A stretch of 64,000 bases of DNA from Nemania diffusa (lineage: Eukaryota; Ascomycota; Sordariomycetes; Xylariales; Xylariaceae): positions 124,001-188,000 of the forward strand of contig JBBPUQ010000008.1 in NCBI GenBank assembly GCA_038501195.1, given 5' to 3'. Positions 1 to 64,000 of the stretch are shown here, in pieces (positions within the stretch are counted from its first letter, which is position 1; every line of letters starts with the position of its first letter). The translations under genes and the position numbers were made by a program. The notes under the pieces are model-generated. The model worked only from the letters and a program-made list of their open reading frames with translations, made no database searches and had not been told where the DNA came from.

Positions 1-1240
1 TGAACTCCGAGGATCTCACGATCCCTTTGACTTGCTGGTTAAGCTTTTTGAACTCGTCAGCAGCAGGGAAATCAGCATTGTCAATAACTTGTGCACCCGC
101 AGAGGCTAATGTCCGCAACGCTGCTTCAAATGAAACCATGATGGGAGATGTCGGGTTGGCAGGAAAACTGTTGCGAGGAACGCCGACAGTAACGCCACTC
201 AAATCAGTTCCACTGCAGAATTTTACGAAGTCCGGGATTTCTTTGAATGGAATGTTCCATGTCCTTTCATCACGTTCGCTTCTTCCCGCCATGTTGTTGA
301 GCATGTAGGCGGCATCTTTTACCGTTCGCGTGAGTGTACCGATGACATCTTGTCGGCTTGATATTGGGATTGTGCCATCATTGGGGACGAGACCGCGACT
401 CGGCTTCAGTCCAACGACGCTGTTAAACTCTGCAGGCTCTAAAATGCTATTGAATGTCTCCAATAGTATTAGATATAATTGCCAACGGTGTTAGAGAAGG
501 GAGATGGAATATGGAGTCACCTCAGTGCCAATGGCTGCAGCCGACAACCCAAGAGCGACAGCCACGGCCGAGCCAGAACTGCTTCCTTCAGGAGTAGAGT
601 TTGGATAGTATGCTCCGAGTGTCTGGCCGCCCCTGGGACTCCAGCCCGCGCTAACGTTCAGGCCTCTGAAATTGCCCCATTCCGAAAGGTTGGTTTTTCC
701 AAGAATGACTGCGCCAGCGGCTCGTAAAGTGGAAACCACCGAGGATTCAACAATCGGCTTGGCGCCGAGAAGTGCATACGAACCAGCTGAAACATCCAAA
801 TTGTCTTTTGTTGCGATGTTGTCTTTAACTAGAATAGGGATTCCATGTAGAGGCCTTCAAAGCATTATAAGTATTAAGAGCGTTAGCCTAGGATAGAGGG
901 GCAACCGCACCCTCTGCTCCCCTTCTCCCTGCGTTCCTGGTCTAATGCCAATGCGAGACTTAGAGCATCAGGATTGAGCTGTAAGACGGCCTTAAACTCC
1001 GATGCCTCCTCGATCCGGGAAGTATAGGCTCTGACGAGATCGACCGAGGTAATGTCGCCTGCGTTGAGATGCCTGGAAAGCTGTTCGACGGTGACGTTCG
1101 CCAAGGACGGGATACTGCGACGCCCTAAGTGTATGTGTAAGCAACTAGACCCAAGCAAGATGTTTTCCGTACTTACCTGACTGCTTGACGTCAATTTCTC
1201 GCGGAGAGCGCCTCCAAAGATGCGAAGATGGGGATTGCAT
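1..1240 (-). CDS. Amidase signature-family hydrolase, 5' part (runs off the left edge)
   Basis: Amidase that would hydrolyse an amide bond through a Ser-cisSer-Lys triad; substrate unknown. Exons on the minus strand: 1240-1177, 1124-911, 854-521, 457-<1; introns have GT-AG ends. The catalytic Lys is in HGIPILVKDN (about K103). The Ser-rich motif EGSSSGSAVAVALG (about residues 182-195) supplies the cis-Ser. The nucleophile Ser is in GTETFNSILEPAEFN (about S208), spanning the third splice junction. About 350 residues are visible, and the C-terminal part lies outside the window. The start at 1240 was chosen because its short first exon joins the body in frame. No signal peptide is evident, so a cytosolic enzyme is likely. 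The family is clear from three motifs; the substrate cannot be told. Confidence 0.88.
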
Positions 1241-3307
1241 AGCTAATAATATGACTAGGCATATGATACCACCAAGTAGTTGATGTAACAAAGTAGTACT
1301 TGGGAATTCCATATATTAGGTTTAGGGCATGAGCAAGGAAACCTCAACCTATATCGCGAATCTAGCAACGCAGGGGACGGATAGTGGGCCAAAACAAAGT
1401 GGGGAATCTGTCTAACCTCTGATTTTCGGATGCCCGACTTGTAAGTACCTAAAGTTATGTATACTGTACTCTGTACAGCGACACACCGCTTTCATAAGCC
1501 CGCGTCAATCGATCATGTTCAGTCCCCACGCAACTTCCATGATCTACACTTGGACCTTCTCCATCTGGAACTTGTGCTTTTCATATCAGTACTCTAGGGG
1601 TGTGAATTGCATCCCTGGGATATTAGATGGGTAGGGTTAAATTCAGTCACATCTCACATACGACCATTTGGCACTGGCTCGGCGGATGGTATTCATCCAG
1701 TGTCAAGTTGAATCAATGGTACGCATACCTCGTGATAGTGTGCAGACAGGACTTACGTGGTTGACTCTTCGCGCAACTTCTGGCTATGGGACACTCGATC
1801 TTGCAAATCCTGCTGCACCTCTAATAAAACCGATATTATTCCTGAATTGCGAGATCAGCATGTATATATCGACCCGCTCCAAACTGCGTTTGTCACCATT
1901 GACATACAGAACTACTCTTTAAGGAGTGCGTTAGGGGTCAACGTGGCCCTAACAGTGCTCAAGGCCGAAGAAACACTGATCTCGAGAAATGAAAACCAAC
2001 ACATGCAACAGAGTCGCTGGCAGAGCTTTGGTGAGAGACACGTGGAACACAGAACTACACGAGCCTCTATTACATACTTACAAGACAGGCTTGACAGGCC
2101 CGAGCCCTAGTGCTATCGTCCATAAGGGCGTGTTTACAATATGTATTAGAGTTAACTACCTGTCATATATAATATCAGGCGTGATAACCGGTCCTTGAGG
2201 TGTGGAAGCTCGTGGTTGATACACCTAAGCCTAGCTTGTAGATTAACACCCTATGGGAAAGAGTCTTCTTTGTATGGACTTAAGAGGTTTGCAATACAAA
2301 CAGGAAAGAAAAGTGGCTATGATACTACGTAGTTTTGCCAAAGAGGTTAAAGAATTAACATTAATCTAAAACATTGATTTTAAATTAAGGTAAGCATGTA
2401 CCTTTCGCCCTCGCCGTCAACTGTCTTATACCAACGATTTTAGAATACGACCTGAAAAATGCGAAAGTCTTTAGAGCCCAGGTCCCACGAAAGCGAAAAA
2501 GGGGACATGGCCGGCACAGAATATAAATATAAACCAGGCAGCTCGATCAGTCATTGTACGCTAGCTTACATATATCGCAGCGCTTCCAGCTCATACGCAT
2601 AGGCTTCTCTTCTACTACCTTCACCATACGTGTAACAAGAGGCCGCTCGGCCTTGCCTGTCACAGTATTTACTGATTTTAAATCAGCTTTACTAAATTTC
2701 AACTTTGACAATAGCACAATTAATAATACCACGACAAATAAAGATCTCTCCAATAGGTCTCGGATTCCCTCCATTTTCACTTTAACAAAAGAGGTTCAAA
2801 AGTAACTTGTGTTTAAAGCAACTAACTAATCTAGGCATGTTACAGGTTATATGCAACTCATTTATTTATTCGATAAAGCATTAGCAATATAGCTACAACC
2901 ATGCACCTAAAGAACAAATGCCTTTCCTATTTCAAAAAGGTAATACCTAATAATAATAAAGAAAGCCTTAAGTTTGCGCTTAATTAATTTAAATTCGCTT
3001 GTCTTAGCTCAATTTAATCGTCATTATGCTACGATTATAAATCATCTTTTATTTATCCTTTTAAAAGCTAGGTGACTTAAAGTGGAGTAATAGGTCTTTT
3101 TGCATATGCTAGATATACCAATAAAATGCTTCCCCAAGCCTAATATTAATGTCTGATTAGATGCATCTGCCCCGCATTCCCTATAACCGGCCTATGTTAT
3201 TCGCCCAGAGATAATCCTACAGGCGGTGAGTACTCATTATTCTACATCCCAAAGGACCTTAGTATTGTAGTCGAGTTTAAATCATACGCGAGTAGACAAA
3301 TTTCGCA
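1241..3307. other. Gene-poor interval, no supported gene
   Basis: About 2 kb without a convincing gene. Open frames at 1757-2110 (+) and 2554-2805 (+) lack recognisable motifs and introns. The part from about 2,300 to 3,150 is clearly more AT-rich than its surroundings and has frequent stops in all frames, consistent with old, mutated DNA. The stretch just upstream of 3308 is the presumed promoter of the CorA-like gene. Confidence 0.5.
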
Positions 3308-4991
3308 ATGTTCAAATTACAGAGCCAGCGGATGTTCGAAAATAGCAGATGGGTTCCTAATCGGGGAAGTCTTGCCTACTTAGAGGCCGTGCAATATTCT
3401 ACAGGTAAGCAACGTCACAAAAAAGCAAAGCGTTTCTCAACCTGATCTCGCTTTTTGGAAGACGAAAGACCATCAAACGAAATCCTCCAGGGCTATCTCT
3501 ACGATCATGAATTAGAGGATTGGCTTCACCAACGCAATAAATTCGAGGCGGATTCATTGCCCACAATTCGGCTACTTTTTTGCGACCGCATAGGGTGGAA
3601 ACCTCTTGGATTTGCAATGTCGGGATCTTCATTCATTACCCTTGAAGAACAGTTCAGTCTAGGGCACCAAGTCCTCCCTTTACTCTCTAAAAACGCAGGC
3701 CAGCACTCATGCTGCCTGAAATACGTCAGAGATCGCGACACATTAGAGAGCCTTGGTAATGTCACCTTCTCAACTTGAACTAAGTTCCCCTCTTTACTAA
3801 GGCCATCTCACATTAGAATTCACTGTAAAGTGGCCACAGATGTATCAGATAGGCAACTGTGGCTTTGCTCTGAGATATGATTTCCACGCAAGAAGAACAG
3901 TATGCTTTGCACACGGTTGGGACATGGTTATTCAAACAGATGCAGTCCCAGCTAGGGAAGGATTCAAATCGTATTTCGATGAGATAGAAAAGCATATGAG
4001 GCCGGCAAAGCGCTTCTGGTCTCATCCTTTGTTCTTACCCACAGTGTTCCTGGCCGAACATATCTCAAGAGCAAATAGATTCAGGGCCAGCCTCTCATCA
4101 CAAGTTATACAACTAGAAAAAGAACTCGGCATTACGAAATCGGGACAGCTTTCATGGAAAGAAGCTAAAACATTCGAGGCTATCCAAAGATTGATATCGG
4201 ACCGCCAAATTCGAATGAACCTAACAGCCGAATTAAACTCGCGGATTACGGACACCACTAATTTCATAACCACATTGGCGTGGATGAATCGGCATTGCCA
4301 GTTTCTGGAGAAATACAAGGATGTGGTGCAAAATTTGAATCCTCATCCCGATCAGAATGAGCACAGGAAGTTGGAAGAGTACTTAAATTGTCTAATCGAC
4401 AATGCCATTTCCATGACCTCGAACGTCGATGGACTTAAATCGAGACTCGAGCTACAGCTTAGTGTTGTGAGAAAGAAGCTTCGCCCCATATATATGATAG
4501 ATCTACTAATAGCACCATTTTGACTAGTTGTACAATTTTGTCGCCCAAGTCGACAACGATTTAAACGTTCGGATGGCTTATCGGGCTGGGCTTGATGGTA
4601 CGGCAATGAAGACACTCGCCTACGTCACAGCTATCTTCCTACCACCAACTTTCGTAGCTGTAGGTGATTAAGCACTCATTTCTGGAAGAACTGCTAATAC
4701 TCTTCGTGCTTTCAGACAGTGTTCAGCATGTCCATGTTCGACTGGCAGGCATCAACAGGGTCCCAAGAATCAGTGGTGGTAGTCCCTGACTTCTGGATTT
4801 TCTGGGTGGTCAGTGTACCCTTGACGCTCGTTGTCTTGGTTGGCTGGCGCTATTGGTTGTACTTTGAGAAGAATGCGCTTCAAAGCGAGTACAACGTGCG
4901 ACAAGCGGACAAGCAGTTTGGCCGCGTGAGACGGGCGAATTATGCTGAGGACTCTAGCAAAGAAAAGGTATACACCGTGCCCAGGGTATAG
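3308..4991 (+). CDS. CorA-like (Mg2+ transporter-like) membrane protein
   Basis: Exons 3308-3404, 3462-3755, 3817-4466, 4528-4659 and 4716-4991 join in frame to 482 residues. All four introns (56-61 nt) are GT-AG, and several carry CTAAC/CTAAT-type branch sites. The C-terminus has the CorA-like layout: a helical segment with VDNDLNVRMAYRAGLDGTAM, then TM1 (about 375-397, KTLAYVTAIFLPPTFVA) running straight into FSMSMFDW, a 20-residue loop and TM2 (about 417-440). Fungal CorA-like proteins commonly carry a diverged sequence where true CorA has GMN; here the position reads FSMSM, so Mg2+ transport is not assured. The N-terminal 300 residues match the large cytosolic domain of this fungal family in general pattern (FALRYDFHARRT, then SHPLFLPTVFLAEH). 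The gene looks intact. Confidence 0.85.
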
Positions 4992-5507
4992 TAACAGCTA
5001 AGTCAAACAGAGGATCATCCATATTGGGAAAGGCTGTGAACGGCATGTGGCTAGTAGCGGCGATGTGGTCTGCCTGTACGGGAGCGAGGTTTGATCACGC
5101 TACGAGCTTCAGGTTCGGATTAAATGATTCGGAATTTTATAAAACCGCAATATATGGATGTCACAAATCCTACTACTAAATTACTGATGAAGCAACCAGG
5201 TAAAATTTGTATGGAAGATTGGTATTACGTTAACGGAGAACAATGACGCCCGATACTAGAACGCGGGCCCACACCAATAATTAATAAAACCACTATGCAG
5301 TACTCCGCTATTGCAGTGAATGAGGATTTACTAACAGCGTTTAAAGAGGGGATCACAATCTATCTAATGTATTTAATACAAAACCCCGCTCCTAGCTCTC
5401 ACGACATTAAGATATCTCTAAGCGACCGTATTCACGAGAATTATGCTGGCCCTGGATTTGGAGCTATAGGCAACTATCCCACCCGCTGCTACCATCCTTC
5501 AGCAATT
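4992..5507 (+). other. Intergenic spacer upstream of tRNA-Thr
   Basis: No supported gene. The open frame at 5295-5522 runs into the tRNA and has no recognisable feature, so it is taken as chance. The spacer is AT-rich. Confidence 0.5.
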
Positions 5508-5600
5508 GCCCCTATGGCGTAGTGGTAGCGCGTGTCACTTGTAAAACCTCCTTAATACAAGACCATGACAAGGTCTCTCGTTCGATCCGGGATGGGGGCA
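5508..5600 (+). tRNA. tRNA-Thr(TGT) with intron
   Basis: The sequence folds as a complete cloverleaf. The acceptor stem is GCCCCTA with TGGGGGC and discriminator A. The D stem is GCGT/GCGC around AGTGGTA, and the anticodon stem is TGTCA/TGACA. The loop carries anticodon TGT, and the T arm is TCTCG-TTCGATC-CGGGA. A 21-nt intron (5544-5564) lies one base 3' of the anticodon, the canonical position. Mature length is 72 nt before CCA addition. The internal B box (GTTCGATCC) is intact, so it is probably functional. Confidence 0.9.
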
Positions 5601-6064
5601 TTTATTCATAGTGTTGGTTTTTTTTCGTCAAATAAAAAAAACTTTACTATGTTTATGCTTTAACTATACATGTGTAAAAGGAAGAATTTACAACATTTTC
5701 AAAGTTAATTTTACGTTAGGCAACATCCAACTAAGCAGTGGAACGCCAAGGGCGGTCTTGACGAACCATTTTAGTCACTAAATGGCAGCCTAGAAGGATC
5801 AAAAAAAGCGGCACAGGAAGGTGGCTTGCTAGTTGCGTAACGCCTTATATATACCGTTGATTTCACCATAGGTTAACAGCGTCGTCCTTCTATGGTATCC
5901 TACCATATTTAAGGCGCCAGAGGTGAGATAATATCTGAGTATATTAGAGGATCCAATATCACATTACAAATTCGAGAGTTAGCACGTCCTATTTTTCTCC
6001 CTCACATCTTTATATTTCAACGTCGCAACTTCATCACTATATACTCCAACCAGATCTATACACC
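5601..6064. other. Intergenic spacer
   Basis: AT-rich spacer between tRNA-Thr and the secreted-protein gene. It holds no open frame worth calling. A poly-T stretch just 3' of the tRNA (about 5619-5626) would serve as a Pol III terminator. Confidence 0.5.
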
Positions 6065-6842
6065 ACGCAGATCCAAAATATTTGGCGCTTGTATGGCCTC
6101 ATCGCAGCCATACGAGCCCTCGCCCAAGACAATGACATCCCTGACCTAATATCTGATGGTCCTTTTGCTTTGCGCGTTAAAGGGAGAGGTTGCAATAGCT
6201 CGATTGACGGTGAGACATAAGCGGCATGTTTATAAAACAATGCAAGTATCAATAATGCTAACAAGACTGTGCTAGGCTACCTCTACACTGTCGCTCCCTC
6301 TTATCCTCAGCAACAGCTGTTCCTAAGCTATAACGCAGGATCTGCCCCTGTAGCGGACAATTCGTCTTACCGCTTTTACTTCAACTACACCGGGAGGATG
6401 GAGTCAGGGGATAAACAGCTGGGATTTTTCGTTTCGGACATCACAGTTGGAGAACCGAATTCCGTCGGCCTAGTGGGTAAGGCTATGTCCTTGGAGTACA
6501 GGCCGAATACCAATGTTGCGTTGCCGGTATTCGGTGCGAGCGCGAGTATTGTTGATCTTACTGGCTTCGATGAGGATCAGAAAGCATTCCTCAATTACTA
6601 CACCGACGACATGACGTATAGCGCGAATCAGCCGGGAAACTTCAGCTTGGACATTAACTATTGTAAGTTTATTAGCTTGGATGTTGATGAAGGAGATCTG
6701 CTAACCGACATTTTCAGATAATTGGGCGGTATGCTGGCAAACCTACTATGCTATTTCCGGACCTGCTTTATCATGGGTTACCACCGGCCAACCTCACAAC
6801 CCAACTTGCGAACTTGTCGACCTACTTAGGACTGGCTTGTAG
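6065..6842 (+). CDS. Small putative secreted protein of unknown function; start codon not visible
   Basis: Exons to 6209, 6276-6662 and 6718-6842 are joined by two clean GT-AG introns (66 and 55 nt, the first with branch site ATGCTAAC). They encode about 210 residues beginning with a hydrophobic stretch (GLIAAIRALAQDN), followed by an Asn/Tyr-rich beta-type protein with conserved-looking segments such as DLISDGPFALRVKG, GFDEDQKAFLNYY, NNWAVCWQ-like YNWAVCWQTYY and PHNPTCELVD. The pattern resembles a family of fungal secreted hypothetical proteins; this is from memory and not checked. No in-frame ATG precedes the hydrophobic segment. An ACG at 6065 stands where an ATG would make a normal signal peptide. 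It is either a start-loss pseudogene, a non-ATG start or a gene with an undetected 5' exon. Confidence 0.6.
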
Positions 6843-7524
6843 GTCCTAATTGATCTAAAGACGTAACATTTTGCTCTTGGGGGCCCTTTGAAGTTGTAAT
6901 ATAATTGGTCTACAACACCTCGTTCTCAGATTAAGATATAAATGCAGAGGCGCTAAACTTCGATTATTTGGATTATAGCGTATTACTATCTCAAGTAGAT
7001 CTCATATGTCAAATTTTACCCCATATATACCGCTCTAACGCATTTGATACCCTGGGGCTTTGGGACCTTATCGATCACAGGTGAGCGGGAGCAGGTAGCA
7101 AACTATATGAATTAATACAGCTTTTAGTAAGGAGAAGCGCAGCCACGTACCCAAGTACTCATGTACATATGTAACATTGCTAATCAATAGCTCTAGCTAA
7201 TTTAAAACTGAAGGAGCACTTTTGGAACGAGCAAAAGGGAGCAGAAAAAGAAAGGAAAGCTTCACACCTTCCTACAGTAGCCTGTTAAATTTTGGCAATC
7301 AACTGTTTTTACTAAATTTCAATTTAACTTACTACCTGATTTTTCTTTTACACTTCGTACTTCGTTCAGTTCTTCCACATTGGTCAAGTCCTACCTCATG
7401 ACTGAGCTCCCTCAAGTTTGCAGTAGCCCAAGTGAGCATACCGAGTGGGTAAAAGAAGAAGTACAGACCTGGTATCTAGCACGAGGGGGAGATGGTGATT
7501 GGACGCCAAGTATTGACATCTTAA
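6843..7524. other. Intergenic, no gene seen
   Basis: AT-rich spacer. The minus-strand frame at 7396-7587 overlaps the tRNA-like sequence and has no protein features. Nothing else is recognised. Confidence 0.45.
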
Positions 7525-7595
7525 AGTCTCCCCGGGAATCGAACCTAGATTAGTGGAATCAAAATCCGCTGTAATAACAGAAAACAATAATAGTC
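7525..7595 (-). pseudogene. Degenerate tRNA-Gln(TTG)-like sequence
   Basis: On the minus strand a 71-nt segment keeps the tRNA skeleton. It has an anticodon arm GCGGA-TTTTGAT-TCCAC (anticodon TTG), a T arm CTAGG-TTCGATT-CCCGG and a 3' acceptor GGAGACT. Pairing is damaged: there is one mismatch in the anticodon stem, at least one in the T stem, and the 5' acceptor strand no longer pairs. The D arm is T-rich. Most apparent changes are C to T or G to A, as expected from RIP or deamination. I call it a pseudo-tRNA and not a working gene. Confidence 0.5.
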
Positions 7596-7822
7596 ATATA
7601 GCATAAGCATACGATAAAGCTCTAAATGTAGGAGAAGAGATGCACAAAACACATTAACTGGACGGAAATAGTCGTTGTTCTATTTATAATTTGCCCTCAG
7701 GGATGCGCGTATAAGCGTAGTGCCATCCCTCAGTTTGCACTGTATAACGCTAGATTAGCAATGAACGGCAGTAGAACACAAGACGTGTCGATTGTATAAA
7801 TGTCAGAATATCCTCGAGAGCC

Positions 7823-8873
7823 CTAATGATGAGTGCCATGGGAGCCGCTTTTAGTGCACTTACTATCTTCCCGTACTTTGTAGTTCTCCTCCGCAATCCT
7901 CAACACATCCATGTCTAGATCGACAACAGACATGCCCTCCGCAGGACCTAATCGTCCTAATGCTCCGATATGTGGAACACAGACTTGGCTAAGGCCTGCG
8001 AAGCTTGTGTTATCCCCTTTCTCAGGTGGACCACCAGCGTTGACGAATACAACGGCGCATGTGTTTTCGAATGCGCGAGCCACGACTGTGCTGTTAAGAA
8101 ACAAGGCCTCTCCGTCTGGGTTCAGGGCGTAGCCCTCATCTACCACATCTCGCATAGTCCAGAACGACGGAACACAGATAATCTGCGCGCCATCCGCAAT
8201 GAGCTCCCGGAATGCCTCGGGAAAGGCCAAATCCCAGCAGATAAGCAGGCCCATGCGACCAAGAGGGGTGTCGAAAGCCTTGTGAGGTTCGTGAGTCGAT
8301 GATACGAGGTGGCGCCGCTCTGGGTGCCATAGGTTCTTTTTCTGGTATCGCGCACCAATCTCACCATTCGCCGAGATGAAGTAGGCGTTATTCTGCAGAG
8401 AATCCCCTTCAGGTACGATAATTGTCCCCGGAATGATGCAGACATTAAGTTCTTTTGCCAAGTCCTGATATTTTTGTATGCACGAAAAAGACTCCGCACA
8501 TGAGGCCTTGAAGCCCGGCTCATCAGGGACCCATGATGTGAGATGGTATTCTGGTAACACGACTAGGTGACAACCTTTAGCAGCAGCATCTCGTATAAAT
8601 GATATCGCTTTCTCGAAGTTTTGAGTTGGCGATAATGGCTGTATGAAGTGTAAGCAAGTGTGAGACGCATATAGGTTATATATAAGTAGTGCATGGAAAT
8701 ATGCAGCTTATAGTAGCACAAAGAGGGGTGTTCCACTTCACCAGGGCCCCGCGGACAGATTGAGGGGGGTATAGGGGGCGCTTCGATACACAAATCGCCA
8801 TTATCTATAGAGTGGGATGAGCACTCACCTTGGGGTGAAGCTGCACTAATGCGATCTTGTAAATGGGTGCCAT
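7823..8873 (-). CDS. Carbon-nitrogen hydrolase (nitrilase superfamily)
   Basis: Two exons, 8873-8829 and 8638-7823, give 286 residues. The ATG at 8873 opens MAPIYKIALVQLHPK, the usual first beta strand of this family, and the donor GTGAGT follows directly. The Glu-Lys-Cys triad is visible: E45 in VVLPEYH, K115 in YQKKNLW and C149 in LLICWDLAFPEA. It should hydrolyse an amide or nitrile of a small molecule in the cytosol; the substrate is not predictable. The 190-nt intron is long for this locus. The gene lies upstream of two UstYa-like genes on the same strand, with 412 bp between, so it could be an accessory gene of that cluster or just a neighbour. Confidence 0.88.
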
Positions 8874-9285
8874 TTTCTGATGTTGGCTTGGACAGACTTA
8901 ACGCAAAGCGCCGAAGTTTTGGAGTAATGGTGTGGAGCTGCAAGTAGCCGCACCGCCACAGCACAGCCACAACTCCGTCTTCAGGACCGAATATAGCAAA
9001 CTGTACCAATCGGGTCTAATCGCTTCCTGTGACTTATTCTCACACCCCCCTACTATCTGGCAAGTTTCGCATTGTTCAATATCTTTTAATGGGGTACTAC
9101 CACTATTTTTTTCTTTGGAATTGCTACGTATATTGATACTAGAAACTCAATTCTCGCACCATCTCAACTCCTAGGTATCTCCTATACCCTCGCAGTACCT
9201 CTCAACTATTCCGAATCAAATTTTATCATAGAGTTGGTACTAAATATTGAGTGCCGAGGTTCGTATTTGAAATTACAGTAGTCTC
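8874..9285. other. Spacer between nitrilase and UstYa-like gene 1
   Basis: No gene seen. It must hold the nitrilase promoter and the 3' end of the UstYa-like gene, since both are read leftward. Confidence 0.45.
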
Positions 9286-10364
9286 TCACCTAATCATTTT
9301 GATACCTGGCCCGTTATCTCTCGCCTCCCAACCCTTGAGTTCTCTCTGAAACGCCCATTGTTGGACATCCTCGAAATTCCTGCAAGTTGCAGGAGTACGA
9401 TGATAAAGTATCAACCATTCCTCAAATGGAGCTCCTTCATAAGGAATCCCTGCTTCCTTTTTCCACACCGATGCAGCAGTATTGCTTGCGCACATAATTC
9501 CTTGTAGAAGGCGGTCGACGCAGTCTGTACTCAATAGCAATTAGTCCCAATAAATGCACTAGCAGAAATATCAAGGAGGTTCCGCATACGCTGTACATGG
9601 CGGAAAATTTCTTTCTTAGGATTTCCATTCTCATCATAGGGTGAGAATTTTGGCATGTCTCGGGTATAAAGAGTACGCCTGATAGTATCCTACCAAGTTA
9701 TCAGTAAATGTGAATCTACTTATTTTTTAACGATAGTTGTCTAATAACTTACTAGGCAGTGTAGTTGATGAAACATTTCTAGATTGATTAGATGCTCCCC
9801 GTCTGGCAGCTCGAATGTTTCGTTTGACGTCAACTTCTTCATTTCTTCACGTGAAACTCGGGTTGCAACACCACCTAGATTGGGATTTAATTAGTCAACC
9901 TTTGGCATACCGTAGAGTCTGTAAAGATTACATACGGTGGTAAAGGTCATGCCACATCTTATTTCTCGCTGCTGTTGGCGGACCAGCATATCCAGTAGTA
10001 GATAATGTTGTTGTCCTGTATGAGACAGCTGGCTCGGCAGGTGCTGCAAGCAGTTAAATTCACCAAAGCAAGTAAAATATCGCTACAACATTGACGTACA
10101 ATAGACTGCTAAAGTAGGGTCCTGTCCCTTAGACCTAATTACAACAAGAGCAATCGAGGCCCCAATTGCAAGAGTATAGAGTATGCCAAGATGGAGGATA
10201 TGCCAATAACGCTTCTTGTAACTCCGATGATCACGAAGCTGATATGTATAACCTTCGACCTCTGTGGAGTTCGTTGATCGAGAAAGAAGGCTTTTCTTGT
10301 CCTCTTTCAGGTCAATATCGGACGTTACGTCCTGGCTGTCGCTTCCGGGCATTTTAGGGAACAT
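9286..10364 (-). CDS. UstYa-like (DUF3328) protein 1
   Basis: Five exons (10364-10100, 10043-9936, 9874-9753, 9689-9590, 9524-9286) give 277 residues; all four introns are GT-AG, 56-65 nt. Layout follows the family: a polar N-terminus, one TM helix (about 54-76), a YSPAEPAVSYRT segment, a GPP motif before WHDLYH, then the two signature motifs MFHQLHCL and HVQHCVDRLLQGIMC. The second motif is split by the last intron (the CAC codon spans the junction), so exon joining is well constrained. In ustiloxin, phomopsin and asperipin pathways UstYa-type proteins act in oxidative cyclisation of the ribosomal peptide; both HxxHC-type motifs are present here, implying an active protein. Function here is inferred from family and from the precursor gene nearby. 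Confidence 0.9.
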
Positions 10365-11897
10365 TTGATGGTGTGGGGACAGAAAATATAATTTTGAAGG
10401 CCAAATATAAGATCAAAGATTGAAATCAAAAAGAGAAGCAAGGCAAGCGATGAAGATAATTTAAGAGACGAACGGAATGAAATGGATGATAGAAGGATAG
10501 AATTGGATTGATCTACCGACAAAATTAAGACCATCGCCCACCTTCATGAAAAGATACAATTATCTAGAGATCACGTTGCATCGTCTAATCCTAGGTATCC
10601 TTCTTGACGCTGAGCTCCCGAATTCGTTTCTACTTCAAATATTTCAATCGCATGGCTTCAACGATCGCATCAAGCCTAATCGATAGCCAATCGGAACTTT
10701 TCACTGTCGTTTGGCTCTTTTCCACAGGCTACGTGTATCGTGCAAATATGTGGCACAGCTTAGACAACTGAAATCCGAGTCTCGTGAGTCTCTGTATCAC
10801 ACTACCAATGTATTATGTTAGATATATAATCTCGCTCCAGCCCTCCAAGAGTCTGCTTTAAAACGATGTGCATATTATGCAGTAAGCTGCAGCCGGTATC
10901 CCTTCCCGTGTTAAGTCAATAGGCTACTCCCTCACTTTTGATCATACGATGTGATAGTGTTATCCCTATAATCAAGCCTGCAGTCTTATTTTGGACTCGG
11001 CTGTGGCACTCGGTTGGCAGCCCCGGCTTACAAAATCGCGGGGCAGACTTCGACACGCTATGTAGGACTTATTGCATCATCATGACCTTGTGATCGAGAT
11101 CGTAAGAAAGGAAAGCCCAAAGATAATTGAAGATAAGCGGTTGCGGTGTAGTCGTCGGGCTTAATTTCCCTTTCTAGTAATTACGTTACACTCGCCATGA
11201 GATTGTAGTTATGTACGGTTCTACTTTGGCGCCGCTTCGTTGCCACTTCGGTGCATATGCAGAATGCATTGAGAGGGGCGACTGGTGCTATGTAGCTTCC
11301 AATAGTCTATAGGGAATTACGCATACCCCCGAGCGCCTCGCCCCATGGGACCTCAAGCGGAAAGAAGTGGGACAACAAGATCATAGACGTTGATGGGGTC
11401 TGCTGAGGTCCTGGCCAGGCCAGATGGGCTATTACTGCAACAGCCTATAAGATCCAGGAGCAAATGAAAGCCTCCAGGCCTGCAGTAGTTTCACTGCATC
11501 TATCTTTGCGAAAGCGGTCAGTTTTGCATGATCACCTGCATGCTGACTGATACATAGCTATGATGCCTACACTATGAGGTTGAACTCGATGCGCATAGCT
11601 ACCGGAACAGGATGACGGGGAATAATGCTCCATTAATGAATCCTAATGGATGTTGAGGGAAACACGTGAACATGGATCCAAGCCAAGGGACTCGGGACTC
11701 GGGAGGATCATACACTAGTGTGCCGCCAGCCTTATCTCAATCAAGCTTTGTGGGGACGCATATGCAGCTTCTCGCGACAAAAGACCCTACATATAGATCT
11801 CAATGTGGAGTAGCATTAGGGAGAAGAACTGTATACCCCTGTCATAGTTTGCTACCTAGTCAAAGTGTCTTGCATACTCCAGAACATATCATCCCAG
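10365..11897. other. Gap between the two UstYa-like genes
   Basis: About 1.5 kb. No protein-coding gene could be supported; the frame at 11666-11920 (+) has no family features and overlaps the 3' end of the next gene. The first 200 bp should hold the promoter of UstYa-like gene 1. No tyrosinase, methyltransferase or transporter was found here. Confidence 0.45.
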
Positions 11898-12961
11898 CTA
11901 CGGCGGGGTTGGCATATTGATGATTTCCTGTGTCTTGGTGACTTGTTGTCTCATTGGCGCTTCCCTCTCCTTTGCAAGTGCCAGTATTTCCTCGGGGTCT
12001 CTACATGAATGCCATGTATTAAAATCAGGATATGCGACTGGATTACCCGCCACCCAGTGAAACGTAATCAAGCCGGTATCACCACTGCACATTATCACTT
12101 GTCGGATAATCTCTAAACAGTGGTCTTTTACATGGCCAATTGTCAGTTTTGTTTTAGCGTAGAGAAAATCTAGCAACTGCACACACCGATATGGTTTTTC
12201 TGGATTTGAATAGGTTTGTCAAAAACGCCACCGGTGTTTTTGTAGTACGGGTATTTATGGAAGGTGAATTTGCGCACCAAGTCCTATTGATGTCAGTGAA
12301 CAAGCACAACGCTCAAGTCGCCCTCTCTTACTAGGCAATGTAGCTGATGAAACATTTCGAGGGTGGCCATCATTCCTCCACCATTCGCATCTCCAAGCTG
12401 CACCGTAGAGTTGAACCATTCATCTCCTTTATCTTTTCTTGCTGACTTGACTTCCTCATGCCCTACGCTGAGCACGACCGCCGTGCCGTCCACCCAAGCT
12501 AGATAACAATGAGCGAGCGTTTTTAGAGATCGGAAAATTCTTCTGAAGAAGGCGCTACTAACGGCTCGTTGTGAATCTGGCCCATGCAGCGTCTATTTCG
12601 GGACTTGGAGGTCCTCTATAAGGTGTAATAGATTCAAAACTGCCTAAAAACTTGACATTCTGACGCAGGAATTTAGTAAATCCTGGGGTGGCTCTCGGAA
12701 TGTTAGCTTTTCTCGCTGTAAGGACCCAAATCCGAAGGACTTACACCAATCTAATGGCGCTTGGCACTCGTAAGAGCCAGCAAGATAAAATGCAATAGAA
12801 CCGAGGACAAAAAATGTCGCGCTGCATAAAAAGACAAATCCATAAATCCAGTATCGTCGCTTCGGGCGCTGTGGCTGGGCTGGTTTCGGAGATTCGGCCT
12901 CATCTATGCTCAGTTTCTCATAGCGATTTGCTCGATGTTGAAATTTGATGAATGGATTCAT
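11898..12961 (-). CDS. UstYa-like (DUF3328) protein 2
   Basis: Exons 12961-12745, 12715-12563, 12498-12332, 12283-12187 and 12136-11898 would give 290 residues. One TM helix (about 37-62, YWIYGFVFLCSATFFVLGSI) follows a basic N-terminus. Then come ITPYRGPPSPEIDAAW, the first motif EMFHQLHCL and the second GHVKDHCLEIIRQVIMC. Introns 1-3 are GT-AG. Intron 4 (12137-12186) has a good donor and a CTGAC branch sequence, but ends in TTG instead of AG; without its removal the frame stops before the second motif. The gap of about 33 residues between the two motifs matches its neighbour only if this intron is removed. So it is either spliced at an unusual acceptor or recently damaged. It is divergent from the precursor gene. 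Confidence 0.8.
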
Positions 12962-13852
12962 GATTAATTGTGTCGATTTAGATACAAGCACTAAAATTCT
13001 GTACCAAGAGTTTTTGAATCCAAGTTGTTGAAAACCCAAGGTAAATAGAAGGGTTACCAATGGAAAAACGATAGTGGGATAGAGCTTGACCCCATCGATT
13101 GAACAGCATTAGGGCCATAACCATGGACATGTACTTTGTCTTAGGTGGGGAAACTCCATCAACTCCATTTTGGTGAATCATGATGCTGTGTAGGAAGCTA
13201 GAAGTGGCGCAAATGGGCATCTCATGATCAGTGCAACATCTGCATCTCACATACATTAGCGGCTTTAAGGCGACAATCAATATCTTTGGCTGTATCGTTA
13301 CATCGGACATCTGAATAGCGGCTAATCCTGTATATTTAAACCGTAGATAAACACTTAATCTTCTAAAGCATAATTTTCGAGCCGAATAGGAAGCTACTAA
13401 AGCATCACTGGGGGCACGACATAAGTAATGTCAACAAGAAGCACTTGTGATCTGACATGCAGCTAAAGCAAAAGTTTTCCGATTGGTTAGAGATATCAAA
13501 AAATTGATAATATGATATGCTAACAGGAAGAATGTTACATTAAAAAGTTATTTCGTTCAGGTTGAAGATCCGAGATTCTGGCAGAAAATGCAACGTTGGT
13601 ATAGATCCTTGAAGTCCTCAGTGAGCTGCATGATATTTCGTCATTGACAGCAGTGGTTGCGAATTCCATGGAAAGAAGCCAAAGCTACAGCAGATGTTAA
13701 TCTGATATTATACTTCCTCATCTATAAAGCATGGATTGTGTCGCTGAGTTTCATTGTTTAAGACGCGACTATTATCATCACAGTCTTCCTCATTAGGTAC
13801 ACCCAACAATTTCCTATCGGTTCATCCGTTTAATTTGACAACCTCTGTCAAT
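12962..13852. promoter_or_regulatory. Divergent promoter region between UstYa-like 2 and the precursor gene
   Basis: This 0.9 kb spacer lies head-to-head between a leftward UstYa-like gene and the rightward precursor gene, so both promoters must be here. The minus-strand frame at 12978-13310 has no recognisable domain and is taken as chance. A TATA-like TATAAA is at 13723-13728. I could not recognise a specific regulator site. Confidence 0.5.
13723..13728 (+). promoter_or_regulatory. TATA-like box of the precursor gene
   Basis: TATAAA about 125 bp upstream of the precursor ATG (13853). Position and sequence are plausible for a strongly expressed small secreted-peptide gene; there is no other evidence. 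Confidence 0.35.
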
Positions 13853-14220
13853 ATGAGATTTACATCCAAATCTGCAGCCCTTGTGGCCTTTCTCTACTGC
13901 GGTGCTGCTATTGCTACCCCTATCAGTGAGTCCTTGTTAAAGCTAATATTTGTTGTTTCAAGACTGATGATCCAACAGACAGAGCCGGCCCATCAGGGCA
14001 ACTGAACCACGTCGCGAATCGGGACACTGACGGACCCGTATCTTATTATAAGCGTGACACCGATGGACCAGTACTAGTAGGCTACTACGACCATGGCAGT
14101 GATGTCGAGCCTGAATCTAAGCGCGACACCGATGGACCGGTACTAGGCGGCTACTACGACCATGGCAGTGATGTCGAGCCTGACTATAAGCGCGATTCTG
14201 ATGGACCGGAAACATATTAA
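13853..14220 (+). CDS. Secreted Kex2-processed repeat precursor, candidate RiPP (dikaritin-type) precursor
   Basis: Two exons, 13853-13925 and 13979-14220 (GT-AG intron of 53 nt), encode 104 residues. The N-terminus is a signal peptide (about 1-21, ending FLYCGAAIA). After a short spacer come four units, each starting R-D-(T/S)-D-G-P: a short one ending VSYYK, two long ones (VLVGYYDHGSDVEPESK and VLGGYYDHGSDVEPDYK) and a C-terminal stub ending ETY. The units are separated by three KR dibasic sites, the Kex2 cleavage signal. Three units carry a YY pair; in known dikaritins (ustiloxin, phomopsin, asperipin) a Tyr-containing core between KR sites is cross-linked by UstYa-type proteins. Two UstYa-like genes lie immediately upstream. 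Not an alpha-pheromone precursor by sequence. The RiPP role is inferred; the signal peptide and repeats are seen directly. Confidence 0.82.
14053..14190 (+). repeat. Two tandem 69-bp coding repeats inside the precursor gene
   Basis: Units 14053-14121 and 14122-14190 are each 23 codons, and begin CG(T/C)GACACCGATGGACC. They differ at only a handful of bases; the central part encoding GYYDHGSDVEP is identical. A partial third unit starts at 14191. In-frame tandem duplication of this kind is how multi-core peptide precursors grow and shrink. Confidence 0.9.
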
Positions 14221-15580
14221 TGAAACCCTGCTAGCTAGTTGGTCAGAGGGGATCATTCGAACCCCGACAGCGGTAGAAACTTGTCAACCAAAGTTAGCGC
14301 TGAGGTCCTATGTAAGGCGAGGTGGAATATAAGACAGTGAATTTTTGTTGGGGATTTGGATCCTTGATAGGCTTCAGTTTCTTAATTCTTGTTGAAACGT
14401 TGAGGGAAGGTTGGTTTTGTTAGGGTATCAAATTGAAATAACTCACCTATCACTGTTTTGTCTTAGCATGTCAAATTACGTGGCCGCAGTTTCTCGTATT
14501 AAGATAATATAAGTTTATAGTACTACTTATTTGAACAGAATCTTAGTAGGAAATCAGGTGGTCTGTCGGAGATGTACCTATGTTTTAATTGTGTCGCCTG
14601 GGTGGGGAAGGAAAGAATCAGGTTTTAGCCAGATCGGTTTTTTTTCTATATTGTTACGGCCCTAACAATACATAGGCAACTTATAGTGATATGCCTCACA
14701 ATTGATTCACTCACGATATTGGGGATAAGGTATTAATTAAGAACGCTGTTTAAGATCTCAATCTCAAATAAGTAGAATCTGGCGAGTAATAAGAATAGTC
14801 ATGTAAGAATTATGATAGCCACAATTCAATACATTGGATTAAATCTTGAGAATTCTCTTCATTGAAAAAAAAACCCAGAATCATCTGAAAGGACATAATA
14901 CTGTACAGAATCTACAATGCAGCATGTGCATTGTCTCTTCGGAAGTTTGCCGTCGGGTTCTAGCAACGCATAGATTACTAAACGAATCGCCCCGAGCTAC
15001 ACAACCAATCCCAGTACGGCACATGGTAGTTTATGTCCTTCATTCTTACAAATCTACAAGATCGGAGGGGCCCCTTATTCCACACCTCACATAGCGACAG
15101 AGATTTAGAGTTCGATAGATGCTCACGTTATCAGCTCCTTTATCAAATCTCTATATCTCACGTTTAGGTAGAGTCGTACTTATAGGGAATAATAACTTGT
15201 GCCTCGTACCAAACGGGATTAATAGAACCTATTGTTAAGTCTAAGGAAGAAGAATCTAAATTGAGCGCACAGAGTTGGCATCGCCCTCTATTCAGCTCTG
15301 GACCATAACTTTAGCCACTACCTCCGCACGCAGTTGTTTGAGTTGTTAAAACATGCATAAGAGGAAATTCATATTGGAATTGATTGTTGACTTGGTATTG
15401 TCCTTGCGATTATTGATCTGGAGACTTGGTGGATTAAGGGAAGATCTCTCGTATAGTAGAGTCGTAATTGTAAGTGATAAGACACTGTGCTACAAGATCA
15501 TAGTATCTACCTCTTCAATTCCTCTCGCAACGCGGAGGCTTCTCAGAAGCTAAAGCACTACTGAGGCGCTATTTATTAAT
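14221..15580. other. Intergenic, no gene seen
   Basis: About 1.4 kb of AT-biased DNA between the precursor gene and the transposase relic. Frames at 14846-15094 and 15353-15553 show no protein features; part of this may be decayed transposon body belonging to the hAT relic that follows. Confidence 0.4.
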
Positions 15581-15871
15581 GTAAAAGACAGTGTCCTCAA
15601 CGTGGACTAAAATCTTATAAAGTGGTAGCACAGAACTATGTTCTCAAGGCTTTACTGCTTCGCCATCGATGTGTTATCGGTGCCAGCAATACCGGCAGAG
15701 GGTGAGAGGGTGTTCGGTAGACCCAGGTTAATACAATCGTCACAGCGGCTCAATATGACTATTAAAACCTTAGAAACGATGCACTGCTTACAGCACTGAC
15801 CCGGCGATGACACAGAGGCTATCTGGGCTGTGATAGATGCTGCTGACGGCGCCAACGAGTTTATGTGCGAT
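15581..15871 (+). mobile_element. Relic of a hAT transposase C-terminus (dimerisation region)
   Basis: Plus-strand reading with stops gives IKWW, then RLYCFAIDVLSVPAIPAEGERVF-like sequence and RLNMTIKTLETMHCLQH. This is the pattern of the hAT dimerisation domain (typically WW, then LA.D.LSIPA.SAE.ERVFS, then R..L....). Internal stop codons at about 15609 and 15798 show it is dead. The rest of the element was not recognisable, and no terminal inverted repeats or target-site duplications were found by eye. Confidence 0.65.
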
Positions 15872-16634
15872 TAGGGATTATTATTTGCAAATACTTGAAT
15901 AGGGTCGAGTCAACTCAATCGCCAGAATCTGTCAAATAGCCAAATGTGATATTTCAAGGCACCAACCAATCCAAGCGTAAATATAGGGGGTTAGTCGATT
16001 GATTTGACTTAGTGGCAACGCTGTCTGAGGCGCGGGAGGTGTTCAAGATACTCAGTGCACGGTAGATTATCACAGGCTCGCGTTCTGCGATCGCGGAGGG
16101 GGGGTGGTAAGGAGACCTATAATTACGGGACTAAAAGGCTCATCTATGATCCAACTTAATGTATGAGAACAGTCGCATAACCCGTTTTAAACGTAGACAG
16201 GTGAAAGGCATGAAATAGGGCCGTACCTAGTGAGGTTAGTATGGTCGCCAGAGAAGAGAACTTGATATATTACATATGTATATCCTGTTCGACCGTAGTG
16301 CTGCCAGCTGCGTGATATTAGCGACCCACTGGCTCCTGCCAATTTCTTGATAGTGAACATTGTGTTAACAGCAGGAATGGGCATGACAGTTATTGTCACG
16401 CCGAGTGGCAATATGGATGGAGGGTACACCCAGCTGAACTTAACACTAGATAACCATAGCTCGGCACCCGCGATCTAGGAGCAGCGGCGGAAGGCATGTT
16501 CCTCCCCTCCAATCTTATTCCACCCACAATAGACACAGCATACTAGAGAAACTAATGGCCTACAGAATTTCTCCAGCCTTTCACAGTCGTTCATCGCCCC
16601 GATTCCACAAATTACTTATTCATACCGCATCATC
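15872..16634. other. Intergenic, no gene seen
   Basis: No supported gene. The last 100 bp should be the promoter and 5' UTR of the surface-protein gene. Confidence 0.4.
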
Positions 16635-17459
16635 ATGGCAGGATTGACTACAATCTTCACGCCCCCTTCTTGGTGCTCTAATCGATTCGTCGTCTTTGTT
16701 GACGACCACGCACCTGGAACCAGCATCATTCCTCCGAGCAGTGGATGGATAGATCCATCTTTTACCAAATGCATACCAACACAATACACCACCTCTTATC
16801 CTACCTTCACTCCGGGTGTATGCCCAGTTCACATGCAAATCGTCAAGCACACCTTTGGAACTCACGATGGCAAGACAGTCTGGACGGCAGCATGTTGCCA
16901 AAGGTATGTGTACCTCAGTCTGGCTCTCGCCAACCCGTAACTGATGCCTGTAATTGGCGGATTTTCTCCCCCATCTATCGACGATGAGTACTTGTGCACC
17001 TCAGCTATCACCACCCCTATGGCCTTCCTGCTGGACCCAAATATATCCACTACTGACGTATACACGACATTACTACTCGAGCTCTGGGTAGAGCATGATC
17101 AATTGACAGTGCAATGGGAACCAAGTGACTTGGAGCTCTTCCCTCTTGGTGTGGCTTCCCAATATGAACTCATGATGGGCATCACGGCGCCACCCTCAAC
17201 GGAAGATGCCGCGACCGGAACAACGGAATTCATAGCAGCGTCTACGACAACACCGAAGCTAACACCGGCAGCGGCTACATCAGCTTCATGGCCGGCAAGT
17301 TTCAATACAACAGCCACCACTACCTCTGGAGCTGAACCTTCAACTTCGAAAAATGAAATAGGTGGCACACGTACCAATGACGGTGCCTCGCGAAATTGCA
17401 GCGTCTCAATTTTCTACCTCTTTGTGTTTGCCAGCATAATCATTAGCTCGATAGTGTAA
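16635..17459 (+). CDS. Ser/Thr-rich putative cell-surface protein with hydrophobic C-terminus
   Basis: Exon 1 (16635-16903) begins MAGLTTIFTPPSWC, a common start of fungal cell-surface proteins with conserved Cys pairs, and ends at TAACCQ. Exon 2 (16961-17459) resumes with FSPPSIDDEYLCTS. It continues through an Ala/Thr/Ser-rich region (about residues 155-230) and ends in a hydrophobic tail (FYLFVFASIIISSIV). A joined product would have 255 residues. The intron has a good donor (GTATGT) and a branch-like GTAACTGA, but the 3' end required by the frame is GG instead of AG; the unspliced frame stops at 16938. There is no classical signal peptide. Function unknown; it may be a pseudogene through acceptor loss. 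Confidence 0.55.
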
Positions 17460-18481
17460 AGACCTAACCTGTGGGCTACAACATAGCCTCGGCTATATGA
17501 TATTCCTCCTGACAAGTAATGACGTTAGGGAATGTTTCTCGCCAAGTTATCCGTCGACATAATGATCCACCGAGCTATTACTCCTACAACCTATATGTAA
17601 CTTACGTAGCTTAGGAAAAACGATTTCATCTTGTTATGGCACTAGATACTCTTCCCCGCAACCAACGGTCTTTCTCCTTGGGCAACACACCGTAGAACTC
17701 GCCTAAGCGAGGGGTACATGTTTAGCAGACATTCGTTCTTCTCCCCGCAGCGTTGGCAAACTAGATCATCGTGGGCTAGAATCTATGATTGGTTGCGCCT
17801 ATATGGCCATCGGGGAATTTGAGGGGTCATCGGCCCTTCGCCAAGAGTTTCTTCGGCAATGTGTTATTAATTGCCCTTCTCAGATGCCGCCCGGACACGA
17901 TGCTACCACGGCCTATGCGAGATGTGCAAGTGACGGAACGGTGAACGAACTGCAGTCATTCCCTAGCCTAACATAGAGGCTTGGGGCATCTTTGCGCAGC
18001 ACAAATAATCTGTGATAGAATTAGCTTCATATGCTAAATAGAAAAGAAGAAACACGAAAAGGGAAAGAGAAGGGAGGAAAGGGTGGAAAGGATGAGTTCG
18101 GATATGAGAAATGATATTACTTGTGTATTATTATTATTGATAATACTGTTGCCACTTGCGGCTGCCGGACACGGGACGAACGCACCGTTACTTCTATGAT
18201 ACTCTACCCACATTACCCCAACGTTGCCGTCACGGGCATCGTTGCATTATGTCGCCCGCCTACGTTACGGGGTGTCCTTGCCCGGCGATACATCCGAGCA
18301 CACATCTGCTCGTATACGGTCTCGGCAGGGCCTACGCAAATACGAAGTAGTCGCGAGTAGGAGCACATTGTCCTTCGTATTAAATAGATCGTGTAGATCG
18401 TCCCTCCAATGCCTTAGTGTCTGCCAATTCATCGACCCCCCGTGCTTTCAAGGGAAAAGGGTTCGCCGACATTTCTTCGTA
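17460..18481. other. Intergenic, upstream of GH3
   Basis: About 1 kb with no supported gene. The frame 17785-17976 (63 residues) has no recognisable feature. Overlapping frames at 18121-18604 are GC-biased noise leading into the GH3 5' region. Confidence 0.4.
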
Positions 18482-21303
18482 ATGTTGTCCTCCACGCTCT
18501 ACTTGCTCGCGTACCTTGCCGCGCCGGGGCTTGCGCAGGAGGTCATCACAGAGGACTCTGCCTTCTACGGCGAATCGCCTCCGGTCTATCCAACGCGTGC
18601 GTGATCTGCCCTTCACATATGCTACTGCGTAAACAGAACTTTCCACTAACAAGGAGCAGCACAGGGTACAGGCACAGGCGACTGGGCAGCCGCCTACGCG
18701 CAGGCCCAAGAGATCGTGTCGCAGCTAAGTCGCGAAGAGAAGGTGCGTGTGTAGATGTACAGGGCCTAGGTAGCCACCGTGTTAATGAATACTCGCCTTA
18801 GGTGAATCTCACGGGTGGCGTGAGCGTGGACAGCGCTTGCTCGGGTATTATCCCCGCGATCCCGCGCGTCAACTTCACGGGCCTATGTCTCAGTGATGCT
18901 GGCAACGGGCCGCGGTCGACGAACTTCGTCTCGAGTTGGCCGGCGGGGCTCTCTGTCGGGGCTAGGTGAGTCCCCCCTCCCCCCCTCCCCCAGCTGAGTT
19001 GACGATGCCCATTACTTACGCGACGCAGCTGGAACAGAGAACTTGCTCATAAGAGAGCGGTTGGGAGTGAGTGATGCCGGACTACCTAGATGCGCTATAA
19101 GGCAGCTGACTGTTGCAGTGGGAGGCGAGTTTCGGGCAAAGGGGGTCAATATCGCGCTTGGTCCCGTCGTAGGGCCCTTGGGACGAATCGCGACAAGCGG
19201 TCGCAATTGGGAAGGTAGGAGAGCTGTAGTATAATTTGCTGACAAACGGGTATTGACAGCTGATAGGCTTTTCTAACGACCCGTACCTATGCGGCGCATT
19301 GGCGTATGAGACTGTTGATGGCATCCAGTCGACAGGCGTCATTACGAGCACTAAGGTGATGTTCCCTGATTCATGCCTCGCTCTAACTCAGGCGGCTAAC
19401 ACGAGCCTAGCACTTCATTGCGAACGAACAAGAAAGGAACAGAAACCCCTCGCGAGATGTTTTCGCCGTGTCATCTAATATCGACGATAAAACGATGCAC
19501 GAGCTATATCTCTGGTTTGTAGTTCAGACTCCTTAACGCATTTCGAGCTTCGTGACTGATACCCGTGTTCCTAGGCCATTTCAAGATGCGGTCAAGGCGG
19601 GGACGGGAAATATCATGTGCTCGTACAATCGTGTCAACAACTCGTACGGCTGCTCGAACAGCAAGACGCAAAACGGCCTGCTAAAGACAGAGCTCGGGTT
19701 CCAGGTGAGTCACGCCTGATTGAACTAGCATACTTGTATGTTCCTAACGGCTTATCGAAAGGGATTCGTCGTCACAGACTGGGGCGCGCACCACGCGGGT
19801 GTCGCGACGGCGCTCGCGGGACTGGACATGGTGATGCCCGACGGAGAAGATTTCTGGGCTGGCAACCTGACCACGGCCGTGAACAACGGGTCTGTGCCCG
19901 AGTCTCGACTGGACGACATGGCGACGAGGTAAGAGACGGACATCTCATATCATACTAGGCCATGTTGCTAAAACCTCAGCAGAATCCTAGCCACATGGTT
20001 CAAAATGAAGCAAGAAGACAACTTCCCAGCCCCCGGCCTCGGCATGCCCTCGGACCTCTCCGCCCCGCACCAAAAAGTGATCGCATCCTCCCCCAAGAAC
20101 AAAGACGTGCTCCTCCAAGGCGCCATCGAAGGCCACGTGCTCCTCAAGAACACGAACGCCGCCCTACCGCTCAAGGACCCCAAGCTCATCTCGCTCTTCG
20201 GCTACTCAGCCAAGGCCTTCAGCGCCTACACCCCCGGGGCGAGCGGGTGGAACGTCGGCTACTCGCCTCTGACCTCGTCGCAGCCGCAGATCGCGGCCGG
20301 CGGCACCATGATCACGGGGGGCGGGTCGGGCGCGAACCAGCCGGCGTACGTGTCCTCACCCTTCGAGGCGCTCAGCCAGCGCGCGTGGGAGGACGGGTCG
20401 AGTCTGTGGTGGGACTTCGACAGCGGCAACCCGCAGGTCGACCAGTCGAGCGACGCCTGCATCGTCGTGGGCAACGCGTTCGCGTCGGAGGGGTTCGACC
20501 GCGCCGGGCTGCGCGACGACTTCACGGACGCGCTCATCACCAACGTCGCGGCGCAGTGCAGCAACACGATCGTCGTCTTCCACAATGCAGGCGTGCGCCT
20601 CGTGGACCAGTTCATCGACAACCCGAACGTGACAGCGCTCATCTTTGCGCATCTCCCAGGCCAGGACTCGGGGCGCGCGCTGGCCGAACTGCTGTACGGC
20701 CACCAGAGCCCGTCGGGTAAATTGCCGTACTCGGTGCCGCGCAACGAGTCCGACTACGGCGCGCTGCTGAACGCGACGTTGCCCGACGGGATCTACGCGC
20801 GGTTCCCGCAGTCGGACTTCTCCGAGGGCGTGTACATCGACTACCGGGCCTTCGACGCGCAGAACATCACGCCGCGGTACGAGTTCGGCTTCGGGCTGAG
20901 CTACACGACGTTCGCGTACGCAGATCTTACCGTCGCGCTGGCCGAGGGGGCGGACTTCTCGCCGTACCCCTCAAAGCCGGTCGTGGAGGGCGGCCACGAG
21001 GACCTCTGGGATACCCTCGTGCGGTTGTCCGCGACACTGACGAACACGGGCGAGGTAGCCGGCGCCGAGGTCGCGCAGCTGTACGTTGGCATCCCGGGCG
21101 GGCCGGTGCAGCAGCTGCGCGGGTTTGCGAAGCCGACGCTCGAGGCGGGCGAGAAGACGACGGTGGAGTTCGAGCTCACGAGGCGCGACTTGAGCACGTG
21201 GGACGTCGTTGCGCAGAAGTGGCTGCTGCAGAAGGGGCAGTACCAGATTTATGTCGGGGCCAGCAGTCGCAAGCTCCCTCTGGCTGCGAGCTTGGAGATT
21301 TGA
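18482..21303 (+). CDS. GH3 beta-glucosidase, secreted
   Basis: Ten exons: 18482-18596, 18660-18742, 18802-18965, 19029-19066, 19119-19214, 19267-19355, 19411-19514, 19575-19704, 19762-19928 and 19983-21303. They give 768 residues, a normal length for fungal GH3. All introns are GT-AG. A signal peptide ([14 protein letters not shown]) is at 1-19. GH3 N-domain motifs follow: [48 protein letters not shown] and [15 protein letters not shown]. The nucleophile Asp is D279 in [13 protein letters not shown]. The (alpha/beta) sandwich domain includes [10 protein letters not shown] and [16 protein letters not shown], and a C-terminal fibronectin III-like domain ends the protein. It should release glucose from beta-glucosides outside the cell. 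Exons from 19,762 on are strongly GC-rich at third positions. Intact. Confidence 0.95.
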
Positions 21304-21805
21304 AGGGGGTATTGGAGCTAAGATTCGTTTAGCAGATTCCTTGGTCGTTGGTATGGGTACCTATGAGCACTTTGGCCTTGGGTTAAAGTGCTGTTCTTGT
21401 CTTGGACGATGAGCAGCGCTCTTGGGTTATAATTAGTCGTGTACTTCATCGACAATAAGATATGGTGCGCTATGCTGAAAATAGCGAAATGTAATCAATC
21501 GAATGTTCATACGGTAGCTTGGCTCACTTGTGATATCACCTAGTGGTCATCTAGAGTACGATTGTTATTCCGGCTGATAATACGTTGTTCCCAACTTACA
21601 GTGTGTGTGTGAAGCACTCGTATCGGTTGCACTCGAAAGTCTACTACAAAACGACGGATTCCCAGGGGCATCGAGCATACCACTCCAAAGATCAGTCGCT
21701 CGGCTAGCATCTCCGAGCTATCGTTCACAGATTCGCGGTAAAGGAAACAGGTGAACTTTGTAGTCATTACTAATTAATCAATGCCCAACAAGTATCGTTA
21801 TGCAT
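21304..21805. other. Convergent spacer between GH3 and SDR
   Basis: About 500 bp holding the 3' UTRs of two convergent genes; no coding potential recognised. Confidence 0.45.
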
Positions 21806-22884
21806 TTACCACTTCTCGACATAAGGTCGGATGTCGACCTCCCAGGTGAATCCCGAGCGATGCTGGGTGTGCAGGCTCCAATAGGTCTCAGCAATCTTAA
21901 GATAAGTGTCAGCAGATGTCGGGACAAAGTACTCATCCACGCTCGCTACTATCCCAAGAACCCCTGGAACGACTTACCGAATCAGCACTGATCTTGCCGT
22001 CGGGCGCGCCGCCGTTGACGCCCTTGTACGCCTCGGTCCGGGGCCCCGTGATGACGCCGTCGATGATGGCGTGCGCGACGTGCACGCCCTTGGGGCCGTA
22101 CTCGCGCGCGATGGACTGGGCCAGCGCCCGCTTCGCCCACTTGCCGGCGGCGAAGGTCGAGAAGCCCGACGACCCCTTGACCGAGGCCGTGGCGCCCGTC
22201 ACGAGGAGCGTGGGCGGGTGCGGGGATGTGCTCACGGCGGCCTCGAGGAGGGGCAGCGTCTTCTGCGCGAAGTTGAAGAACCCGCGGCTGGTTTCCACTT
22301 GTCAGCATGGGACCGGGATCCGTAAGCCGCGGTGAACCCCGCCGTGGGGAATCATTAGTTTTACTTCTCCTTCTCCCTTCTCTCTACAGTACATCCATCT
22401 TTACATCGAAAACGGGAAAGGAAAGAGTCAGCAGACGGGACAGATGCACATACATATTCACGTTGATGCTCCCCTCGAGGACCGAGGGGTCGATCTCGAC
22501 GAAGGGCTTCGGCGAGAGACCGGCCGAGGCGTTGTAGATGGCGGCGGCGAGCTTGTGGTCGGGCAGTTCCTTGGCGATGGAGTCAAAGGCGGCGTCGAGC
22601 GAGGCCCGGTCGCCCGCGTCGGCGACTATGCCGATCGCCTTGCCGCCCGCGTCATTGATGGCCTTGACGCTGCTCTCGTATGTAGCCGGCGTTCGCGCGA
22701 GGAGAACGACGGGGTATGTCTTGGAGAATCGCGATGCCACGGCCCCGCCTTGAAACCCGGCATGTAAGTTTTACAATAGCACAGGCAGAGGTAGCTAGGT
22801 ATAAATATAGCGTGGATTGTGGGGTGGATGCTCACCTGTGCCCCCGCCGGCCCCGATAACAACTGTGTAGAACTTGGATGCCAT
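21806..22884 (-). CDS. Short-chain dehydrogenase/reductase-like protein with altered catalytic motif
   Basis: Exons 22884-22836, 22748-22454, 22287-21978 and 21895-21806 give 247 residues; introns are GT-AG. The Rossmann start is KFYTVVIGAGGGTGGAVASRF, a Gly-rich dinucleotide loop split by intron 1. The second part carries YNASAG (NNAG equivalent), then TLLVTGATAS and FSTFAAGKWAKRALAQS. The classical YxxxK is FAAGK (F160, K164): the catalytic Tyr is Phe. It then reads REYGPKGVHVAHAIIDG and ends DIRPYVEKW. It is probably NAD(P)-binding and cytosolic. Reductase activity is uncertain because of the Tyr to Phe position. Substrate unknown. Confidence 0.88.
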
Positions 22885-24381
22885 GATGTCTTATTGTCGG
22901 TATTTGGTTGTGGTTATGAAGTGTGATGTATGATGAATGAAAAAGATATGAGGGTGATGATGATAATGATAATGAGTAGAAAGGAGGCTGCGGCGATTTA
23001 TATAGGCAATCCTGAGACGCTGTCGGGAATACCACACTTGATCATGTAAGTGAGCTCAGCGTCTTCTACCGCAATCCATTAGCGGACTTTAGGGGGCTCT
23101 GATGTCTGCTGCATTATTAATGAGCTGCTGCTGAGAAACCAACCCCGCAGCGTTCGGACGACTTACATCTCGCCCAATCTTGAGCTAACCTTGCGACGCA
23201 ATCACGACATTTGACGCGGGGGACCAGGAAGTAGGTACGATTTGTAATCGCATTGGAATGTTTCATGGTGCGTTGATGTCGAGTGCCTATCTACTGTAGA
23301 TTTGCTGCGCACACTATCTGCTCATTTCCGTGACAGAGGTTGGTTTGGTGCTCACAGCTATTCTGTCGTCAATTTCCGATTACTGAACTCTCACAGTATT
23401 AACTCGACAGGCAACTTGATACCGACGCTAATCGCCCACCAATATCAGGTATCCCATGCGGACGATTACATACCTCTTCGGCAATATCAGGCAATATCAT
23501 TGTAGTTTGGTTTTGAGCTACAGGTCTACGTGGTCTCTGTCGCTGGTATTTCAATTGATGAGAATAAGGCACTCATTTAGGCGCGGGTGGTTAGTTGGCT
23601 ATAGACTAAACAGCCCTACTAAACAGGCTGTTCGTAGCATGTCTCCTGTCACGTATTGCATGCATGCATCATTGCGCAATAGCATTCTAAATAAGATGAA
23701 TTTAGCAAGACGTCTCTTATGTCAATTGCACATTTACATACTAGTAAAAGTTGTTGTTTGATGGACCTAGACGATTGTACACGAGATAAACAGAAGTGTA
23801 GATCCCGAGGGAAGCAGAGAAGATAACGCAACGTTGAGACAGAGTAATAACCTAGGTAGAGAATGGGAAGAGAAAAAAGGATTTTGGCCACCGAGGGAAT
23901 CAAACCCCCAGCGCCTAGCGATACTTAAGTAGTGATATTGAGTAGTAATAGAGGGAAAGTATGTTTGTAGGAATGTTTCGCTAGGCCGCACCAATCTGGC
24001 CTTGAGTCTTTGCTTCAAAAAGTTATTGGGTTAATCATTCTTATATAATTCTCTCCATGCTTAAAGTGTAGGTAGGTTAAAGTTTGCGTGAGGCTTTAGC
24101 TAGGTAAGGGCTGAACGTACGCGTGTTAAGTTTCAAGCACTCAGATCTAGCTTAAGGATTCCGTTCCCAAGCTTGTTTCACAGAAAATATGATATAACAT
24201 CTTAAATATGTCAGTGTCTAGATGGAATTTCATTAGGTATGTCTCATGTCGAATGTGTTTAGATCTATGTTGACAAAAAATTCAGGATTCTTTTTCGCAC
24301 TGAAATCGTGTGCGTTTTTTCTCATCACGCTGCCCATGTCTCATCTTCGTCTTTTCAATGCTGTGTTTATATGATGACCGA
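22885..24381. other. Intergenic region with SDR promoter
   Basis: About 1.5 kb with no supported gene. A TATATAAA-type box for the SDR is at 22997-23004 (minus strand), about 115 bp upstream of its ATG. From about 23,640 the DNA is AT-biased and stop-rich. At 23,887-23,915 the minus strand shows a T-arm-like GGGGG-TTTGATT-CCCTC, but the rest of a tRNA could not be folded. Confidence 0.4.
22997..23004 (-). promoter_or_regulatory. TATA-like box of the SDR gene
   Basis: Reads TATATAAA on the minus strand, about 115 bp upstream of the SDR start codon. Position-based inference only. Confidence 0.35.
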
Positions 24382-25083
24382 TCAATCGACAGTGAGCAAT
24401 TGCTCGAAGAAACCACCAATCTGCTTCTCGCGGTCGACGAGATGAATCTCTAAAATCCAATGCCGCTGGTTCCCGTCCTTGCCCGGAAGTCTCATGCGCT
24501 CCTGGTTTCCCTCGGTGATGTACAGCGTCTTCTTGTCATTCGGGATGCGCTCGTGCGGGAACGAGCCAATAAGATGGCCGGCTATGGCACCGCCGAACTC
24601 CCACCCTTCCCTCTCGGCGGTGCGCCGCGCGGCGGCATAGAGCTGGTCGCCGGTCATGTCGGGGCTGGCGTCGAACTGGGCCTTGACGTCGCGCCACACG
24701 GGCTCGAGAGCGTCGCGCAGGCGGGTCTTGGCCGGGTCGGCGCCCAGCACGTAGGTGCGGCCGAAGTCGGCCTCCCAGGCCTCGAAGACGGGGCCGAGGT
24801 CGACGAAGAGGATGTCGTCGGCCTCGATGACGCGGTCGGGCGGGTTCTCGGCATACGGCTGCAGCGTGTTGGGCCCGCTGCGCACGACGCGCTTGTGCCA
24901 GTGCGTCTTGATGCCGTGGCGCGCGGCGCCGAGCTCGTGGATCTCCTTGCTCAGCTCCTTCTCGCTTACGCCGGGGCGGATCAGGTCGCGCGCGATCTCG
25001 TCGAAGAGCTGCAGCGCCTTGGTCTGCGCGTCTAGGAGCGAGACGGCCCGTGCTTGCTCGTGTGCATTTATGGTTTCTGCCAT
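24382..25083 (-). CDS. M24-family (aminopeptidase P/methionine aminopeptidase fold) protein, short form
   Basis: Intronless, 233 residues from ATG 25083; an in-frame ATG at 25161 would add 26 residues of poor quality. The dinuclear-metal ligands of the pita-bread fold are all present in order: D95 in LFVDLGP, D106 in EADFGRTY, H170 in IAGHLIGSFPHE, E212 in LEIHLVD and E227 in FFEQLL. Only the catalytic domain is present; there is no N-terminal creatinase domain. It is likely a cytosolic Xaa-Pro peptidase or a related hydrolase; the true substrate is unknown. Codons are strongly GC-rich, unlike the AT-rich DNA on both sides. Confidence 0.85.
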   Translation of the reverse strand: MAETINAHEQARAVSLLDAQTKALQLFDEIARDLIRPGVSEKELSKEIHELGAARHGIKTHWHKRVVRSGPNTLQPYAENPPDRVIEADDILFVDLGPVFEAWEADFGRTYVLGADPAKTRLRDALEPVWRDVKAQFDASPDMTGDQLYAAARRTAEREGWEFGGAIAGHLIGSFPHERIPNDKKTLYITEGNQERMRLPGKDGNQRHWILEIHLVDREKQIGGFFEQLLTVD

Positions 25084-25440
25084 GATGTGTATATACGATG
25101 TAACACTGACCCCAAAGTGTGTTGTGAGGTGGTATTGGTTTTGCTGCGGATGCTCGCTCAACTATCTACCAGGTATCTATCTTGATAGTGAGCGAATGAG
25201 TGAGTCGAGGAAGAAGGTTCTATAGGTACCTACCTACAATAGATAGGTGCTCTGTAGTTACCAGTTACCCCGCACAACCCGAGATCGTCCCGCGCTATAG
25301 CGGACGGGCCGCCTGCATTGCCTCTGCATGCACCTGAAAGCTACCTTAGGGCGCCACCCCAGCGTATAAAAACAGACGTAAGCACTGTTTTGAAATATAG
25401 CTAAAGTGTGGTAAAACCGGATCATTGCGTCAGCCAAGTG

Positions 25441-25735
25441 AAATTTTCAAATAATAATATATATTATTTTTTAAAAAAAATTATTTAATTTTTATAAATA
25501 ATAATTAAATAAAAATATTTTAAAATATTAAATTTTAAATTATATAATAATTATATATTTAAAATATAATAAATTAAATATATTTAAATTAATAAAATTA
25601 ACTTTATTTTATAATATTTATTATTATTTATTTTATATATAAAAAATATATTATATATTATATATATTATTTTATATTTTTATTTTATTTTTATTGTTTT
25701 ATATAATAAATTTTGAAATAAAAAAATCATTTTGA
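25441..25735. repeat. Short AT-rich (RIP-like) island
   Basis: About 295 bp made almost only of A and T, with sharp edges against ordinary sequence on both sides. It has the same texture as the large block at the right end of the window: runs of TTTAAA/TATATA and almost no G or C. It is best explained as a small RIP-mutated repeat remnant. No coding capacity. Confidence 0.8.
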
Positions 25736-26893
25736 GCTTAGTATACATGTTGGTTCACTATTTTCATGTTACATGCTTACCAATTTTCTTAGCTCAACAC
25801 CTTTCTCTCCACCTGTTGGCCGTACTATATTTTTAAGCCTGAACAGCGATCTAACCACAATTTTCCTACGCTGGGCTGGCGCCCTAAGGTATACTGCGTT
25901 GGGCAGGCTTAGGTATATAGAGGTATAGACTCAGTGCTCTTTGGATACGAAATCAGAATTGCGGAACACGCAGGGAAAGAGAGACAAAATTACATTATCA
26001 TAGTATATCGTCTCATCTCTTACCTTAAATCGATAACAAACATAAACGTCAACGCATCCAGGCTTACACACCTCACTAATCAGCAACAAATATCGTAAAA
26101 ATGAATATACGTAAGCGACCAAAATGGCATCCTTCAAGAGAATGAGACACGAGGGGAAATAAATAAATAAAAATAAAAATAATTGTCTGTATCTAGTGGT
26201 ATGAGTTCCAGCGGGCTTAGGCTTGAAGAGAAGCATATATAGGGGAGTTGGTTTTTTGAATCGATGAGTTTACAGAGTTCTTGTTGTGGACTGAGCAATC
26301 GTTATGAAGCTGTTGCGGAAGATATAATAAGAGCGCTGCTAAATTGCAGTAGTAAGATGAACCGAATAAAACCAGCAGTCATTGAATTCTTATTTATGAT
26401 AGTGACTGTAGATGCATGCAACGATTCTTGCGTGAGATTTGCATGAATGCTACTATGACAATATGTGCTTTCGGATCAAAGTGTAACAGGGCAAGAAGGA
26501 TGAACACGAAGCTGGATTCTTCAGACTTCAATTACTCGAATGTAGCCATGTGGCTGTGTAGTAAGATAGACCTGATGTGGCTGAAGAGTGCTAACACCTG
26601 CGGCAATCTGTGGCGGGGTATTTACTAGTCCGCCCCACAAATCCCACGCCTCGCGAAAACTACCCAAAAAAATATTGGACTTGTGCGCTCAAACAACCGA
26701 AAAAAGACGATCCGCCTACCAAAAGTTCCGCCTCACACTCGTCCACGCCTACCGCCCGTGCCCGCCAACCTCGTCGCCCAGGTACGTCCCCGATCTCCCA
26801 CGGCAGTGCACACCTGATCCTAATTACAGTCATTCTTCTAGCAACCATTTCACAGGTCCCGGTACTCGTCGATCCCCCCCAACCACCGCAATC
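25736..26893. other. Intergenic region upstream of RPS22
   Basis: No gene supported; frames at 25931-26236 (-) and 26416-26628 (+) have no features. The last 250 bp are C-rich on the plus strand (CCCACGCC, CCGCCTACC and similar pyrimidine-rich runs), typical of a fungal ribosomal-protein promoter and 5' leader. Confidence 0.45.
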
Positions 26894-27442
26894 ATGGTTC
26901 GAACAAGCGTTTTGTCGGATGCGATGAACGCCATCAACAATGCCGACAGCATGGGCAAGCGCCAAGTCCTCATCCGACCCGCCTCCAAGGTCACCGTCGA
27001 GTTCCTCAACATCATGCAGAAGCACGGTAAGTTCAGGCTTACGCCCGGGGGAGTGAATGCTATGAGCCACCATCGCCATGGGTGTCGTCGTCGTCGTTGA
27101 CTGTGGGCTAACCATTACTGTCAGGCTACGTCGGCGAGTTCGAGGTCGTAGATGACCACCGCAGCGGCAAGATCGTAGTTCAGCTGAACGGACGGTACGT
27201 CTTTTATGTCTACGTATTTTTCTCCTGCTTCCTGCTAACAAAATCACCACAGCCTAAACAAGTGCGGCGTCATCAGCCCCCGTTACAACGTCAAGATCGA
27301 CCAGCTCGAGAAATGGGTCACGAAGCTGCTCCCCGCCCGTCAGTTCGGCCACATCGTCCTAACCACATCCGCCGGCGTCATGGACCACCACACCGCGAGA
27401 CGGAAGCACGTGTCTGGCAAGATCCTGGGTTTCTTCTACTAG
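26894..27442 (+). CDS. RPS22: 40S ribosomal protein S22 (uS8)
   Basis: Exons 26894-27026, 27125-27194 and 27253-27442 give 130 residues, exactly the length of the eukaryotic S22/S15a protein. The sequence has the expected order: [63 protein letters not shown] and a C-terminus ending SGKILGFFY. Both introns are GT-AG, the first with branch site GGGCTAACC. It is a structural component of the small subunit near the platform, binding 18S rRNA. Confidence 0.97.
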
Positions 27443-28117
27443 AGTCGCCGCTGCGTGCGCATGAAATGAGGCATGGAAGGAGTTCGGGGCATCATTCTCA
27501 AGCCGCGGGAAAGAGGGAAAAAGAAAACAAAAAAAGCAAGTTTCTGGCATGGTACTGGGACTGGGCTTTTACTACCACATGCTGGAACTACGTGAGCTAG
27601 GCACGACGCAGTCATCGTTGCTGCTATGGTGTCTACCCAAGTCACTGAATGTCTCCTAGTTTCTCTCGTGTACCTCTCTGATAGGTCCTGGCTGTCCGAT
27701 CAGTCCTAATAGAGCATTTCTCCGCATCTAGATCGCTACTTGTGCCTGACCTACTCGCATGCTAGTAAGCCAGTGGGCTTCTAACGCTAATAACAGGCAG
27801 GACATCCTATACTAGGGTATAACTAGCTCGTAGTCCTGATGAACGGAAGCTGATTAGCAGCTTTAGTCCTGGGCAGCTATTCTGTGGCGGCTGTAGACCG
27901 AAATCTTTGTTTGAATTTACTATCGACGCGAGTTGAACCTTGAACTCTAAGCAATCCTAACGCTTACAACACACAGCCACTAGGGCGCGCATGCTACTAG
28001 CAGCCGTTGAAGTGTTCGGCCTGTGGCCCTCCAAATATCTGCGTCCACAAGAAAATCATTCTAAATCAAGGAATGATTAAAGGTACGAGTGAGGTACTAC
28101 GCATGTCTTATAGGATT
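27443..28117. other. Intergenic; holds a possible tRNA-like relic
   Basis: No protein gene. On the minus strand around 27,925-27,990 there is a D-arm-like CCTAGTGGCTG, a five-pair stem AAGCG/TGCTT closing a 7-nt loop TTAGGAT, and a T-loop-like GGTTCAACTC. T-stem and acceptor pairing fail, so at best this is a decayed tRNA. Confidence 0.35.
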
Positions 28118-29926
28118 CTAGATTAGAACCGGCCTAAAGTTGTCTACTCTCGCTAGTATCCAGTCATCCCACTCTAACTTACGTATATATCCGGTCCCAA
28201 TCAGCGAATACCTTGGCCAATGGAGCAATTGGTTGCTCTCTTCCCCATATTTTACTTCTTCTATGTGTTGCGGTCTCATACTTTGTGAGTTCTTTTCAGC
28301 TCGTAGAATCAACGGGGTCATATATGTCGGCTCCATACCAAGGAAGGACTCTTCTACTGGGGAGTAAAAAATATCGCCAGCCCTCATATGGCATGGGCCG
28401 ATCCCTATCAAGATAGACCCGAATTTACTGTATTGGAACGCCCGCGCAGTAAAGAAACACCGGTTAGCCATTGTAGTTTGAAAAGGATCCAGATCGACAC
28501 GCTCTAGGTAGTCGTCGGCTTCATCAAAATCATCCCTATCGTCGGGCCGGATACCTTGATAGAAAGGATACTCGTATGAGGTAGGCTCAGCCTCCATCGC
28601 CCATATAAAGTTACGCCAAAGCAAAAAGATGCTCAGGGACGTTACCTCGGGCGTCTGCTCCTTATTGAGGTGTCGATCCTGGGCCTCTAACGGTGCGAAA
28701 ACACTGTGTAGCCATCCTAATTGGGCCAATCGGTCACCATTTGTTGGAAATGGCACCGATACCTGCTCAATCTGGCCTTCCATACATTCTACGTTATTTA
28801 TCCTGACTGTCTCAGGTGCTGGGACGGGGTACGGCTGAAACTTTAGCCCGGTCAGGGTCGAGCCGCTCAATTCAGAGTACAGGATGGGAAGCCTCCAATC
28901 TGGCACCCATGAATAGACACCAGTCATACCGCGACCGTCAGATCGCCTGGTAGTCTCGAGGAGCAGGCGTCGTGTCTTCGTATCATCATCACCACCTTTT
29001 ACGGCCACAGCAAAATCCAGATATACCTGTTCTACGCTTTTCGTGTAGTCAATGCGCACAAGAATCTTGTTTCCATCCTCTGGTGTTGGTTGGTGGAAAA
29101 CTACATCATTGGCGAGACCCGCCAGTGCGTAAATCCTGTCACGCCCATCAGCGCAATCTGTGGCTGAAAAGTTTGATAGGAGATCAAGGATTCCCATTTC
29201 CCGACCCTCGGACCCCGTGTTGCTAAAGGAGCTTGTGCGCGCGTGGATGTTCCATAGCTCCTTTAGGGTGAGCAGGTGCGAAATGGGCGGTGACGGATTC
29301 TCTTTAGAGACATGATCGAACAGCTGAACTATCCGAAGCCATGCAACAGATGCTGTACCGCCGTAAAATGTGACGTTTGGATTCAAAACCACTTCTTGTA
29401 TAACCCATCGTCGGCTAAACCACGAGAGAGAGACGAGCTCTGTGAGAGCGGAGGTAATGTTGGCCAAGTCTGCCGCCTGGCTACTTTTCTTTTTCTGCGA
29501 TAAAAGGGCAATCTTGCGCAGGCAATCTTCCCCTTTTGGATGTTTCCCTAGCCAAACTAGGACGGAAGATGCGGACCGGTATATTTCGGTCATCAGCGGC
29601 ACTTGTCTCCGTTTGTCATCTTCGTCGTTCTGGTTAATGCAGATCGCATCAACCCAGATAGAGCGCGTTCCGACGGCACAGCTATATCGAATCAATGCGT
29701 CGTGCAGATTAGGGGTTATACGGAGGCGAAAATGGTCGTCAATGATAATCTCTTGGGTAAGATTCGGCTCTCCCCAGGTGTACGAGATGGCATCGTAGAA
29801 GGGATCGATCTCTAGATTCACGCAGCGGAATTTACCACGAAGTGGCGCGCTCGTGTCTGAGGCGGGGTAAAGCTCGAGGACGCGAGTATCGTAGTCTTCG
29901 GATAAGGGCGTGTAGATGTATGCCAT
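28118..29926 (-). CDS. HET-domain (heterokaryon incompatibility) protein
   Basis: Intronless, 602 residues from ATG 29926; an upstream in-frame ATG at 30067 gives an unlikely 47-residue extension. The HET domain occupies about residues 35-190 and has its hallmarks: YDAISYTWGEP, RSIWVDAICINQNDEDDK, QVPLMTEIYRSASSVLVWLG and RWVIQEVV. The GRDRIYALAGLA and VYSWVPDW segments typical of the downstream part of such proteins follow. HET-domain proteins mediate nonself recognition and regulated cell death on hyphal fusion. The partner and allele specificity are unknown. No NACHT or WD repeats are present. Confidence 0.93.
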   Translation of the reverse strand: MAYIYTPLSEDYDTRVLELYPASDTSAPLRGKFRCVNLEIDPFYDAISYTWGEPNLTQEIIIDDHFRLRITPNLHDALIRYSCAVGTRSIWVDAICINQNDEDDKRRQVPLMTEIYRSASSVLVWLGKHPKGEDCLRKIALLSQKKKSSQAADLANITSALTELVSLSWFSRRWVIQEVVLNPNVTFYGGTASVAWLRIVQLFDHVSKENPSPPISHLLTLKELWNIHARTSSFSNTGSEGREMGILDLLSNFSATDCADGRDRIYALAGLANDVVFHQPTPEDGNKILVRIDYTKSVEQVYLDFAVAVKGGDDDTKTRRLLLETTRRSDGRGMTGVYSWVPDWRLPILYSELSGSTLTGLKFQPYPVPAPETVRINNVECMEGQIEQVSVPFPTNGDRLAQLGWLHSVFAPLEAQDRHLNKEQTPEVTSLSIFLLWRNFIWAMEAEPTSYEYPFYQGIRPDDRDDFDEADDYLERVDLDPFQTTMANRCFFTARAFQYSKFGSILIGIGPCHMRAGDIFYSPVEESFLGMEPTYMTPLILRAEKNSQSMRPQHIEEVKYGEESNQLLHWPRYSLIGTGYIRKLEWDDWILARVDNFRPVLI

Positions 29927-31294
29927 GAGTCTCGCTCTGCTTTCTAGGTAATAAGATAATAGAGAAAAATGAGGACGATTATGAGCTGTGGTTAACCTAA
30001 TTGCAAATACCGTTTCAATTGAATAAAGTAAATAAACCATCCGAGGCTTCCTGTAAGGCATACACACAAGGTTGATTGGAGCAAATTCATCACGTGAAGC
30101 TTACTATAATTAAAACCAATTCAATGTTGCTGCTATACGAACTTCTTAGGTGTGAGGGCAATACAGCGTGGACTAAATACCTAATATATTATTTGGGTTC
30201 AATTGTTTGCAGAATAATGACGGTTTAAAAAGATTTATAAAAAAAAATCTAAAAAAATCAATCGACAGCTCAGAATTTGGGTGGGGGAACCAGAATCCTT
30301 CGGAACAAAGGGGATCCTTCTAGTTAGACAATCTACAGGACCTAATTTACCCCCTATATTTGCAACATTAACAGGTCCATCGAAGATGACCCCGCGCGGA
30401 GTTGTCTGCATAAGACTCACATTTCATTTCTACGAATACAGAACTTTACAGATATGCTTATAAAAATTCAGATTGGAAGTAATTGTCGAAAGGATAAACA
30501 GTAGTTTAAGTTGGCTGTCAATTCGTTCGCTTCTAAGTATCTATACCTATGAACGAGCCTCTACTCATGTGTCAGCGAGCTAATTCTAACATTCGAATGG
30601 CGTGATAGATACTTGGATAGTATTTAAAGTCTACGTTAAAGTCATGCCTAGACCTAAGATCTCAATATATTGAAATGTGCTGTGTACCAAAACCTTATAA
30701 AATCTCTCTCGCCCGGAGACCGCATCAGGAAAGGTGTGATTAACAATTTGTAACCATTCACGAAATTGAATCGCTATGTCGACCTCATCGCCGCCCCTGA
30801 CAGCATAGCTGCTACTAGCACACCCTATCTATTTTAGCTCGGATTCCCAACTACGCAACTGAATATCTAATTGTAGACTAGATACTCTCGTGTTTTAAGG
30901 TTGCAAGATAGTTGCGAGTACCTGGGTTGGCGCTGACTGGTGATGAGCGCAATTTGGGCAATGCCGAATACCCGCATTACATTGTTTCTAGTTGAAGGTA
31001 TGACTTTTACATAAATGATAAACTGAATAAGTCGTATTAAGACGAGGATTATAAAACATTAAGAAATAGCGGGTTAAAGCTAGTTGATGAAGTAGGTATG
31101 TTTCACAGTTTTTAAGTAAAGTAATGAGGGCTAAATTGTAAATAAAACATGGAACAAAACACTTTGCCGATAAAGAGATATCATTTACTACCTACAAAGG
31201 AAAACTTCTCATATAATGTATGCATACTCAGCTACACGTACGACTTGAAACTTTGAATCTATCCACGCACAGCTTCACCATAGCTCTTGCCAGT
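29927..31294. other. Intergenic, no gene seen
   Basis: About 1.4 kb of AT-biased DNA between two minus-strand genes. No open frame with protein features; the proximal part holds the HET gene promoter. Confidence 0.45.
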
Positions 31295-32275
31295 TTACCC
31301 GCCTAGCACTCTTACCAGTGCAAGTAACCGTTTAGTCGAGAGGCTCTTGGTGTCAAGTTCGCCCTCCATCGTAGCCGGGGCGTTGAACCGATGGGAGAAG
31401 TACTCAGTAAGCTTGACGCTCGACTTCCCCGCAACTATTTTCCCGCGAAAATCGGGGTTGCCAACCGCGAGTAACTTGAGATGAAGGCCCTGGGGCGGCT
31501 CAGGGCAACGATCAGCGGCATCACGAATACTCACGTACTCGGTGATGAACTGTTTACCTTCTAACCCCCTCCCATTATGTGTGTAAATGGGAACACAGAT
31601 ACAATGCTGGCCAAATTTCTTTATAACTATCATCTTCCGGAATTTACTGTACACGACCCCGAAAGCCGTTGGGGTCTGGTGCGGATCACTCGCAGACGCC
31701 CACTGCTGGCTGGAAAAGGCGGTATGATGTGGTGTGCTGAAAATAGTCCCTATTTTGTAACTTTCAGCTCCGTGTATGCAGTCTGACTTCCGAGGAGTCG
31801 CCAGGTGCTTGACATGAAGCGTCGGTGTTTTAGGACATGGAGGGGCTGGGGATTGGTCTTGAAGATCCTTAATCTGCTCATCATATTCATCGAGTTCATC
31901 CTGGAACGTAGATCCGAGGTCCGAAAATACAAAACTAGATTGTGAACAGTCAGTCCTCGGCGTTTCTGCAGGGTCATCATAAAAAGAGTCGGATGGAACC
32001 GTAGGCCAACTAATATCCTCATCGTCACTACTCTGACGCGATTCTGAGATGTAGGTTCGGCGGTACGCTTGTCTGCGCAGGCGACGAGCTATTATATCGC
32101 TGCGCTTGCGATAGAGGTGTACTCTCTCATAGTGATAGCGATCTAACTTGGGACTCCACCTGTCTAGAAACTTCTCGGTTTCTATCTCCGCTCGGGCGCT
32201 CCTAGGTCGGAGTCCTGCTCTGGCGCTTGACAATTCCGCAAATCGCGAGGCTAAATAACGAGGAAGACAACCCAT
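31295..32275 (-). CDS. DUF6590-like protein with MGC lipidation-type N-terminus
   Basis: Intronless, 326 residues from ATG 32275. An upstream in-frame ATG at 32359 exists, but the downstream start gives MGCLPRYL, a good N-myristoylation/palmitoylation signature. Middle part: an Arg-rich segment (RRLRRQAYRRTY, about 70-85), then an acidic Ser/Asp-rich stretch. The C-terminal 140 residues (ESYKIGTIFSTP, FGVVYSKFRKMIVIKKFGQHCICVPIYTHNGRG, KLTEYFSHRFN) match the general pattern of the fungal DUF6590 domain as I remember it; its biochemical role is unknown. It sits next to the HET gene on the same strand. Confidence 0.6.
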   Translation of the reverse strand: MGCLPRYLASRFAELSSARAGLRPRSARAEIETEKFLDRWSPKLDRYHYERVHLYRKRSDIIARRLRRQAYRRTYISESRQSSDDEDISWPTVPSDSFYDDPAETPRTDCSQSSFVFSDLGSTFQDELDEYDEQIKDLQDQSPAPPCPKTPTLHVKHLATPRKSDCIHGAESYKIGTIFSTPHHTAFSSQQWASASDPHQTPTAFGVVYSKFRKMIVIKKFGQHCICVPIYTHNGRGLEGKQFITEYVSIRDAADRCPEPPQGLHLKLLAVGNPDFRGKIVAGKSSVKLTEYFSHRFNAPATMEGELDTKSLSTKRLLALVRVLGG

Positions 32276-32651
32276 GGTAAGTGTTTGTAATAGTAAATAA
32301 GGGGAATGGTCAAAGTAAACAAGTATTCTCGAAACTACCAAACACTTGTGATTCTTCAAAAAGAAACCTGAGGTTGCCTATGAGGAGATCTTTAAAAATT
32401 CCAATGCTCCGAATTTTCTGCCAAGTACGGGTCTATTTATTACTTTCAGAAACCTGAGAAACAACCCAGTTGTGTTTCTAAAGCATCTCATTGTTTCTCA
32501 TACTAGCGGTCATAAAGAATAGTATAAAAGAAAGTAAATCCTTTCTTTCACTAAAAGTCGAAGATCCTAACAGACAGCATAAGGAGATATCAGCTCGAGT
32601 TGTGAGACAGGCTCTTTGTATTCAGTCTCATTGCAGCCTATTTTTAGCAAC

Positions 32652-32927
32652 ATGGAAACACCTCAGCCAGGAAACTCGGGCACCTCTCACAGCTATTTCC
32701 TCACTGTCGAGGAAAATATGCGGATTGCCAAGTGGGCCCAAGATGTAGAGATCGCGAAGGCAGGAGCTGGGTCTCAGATACTGCAGAAGGGTTCATCAAG
32801 TCAAATCCACCAGCATCAGTGTAGCCGACCCGCTATTCCAGAGCGAAACCCTCGAAGGGAAAATTATCAGTCCGTGCCACCGCCAATACCGGCCAAGAAT
32901 CCATTGCGGTACAAGAACAAGGAATAA
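32652..32927 (+). CDS. Small hypothetical protein
   Basis: Uninterrupted 91-residue frame starting METPQPGNSGTSH. It contains one amphipathic stretch (VEENMRIAKWAQDVEIAKAG) and a basic, Pro-rich C-terminus. No domain is recognised. It lies in a 0.9 kb gap between two minus-strand genes. Codon use is not clearly coding, so it may be chance. Confidence 0.3.
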   Translation: METPQPGNSGTSHSYFLTVEENMRIAKWAQDVEIAKAGAGSQILQKGSSSQIHQHQCSRPAIPERNPRRENYQSVPPPIPAKNPLRYKNKE

Positions 32928-33193
32928 ACAAATCACCGAGGACTGATAGGAGTTTAAGTGTACCCATTTTCTGTGGTTGAGAGTATGTAGATCGGAGAGA
33001 CAAAAATGAGATCAGAGGATGAAAACCTCTATAAATATCAAGGGGATTTCGTTTCATAATACACAGATCATAGTAGTTTCATCATCATATTACGTAGGTG
33101 AGTAAATAAAGACTTTGCATTGAAAAATATCACGATCGTTGTAGTTCTAGCATCTTCATACTAACTTAAAGTGACAAGTCGAGTCCTAGTTAA

Positions 33194-35014
33194 TTATATC
33201 GCCGAGACATGTCGCTGGAATCGAGGAATGACCTTGGTGAACTTCGCCGGGTCGTCGCGCGCCCCCTCCTTCCAGTACTCGTACTCGATCCACGCGTTTT
33301 CAGGCATCTGCTCCTCCATCGCCGCCATCCAGTTGCCCAGCTCCGGCGACAGCGGCACGACCCCCGTCTCAAGCACGTAGATATCCCACAGCTTCAGCAG
33401 CTCCTTCAGCCTCTTCGGCTCCTGCTCCGCGAGGTCGTGCACCTCCCCGGGGTCCGCGGCGAGGTTGTACAGCTGCCAGCGCTCGGGGCCCTTGGGCTTG
33501 GGGATGAAGACGATCTTCCAGTCGCCGCGGCGGCAGGCCGCGCGCCCGCACGTCTCCCACCCGTTGACGAAGTCCTGCTCGTGGATCGTCGCCGCCTGCC
33601 GCGCCAGGTACGGCACCATCGACTTCCCGCGCATGGGCACGACCTGCCGCCCTTGGTACGTGGGGGCCGGGTGCGTCACGCCGGCCATGTCGAGGATGGT
33701 GGGGGCGAGGTCCATCACGGTGGCGAATTGGTGCGTGATGCTGCCCCCTGAAATATTCCCGCTGAAGGCGGCCGGGGGCTTCATCATGTAAGGAACGCGC
33801 ACGCCGCCCTCGGTCGTGTAGGCTTTGTACAGCCTGCTGGGCGCGGTGGCAGCTTGTGCCCATCGCGGTCCGTACCAGATGAACGAATCGCCGTTTCCTA
33901 GGTTGTCGATGTGGTTGTTGTAGTATTTCTGGAGGTGTTGGAGCATGCTACTTTGCACGATCGGGTACGCCTCGTACGCAGCGCCTTCGGCGCCGTTATC
34001 GGAAAGGAAGCAAACAAAGGTGTTGTCGAGCTCGCCGATGTCCTCGAGATACTTTGTGATCTTGCCGACGTTTACGTCAATGGCCTCGACCATGCCAGCG
34101 AAACACTCCATCGCGCGACATGAGTTGGCGCGCTCTACATCGCTCAGCTCGTTCCATTCTTTTACTTCCTCGGCGACGACTGGATGGGGTTCGACGTCTT
34201 GAGGGACCATGCCGAGGTCCTTGAGACGTTGCAGTCGCTTCTGACGAAGAGCCTCCGGACCCTCGTCGTACACGCCACGATACTTCTTGATGTACTCCTG
34301 AGGTGCTTGTAGCGGCCAGTGAGGCGCCGTGAACGGGAGGTACCCGAAAAAAGGTCGCTCGTCCTTGCCCTCCTTCCAGTCTTTCAGGTACTGCAACATC
34401 TTATCGCCGTATCCGTCGGAGGAATACCATCCCGCCGGAAGCTTCTTGACATACTCGCCGTCCTCGCTGTGTAGCGCAATGAAGCTCATAGTCATGAACT
34501 CAGGAATTTGATCTGCGCCCTCGAGCTGAGGCTCGTACGCGTAGTGGTTGCTACAGGCCGGGAGGTGGGCGAAGCTTCTCTCGAAGCCCCTGACCTTTGG
34601 ACTACGCTCGGGCGTCAAGCCCAAGTGCCACTTCCCTGACATTAATGTGTGATAGCCTGCGTCGCGAAGCAACTCGGGGAGAGCTACTACCTTCTCGTTA
34701 AGGTAGCCTTCATAGCCGGGCATGCCGCGCTGAACTGAGGTTGACATGTTGCCGTTAGGGTCGTTCTGGCCGGAGATGTTGGTCCATTCGACTAGGTTTC
34801 CGAGGCCGGCGATGTGGTGATCGGTTCCTGTCATGATCATGGCTCGCGAGGGCGAGCATGCTGCGGCGGCATGGAAGTCTGTGAATAAAATGCTATCTTT
34901 TGCCAACTTATCTAGATTCGGGGTATTTATTTCTCCGCCAAAGGGTCCGATGTCAGAGAACCCCAGGTCATCGGCGACAATGACGAGGAAGTTGGGTCTC
35001 TTTGTAGACGCCAT
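33194..35014 (-). CDS. Type I sulfatase (arylsulfatase family)
   Basis: Intronless, 606 residues from ATG 35014 (MASTKRPNFLVIVADDLG); an in-frame ATG at 35044 would add ten residues. The formylglycine motif is C53-S-P-S-R in HAAAACSPSRAM, and the metal-binding DD is at 15-16. The second sulfatase signature GYHTLMSGKWHLG is present, as are PFFGYLPFTAPHWPLQAP and VCFLSDNGAEGAAYE (Ca2+ ligand DN). It should hydrolyse sulfate esters. No signal peptide is seen at the N-terminus, so it is probably intracellular and could release sulfate from imported esters. It is divergent from the MFS transporter, with 756 bp between start codons. Strong GC3 bias. Intact. Confidence 0.94.
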   Translation of the reverse strand: MASTKRPNFLVIVADDLGFSDIGPFGGEINTPNLDKLAKDSILFTDFHAAAACSPSRAMIMTGTDHHIAGLGNLVEWTNISGQNDPNGNMSTSVQRGMPGYEGYLNEKVVALPELLRDAGYHTLMSGKWHLGLTPERSPKVRGFERSFAHLPACSNHYAYEPQLEGADQIPEFMTMSFIALHSEDGEYVKKLPAGWYSSDGYGDKMLQYLKDWKEGKDERPFFGYLPFTAPHWPLQAPQEYIKKYRGVYDEGPEALRQKRLQRLKDLGMVPQDVEPHPVVAEEVKEWNELSDVERANSCRAMECFAGMVEAIDVNVGKITKYLEDIGELDNTFVCFLSDNGAEGAAYEAYPIVQSSMLQHLQKYYNNHIDNLGNGDSFIWYGPRWAQAATAPSRLYKAYTTEGGVRVPYMMKPPAAFSGNISGGSITHQFATVMDLAPTILDMAGVTHPAPTYQGRQVVPMRGKSMVPYLARQAATIHEQDFVNGWETCGRAACRRGDWKIVFIPKPKGPERWQLYNLAADPGEVHDLAEQEPKRLKELLKLWDIYVLETGVVPLSPELGNWMAAMEEQMPENAWIEYEYWKEGARDDPAKFTKVIPRFQRHVSAI

Positions 35015-35770
35015 TGTGTATGATGCTGGGGGATCACGTTTCAACTAAGAGATTCTCGAAGTTAGGAATGAGGCAGGTTAGTGTTTCGAGGTGACTTATA
35101 TAGCAGAAATCAGCAGCGGGGATGTTAGGAAAAGGGGGTTAGCTTTCGGGTATGCTGTCCCTAGAAACACAAAATCTCAATAGAGCCGTATACAAGAACC
35201 ACAAAAACCTCCCCTCTTGGACTATCTAGTCGACCACCGTTACCATTCATCTCCATAACCCCACAATGATGTTGCATTCAGAGTCCCTTCGAAAATCCGC
35301 TTCAAGATCAGAAACCAATCAACGCCAAAGGACGTAAGAACTTCTACCCCATTCTCGGTACCCTCCGTAGCACCAGCATAGGCGAGCAATCAACGAAACG
35401 TCAGCATATAAATTCGGGTTTAGCTTAGCAACCAAAATACATATTCACCTGTGATTGTCTTTCAAATGTTTTCCTTTGTGTACCTATTCGCAAGCTCCGA
35501 GCTGGGATAGCTCGGTCGCCATCCATACTGATTGGACTCTTGGCACGGCCCCATTTCCCCCAACTTTCGGGGATCGGTGGCCGAGACGTCTCATTGGACG
35601 AGCGCCCGGTGACGTGATTCTAGGTCTAGGTCATCTAACGTCCCAGCAACCCTGTAGGATGCGCCATGCGGTCAGAAATGAGCTTGATCGCTACTGCTAT
35701 AAAAAAGGGGAGGCTCGGTCTCACCTTGCTCGCTCAGCACAGATGAAGAAAAGCTAATAGCACTGTCGAG
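35015..35770. promoter_or_regulatory. Divergent promoter between sulfatase and MFS transporter
   Basis: Both start codons face away from this spacer. A minus-strand TATATAAG lies near 35,096-35,103, about 85 bp upstream of the sulfatase ATG. A plus-strand TATAAAAAA lies at 35,698-35,706, about 70 bp upstream of the MFS ATG. The frame 35455-35757 (+) has no protein features. Shared regulation is possible but not shown. Confidence 0.45.
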
Positions 35771-37557
35771 ATGAAGGGCTTGACTCTAGGTAAAATCCGG
35801 GCCTACTGGCTCGGCTCCATCGTGTGTTTTGGTGGTTTCCTGTTCGGTTATGATAGCGGCATGTAAGTGTATGTTCTCGAAGACCCGATTGTCAGTTTGC
35901 TAACATATCACAGCGTCGGTCTGTCCTCATCGCATCCCGTGTGCTCATTCCGGAACCTACACTAACAGGAATCAGGTGGCGTATTAACACTGACATCTTT
36001 CCAAACCGATTATCGCTACGGTAGTGGCACTGCGACACGCACGAGCTCCCTGTCAGTTGGGCTGCAACAGCTGGGTGCCTTCGTGGCCTGCTTCCTCGCA
36101 TGGCCTTTGACAGATAAACTCGGACGCAAGAAAGCCCTAATGCTCGCCGCCTTTGTGTTCATTATTGGGGCAATAATTCAAACTATCAACACGCACTCGC
36201 TAACCGCATTTTACATTGCGCGCGTCATTGCAGGATTAGGCCTCGGCACTGCAACGGTCGTGGTGCCAATGTTCAACAGTGAAATGATGCCGAAGGAGCT
36301 GAGAGGGCAGGTCGGCTCCTTTTTCCAATGGTTCTATACTTTCGTACGGAGCATCTCTATTCTCCTAGGCCTTTGAGTGCTTGTGTTAACTATGCTAGGG
36401 AATCTTCGTGTCGTACTTCGTTGATTACGGCGTCGCAAGGGGTATCTCGTCCCACCGGTCCGCTCAATGGCAGGTCCCAATCGGGCTCCAAATTGCCCCT
36501 GCGGCGATCTTGGGCTTTGGCATGCTCACACTTCCGGAGAGTACGCGTTGGCTCACGAAAAAAGGTCGTCATGATGAAGCGTGGGAAAGCCTCCGGTGGA
36601 TCCGTGCCGACAGCTCCCGAGCCACGATCGAAGAAATGGAAGAGATCCGGATGGGCGTAGAAGTGGAAGCTATAGCTACTGAGGGTTTTCAATTCAAAGG
36701 CGAGTTAGGTTTTTGAGCATTCTCTAAAATCATATACTAATAGTATTATAGAACTTCTAGAAGGGGAAAACTTCAAGCGCGTCCTGGCCGCCTTTGCTGT
36801 CTTTACCGCTCAACAGGCAACAGGCGCCACGGCATTCGCATACTTCGGTCCGCAATATTTCAAGCTGATTGTCGGCAGCGGAGATCGAAGTTTGCTAGTA
36901 ACGGCGATTTTCGGCGCCATCAAAGTGGTAGCCTGTGGTACGTTCGTTCTCTGGTTCTCGGAGCGTCTATCTCGTCGCCAAGTCTTGATAGGGGGGGCAA
37001 TAGTCATGAGCGCCTGTCAGATCACCACAGCAGCGGTAGTCAAGTCCTTCCCGGCCCCCGCTGAGCAGCAGGAGTACGTGAGCCCTCCAGCTATCGCCAC
37101 AATCGCTCTCATCTACCTCTTCGTTATCGCCTACAACTTTAGCTGGGGACCGATGCCATGGCCTTATGTATCCGAGTAAGTGTTACTACCTAGCATCCGA
37201 ACTGTGCCCGGAACTGGCCGAATAATAACTGGTGCCACTAGGATATTCTCTGCACGCATTCGCGAACCGGGCATTGCAATTGGCGTGGCTTCGCAATGGC
37301 TCTGGAACTTCGTCTTCTCGCTCACTACCCCTTATATGATCGCCTCGCTTGGGTGGGGGACATTCTTAGTCTGGGGTACGTCTTGCGCTCTATAATTATC
37401 TACCTAAGCGTCATGCTAATGCCCACTAGGTATCTTCGATCTGGTCATCGCGTGCTTCACTTTCTTCCTCCTTAAGGAGACCCGAGGCCTGTCACTTGAA
37501 CAGATAGCGCAATCACGCTTCAGAGCGCATAGCTCATCTGATGACTCGGTGAAATAG
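35771..37557 (+). CDS. MFS sugar-porter family transporter (quinate permease-like)
   Basis: Seven exons: 35771-35862, 35914-35918, 35976-36343, 36399-36699, 36752-37175, 37242-37375 and 37430-37557. They give 483 residues with about 12 hydrophobic segments. Sugar-porter signatures are visible: GGFLFGYDSG in TM1, DKLGRKKAL between TM2 and TM3, PESTRWLTKKGR after TM6, and ETRGLSLEQ after TM12. The GGVLTLTSFQTDYRY start and FGIFVSYFVDYGVARG look most like quinate/sugar permeases. It should be a plasma-membrane proton symporter for a sugar, quinate or a related compound. Two oddities: a 5-nt micro-exon (35914-35918), and intron 4 (36700-36751) that fits only GC-AG ends. The gene otherwise looks intact. 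Confidence 0.92.
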
Positions 37558-37888
37558 GATCGAAGTGATTAGTACAATGGGCAGTCCATATAGGGTTCCA
37601 ATTCTCATGAATACGATTCTCTTTATCAATGGAATATTGTGTAATTATGAAGAGACGGTCTTGGCGAGGGGCTATCGGATCTAGATAAATCTCGGCTTCT
37701 CGTGAACCGACAGAGTGGATCGTAGCATCTTGACATTTACCCGGAACATAAGAAGTTACCTACTATAATTGGAGATGCGGGGTGGTATTCGGGGTAAGAT
37801 AAATTGCATCGTATACGTATATGAATATCTCAACAGATCGTGAATGGTTCTTCAACCCGTCTTTTGATCCGGTAGACGTGTGCTCAAA

Positions 37889-40329
<2,441 letters not shown>

Positions 40330-41109
40330 GAAGGATATATGGGTTAGGTAATATATGGGGTGAGGTAGTACACAGATGCAAATAATAAGACTGAATCGTA
40401 TAATCATCTTGTAGAATCTTTTAACATCGGATAATCTTTTTGTCCTGTTTCCGTTTGTCTCTGTATCACGTATTGTTTATTTTCCCGAAATGAGTGTGTA
40501 ACGTGGGATTTCAAGGTTACTTCAAGCTATTTTCAGCTCCACGATGTGACCTCAGCCGGGTTCTCGGAAATAATTTATTAAAAGGTTACGAATCGATAGG
40601 AGAGCTAAGATAATTCGCTAATAAAATCACAGAGTCTTATCCCAAGTCTCTAACTCAGTCTAAATTGATGGTATAGATTGTATTGTATGTATAAATGTGT
40701 ATATCGTGGTTATATGCTAGCCAAGAGGCAGTAAGCTAAGGTATGTGCAAGAAGAGTATGTGCAATGCCAACAAGTATGTCCAAGAATCTTAAAAAATAT
40801 GTGCAGAGAAGAAAGAGTTGCAGAAAAACCAAAACAAAACCAGGACGAAGCGAGTGTGAGTATGCAATGCGGCTGCTCGCAAAACCGAAACTCCTTAGCT
40901 GGTCAGCCCTTCCCACATCGCCTAAACTCCCTCTGCGATGATGCGTCGCCTTTGCATGCATGCTATAAAATGGATAGAAAACGCCGTTTCGACATGCAGC
41001 CTTTCCTGCTGCCGTATGTGCACCAAGGCGTATACCAGGACATTGTAGACGTGTAGCTCATCATGTCTAAGTTCGTCCTGGCGCCAAGCAATATATAGAC
41101 CTGGCTCGT
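40330..41109. other. Convergent spacer between GH43 and GH16
   Basis: About 780 bp that holds the 3' UTRs of two convergent genes. The frame 40745-41056 (+) shows no features. Confidence 0.45.
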
Positions 41110-42186
41110 CTAGGTAGACTGGTACTGGGCGACGTAGGCGACCTCCATCTCGCTGCCCCAGCTACCAAGCGTAGCGGCGTTCGGCGCACCGGGCTATTAG
41201 ACGTACAAGTTAGCGATTTATTGCACAATACTTTCGGTCAGAATCGCGCGTGAACTTACCCAGTCACCACCAACAGCGACATTGAGGATGATGTACTGCG
41301 CCGACTGCGCTAGTGATGCCCAGACGCTCTGGTTATTAATGCGGCCGCCGGTAACCTGCATGAACTGGACGCCATCGCGGTACCACGTAATACTCTCGCC
41401 CGTCCACGACGCCGCCGTGCGGTCGAAGACGACTCGCCAGGTATGCCAGCTGTTGTCCGGAATGCCAATATTGCCGCCAATACCGCTAAACTCGTTGCAG
41501 ATGCCGCCGGGCGCGACGTCGCAGTGCACGGTGCCGTACCCGGTGAGAATCCCGTCGACGGTCTCGAGGATGTCGACCTCGCCGCACTGCGGCCAGGGCG
41601 TGCCGTGCCGGATCGAGTCGCCGAGTAGCCAGAAGGCGGGCCAGATGCCCTGCTTCTGCGACGCCGGGTTCGCGCCGAACCGGATCTGGGCCTCGATCAC
41701 TGTCCGCCGGCCCGCAGGGGGCGTGAACACGTACGTGGATTCGAGGCGAGCCGAGGTCCAGGCGCCGTTGCTGACTTGCGGCACGATCTGCAACGTGTTG
41801 CCGCCTGAGAGCTGGTGGTTGACTGCACGGAGAGCAAGGCGTTAGTCACTGCTGTTTTTGAGCAGAACGAGTGATAGTGGGTGGGGGGACCAAGAGGAGC
41901 TAGGGGAAATTGCCGCTAAGAAACGACTCTATTCCGGGGTGCATTCTTGGCAAGAGGGGAAACATGGCACTTTGAATCACATACGATTTGATCTAGTGTA
42001 CGACTGCCACTCGTCGTTCGAGTTCTGAGAACTCACGATGATGTTCCAGGTCGCCTCGTTCACTAACGAACCGGCCGGCCCGACAAAGTTCTCCTGCCAC
42101 ACCACATTATATCCGCTATATGCCGGGACGGCCACGGCGGCGACTGACCTCACGGCCAGGGCGAGAGCTAGTAATTTCGAAAACAT
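41110..42186 (-). CDS. GH16 endo-beta-1,3(4)-glucanase-like, secreted
   Basis: Exons 42186-41985, 41822-41260 and 41193-41110 give 282 residues; introns are GT-AG (162 and 66 nt, the first unusually long). A signal peptide (FSKLLALALAVRSVAAVA) starts the protein. The GH16 catalytic motif GEVDILE is at 148-154, with E149 nucleophile, D151 and E154 acid/base. Surrounding sequence is typical: GIWPAFWLLGD, GTVHCDV, WHTWRVVFDR and YIILNVAVGGDW, ending VAYVAQYQST. It should act on beta-glucans or other beta-1,3-linked wall polymers in the medium. Intact. Confidence 0.93.
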
Positions 42187-45077
42187 GATGAACACGTATC
42201 TAAGGAGGGAGAGAAGGATGTACAGTGCGTACAATCCAAGCCAAACGAGCAAAGGAGCGGCAGCGCGATGAGTAGTGAATACTCGGACTAGTTCAAAGGA
42301 CTGTTTCGTGATGGAGAGCACACGAAGATCATGACTTGATGGGGAAGGAATACATCCCTCTTTATACCAAGCGTCGAGTTCGACGACGGTCAAGACGGGC
42401 GAGGCCAGGGTTGCCTGCCTACACCACGGGCAATCGCGCCGCTGATGGGAATGACATTCTCATGGCTGCGCGAAAGAGGAAAGTGAACAAGGGCTGGAGT
42501 GCGCCTTGTGGCGTGGGAAGATGCGCGAGCCGAACCACGGGTTTAGAACCACCCGAACGTGATCTAGACCAAGATGAACGATTCCGGCGTGAAGCAAACA
42601 TGAGGGCTGTAGGTGGAGATGGCGGATAGATTATCAGGCGAAGGAGGGAAGCTAGTAACCTTCCAGACCGGGGACGTTGAAGCTACCTCTGTCGGTGTTG
42701 GCGCCGGTTTGAGACCTAGGAGCCGAACGCAGGTGGTGAACTGGCTTGAATTGCAGGGTCTTAACATTGTGGATTGGCATGAGCCAGCCGCCTCGTCTCT
42801 GTGACTGGTGGCATTTAGGAAATGGGCACAAACAGCATGTGCCAACGAGATCCACGAGGCGTCTCCAAGTGTCTTAGATTGGTTCTTTTGGATTTGGTTT
42901 TTTTTAGGGGCACGTAGCCGTCAGGGGTAATAGGCGTGGTTGTGTTGGCAAGAGGTTAACATTAAGATTAAGCCCTTGCATATATGACATCCCCAGCACA
43001 TGCGTGGAATCAAAGCATATACCCAATCGGGACGTGTAGTGTCCTTGTCGGTGTTGTTGTTGTAATATGCTCCAACCTGGGTAGGTGATACCCCTCGCAT
43101 GCTTGCCAGGGGCAGGTTGTGGGGAAATGCGAGCCAAGCGAACCAAGACAAACGGAACGGGTGCTTAATTAACGTGTGAAACAGTGCCTGCTTACCTACG
43201 CCACGACAGAGATGAGAGGGTTCGAGTGACGTGCTACTTGCCGAGGCAATCTGGAATAAGATAGCAGGGCCGTGGAAGAAGAAAGGCGTGACATCTCTAG
43301 TATCGGGCTATCAATCACATCAAGGTCAGCCTAACAAGAGGCCTCATCCCGTGCAGAGGATCCCATGCGATGCAAGGTGCCATCGTGGCCTTGGGTGCCC
43401 AGCACTGTCTTGGAATGTGTTGTAGAGTCCAGCGAGATGGCCCCCGCCACATGATCGACGGCATGCACCAGCCGCGTGGTGGCGCACCGACGATCCCAAA
43501 CGGGAGAAGTCGTCATCCCGTCTTTTCATTGGTCGCTTCACGATCGCCATGTTCATCTCATCTCGAGACTAATCCGATCGGGAAGCTCGGTTGGTGCCCG
43601 AGGAAGCGCCGGGCGGCACTTGGGGAATCTAGATCCTAACTTTTGCACATTATTCTTCGAATTTCATGTCGTCGTAGACCTCTCATCTCGGAACAATTCC
43701 TCGTTTGGGAGACCATCCCTACGTGAAGTGATTTTAAAGATTCCTAAAAACCCCCACAAATGAATGCGATCGCATGCACGCGCGACGACTTCGGATTTGA
43801 GCCTTACAAACTAGATAGTCGGTAGACCATCAAGACCCAAATCGCGCCGAGTGAGAGAGGTAACGTAACTTCTAACCCTCAACTCATGACTTGTAAGCCC
43901 TTTGTCGCCGTCCATTCGACGCGGCCATAGTGCGTGACCCTGCCGATTTTGCCCATTTCGAGCTTCCCAAAGCACATGCTTTGACCGTGATCTTGCTGTA
44001 ATTGTGACGATTTGCTGGCCATGAGGAACATGATTAGACTATTTCGCGCGAAGCAAGACACGCGAATGCGCGCTTCGACAGAACCTCGGTCATGCGCTGG
44101 TCGCACCCCGCTGTGGGGAGGCAATGCCAGGTAGGAGTTCGCGAGAGGTGGAAATGTCGGCTCCGTGAGTGTCGATGTCTCGAGTGGTGATGGCCGCGGG
44201 AGGAATGCGTGAAGCGGGACGAAGGATCAAACACCCTAGGCTATTTGTCACACTTTCTCCTATTCACCATCAAAAAAAAAAAAAAGGATCCTAGTTAACT
44301 CGATATCGAGGCTGGCTTTTTCGGCAAAGGCGACAGGAACCAGAGTAGCTAGAACTGCGGACCTGCGATTTACTTAGGTAGCTTGCGAATCTACTGGTGA
44401 TAGTATCGTCGGGTTAGCGGAATCATGGTCAGCGACCTGTATCAATGTCCTAATGTAGTCACGTTGCGTCTGCATCCACTTCATCCGGTATTTAAGGGTT
44501 TCGATACCAGCGAGGCAACAATAGGCGAGTTTGGTATCGCGTTAAGAGGGCGTCGGCATTAGCCAGGATGATAGTATCGCATTGACAGGAGCTGCGAGGA
44601 TATGTAAGCGTGTCTCTACATATTGTTCAAACGGAAAGCCCGAGCCCGCCGAGGATGGTAATCTTCGAAGATGTATACCTGTTATGTAAGCCGGACATGG
44701 CGACCCGCAGCTAAGTACCGAAGCATTTCATTTCACCAGTGACGGCGTTCGAATATACAATCATTTCATGAAGGTGAAAAGTGAAAGGTATATCGGAATC
44801 CAAATTACAACAAGATCAAAGAGGGAACCCAAAACGTTTAGGCGAGAGGCAGTCCAAGTTCATATATAGAGTGTCTGCATGGCTCCACCTCGTATTTATT
44901 TATGAGCTGAAGTCGAGATCTGCATGGCCCGTACTTTGCGGGCTTGCATGGCTCGGCGTATGCTGTATAGTCGATCAATCAATGCCGATCCCAGATTGTC
45001 GATTGCCGTCCTAAGGCGCCAAGTCTTTTTTGTAAGGCCTCAAACTCTCAAACATATACCATTTTTAGTTATTTTCG
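42187..45077. other. Long gene-poor interval
   Basis: About 2.9 kb between two minus-strand genes. It contains several open frames of 60-100 codons on both strands (e.g. 42336-42629, 43370-43639, 43476-43763), none with recognisable motifs, introns or homologous pattern. Base composition is ordinary and not RIP-like. A poly-A run is at about 44,271-44,284. The first 250 bp hold the GH16 promoter. Confidence 0.4.
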
Positions 45078-47348
45078 TTAAACTTTAAAGAGTCGCAGAC
45101 CCTCCTCTTCAACGGAAACACCACCCATTTCTTCATCCGATGATTCCTCGTCTAAGACCATCTTCTGGCCGAATAGAGTGCCGAAAAACCTGTCGATCGC
45201 GCTCTGCTCCCAACTCCTCCGATCTTCCGGAGCCATGAAATTTTGTAGTTTCTAATGCACCTTTGTTACTATTGTGACGTGTCTATAAATATGGCGTTTG
45301 ACTTACTGGCATTGCTGTGAATCGCATTTTCCGCCCTTTACTAGCTTTCGTATCCACGTGCCGCTTTGCCTTGGCTTCCTTCGCAGCGGCGTAGCGGATA
45401 GTCGCGGCTTGTAATCCGGTCCCGGAGCCATCGCCAGAACGCTGGTCGACTAATTCTTTTACTATAGTTTCCAAAAATCAGCTCAAATTATTCCCACGCG
45501 ATTAACGATCCAACTTACATAACAGTTGATAAAAGTCAGCATCATCATAGATAGACTCATCCTCGTTGATTTTCTGAGCAACCTGATACGGCGCGCACGA
45601 TCGACTATGGCAAGCTTGAGTTAGCGTTTGCGTTTCGTGCATAAGTTGTGTTTCGCGACAGTGAAAATATTTTGCAATCACTTACGGCGTTCGTGTGCGT
45701 TTGATGAGCCGTTCTGGGGCATCCATTTCGGCACTGAGCATGGCAGTAATAGGCTTCTCGGCATTACTGCTGAATTTGTGAGCCGAGCTCGTGGTTATAC
45801 TAGTTTTCTTGGCGTCCCGAGACCACTACAAACTAGAAGTCAGCAACCGTACTAGATATTGACGACATGGTCGATGTATGAGTATACCTTCTCAAGCACC
45901 TGTTTCCTCCGCGCATCTTGATGTTTCTCGTGGAGCTCCATCCTGCCCCATAAAGTGGCGGTGGACATGTCGTCTGTTTCATCGTGTTTCCGCTTCTTCC
46001 CTTTGTGAATACTGGTGCGGAAGTCATCGAGGGCATTCCAGAGCTGCAAGGCGGATCTCTCGGCTGCTTCGTAGGGCTCTGTGACTTGGTCTTCAGTTTG
46101 ATCAGCATACTTGAGAGAGTTGATGGCCACAAGCTGGAAAACGGTAGGTTAGCGGTCGTCCAATGGTATGTAAGTTGAAGCTGACTTGCCGACTTCTGTA
46201 AACGTATACGAAGGTTGAGGAGAGAGTCGAAATCTTTCCGTTGGCGTTGGACGGCTTTCCCTTTCTGGACATCGGCGTCGACCGTTTTTAGCAACGATTT
46301 GACGACGCTCTGCTCACTCATCATTTGTTTGACTGATGCAGCGATACCAGACTCGTCCGATCGCTTGGACTTCTTGCGACTACTGGTTGGCTCTTCTTCG
46401 TCATCTTCGTCTTGGTCTTCCTCTTCGTCGCTCTCGTCACCCGATAGTTCATCAACCTCATCGGAGAAGCCAGATTCTCCATCATCGGACTCCTCTGCTT
46501 CCTCGTCAATGAAGCCTCGGGTCTCCGAGCCATCGGAAAGGCTCTCGCCATCTGAGATGTCGTCGTCATCGTCATCGTCAATGTCAACGTCAACGCCGTC
46601 TTCCAAGTCTTCCTCATCTTCGGTCCCCGACTCCATAAAATCGGCGGCAGTAAGCCGTTTAGCGTGTTTTTTCTTTGTAGCCTTAGCCTCAGCTTTCGCC
46701 TTCGCCTTCGTCTTGGCCTTAATTTTTAAAGCGAACTTCTTGGCGCCTTCCTCATCACTCGTGCCAAAAACCTCGTCGCTGTCGATCTCGGCATCCTCCT
46801 GTCCCTGTTGGTCGGCCTCGAGGTCAGCGGTGTCGGGGTCATCGAATTTCTCTAGGGCGTCTTCGTAGTTGGACGAGGCGTCGTCGTCCTCGCTGTCCTC
46901 TTCCTCTTCGCTACCGTCTTCTTCCTCATTTTCGTCTTCATCTTCGTCGTCGTCATCACTGTCGGCTTCGAGAGCTTCGCGAGAGACTCGAGCACCTCGG
47001 TACTGTGGTCCTAGGGCCAGTGGCTCGTTGCGACGGAGCTTGCTCTTGCTGGCAAGGCAGGTAATTAGTTTGTGAATGGGACGGGTTCACGGGGTCAATT
47101 GAGGCATGGCATACCCGACAGCCTCGTAGTGCTCAGTTCCCGCAGCTTCATTGTCGCTGCTCTCGTTACCACTCTGGTCACTTTCGTCGGGGACCGCGTC
47201 CGTCTCGGGATCATAGTCTGCGACACACGCGATGTGAGCAATAGTCTGCCTATTAGAGGTTTGGTATTGAGGAGGGTATAGTAATACCTCTAGCAGGACG
47301 CTCGATCAAGTCGGCTAGTTCGCGCGCGCGACCTTGTTTTTTGCCCAT
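45078..47348 (-). CDS. BFR2: Bfr2/AATF homologue (small-subunit processome, ribosome biogenesis)
   Basis: Eight exons: 47348-47288, 47217-47115, 47048-46190, 46133-45888, 45825-45686, 45604-45519, 45461-45307 and 45251-45078. They give 607 residues. The N-terminus MGKKQGRARELADLIERPAR is followed by acidic Asp/Glu tracts (roughly 85-110 and 185-260). The AATF leader/TRAUB-type C-terminal part then reads RLQKSLVAINSLKYAD, LWGRMELHEKHQDARRKQ, PERLIKRTRTP, SIYDDADFYQLLLKELVDQ and KLQNFMAPEDRRSWEQSAIDRFFGTLFG-like sequence. It acts in the nucleolus in 18S pre-rRNA processing. Intron 3 (46134-46189) needs a GC donor (GCAAGT). The coding strand shows low-complexity acidic repeats. Confidence 0.92.
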
Positions 47349-47813
47349 GGTTGTGCTATATAATGAAGACTATATCTACTACTTAAGCTTCATCTGCTAC
47401 CGCAGAGGTGTAAGTGTAAGTGGGTAGCGTCCTAGGAAAATTTTAGCGGTAAGTGATGGCAGTATTCGTAGTGGGCTACCCTTATGTACCTAGGTACGCG
47501 GTAGATGGCCACCTTCGCGTAGTGGGGCGCTCAGCTCCATCGCGCATACTACTTTGTACCCGGGTATCCCTCCTTCTACCTCGCAATACCTACCATGTAT
47601 GTAGGTACTATCACAGGCTTGTAAGACGATGAATTGATAATACCTAATTAATAACATATTGGAACTATTTCCTCCCATTTATAGCCGAGAAAAAAAACCC
47701 TTAATTAAATTATACCTATATCCATTAGCTCCTCACCGTATCCCTTTCTTAATTAGCGATTTCTAGTTTTACAAGCAAATATATGAACAAGTCTTCAATC
47801 TCGAATCCTCAAC
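47349..47813. promoter_or_regulatory. Divergent promoter between BFR2 and IND1
   Basis: About 465 bp between the start codons of two divergent housekeeping genes. It contains repeated TACCTAGGTA/GTAGGTA-type motifs but no clear TATA box close to either start. Confidence 0.4.
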
Positions 47814-48994
47814 ATGAGAGGAACACCAGCCAGACTCTTTCATACCCTTAGGTCCCTACAACATGAAAACCCGTTAGTAAGTCACACAGCACGCACACGC
47901 CGATAGCCACACACATGCATACAAGTATTATATATATCACACACAGGTCTAACTCAATGCCAGGGCCTCCCGCGCACCGGGTCCATCCCGCGAATGCAGC
48001 GGGGCCTCCCCGAGCGGCGGAAGATCAACGACGTCGCCAAAGCAGTCGCCGTGTCGTCGGCGAAGGGCGGCGTGGGGAAGAGCACCGTAGCCGGTGAGAC
48101 GGGTGATCCCCCCCTCAAATCAGTAGATCGACGCTGACATCGTCCCGGCGCGCCACAAGCAAACCTATCCCTCGCCTTCGCCCGCATGGGCCACCGCGCA
48201 GGCATCCTAGACACGGACATCTTCGGGCCGTCAATCCCGACGCTGTTCAACCTGTCCGGCGAGCCACGGCTGTCTTCCAGTGCGTTGCTCTTTCTCCTAT
48301 CTTCAGATGCGCCACGCGACGACACCTCCAAGTTGGGCTGTGATGCGCTGACTTGGCCTCGGATGTAGACAACCAGCTGCTTCCCTTGTCGAACTACGGC
48401 GTCAAGACCATGTCGATGGGCTACCTCGTCGGCGAGGACGCGCCCGTGGTCTGGCGCGGCCTCATGGTCATGAAGGCGCTGCAGCAGCTGCTGCACGAGG
48501 TCGAGTGGGGCGGGCTGGACGTCCTGGTCTTGGATCTGCCGCCCGGCACTGGCGACACCCAGCTCAGCATTACGCAGCAGATCGTTCTAGACGGTACGGA
48601 TTTCCGCGCCCGCGGGTGATGAACGCTGGCTGACATGAGCTCGCCAGGATCTGTTATTGTGACGACTCCGCATACCCTAGCGGTCAAAGACGCGGTGAAG
48701 GGAATCAATATGTTCAAGAAGGTCAACGTCCCTCTGCTCGGCGTCGTTCAGAATATGTCGCTGTTTTGCTGCCCGCACTGCCATCAGGACACTGCTGTGT
48801 TTGGATCTAGCGAGCGGGTGAAGGGGCTTTGTCGCGACCACTCGATCGATTTACTGGGGGACATCCCATTGCACCAGAGTGTTGGGGACGATGGGCAAAG
48901 AGGTAAGCCTACCGTCGTATCGGAGCCTGAGAGTAGCAGAGCAAAGGCATTTATGGATATTGCTCGGCAAGTAGGGGCCAAGATAGGACTTTAG
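47814..48994 (+). CDS. IND1: Ind1/NUBPL-type Fe-S P-loop protein (complex I assembly)
   Basis: Exons 47814-47876, 47964-48093, 48160-48279, 48369-48593 and 48648-48994 give 294 residues. The N-terminus [16 protein letters not shown] is basic and hydroxylated, as expected for a mitochondrial targeting peptide. Next come [20 protein letters not shown] and the deviant Walker [12 protein letters not shown] (K60). Then [37 protein letters not shown] and the cluster-binding CxxC in FCCPHCHQ (C221, C224). This matches the Mrp/NBP35 subgroup Ind1, which delivers Fe-S clusters to respiratory complex I. For exon 2, the acceptor TGCCAG at 47963 keeps the frame, while the earlier AG at 47946 would give a stop. 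Confidence 0.94.
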
Positions 48995-49540
48995 GCGTAG
49001 GCGAAGGGGGGTGTGACATAGTTAGGAACTGCATATGAAAAGTCATGTACCCTAGTACGTACGAACATGCAGGGGCGTATTGTATAACAACGGGTCTATA
49101 CTGGTTCTAAGGATTACATAAAACTAGCAATTGTCGGATACGAACACAGACAAACAGAAATAGGTGCTACGTCTCGGTGTAGGCCGACAGTTGCGGTTTC
49201 GGGCCGGCGGCAGCTTATATACCCTACATACAACGAGCATTTAGCATATCAACTACACAGGACAGACAGACCAGAAGAGTGGTTGGAAATGACTTGGCTC
49301 TAATTCATATAACTGGATTGTTGCTCGGTCGGGCACTTGGCTGAGTATCGCCTCAGCACGACGACAGACACAACGTCCCACTCGTAATACACGTTAGCAT
49401 GCAGACTATATGGCCAAGGGAGAGAAGAAACAAAGCCTGTGAACAAGTCCCCAACGCCCGACACCGCCCCATGGCCGCCATTTCTCACGCGCCTCATACG
49501 ATCGAATCAGGGTTCCGCTTGAGATCGTCTGTGATCAGCA
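48995..49540. other. Convergent spacer
   Basis: 3' UTR region shared by IND1 and the Spf30-like gene; no coding features. Confidence 0.45.
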
Positions 49541-50692
49541 TTAGTCCAAATCCTCATTGGCTTGGTAGATGTGGCGGGTCCTCGAGACATCTTTGCGCAT
49601 GGCTTGTCCCGAGCCTGTGAAACCAACTAGAATAGGAGCGGGTCAGCGATCAGAAGCTAAATAGTGCAGAGCAGAGTAGAGCAGGGTAGGGTAGAGCAGG
49701 GCAGAGCAGAGGATTGTAGATAGGTCCAAGAACTCACCTCTCCCATGAACGCCCTCTGGGGTACGAAACATGCTGTCCTTCTTCGATTTGTTGGCCTTGG
49801 CGAATTTGGATTTGTTGTTGAATTCCTGCCATTTATTCTTGCCGGCCTCGAGCTCTTTCTTGGCCTTGATCTTCTTGGGCTTGGGCTGCGCATCCCCCGT
49901 GTTGCCGAGCGCCGCCTCCCTGCTCTTCTGGGCCAGCTCGGGGTTGATGCTAGCAGCGGCAGAGATGACGCCGGGATTCGTCGAGGTGGAGGCCGAGGCT
50001 GGCGGCGGTGGCTGCTGAGCTGGCGCGGCAAAAGGGCCAGTGTCACCGCCCACGGGGGTGCCGTCGGCTTTCCGCTTCTGCGCGACGGGGCGGATGTCCT
50101 TGGCGCGCAGCTGCTCGGTGTTATCGTAGCTCTTGAACTTGACAACGTAGATGGGAGCGGTGGAGGAGCCGGTGATGGAGGTGATGCGGGCTGGGTAGAA
50201 GGCTCTATCTCCTGACACCCATTTCGCCATGACGTTGTCGTTGACCTTGTAGTTCACGGGGACGCCGGCATCGACGTCCTTCTCCTCGGGCGGTTGGGGC
50301 TTCTTAAAGGCGGGGTGGTTCTCTCGCGACCATTTCTCTGGCACGGCGGGTGTCGGCGATGGTGATGGCGCTCGTGCTTGGGCTTGGGCTTGTGGCTTTG
50401 ACGACGTTGCTTTGGCCGGCTTCAACTCAGCAATGGTTTCGTTCAGTAGCGAAAGTGCATCATCTAACTCAGACTTGAGAGCGAGGAGTTCTGCGTTGCT
50501 CGGGTCGTCTCGGAGACCGGCTTCCACGACATCAAGCTAAGGGGGGCAAGGATGGTCAGCCAGTCGATTCATCAGTTATTTGATCATTCGATCATTTGTT
50601 CATCCATCCATTCATTCATTCCATCATTTGCTCGCACGCACCTGTTCTCGGAATTGCTTGACGTCCTCTTCGATGCTCGAAATATCGGCCAT
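49541..50692 (-). CDS. Spf30/SMNDC1-type Tudor-domain splicing factor
   Basis: Exons 50692-50642, 50536-49738 and 49626-49541 give 311 residues; introns are GT-AG. The N-terminal MADISSIEEDVKQFREQLD... coiled-coil-like region and a Pro/Gln/Ala-rich linker precede a Tudor domain at about 102-155 (VNYKVNDNVMAKWVSGDRAFYPARI, then YVVKFKSYDNTEQLRAKDIRP). The basic C-terminal part has KNKWQEFNNKSKFAKANKSKKDSMFRTP and ends after VGFTGSGQAMRKD. This C-terminal KWQxF...SMFRTP...VGF block is typical of Spf30/SMNDC1, a U2 snRNP-associated factor binding dimethyl-arginine. Nuclear. The second intron holds AGAGC-type tandem repeats. Confidence 0.9.
50552..50640. repeat. CATT/ATTC low-complexity tract in the first intron of the Spf30-like gene
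   Basis: The 105-nt intron is largely ATTCATTC/ATCATT-type simple repeat. It has no coding role and is likely variable in length. Confidence 0.6.
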
Positions 50693-52914
50693 GGTGATTT
50701 CCAAAACCGGGCTGATGATATGAAGTATGGGCAAATAAAAAAGAGGAGAGGTAGATAAAACGTGGGAATGGATATGGTTGTTGTACAGGTTAGGTACAAC
50801 TTCAAGTGTGTATTCACTGTTTGTTAGGTGCCTACAGGTAAGTAAGTACAATGATATCAGTTGGTCTGGTTGAGGCGGGACAAGATACCTTAGGTAATTA
50901 CAGAACTTACCACAGGTGTCAGGTAGACTCCACACTGCACAGAGTAGCCTAAGGCACCACATGTACTGTAGGTATAGATCCTTACCAGGTATGCAGCTCG
51001 ATAAGCTAGGCCTAGATTAGTATGGACCGCAGCTTTAGGCTACGTCCCTGTCGTCGGCCACTTTCACCTGGCAACACCTGTTCCTAGTCAGACGCAAACG
51101 TCCTCGACACTTCCCTTCACCCATCAGTTTCAACCTCTTTCTAGTTACTACCTCTCCGTACATAGGTTCCAAGTTATATGCTCCTCTCAGAACCTGATAG
51201 TTACTCACAACACCTGCCAACTTGCGACTCTCTACAGTTGTATTAACACCCCCCTTCTAAGTTTAAGAGACCAGGTGACATGCAGCCTCTCAAGATAATA
51301 ATATGTGCCATGTAGGCTGGCGCTGGACTAGAGCAGTGAGCGATCTGCCTGCCATCCAGCCCTTGGCTTGCATCGAGGTGCATGCCGCCACTGTTGCAAG
51401 AAAGATTAGGGCGTTGCACCCGCCCATTCAGACCCCTAACGCGCTAATTTTGAATCTGCACACCGTCTATCTAAGTGGAGGCCACTTTGCTCACGGATGT
51501 GCCCTCGTAAGGCTGCCTTTGCGCTTCTATCAAAACCATCGGCCGAGATCAACAGGACTAGACGACCTAGTACAGATGAGACGAGCTTGGTATCGCCTCC
51601 TTCCCGGCCGATGTCTCTCAATATCAACTATTTTCTCTCAATCAGATGATGCTTTGTCGCGTCCAGGCTAGCTGCCTGTGAGATAGCCTAAGAGTTCGCA
51701 AAGAGCCTTTTCCCGAGCTCGATGCCTCTGTGATATCTAAATTTAGAGGCATGTTGGCCCAGTAAACCTCGCCTGTCTTTGCGCGATGTTCCTTGGGGGG
51801 TCATATGTCCCGAGCAATCGAGTTGAATAGCACAAGCCTATTGGGTTGATTGGCTACAAATACCTTGATAGTCGCCCAGAGGATGAGATTTTCCTAATCG
51901 GTCAGCAAAGGCAGTGCTTGTGTTGCTGGCTCTTCATCTATTTTGAGCTCCCAGCCCCCAGCACCAGCATTGCCGTTGCGGATCTGTGTCATATCTTAGA
52001 TAAAGCAAAGGCTCGCTCGGGGTATTAATGTCTAAGTGTCTTCCCTCGGGCATCTTGGAATTCAAGTTCCTCTCTGTAATCTTATGCTAGCTGCCATCTG
52101 TTCGTTGTTTTCCACCTGTCCTTATCAGCATCTGCTCAGCCTCGGCTAGATGCTTCAAACCTCTCTCTTGGATCTAGCAAAGCTGTCGTCCCTGTAACGA
52201 TTGCCTCATTGCCGTCTTCATATTTCTTAGCAAAACAAAGCCCTTTCATTGCTTACTCTGCATGATACAGGCCGTAACCACAAGCTTTACACCCTCGATC
52301 TATCAGGGCCAGTGTTCAAATAGGCGGCCAGACTCAGTCCCTCTACTATCGAGTTCCCATAAGTTCCGACTAAAGCCTACGTGTAGGGAACAGTCCGCCA
52401 AGAAGGCAACCAGAAAGTACGCGCATTTGAGCAGTGCCCTTTCGCTGCCTTTTGTCCACTTGAGAATCCGGTAAACGTCCATGCATGCTGATTGGACGCT
52501 TCCCTACCAGGCTCACCGTAATCAGCATTCATGGCGCCCTTCCAGGCCTTTTCTACCACCCAGTACTGGTCCCTAGAGCCTCGTGGTCGTATCCGGGCAC
52601 GGATTCGACAATGCAATGAACACCACGAGCTGCGAGAAGGGATGCAAGGGCAGCCAGGGAATCATGATAGCGCAGATTCACACCGGACGATGGCGACGCA
52701 ATGCGGCACTCGATATGCAGTTCAAGACGAACACCCCGCACGATTCAGACACTTCGATCCCTTCGATCGTGATCAAAAAGCGCTTTCCCCTGGCTCTGGG
52801 AAATGCCCCAAGATTAGTTTTGCTTCTGTGATAGTTTGATGTCTGTATATTGACAGAGTCCTGGTTTCAAAATTACATACCCGCATTCGACAATACTTCT
52901 GGAAACGGGTCACA
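50693..52914. other. Long spacer with divergent promoters
   Basis: About 2.2 kb between the leftward Spf30-like gene and the rightward zinc-finger gene. Frames such as 51303-51671 (+) and 52531-52839 (+) have no domain signs. A long 5' leader of the transcription-factor gene is plausible here, as is common for fungal regulators. Confidence 0.4.
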
Positions 52915-54459
52915 ATGAGTTGGGCCTCCACCGGATCTGGTGATTACTCACCGAATGGTAGCAGTTCCTACCAGCTAGAAGCAGAGGCTCTACCATACCA
53001 CCGGTATCAGGATCCAGCCCCGATCATATCTCCAGGCTGGCTACCATATTCCAGTTCGCCACCGCCTCCTTTTCAAAGCTATGCCACACCGGGAAGTAAA
53101 TCAGAGGGATGCTTGTAAGATACTCTTTGTATATCTATCCTCTCCTTGCATCACCGCTGACCGTCTCCCTGGTTCCGCCGCGATGTGCTTGATGAGTGCC
53201 ACCAGAGCCGGTTCTGGGCCCGAGCAATAGAATTTTACTTGCTCGATGATATGCCACATGGTCCTGAGTATAGATGTCTCATGGCTTCGTGTCCACGATC
53301 TTTTAAAGACCCTAGGAGCATGCTCCGTCACTTGAAGAATTGCGACTTCTTTTCAGAGGGGAAATTCTCGTGCCCGACGTGTGACAAGATTGAGGATTTC
53401 AAGGTTGTCTCCAAGATGAAATGTTCTTGGGGTAAAGTCACTTTAGCCCGTAAACTCTTCCAAAAGTCCTGGGACGTCCTTCAGAGTATCTCCGGCCACC
53501 ACTCGGAGGTGGACCAGCCGTCTAGCAAGTTACTCTGCGAGGGCTGCCTTCGTTCCATGTCGCAGAGTGGTTCCTTCGGTAGCAGTCAACCTCCTGAGCT
53601 TCGGTCTCCTACACTGCCACATGAGCTCCCTGACCCAGTCGTGAACGGAATGTTCAATCCATTCAGTTATATGGAAAGCCAGGGACCCAGTCAAAATATA
53701 TCGTGCAACACGGTGACACTCAGAAATCATCATAAATCACCCTCTGAGCTGTCGGAGCTGTCTGCGGGGTCGTTATGCTCGCCCATGGACTGGAAATTCC
53801 CCACCCTCGGAAATGATGCCCCAGTACCGGGTATGTCGCAGCGTCTAAGTAACATTCCCATCGCCATACAATCACTGTCGCCCACAAGCCAGGCAGATCA
53901 CCACAAATATATGCCTCTCCGGCCAGTTAACACAGCCTTAGAAGGTAAATCTATGCTACCAGGTGAAGATCAGACTCTAGGTACAGACTCCTCGGGGAGC
54001 ACTGATTCAACTCCGGATTTTATTTCGCCAGAAGTAGGTGGGATTCGCCAACTCGAAACTCAGTTTTTCCCCAGCCAGATGCCTGTTCAGTATGGCAACA
54101 ACAATTTGTACGCCTCATCGCCAACGTCCCTGTTGTCACTATCGGCCCACGATTCATCCCCGAGTTCGACAACGTCGAGGCCGGAGCTGCAATGCAACTA
54201 TCCCGGCTGCGTCTTTCAGCCCAGCGGTAAGAACCAAGAAGCGTATCTAAAAAAACACATGAAGATACATGACAAAAACGAGATTCCTTGCGACTATTGC
54301 GGTAACAAGTTTACGCGGCAGGATAACCTGACTTGCCACATCCGCAAATTCCACCCGGATATCTATGAATCTGTCGATAAACGGCGGCGCGACAGTTCTA
54401 GGAGTCATCAGTCTTCGAGCCAGCCGAAGCGCAAAGAGTCTCGCAAGGAGGGCAGATAG
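52915..54459 (+). CDS. C2H2 zinc-finger protein, putative transcription factor
   Basis: Exon 1 (52915-53114) is Ser/Pro/Tyr-rich. Exon 2 runs to 54459. Exon 2 carries FRRDVLDECHQSRFWARAIEFYLLDD, then a C2HC-type finger (CLMASCPRSFKDPRSMLRHL, ending KNC), a CPTCDK pair and a CEGC pair. A long Ser/Pro-rich middle follows. The C-terminus has two C2H2 fingers (CNYPGC...HMKIH and CDYCGNKFTRQDNLTCHIRKFH) and a basic tail (KRRRDSSRSH). This fits a fungal nuclear DNA-binding protein. The joint is unclear: the conserved-looking FRRDVL segment requires exon 2 to begin at 53172, giving an intron ending in TG. A canonical AG (exon 2 from 53208) keeps the frame but removes that segment. Product about 490-500 residues. 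Confidence 0.8.
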
Positions 54460-57409
54460 GGCATTTCGAATTATTGTTTCTCGTCTTCTCTTTCCTATTC
54501 TCCTTTGTAGGTTATTATATTTCACCCTATTCTGCCTGGACAGAGAAACGAGGTAACGGACTCTAAGAGTATTTAGTTCCCCTGTTTTCTACATGACGGA
54601 CTAAGAAGACATTGTCCCGAAAGTTGTGATTCATGAAATACACGATTGGGTAATAGGAGCCTTTGGGGGTGAGATGATACACGGGATTTTCAATTCACTG
54701 CACTTCCTACGAGCAGCCGATATGGGACCTCGAAGACAAGGGGATGTATTCGGTACTGGACTAGAGCCTTTACCTATCATCTACTATTTAATTATATTTA
54801 ACAATTAAGGTCCTCATAAGTATGCATCTATGCGTAGACAATCAAACACGTCTTATACGTATAGTACTATACATAACCCGAAAAGGCCGAAGGAGCACGA
54901 GTGATAGCGTGCCGGGCCACAGCTTCTAATACTAACAGAACCAGGTTTGCGATAGTAGTTCTCGGTGTGCTCGTTCCATTGATGACCTATCTCAAGAAAG
55001 TTGATGCTCCATAATCAGCTATACGTATGTCAGCGCAAGGGAGCCGGGGGGTAATCTAGGACAACTACAATAATGATCACCAACTTCAAGAAAGTAGGGG
55101 TAGATATGCAGTATTAAGGTGCTTGTAATTGGCAGGTTAACTGGGTGTCAACAGGTGTTTGGAAACTAATAGTCACTGTCTACTAAGCGCAGCGATGGCC
55201 GTGTTATTCTAGCCTATCGGAGTTCGTCAATTGCATAAGGATGGGTCCCGGCGTTCAGCCGCATTTATTCGAGGACGGCGGCGGCGTCGATCTGACCAAT
55301 GGGCGTTGGATTCTGTCCGACAACCATCGGCCTTCATTGTGTGTTTACTCGCGCCTGTAATGTTGAATAGGATAGGGTATTACGGATATGCCGTGGTCGG
55401 CGGCTGTACGAAATTGATTACTTCCGCTCCCTCGTAGTAAGGGCTTGTGATCAAAAGCTTAGAAGGTCTTCAAATTGCAATACTCACCTAGGAAGACAAT
55501 GGAGTCCTGGGGCGTATAGTCCCTCGTTTGCCGACAGCTAGATGGGAGGTCTATATTCCATCGAATTGCCTCGCGTATAGTTGTCGATCCTTTGCCTTTA
55601 ACGGCCTCCCGTCCTTCGTATTACTGTCTCAGTTAATCATATTTTAATTAGGCAAACACAGGTAGCGGAAGGCCCGGAAGGCCTTTAGTCTTGCAATCGT
55701 ATAATTGTATACACGATATGGGAGCCTTCATCTCCTAGCCCAAATCCAATCTGCCGGTACGTGTGATATCCGTATACTACTATATTTTAAAATCGCAACG
55801 AAACAGCGACGTCGATACTAGTACGCAGGGGTCAGTTACATTGTGGTAGCGATAGGGGCACGGCATTCCAGGTGATCGAGCAGATCCCATTTCGAGTGCG
55901 GAAACGAATATAGTATGCCACGCAGAAAGCAGCTCAAGGGGCGTTCAATATTGGCTTCGCGGGCTAAAAAGTCTGGACCGTCGGGCACAAAAGCATCGTC
56001 TCAAGAAGAGACCTGTGAGCTTAGCTGAGTAGGGCTCAAGGACCCGATCTGCATCTAGTGCTGCCTATCGTGTCCGGATGCTTTACCGCAGTGGGGTTCC
56101 GATTAGGCGCAGGCTGCTCTGGGGGGCTGCTCGACACGTGGCTGCCTTCTCTCTTTTTGTCTCATTCAGTATGAGTATCATTATCAAGTATCAATTCGGC
56201 CAAAGCGGCTAAGAACTGGCCGAGAGAGGCCCCAAACTGGGACACTAGATCGGTCTCGGTCCGGCCCCGTAGATCGGGAGCCTGCCGGAGCAACTCCACC
56301 AACGGTGGGTGTGAGCGGAGCAAATCATCGCAAGGCGCAGTATTCTCCATGAGGTAAGGGATAACTGAAGCATTCGTAGCCTTAACAACCATCCCAGGTG
56401 GTTAGCTCGTTGGCGCCCACGAACTACTCGGGGGGAGTTTCTCGTCCTTACCACACAGAGGTAGCGGTGTACGCAGGGCGGTTTAGTACACATCGACTTC
56501 TCTCTCGCGTCCACCAGGTTCCCTGCTTGTCCTATGCTTCTTAATTACGCAGCGTACTTGTACTGCTCATCGTAGATGGTATAATAATAAACTACTGCCT
56601 AGATCAAGCGCTAAGCGGAATCCGGTCTAGTTAGCATACAAGATAAGGCGCCGAGGACTGATCTCCTCTGCTACCTGGGCATGTTGCAGTTTGTCATTAT
56701 TCGTGTTTCCCTGCACTCGGCGTTCATGCCAAGTGCCTACCTAGCCTACTTTACTCGGCAAAAGGGCACCTAGACGGAGGTTGGGGGGATATTATATATA
56801 GCGCGCAGATGACGTTCGAAATTCGGATGTGAGCGGAACCGTTGGCGTCGTTTTGGGATGAAATAGTCAAGGGCCTCTTGGCCTAACAATCGTTTTCTAC
56901 GGCCGGTATCTTCCTGTACGTATTGCTTGATAATAGGGGTAATAGATACGGCGGCTAGAAGGCGTTGTCGGAAGGTGACATGAGGTTCGCAAGGCACGCG
57001 GCGATGGCCTAGTCGTATGAGGGGATGCATGAAATGATTTGGCTATCAGCAGGAGGAAAGAGGCTGACCTACAACGGCGCTATCGTCGTCGTCGTGTAGC
57101 TCGTGGTTCCTTTCCACGTCTCCGTGTCTGTCGGCAACCGGAACCGAGTCGGGCTGGGGCGGCACGCACAGCAAACCGAATAGACGATTCGCACGAACAT
57201 CGTATCGGCGGCATCGCAAGAAGTACTCCGTGTGCAGGGCTAGCTGCGCCGGCTCTAGGGAGGAGGGAGGTCGCTAGTTGAAAGACGCGGATGAGCACTG
57301 GCGAGAATGACCGCCGTGGAAGAGTATATGGTGTTAGAAATAAGCCTTCTAGATTGATTGAATTGATTGGTGTAATTATTGTTGTTGTGTGTTACCGCTG
57401 TTCTGAAAG
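54460..57409. other. Relic-rich interval before the AT block
   Basis: About 2.9 kb with no intact gene. It has scattered short frames on both strands, some with biased composition (55231-55437 +, 56162-56392 -, 56770-57030 -, 57039-57281 +). They look like decayed repeat DNA but could not be assigned to a transposon family. Confidence 0.45.
56162..57030 (-). pseudogene. Unidentified broken minus-strand coding relic
   Basis: Two protein-like pieces lie on the minus strand: 57030-56770 (contains TPIIKQYVQEDTGRRKRLL and KRRQRFRSHPNFERHLRAIY) and 56392-56162 (contains PCDDLLRSHPPLVELLRQAP and FGASLGQFLAALAELILD). Composition and amphipathic patterns look coding, but the pieces are separated by stops and frame changes. 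The position next to the AT-rich block suggests a mobile-element remnant. I do not recognise the family. Confidence 0.35.
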
Positions 57410-60400
57410 ATTTTTCTTTAGCATATAAAATAAGTACATATATAGAACTTTTTAAAATAAAAAGTACTTTTTTTTAGTTAGAGCTTTTTAGCACTTAAAA
57501 TATAAAACTTAATTTATTTTTTATATATTTAATATATTTTTATAAAATTAAACTTTTAAAATATTGTTTTAATTAATATAAAAAGTTTAAAATAAGTTGC
57601 AATTTAATTTAATAATTATTTTAAAAATATTAATAATAAAATAGCAAAAAAACTAGTTTATATTTAAATAAATAAATAATTTAAAAATATATTAATTTTT
57701 TTTGTTAATTTTTTATTATATTTTTAAATGTTTTAAATAATTTAAAACAATTTAATAATATAACAAAATAATAAATATATATATTTAAATAAATAAACAA
57801 TATAATAAAATATATATTATTTTTTTAATTTTTTATTATATTTTTAATTAATTTAAAAATTATATATTAATTTTAGTTTATATTAATTAATTTAAAAATT
57901 ATAAAATTATTTTTAAAAATATTAAAATTAATTTAAAAGTTATAAATTAATTTTAAATTAATAATTTGTTAATTTTTTTTTTTTAAAGTTTTTTTTTAAA
58001 ACTTTTAAATTTTTATTAATAGCTTTTTTTATTTATTTTATTTATAATTTTTTTTTTATATTAATTAAATTAAATTATTTTAAAAAGTTTTTTTATTTTT
58101 ATTTTATAAAGTTTTTTATAAATTTATTTATAATTATTTTATTTATAAATATATATTTAATTAATAAATATTTTTATTAAATTTTTTATTTTAATTAATA
58201 ATTATATATATTAATATATTTTAATTTAATTTTTAAAACTGCTATTTTTTTATTTATTAATGTTATTATTTATTAATTATTATATTTAATTGTTATATAG
58301 TTTTTTTTTAGTTTAAAACTTAGTTTTTTAAAAAATTAATTTATAAATAAACTTTTTTTTAAAATTTATAATAATATTAAAAATTTTGCTTTAATTATTA
58401 AAATAATAATAATATTTTATTTTATAATTTTTTATTTTATTATATTTTTAAATAAAATTATTATATAAATTTATAAACTTTTATAATTTAAAATATTATT
58501 AATAAAAAAAAAATTATTAATTATTATAAAATTATTTTTTATTTTATATTAAAAAATATAATATTTTATTTTATATAAATAAAAAATTATTTTATTAATA
58601 ATAATATAATATTTAAAACTTAAATTTAAATTAAATTAAATTAATTTTAAAGTTATAAAAATAATATTAAATTAAATTATTATAATAATATATAAAATCA
58701 ATTTGATTTTTTTTTAATAAAAATATATTAAAGTTTAATTTATAATTTTATTATAAAATAAATATTTGTATATTTATATAAAAATTTTTAATTTAATAAT
58801 AAATTTATTTAATTTATTAATGTTTTTAATATAAAAAATTTATAAAAGCTATAATAAATATTTTTTATAATTTTTTATTATTTTTATATTTAAAAATTAT
58901 TATAAATTATTATTATTAATTATTTAATATTTTTTTTAAAAAAACTATATAATAATTAAAGCTATTTTTTTTTTATTTTTTTTATAAATAATAACTATAT
59001 TATTAATATAAATAAAAATTAAAATATTGTTTTTAATATAACAATAAAATTTATAAAAAATTAACAAAAATTTTATTTTTTTTAATAAATTTATTAGTTT
59101 TTTTTATTATAAAAATAATAACTTTTATAAATTATATAATATTTTAAAAAATTATAAAATTATTAAAAACTTTTTATAATTTAAAAATATTTTTATATAA
59201 ATTTTTTTATTTAATTTAATATTTATAAAAATATTTATAATATTATATTATTTAAATTTAAAATTAAATTTAGTTATAATAGCTATTAAAATTTTAAAAA
59301 TTTTTTTAATTAAAATAAAAATATAAATTTTTTTTTATTTATTAAAAAGTTATTAATTTTTATAAACTATTAATTTTATTTTATATTTTTAAAAAAAAAT
59401 TTTTTTATTAAATTTATATATATAAATTTATATATAATTAAAAAAAAGCTTTTTTTTTATTTTAATAAAATTAACTTTTATTTAAAATTTTATTTTTTTA
59501 TAATTAATTAAATAAACTTTTTTTATTTTAATAAATAAATTTTTTATTAAATATATTTTTAAATTTTTATAAAATTATAATAATAATAATAAATTTTTTT
59601 AATTAATTAATAGTTTTTTTTTTAATTTAGTTATTAGTTTTTTTAATAAATTAACTATTTTTTTTTTATTATTTTAATTTTTTTTTAAAATAATAATAAA
59701 AATATTTTATTAATTTAATTTTTATAGCTTTTATAATTAATTTATTATATATTTTTATTATAATATTTAAACATTTAAAATTAAATATAGTTTTTTAGCA
59801 ATTTTTATAAAATATTATTTTAATATAAAAATTAAATCTTTAATTTATTAAATTTTTAAAAAAATTAATTTTTTAACTAGTTAATTTAATAAAAATATAA
59901 AAAATAACTTGTAATATTATTTTATATAAAAAAATAAAATAAAATTTTTATAATAGATTTAATAAAAAATAATTAAGTTTTTTAATTATTATTTTAAATA
60001 TTTTTAAATTTTGTTTTTTTTTTTTTATTTTTTTTATAAATATATTTTTTAAATTAACATTTATTAATAAAAATATAATTTTTTTTATTTTTTTATATAA
60101 TTTTTTAATAATTAAATTAAAAAGTTTTTTTATTTAAATATTTTATAATAAATTTTTTATAATATTTAAATTTATATTTAAAAAGTTATTTTTTAAAAAA
60201 TTTATATCGCTATTAAAAATAGCTTTTTTATTAAAAATAATATTTTTAATTTTTATAATTTTATTAATTTAAAAATATTAAATATAATATATATTAAAAA
60301 AATTATAATTAATAAAAAAGCTTATAAAAACTTTAAAATTAAACTTTGATTTTTTTTTTACTTTTTTTTAATTTATATAGTTATTATATATATTTTATAA

Positions 60401-63400
60401 CTAAATATTTTTAAATATATTAAATAAAATTTATAATTATTTATTATTTTATTTTTTAATATAATAAAAAAATAAAAATATTTATAAAAAAAATTTTAAT
60501 TTAAAAATTATTTAAATATTTAATTATAAAAATAAATTGTTATTTTAATAATTTTATATTTATTTTTATAGTTTTAACTTTTTTTTTAATAAATTATTTA
60601 ATATATTTAATATTTTTATTTTATATTTATATATATAATATAAAAAGTTTTATTTATATATTATAATTTTTTTAAAACTATTTTTTAAAAATTAAACTTT
60701 TAATAATTTTTTCGTTTATTTTTATTATAGCTATTTTTAATTATTAATATATTTTAATTTGATTTAAAAAATATAATAATATTTTTTAAATATAGCAATA
60801 AAATCAATTTTTAAAATAATAATTAAAATAAATATTTAAAAATTAATTTATAATAAATATAAAATTTATAAAGCTTTTATAACTTTTTATAACAATATAA
60901 AAATTAATAACAATTTTTTTTTTTATTTTTATAAATATTTTTTTAAAAATTTTATTAATTTGTTTTATAATTTTTTTTTTTATATATTTTTTGCAGTTTT
61001 TAGTTTTAATTTAATTATTTAATAATTTTTTAATTTTAATTTTAAAAATTTAATTTATTAAATAATTTAAAAGTTTAATATTAAAATATTTTAATTATAA
61101 ATATTATTTAATTAAATTTTTTTTTAAAATATTTTTTTTTATATATAAAATTATTATTAGTAAAACTTTTTGTATATATATATATAAAAAGATTTGAAAT
61201 AATCTATAAGATTTAAAGTTTGTTTTTAAGTTTTAAAGTTTTATATTGATTTGTATGTTTATTTTACAAAAAGAAGTATAACTAAAAGAGTTATATATAA
61301 GTTATTTATATATGTATATATATAAAACTTGTAAGTTTTATAGATTTTAGTAAATCTTTGTATTTTTTATTTATTTAGTTATTTAATAAAAGTTCTAATT
61401 CAAGTTTTAGTTGTATATATTTAATATATATATATAAATTTTATTAAGTTATTAGTTTAATATTAAAGATTTTTTTTTTTATATAATAACTTTAGTTTTA
61501 ATATTAACTAATTTTTTATTGTTTTTTTTACTATTTAACTAATTTATATATATTTTTATTTATATAATTAGTTTATTTATATTAACTAGCTTTTTTAATA
61601 TTTAATTAAGTGTTTTTTTTATATAAACATTTATTAAATTGTTTTTGCTATCGATTTAATATATTTTTATAATTTTATAATTTTTATATATTTTTTAAAA
61701 TAATATAATATTAATTATAAGTTGCTTTTTTTATATAGTTTTTAATTTAACTAAATATTTATATAAAAATTTAAAATTAATATATATAACTAGTAGTACT
61801 GTTAATAATTTTATTATATAAATAATTTTTTAAAATGTTATATTGAATATAATAATATAGTTAAATTTATTAATTATATTATATAATTTATTTATTAATA
61901 TATTATATATAACTTATTTATATTTAATTAAATTTTAATAAATAATATTGCTTTTAATTGTAAAAGTGTTTTTTATATAGTTTTTATTAGCTAATATAAT
62001 TATAAATCCGATTTAAAAACTTAAATTTTTATTATTTACAAATATTCTGTTAATAAAAATAAAAATTTTTGTATAACTAAAATTTAAAAATATATAGTAT
62101 AATTTTTGCTATATATTGTTAATTTGCTATTATATTTATATATTTAATACTTTAATGTTATTTTTTAATAGCTTTTGAATTTATATAGCAATTAATAAAT
62201 CGTACAATATTTTTAGTTAATATATTAACGCAATATATACTTTTTAAATTTGTTAAATAATATATTGCTAAAAATAATTTTTTATATAAAAGTTAATAAT
62301 ATATAATTGTTTAGTTTGTTTTTATTAAATAAAAAAAAAATTTTGTTTATTTATTTAAATTTTGCTTTTATTAAATTTGACGAAATATTTAAGCGTTAAT
62401 TTTATTTTTAGTTTTGCGCAAAATAATAGTTTGATTTTTTTTTTATATAAAAACTTCTTAAATATAATATTAAAAATATTATCTGTTTAAAATTTTATAA
62501 TTGCAAATTTATTAAGTTTTTTTTTAATATATAATAAATATAAGTTATATATAAATATTTTTATATTTAATTTTTAATAGTAATATTTATAATAAATTTT
62601 ATACTAATATAATTTTAATTTAGTTAATTTATATAATAATTATATAATTTAAAACATAATATTTACTAAATATTTATTTTTTAGTTTTTTTAGTAAATAA
62701 ACATAAATTTTTTAGTTTAACTTATTATATAATTATATATATATTTAAAATATATTTTATAGTTTTATATATATACTGTAGTTTTAAATTAGCAATAGTT
62801 TTAAAGCTATAATAAACTATTAGTTTATATATTAAATTATTAATACTTATATAAAAATTCGAACTTTATTATTGTTTTTATAACTTTATATAACTAATTT
62901 AAACTTTTTATATAATTTAGTTATTTTATTTTTAACTTTTTGTATAAATTTAATTTAAAAAATTTTTATTTAATTATATTGATTTAAATTATATTATATA
63001 AATTAAAATATATTTTAAGTTGCTAATATGTTTATTTTAGTTATATTTAATTATTTAAAAAATATACTAAATATAATAATTATACTGTTTTATTTTAGTT
63101 ATATAGCTAAAATATAGTTGTTGATTTTTTTTAGTATAAAATATTAATCGCTAATAAATATAAATAACTTTTTTAGTTTGTTTTTGTATTAAAGTTGCAG
63201 CTATTTAACAATTTAAAAAAAGTTATATAAAAAGTTATTTTTTTTATATAATAAATTAAATATAACTTTTTATTAATAATATAATTTGATTTATATATAA
63301 TAAAATTTAGCTAGTTTATTTGTTATATTAATTATAATGTTATAATTTTTAATTGTAAAAATTTTATATAGTTTTATTTAGTTTTTATGTTTTTTTTATA

Positions 63401-64000
63401 TTATAACTTTATTTTAAAAAAATAAAAAAAATACTTTATATAATAATATTAGTTTATTTTTAATTTATATAGTTTAGTTGATATTAATTTTTATATAAAT
63501 ATTTTTTAATATTTTTATAGCTTTTTGTATAGTTTTTGCTTTTTAAATAATTTTTAATAAAAAAAATAAATCGCTGTTAATTTTAAAATAAGCTTTAAAA
63601 ACTAATAAAGTAAATATAAAACTATTTAATTTAGCTATATTATTTAAAACTTTTATAACTATTTATAATATTGTTTTTTTATTTATATAGTAACTGATTT
63701 TTTTATATAAAATATTAAATATATAACAAAATAATATATATATTTGTTTAATTTTTTTAATAGTTTAATATATTTTAATAGATATTTTTTTATATAAAGT
63801 TTTAATTAGTTATATATTATTGCAGAATTTTTTAAACAAAAAATTTATATTAAAATTATATATAATATAATCAAAAAGTTTTTAATATATTAAAATTTAA
63901 CATTAGTATAATATGTTTTAAATATTATATATATTTAAAAACTTTAAAAATTTAACTATTTAAAATAAAGTATTTATATTAATTATATATAAAGTTAATT
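57410..64000. repeat. Large AT-rich, RIP-like block (to window end)
   Basis: From about 57,410 the sequence switches abruptly to almost pure A/T and stays so to the end of the window; no coding frame, tRNA or intact repeat can be read. The part to about 61,150 is the most extreme; beyond it a little more G and C appears, mostly as AGTT/AACT/AGCT. By eye the surviving cytosines are mainly followed by T and rarely by A, as expected after CpA-directed RIP. It is likely an array of RIP-mutated transposons, i.e. an AT isochore, or centromeric or subtelomeric heterochromatin; which of these cannot be told from this window. Confidence 0.88.

Follow-up and report, generated by a model that had tools for sequence, protein, structure and literature searches.

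A probable minimal, tyrosinase-free dikaritin-type RiPP locus with a pair of UstYa-family oxidases in Xylariales

The window analysed here, a 64-kb stretch of DNA (C8:124001-188000 of a 55.6-Mb, 16-contig genome), carries a gene for a precursor of the KEX2-processed repeat protein type together with two genes, g1 and g2, for oxidases of the UstYa family (Table 1). As the sequence-only reading of this DNA had proposed, the precursor gene stands head-to-head with one UstYa-like gene, which is g2, and the second, g1, lies close by. The two genes g2 and precursor are divergently oriented, and the 891 bp that separate their start codons may serve both as a control region. Because the introns are short, raw reading frames mislead for all three genes.

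Table 1. Coordinates of the three genes and of neighbouring features (positions within the window)
Feature	Position	Strand	Details
g1, UstYa-family oxidase, 273 aa	10352-9286	-	5 exons: 10352-10100, 10043-9936, 9874-9753, 9689-9590, 9524-9286
g2, UstYa-family oxidase, 278 aa	12961-11898	-	5 exons: 12961-12745, 12691-12563, 12498-12332, 12283-12187, 12124-11898
Stretch between start codons of g2 and precursor	12962-13852	.	891 bp, intergenic, divergent
Precursor gene, KEX2-processed repeat protein type	13853-14220	+	104 aa, 2 exons
Precursor exon 1	13853-13925	+	
Precursor intron	13926-13978	+	53 nt, GTGAGT...CAG
Precursor exon 2 (repeat exon, incl. stop)	13979-14220	+	units DTDGPVSYY, DTDGPVLVGYYDHGSDVEPES, DTDGPVLGGYYDHGSDVEPDY, DSDGPETY
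Carbon-nitrogen hydrolase ORF, neighbour of g1, possible member of the locus	7823-8707	- (as g1)	PF00795, 113.1 bits
M24 peptidase ORF	24385-25161		~10 kb from precursor; Pfam, 32-ORF set
Sugar-transporter ORF	36709-37176		~22 kb from precursor; Pfam, 32-ORF set

The precursor protein opens with MRFTSKSAALVAFLYCGAAIATPIN, has an N-terminus that looks signal-like by hydropathy and by eye, and then reads DTDGPVSYY-KR, DTDGPVLVGYYDHGSDVEPES-KR, DTDGPVLGGYYDHGSDVEPDY-KR and DSDGPETY. The earlier description of a secreted protein of 104 residues with KR-bounded, Tyr-rich repeats is thus accurate in its length and its repeats (four related units, three KR, nine Tyr) and needs amending at one point: KR precedes three of the four units, while the first is preceded by NR, both here and in the two homologues discussed below. 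Two longer alternative introns would also preserve the frame of the precursor; we chose the 53-nt intron because both homologues read ATPINKAGPSGQ, which matches this splicing apart from one residue. Across the window precursor and these homologues, P0001 and P0002, every unit contains a Tyr pair except the C-terminal one, which has a single Tyr. A scan of the window for repeats with KR detected the precursor as the sole ORF, a cruder repeat score added one weak ORF (32281-32454), and a search of the same genome for a second copy of the precursor found none at E <= 10.

That both enzymes are UstYa-like (DUF3328) had been suggested from the letters, and the family search agrees: the spliced proteins match PF11807 (UstYa) at 113.7 bits (E = 1.5e-32) for g1 and 160.9 bits (E = 5.3e-47) for g2, against a cut-off of 25 bits, and UstYa is the sole Pfam match of each. 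Both carry two HxxHC motifs, HQLHC and HVQHC in g1 and HQLHC and HIDHC in g2, the second being interrupted by an intron in each case (9589-9525 in g1, 12186-12125 in g2). In the raw frames the second motif appears to have been lost, being missing from g1 and reading HVKDHC in g2; we rejected this loss, since removal of the canonical introns restores HVQHC and HIDHC with no base changed. A first intron of 29-37 nt in g2 was likewise ruled out, as a 53-nt intron (12744-12692, with CTAAC near its end) yields DWSTPGF as in homologues. The two proteins have 70 identical residues over 246 aligned positions, and in each the most hydrophobic 19-residue stretch is close to the N-terminus, beginning at residue 54 in g1 and 42 in g2. 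An alignment of 49 of the 84 homologues shows no variation at the H and the LHC of motif 1, at the first H of motif 2 or at one later Cys, and conserves the HC of motif 2 in at least 90% of rows. In a 46-row alignment from which three rows with defective public models were removed, the H and C of both motifs are invariant, although the 49-row figure is the fairer one because the 46-row set was chosen. Two HxxHC motifs as annotated occur in 69 of the 81 proteins of the tree set, both window proteins counted.

AlphaFold models of relatives, P0017 of N. abortiva for g2 (mean pLDDT 80.4) and P0003 of X. longipes for g1 (72.2), each have a single long N-terminal helix and place each HxxHC motif within a helix. 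Foldseek returned 112 matches at E <= 10 for the g2 relative, which we regard as chance; none is a solved structure at E <= 0.001, so the fold of this enzyme may still be unsolved. We also dismissed as chance the nine PDB sequence matches of g2 at E <= 1, which are mostly phycoerythrin alpha chains (best E 0.0079).

What else lies around the three genes? A six-frame, exon-by-exon search with PF00264 found no tyrosinase in the window (26 matches genome-wide), so that the earlier statement of its absence from 7.8-16 kb can be extended to the whole window. A six-frame search for S41 peptidases, which occur in clusters related to phomopsin (PMC6514808), was also negative in the window (3 matches genome-wide). 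The absence of S41 peptidases thus holds for the whole window; the M24 peptidase ORF lies about 10 kb from the precursor. The Pfam scan of neighbours covered 32 selected ORFs (5 + 10 + 10 + 7) rather than every ORF of the window. Among these 32 there is no methyltransferase, no flavin monooxygenase or PLP enzyme of ustiloxin type, and no transporter, methyltransferase or dedicated peptidase adjoining the precursor. Amidase ORFs lie at 2-856, a hAT transposase relic lies downstream of the precursor at 15629-15796, and GC content is 41-49% across 9-16 kb.

The nearest protein relatives all belong to Xylariales (Xylaria, Nemania, Hypoxylon). A search of about 5.8 billion proteins returned two precursor homologues, P0001 from Hypoxylon argillaceum and P0002 from Nemania diffusa, both annotated "hypothetical", in which DTDGPVSYY occurs three times and twice, respectively, followed by DSDGPEGYYDHGSDLIPPYY and DSAGPETY. 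The first 39 residues of the window precursor are identical to each of them at 37 positions; the repeats, by contrast, vary in both number and type. The g2 protein, in turn, shares 225 of 235 aligned residues with P0018, a UstY protein of H. argillaceum for which the public model is short of one exon. With leader and g2 nearly unchanged and repeats different, the comparison with P0001 and P0018 implies that the cores change whereas the leader and the enzyme are retained. The closest homologue of g1 is identical at 236 of 273 aligned residues.

The g1 search gave 13 hits, 8 of them grouping with the window protein in one clade (support 0.999), and the g2 search 71, of which 11 do so (support 0.96). 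Seven of the eight g1-clade proteins apparently lie on one contig with a g2-clade protein, contigs being taken as identical when their length and species agree and the statement concerning the same contig, not adjacency; these pairs come from X. longipes, X. arbuscula, Nemania FL0916, N. serpens (twice), Xylariaceae AK1471 and Nemania NC0429, and P0004 is the one without such a partner. In H. argillaceum the precursor homologue and P0018 likewise lie, by the same kind of inference, apparently on one contig. These comparisons depend on public gene models and on shared 5-residue words, and a missing hit does not amount to the absence of a gene. Within the annotated proteins searched in this way, all three genes occur together in no genome besides that of the window: we found no precursor in the genomes bearing the seven g1 and g2 pairs, no g1 in H. 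argillaceum or N. diffusa, and no g2 in N. diffusa.

There are 52 UstYa exon matches in the genome of the window, and since UstYa genes are so numerous here, proximity to a precursor alone is weaker evidence than it might seem. In 25 other ten-kb stretches with UstYa matches we looked for 5-residue words that recur with KR separating the copies, and found six further precursor-like KR-repeat ORFs (L013, L018, L020, L025, L027 and L032), each about 1.2-2.9 kb from a UstYa match; an extra hit in L013 comes from reading that repeat on the other strand. When the demand for KR was dropped, for L014, L023 and L031 only, two more repeat ORFs appeared, of DNDAIWLWKK type in L014 and of TQIYTIDTKAAEVD type in L031, and even then L023 yielded none. 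A control of the cruder repeat score on reversed sequences produced 5 hits, compared with 10 on the real ones. The strongest of the 5 is the L013 repeat in reverse, and the next led us to the L014 repeat, which the KR scans had missed; these scans thus undercount precursors without KR.

How does the locus compare with known systems, as these are described in the literature cited here? DUF3328 is taken as the class-defining enzyme of dikaritins, and two HxxHC motifs mark RiPP-related DUF3328 proteins (PMC12048977). At our locus DUF3328/UstYa proteins lie near a precursor with KR repeats and a signal-like N-terminus, and each UstY protein has two HxxHC motifs, so that the dikaritin-type assignment made in the sequence-only reading is supported in the broad sense. 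Under the older five-gene definition (Ding et al., as cited in PMC12048977) the locus would not qualify, since the window holds no tyrosinase; the multiple DUF3328 proteins that this definition also asks for are present (two). The asperipin-2a locus (aprA/aprY/aprT/aprR) resembles ours in its Tyr-rich repeat precursor, its UstY-type oxidase and the lack of a tyrosinase among its four genes, and shows that a locus without a tyrosinase can support UstY chemistry (PMC6514808). It differs in having one UstY, a reductase, a transporter and the core FYYTGY, where we find two UstY proteins and the cores DTDGPVSYY and YYDHGSDVEP (PMC6514808). The set had been likened to a minimal one as for asperipin-2a; this fits as regards the tyrosinase, absent from both, but among the ORFs scanned Pfam gave no match to an AprR-like reductase or AprT-like transporter within 8 kb of the precursor. 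The ustiloxin B locus (UstA, UstYa, UstYb, UstQ) shares the KR-site repeat precursor and the UstY pair, but depends on the UstQ tyrosinase and also includes genes for a methyltransferase, flavin monooxygenases and a PLP enzyme (PMC6514808). The phomopsin locus also combines DUF3328 proteins with a repeat precursor, but has five DUF3328 genes, a tyrosinase and the core YVIP (PMC7329392). Epichloecyclins (GigA) likewise come from a secreted KR-repeat precursor, as cyclic nonapeptides from imperfect repeats, but a cross-link from Tyr to Ile is described for them (PMC9233826), and our units contain no Ile.

The same pairing of precursor and DUF3328 protein is familiar from the KEP survey of 2020, which puts the number of repeat precursors with a DUF3328 neighbour at 1758 (PMC7329392); with so many pairings counted, the arrangement is well known and the locus adds a new example of it. 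KEP type G-6 is Y- and D-rich and includes Hypoxylon, and a DUF3328 neighbour is present in 46 of its 49 cases; Hypoxylon and Monosporascus are among the genera with a DUF3328-associated repeat type (PMC7329392). The main text of three papers examined for it, PMC7329392 and PMC9233826 among them, does not contain 'Xylari'. So far as these sources show, the core family DTDGPVSYY / YYDHGSDVEP matches no described one and may be a new family, though it might correspond to a listed KEP type such as G-6.

Our analysis suggests that the gene set most likely makes small, chemically modified peptides from the repeat protein. The precursor would enter the secretory pathway, where the general Kex2 protease would cleave it after KR in the Golgi, releasing 9-mers of DTDGPVSYY type and peptides of about 21 residues that contain YYDHGSDVEP. 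The two UstY oxidases, presumably membrane-anchored, would then oxidise these peptides through an active site formed by their paired HxxHC motifs. The most likely modification would be a side-chain cross-link at the conserved Tyr-Tyr pair, giving cyclic peptides, and general peptidases would trim the ends. We infer this course of processing, and with it the product, from what is described for ustiloxin and asperipin-2a (PMC6514808, PMC9233826). Taken as a whole, we consider it highly probable that this is a minimal tyrosinase-free dikaritin-type RiPP locus in which Kex2-cut peptides are oxidised by the UstY pair, most likely to cross-linked or cyclic products; the peptides themselves are probably cyclic.

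DUF3328 proteins with non-cyclising roles exist. The UstY pair might modify the peptides other than by ring closure, for example by hydroxylation, so that the product would be a linear oxidised peptide, and two enzymes could well split two different oxidations between them; moreover, the homologues P0012 (from the g1 search) and P0050 (from the g2 search) carry a source name starting 'Cyclochlorotine b'. We nevertheless judge a linear product unlikely, given that a Tyr-rich KR-repeat precursor is closely associated with the UstY pair and that the characterised UstY proteins encoded next to precursors of this kind are required for cyclisation (PMC6514808, PMC7329392).

A greater departure would be for the precursor to yield unmodified secreted peptides, signal- or pheromone-like, with the nearby UstYa genes serving something else. 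Such a role gains some weight from the KEP survey, where 6120 of the 7878 KEX2-processed repeat proteins lack a DUF3328 neighbour (PMC7329392), but pheromone-annotated precursors there are, with three exceptions, without such a neighbour (PMC7329392), whereas here g2 and the precursor are divergent neighbours and their counterparts in H. argillaceum apparently lie on one contig. We therefore regard unmodified peptides as very improbable. Least credible of all is that the locus is a decaying remnant whose genes are out of use. The hAT relic nearby and the GC content given above could be read in this way, yet canonical splicing leaves an open frame in all three genes and an intact pair of motifs in both enzymes, and the identities of g1 and g2 to their closest homologues are as high as reported above.

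The reading that we prefer, in which the UstY pair oxidises Kex2-cut peptides, admits of a bolder form, which we put forward only tentatively and hold to be rather doubtful: that one UstY pair acts without a tyrosinase on two very different substrates, a 9-mer with Tyr-Tyr at its end and a longer peptide, of about 21 residues, in which Tyr-Tyr is internal, that the cores are rewritten between relatives with little change in leader or enzyme, and that the type of ring, for example a Tyr-Tyr link, is new to dikaritins. More generally, the locus offers a three-gene test case in Xylariales for what a UstY pair can do without a tyrosinase, in a set small enough to be easy to express, and its natural variants, with changed cores and a near-unchanged enzyme, let substrate tolerance be read from nature.

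Scanning 25 ten-kb stretches with UstYa matches in the window's own genome for repeated five-residue words with KR between them, we found six more precursor-like ORFs, lying 1.2-2.9 kb away from UstYa matches and differing in their repeats (for example SNDLISFKYPFKAAEGEAEKR, EADSDYIFIDLPDKR and ERQYQLVVSVHDIEEPAP).

KR-repeat ORFs in ten-kb UstYa-match stretches of the genome (L numbers), and other features of the window
Feature	Location	Remark
KR-repeat precursor-like ORF	L013:7237-7857	near UstYa match
KR-repeat precursor-like ORF	L018:6777-7178	near UstYa match
KR-repeat precursor-like ORF	L020:8099-8995	near UstYa match
KR-repeat precursor-like ORF	L025:2525-2914	near UstYa match
KR-repeat precursor-like ORF	L027:6959-7687	near UstYa match
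KR-repeat precursor-like ORF	L032:3246-3455	near UstYa match
Carbon-nitrogen hydrolase ORF	window 7823-8707	same strand as g1, adjoins g1
hAT transposase dimerisation-domain relic	window 15629-15796	PF05699, 22.2 bits
HET-domain (heterokaryon incompatibility) ORF	window 28121-30100	660 aa

The demand for KR was dropped in three stretches, L014, L023 and L031. Two UstYa matches in L014 flank a repeat ORF (4460-4906, -) with units D-N/S-D-x-IWLW-KK, rich in Trp and bounded by KK instead of KR; its product is possibly an unusual UstY substrate. L031 holds a repeat ORF without KR (6309-6668, +; TQIYTIDTKAAEVD, six times), which, together with a tyrosinase match (G000 contig C9:2506228-2506974), sits between two UstYa matches, so that this region of the window's own genome looks like a tyrosinase-type locus. 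Tyrosinase matches also adjoin UstYa matches inside L023 (G000 contig C3:4022895-4023625); no repeat ORF was found in that stretch, with or without the demand for KR.

Within the window, the hAT relic lies downstream of the precursor gene, and the carbon-nitrogen hydrolase ORF could be a locus member or an ordinary neighbour. In both UstYa-family genes, g1 and g2, an intron interrupts the second HxxHC motif (9525-9589 and 12125-12186, respectively), the two positions being one codon apart. Since the public models of the homologues P0016 and P0024 miss the DHCL part, annotation may hide intact UstY proteins.
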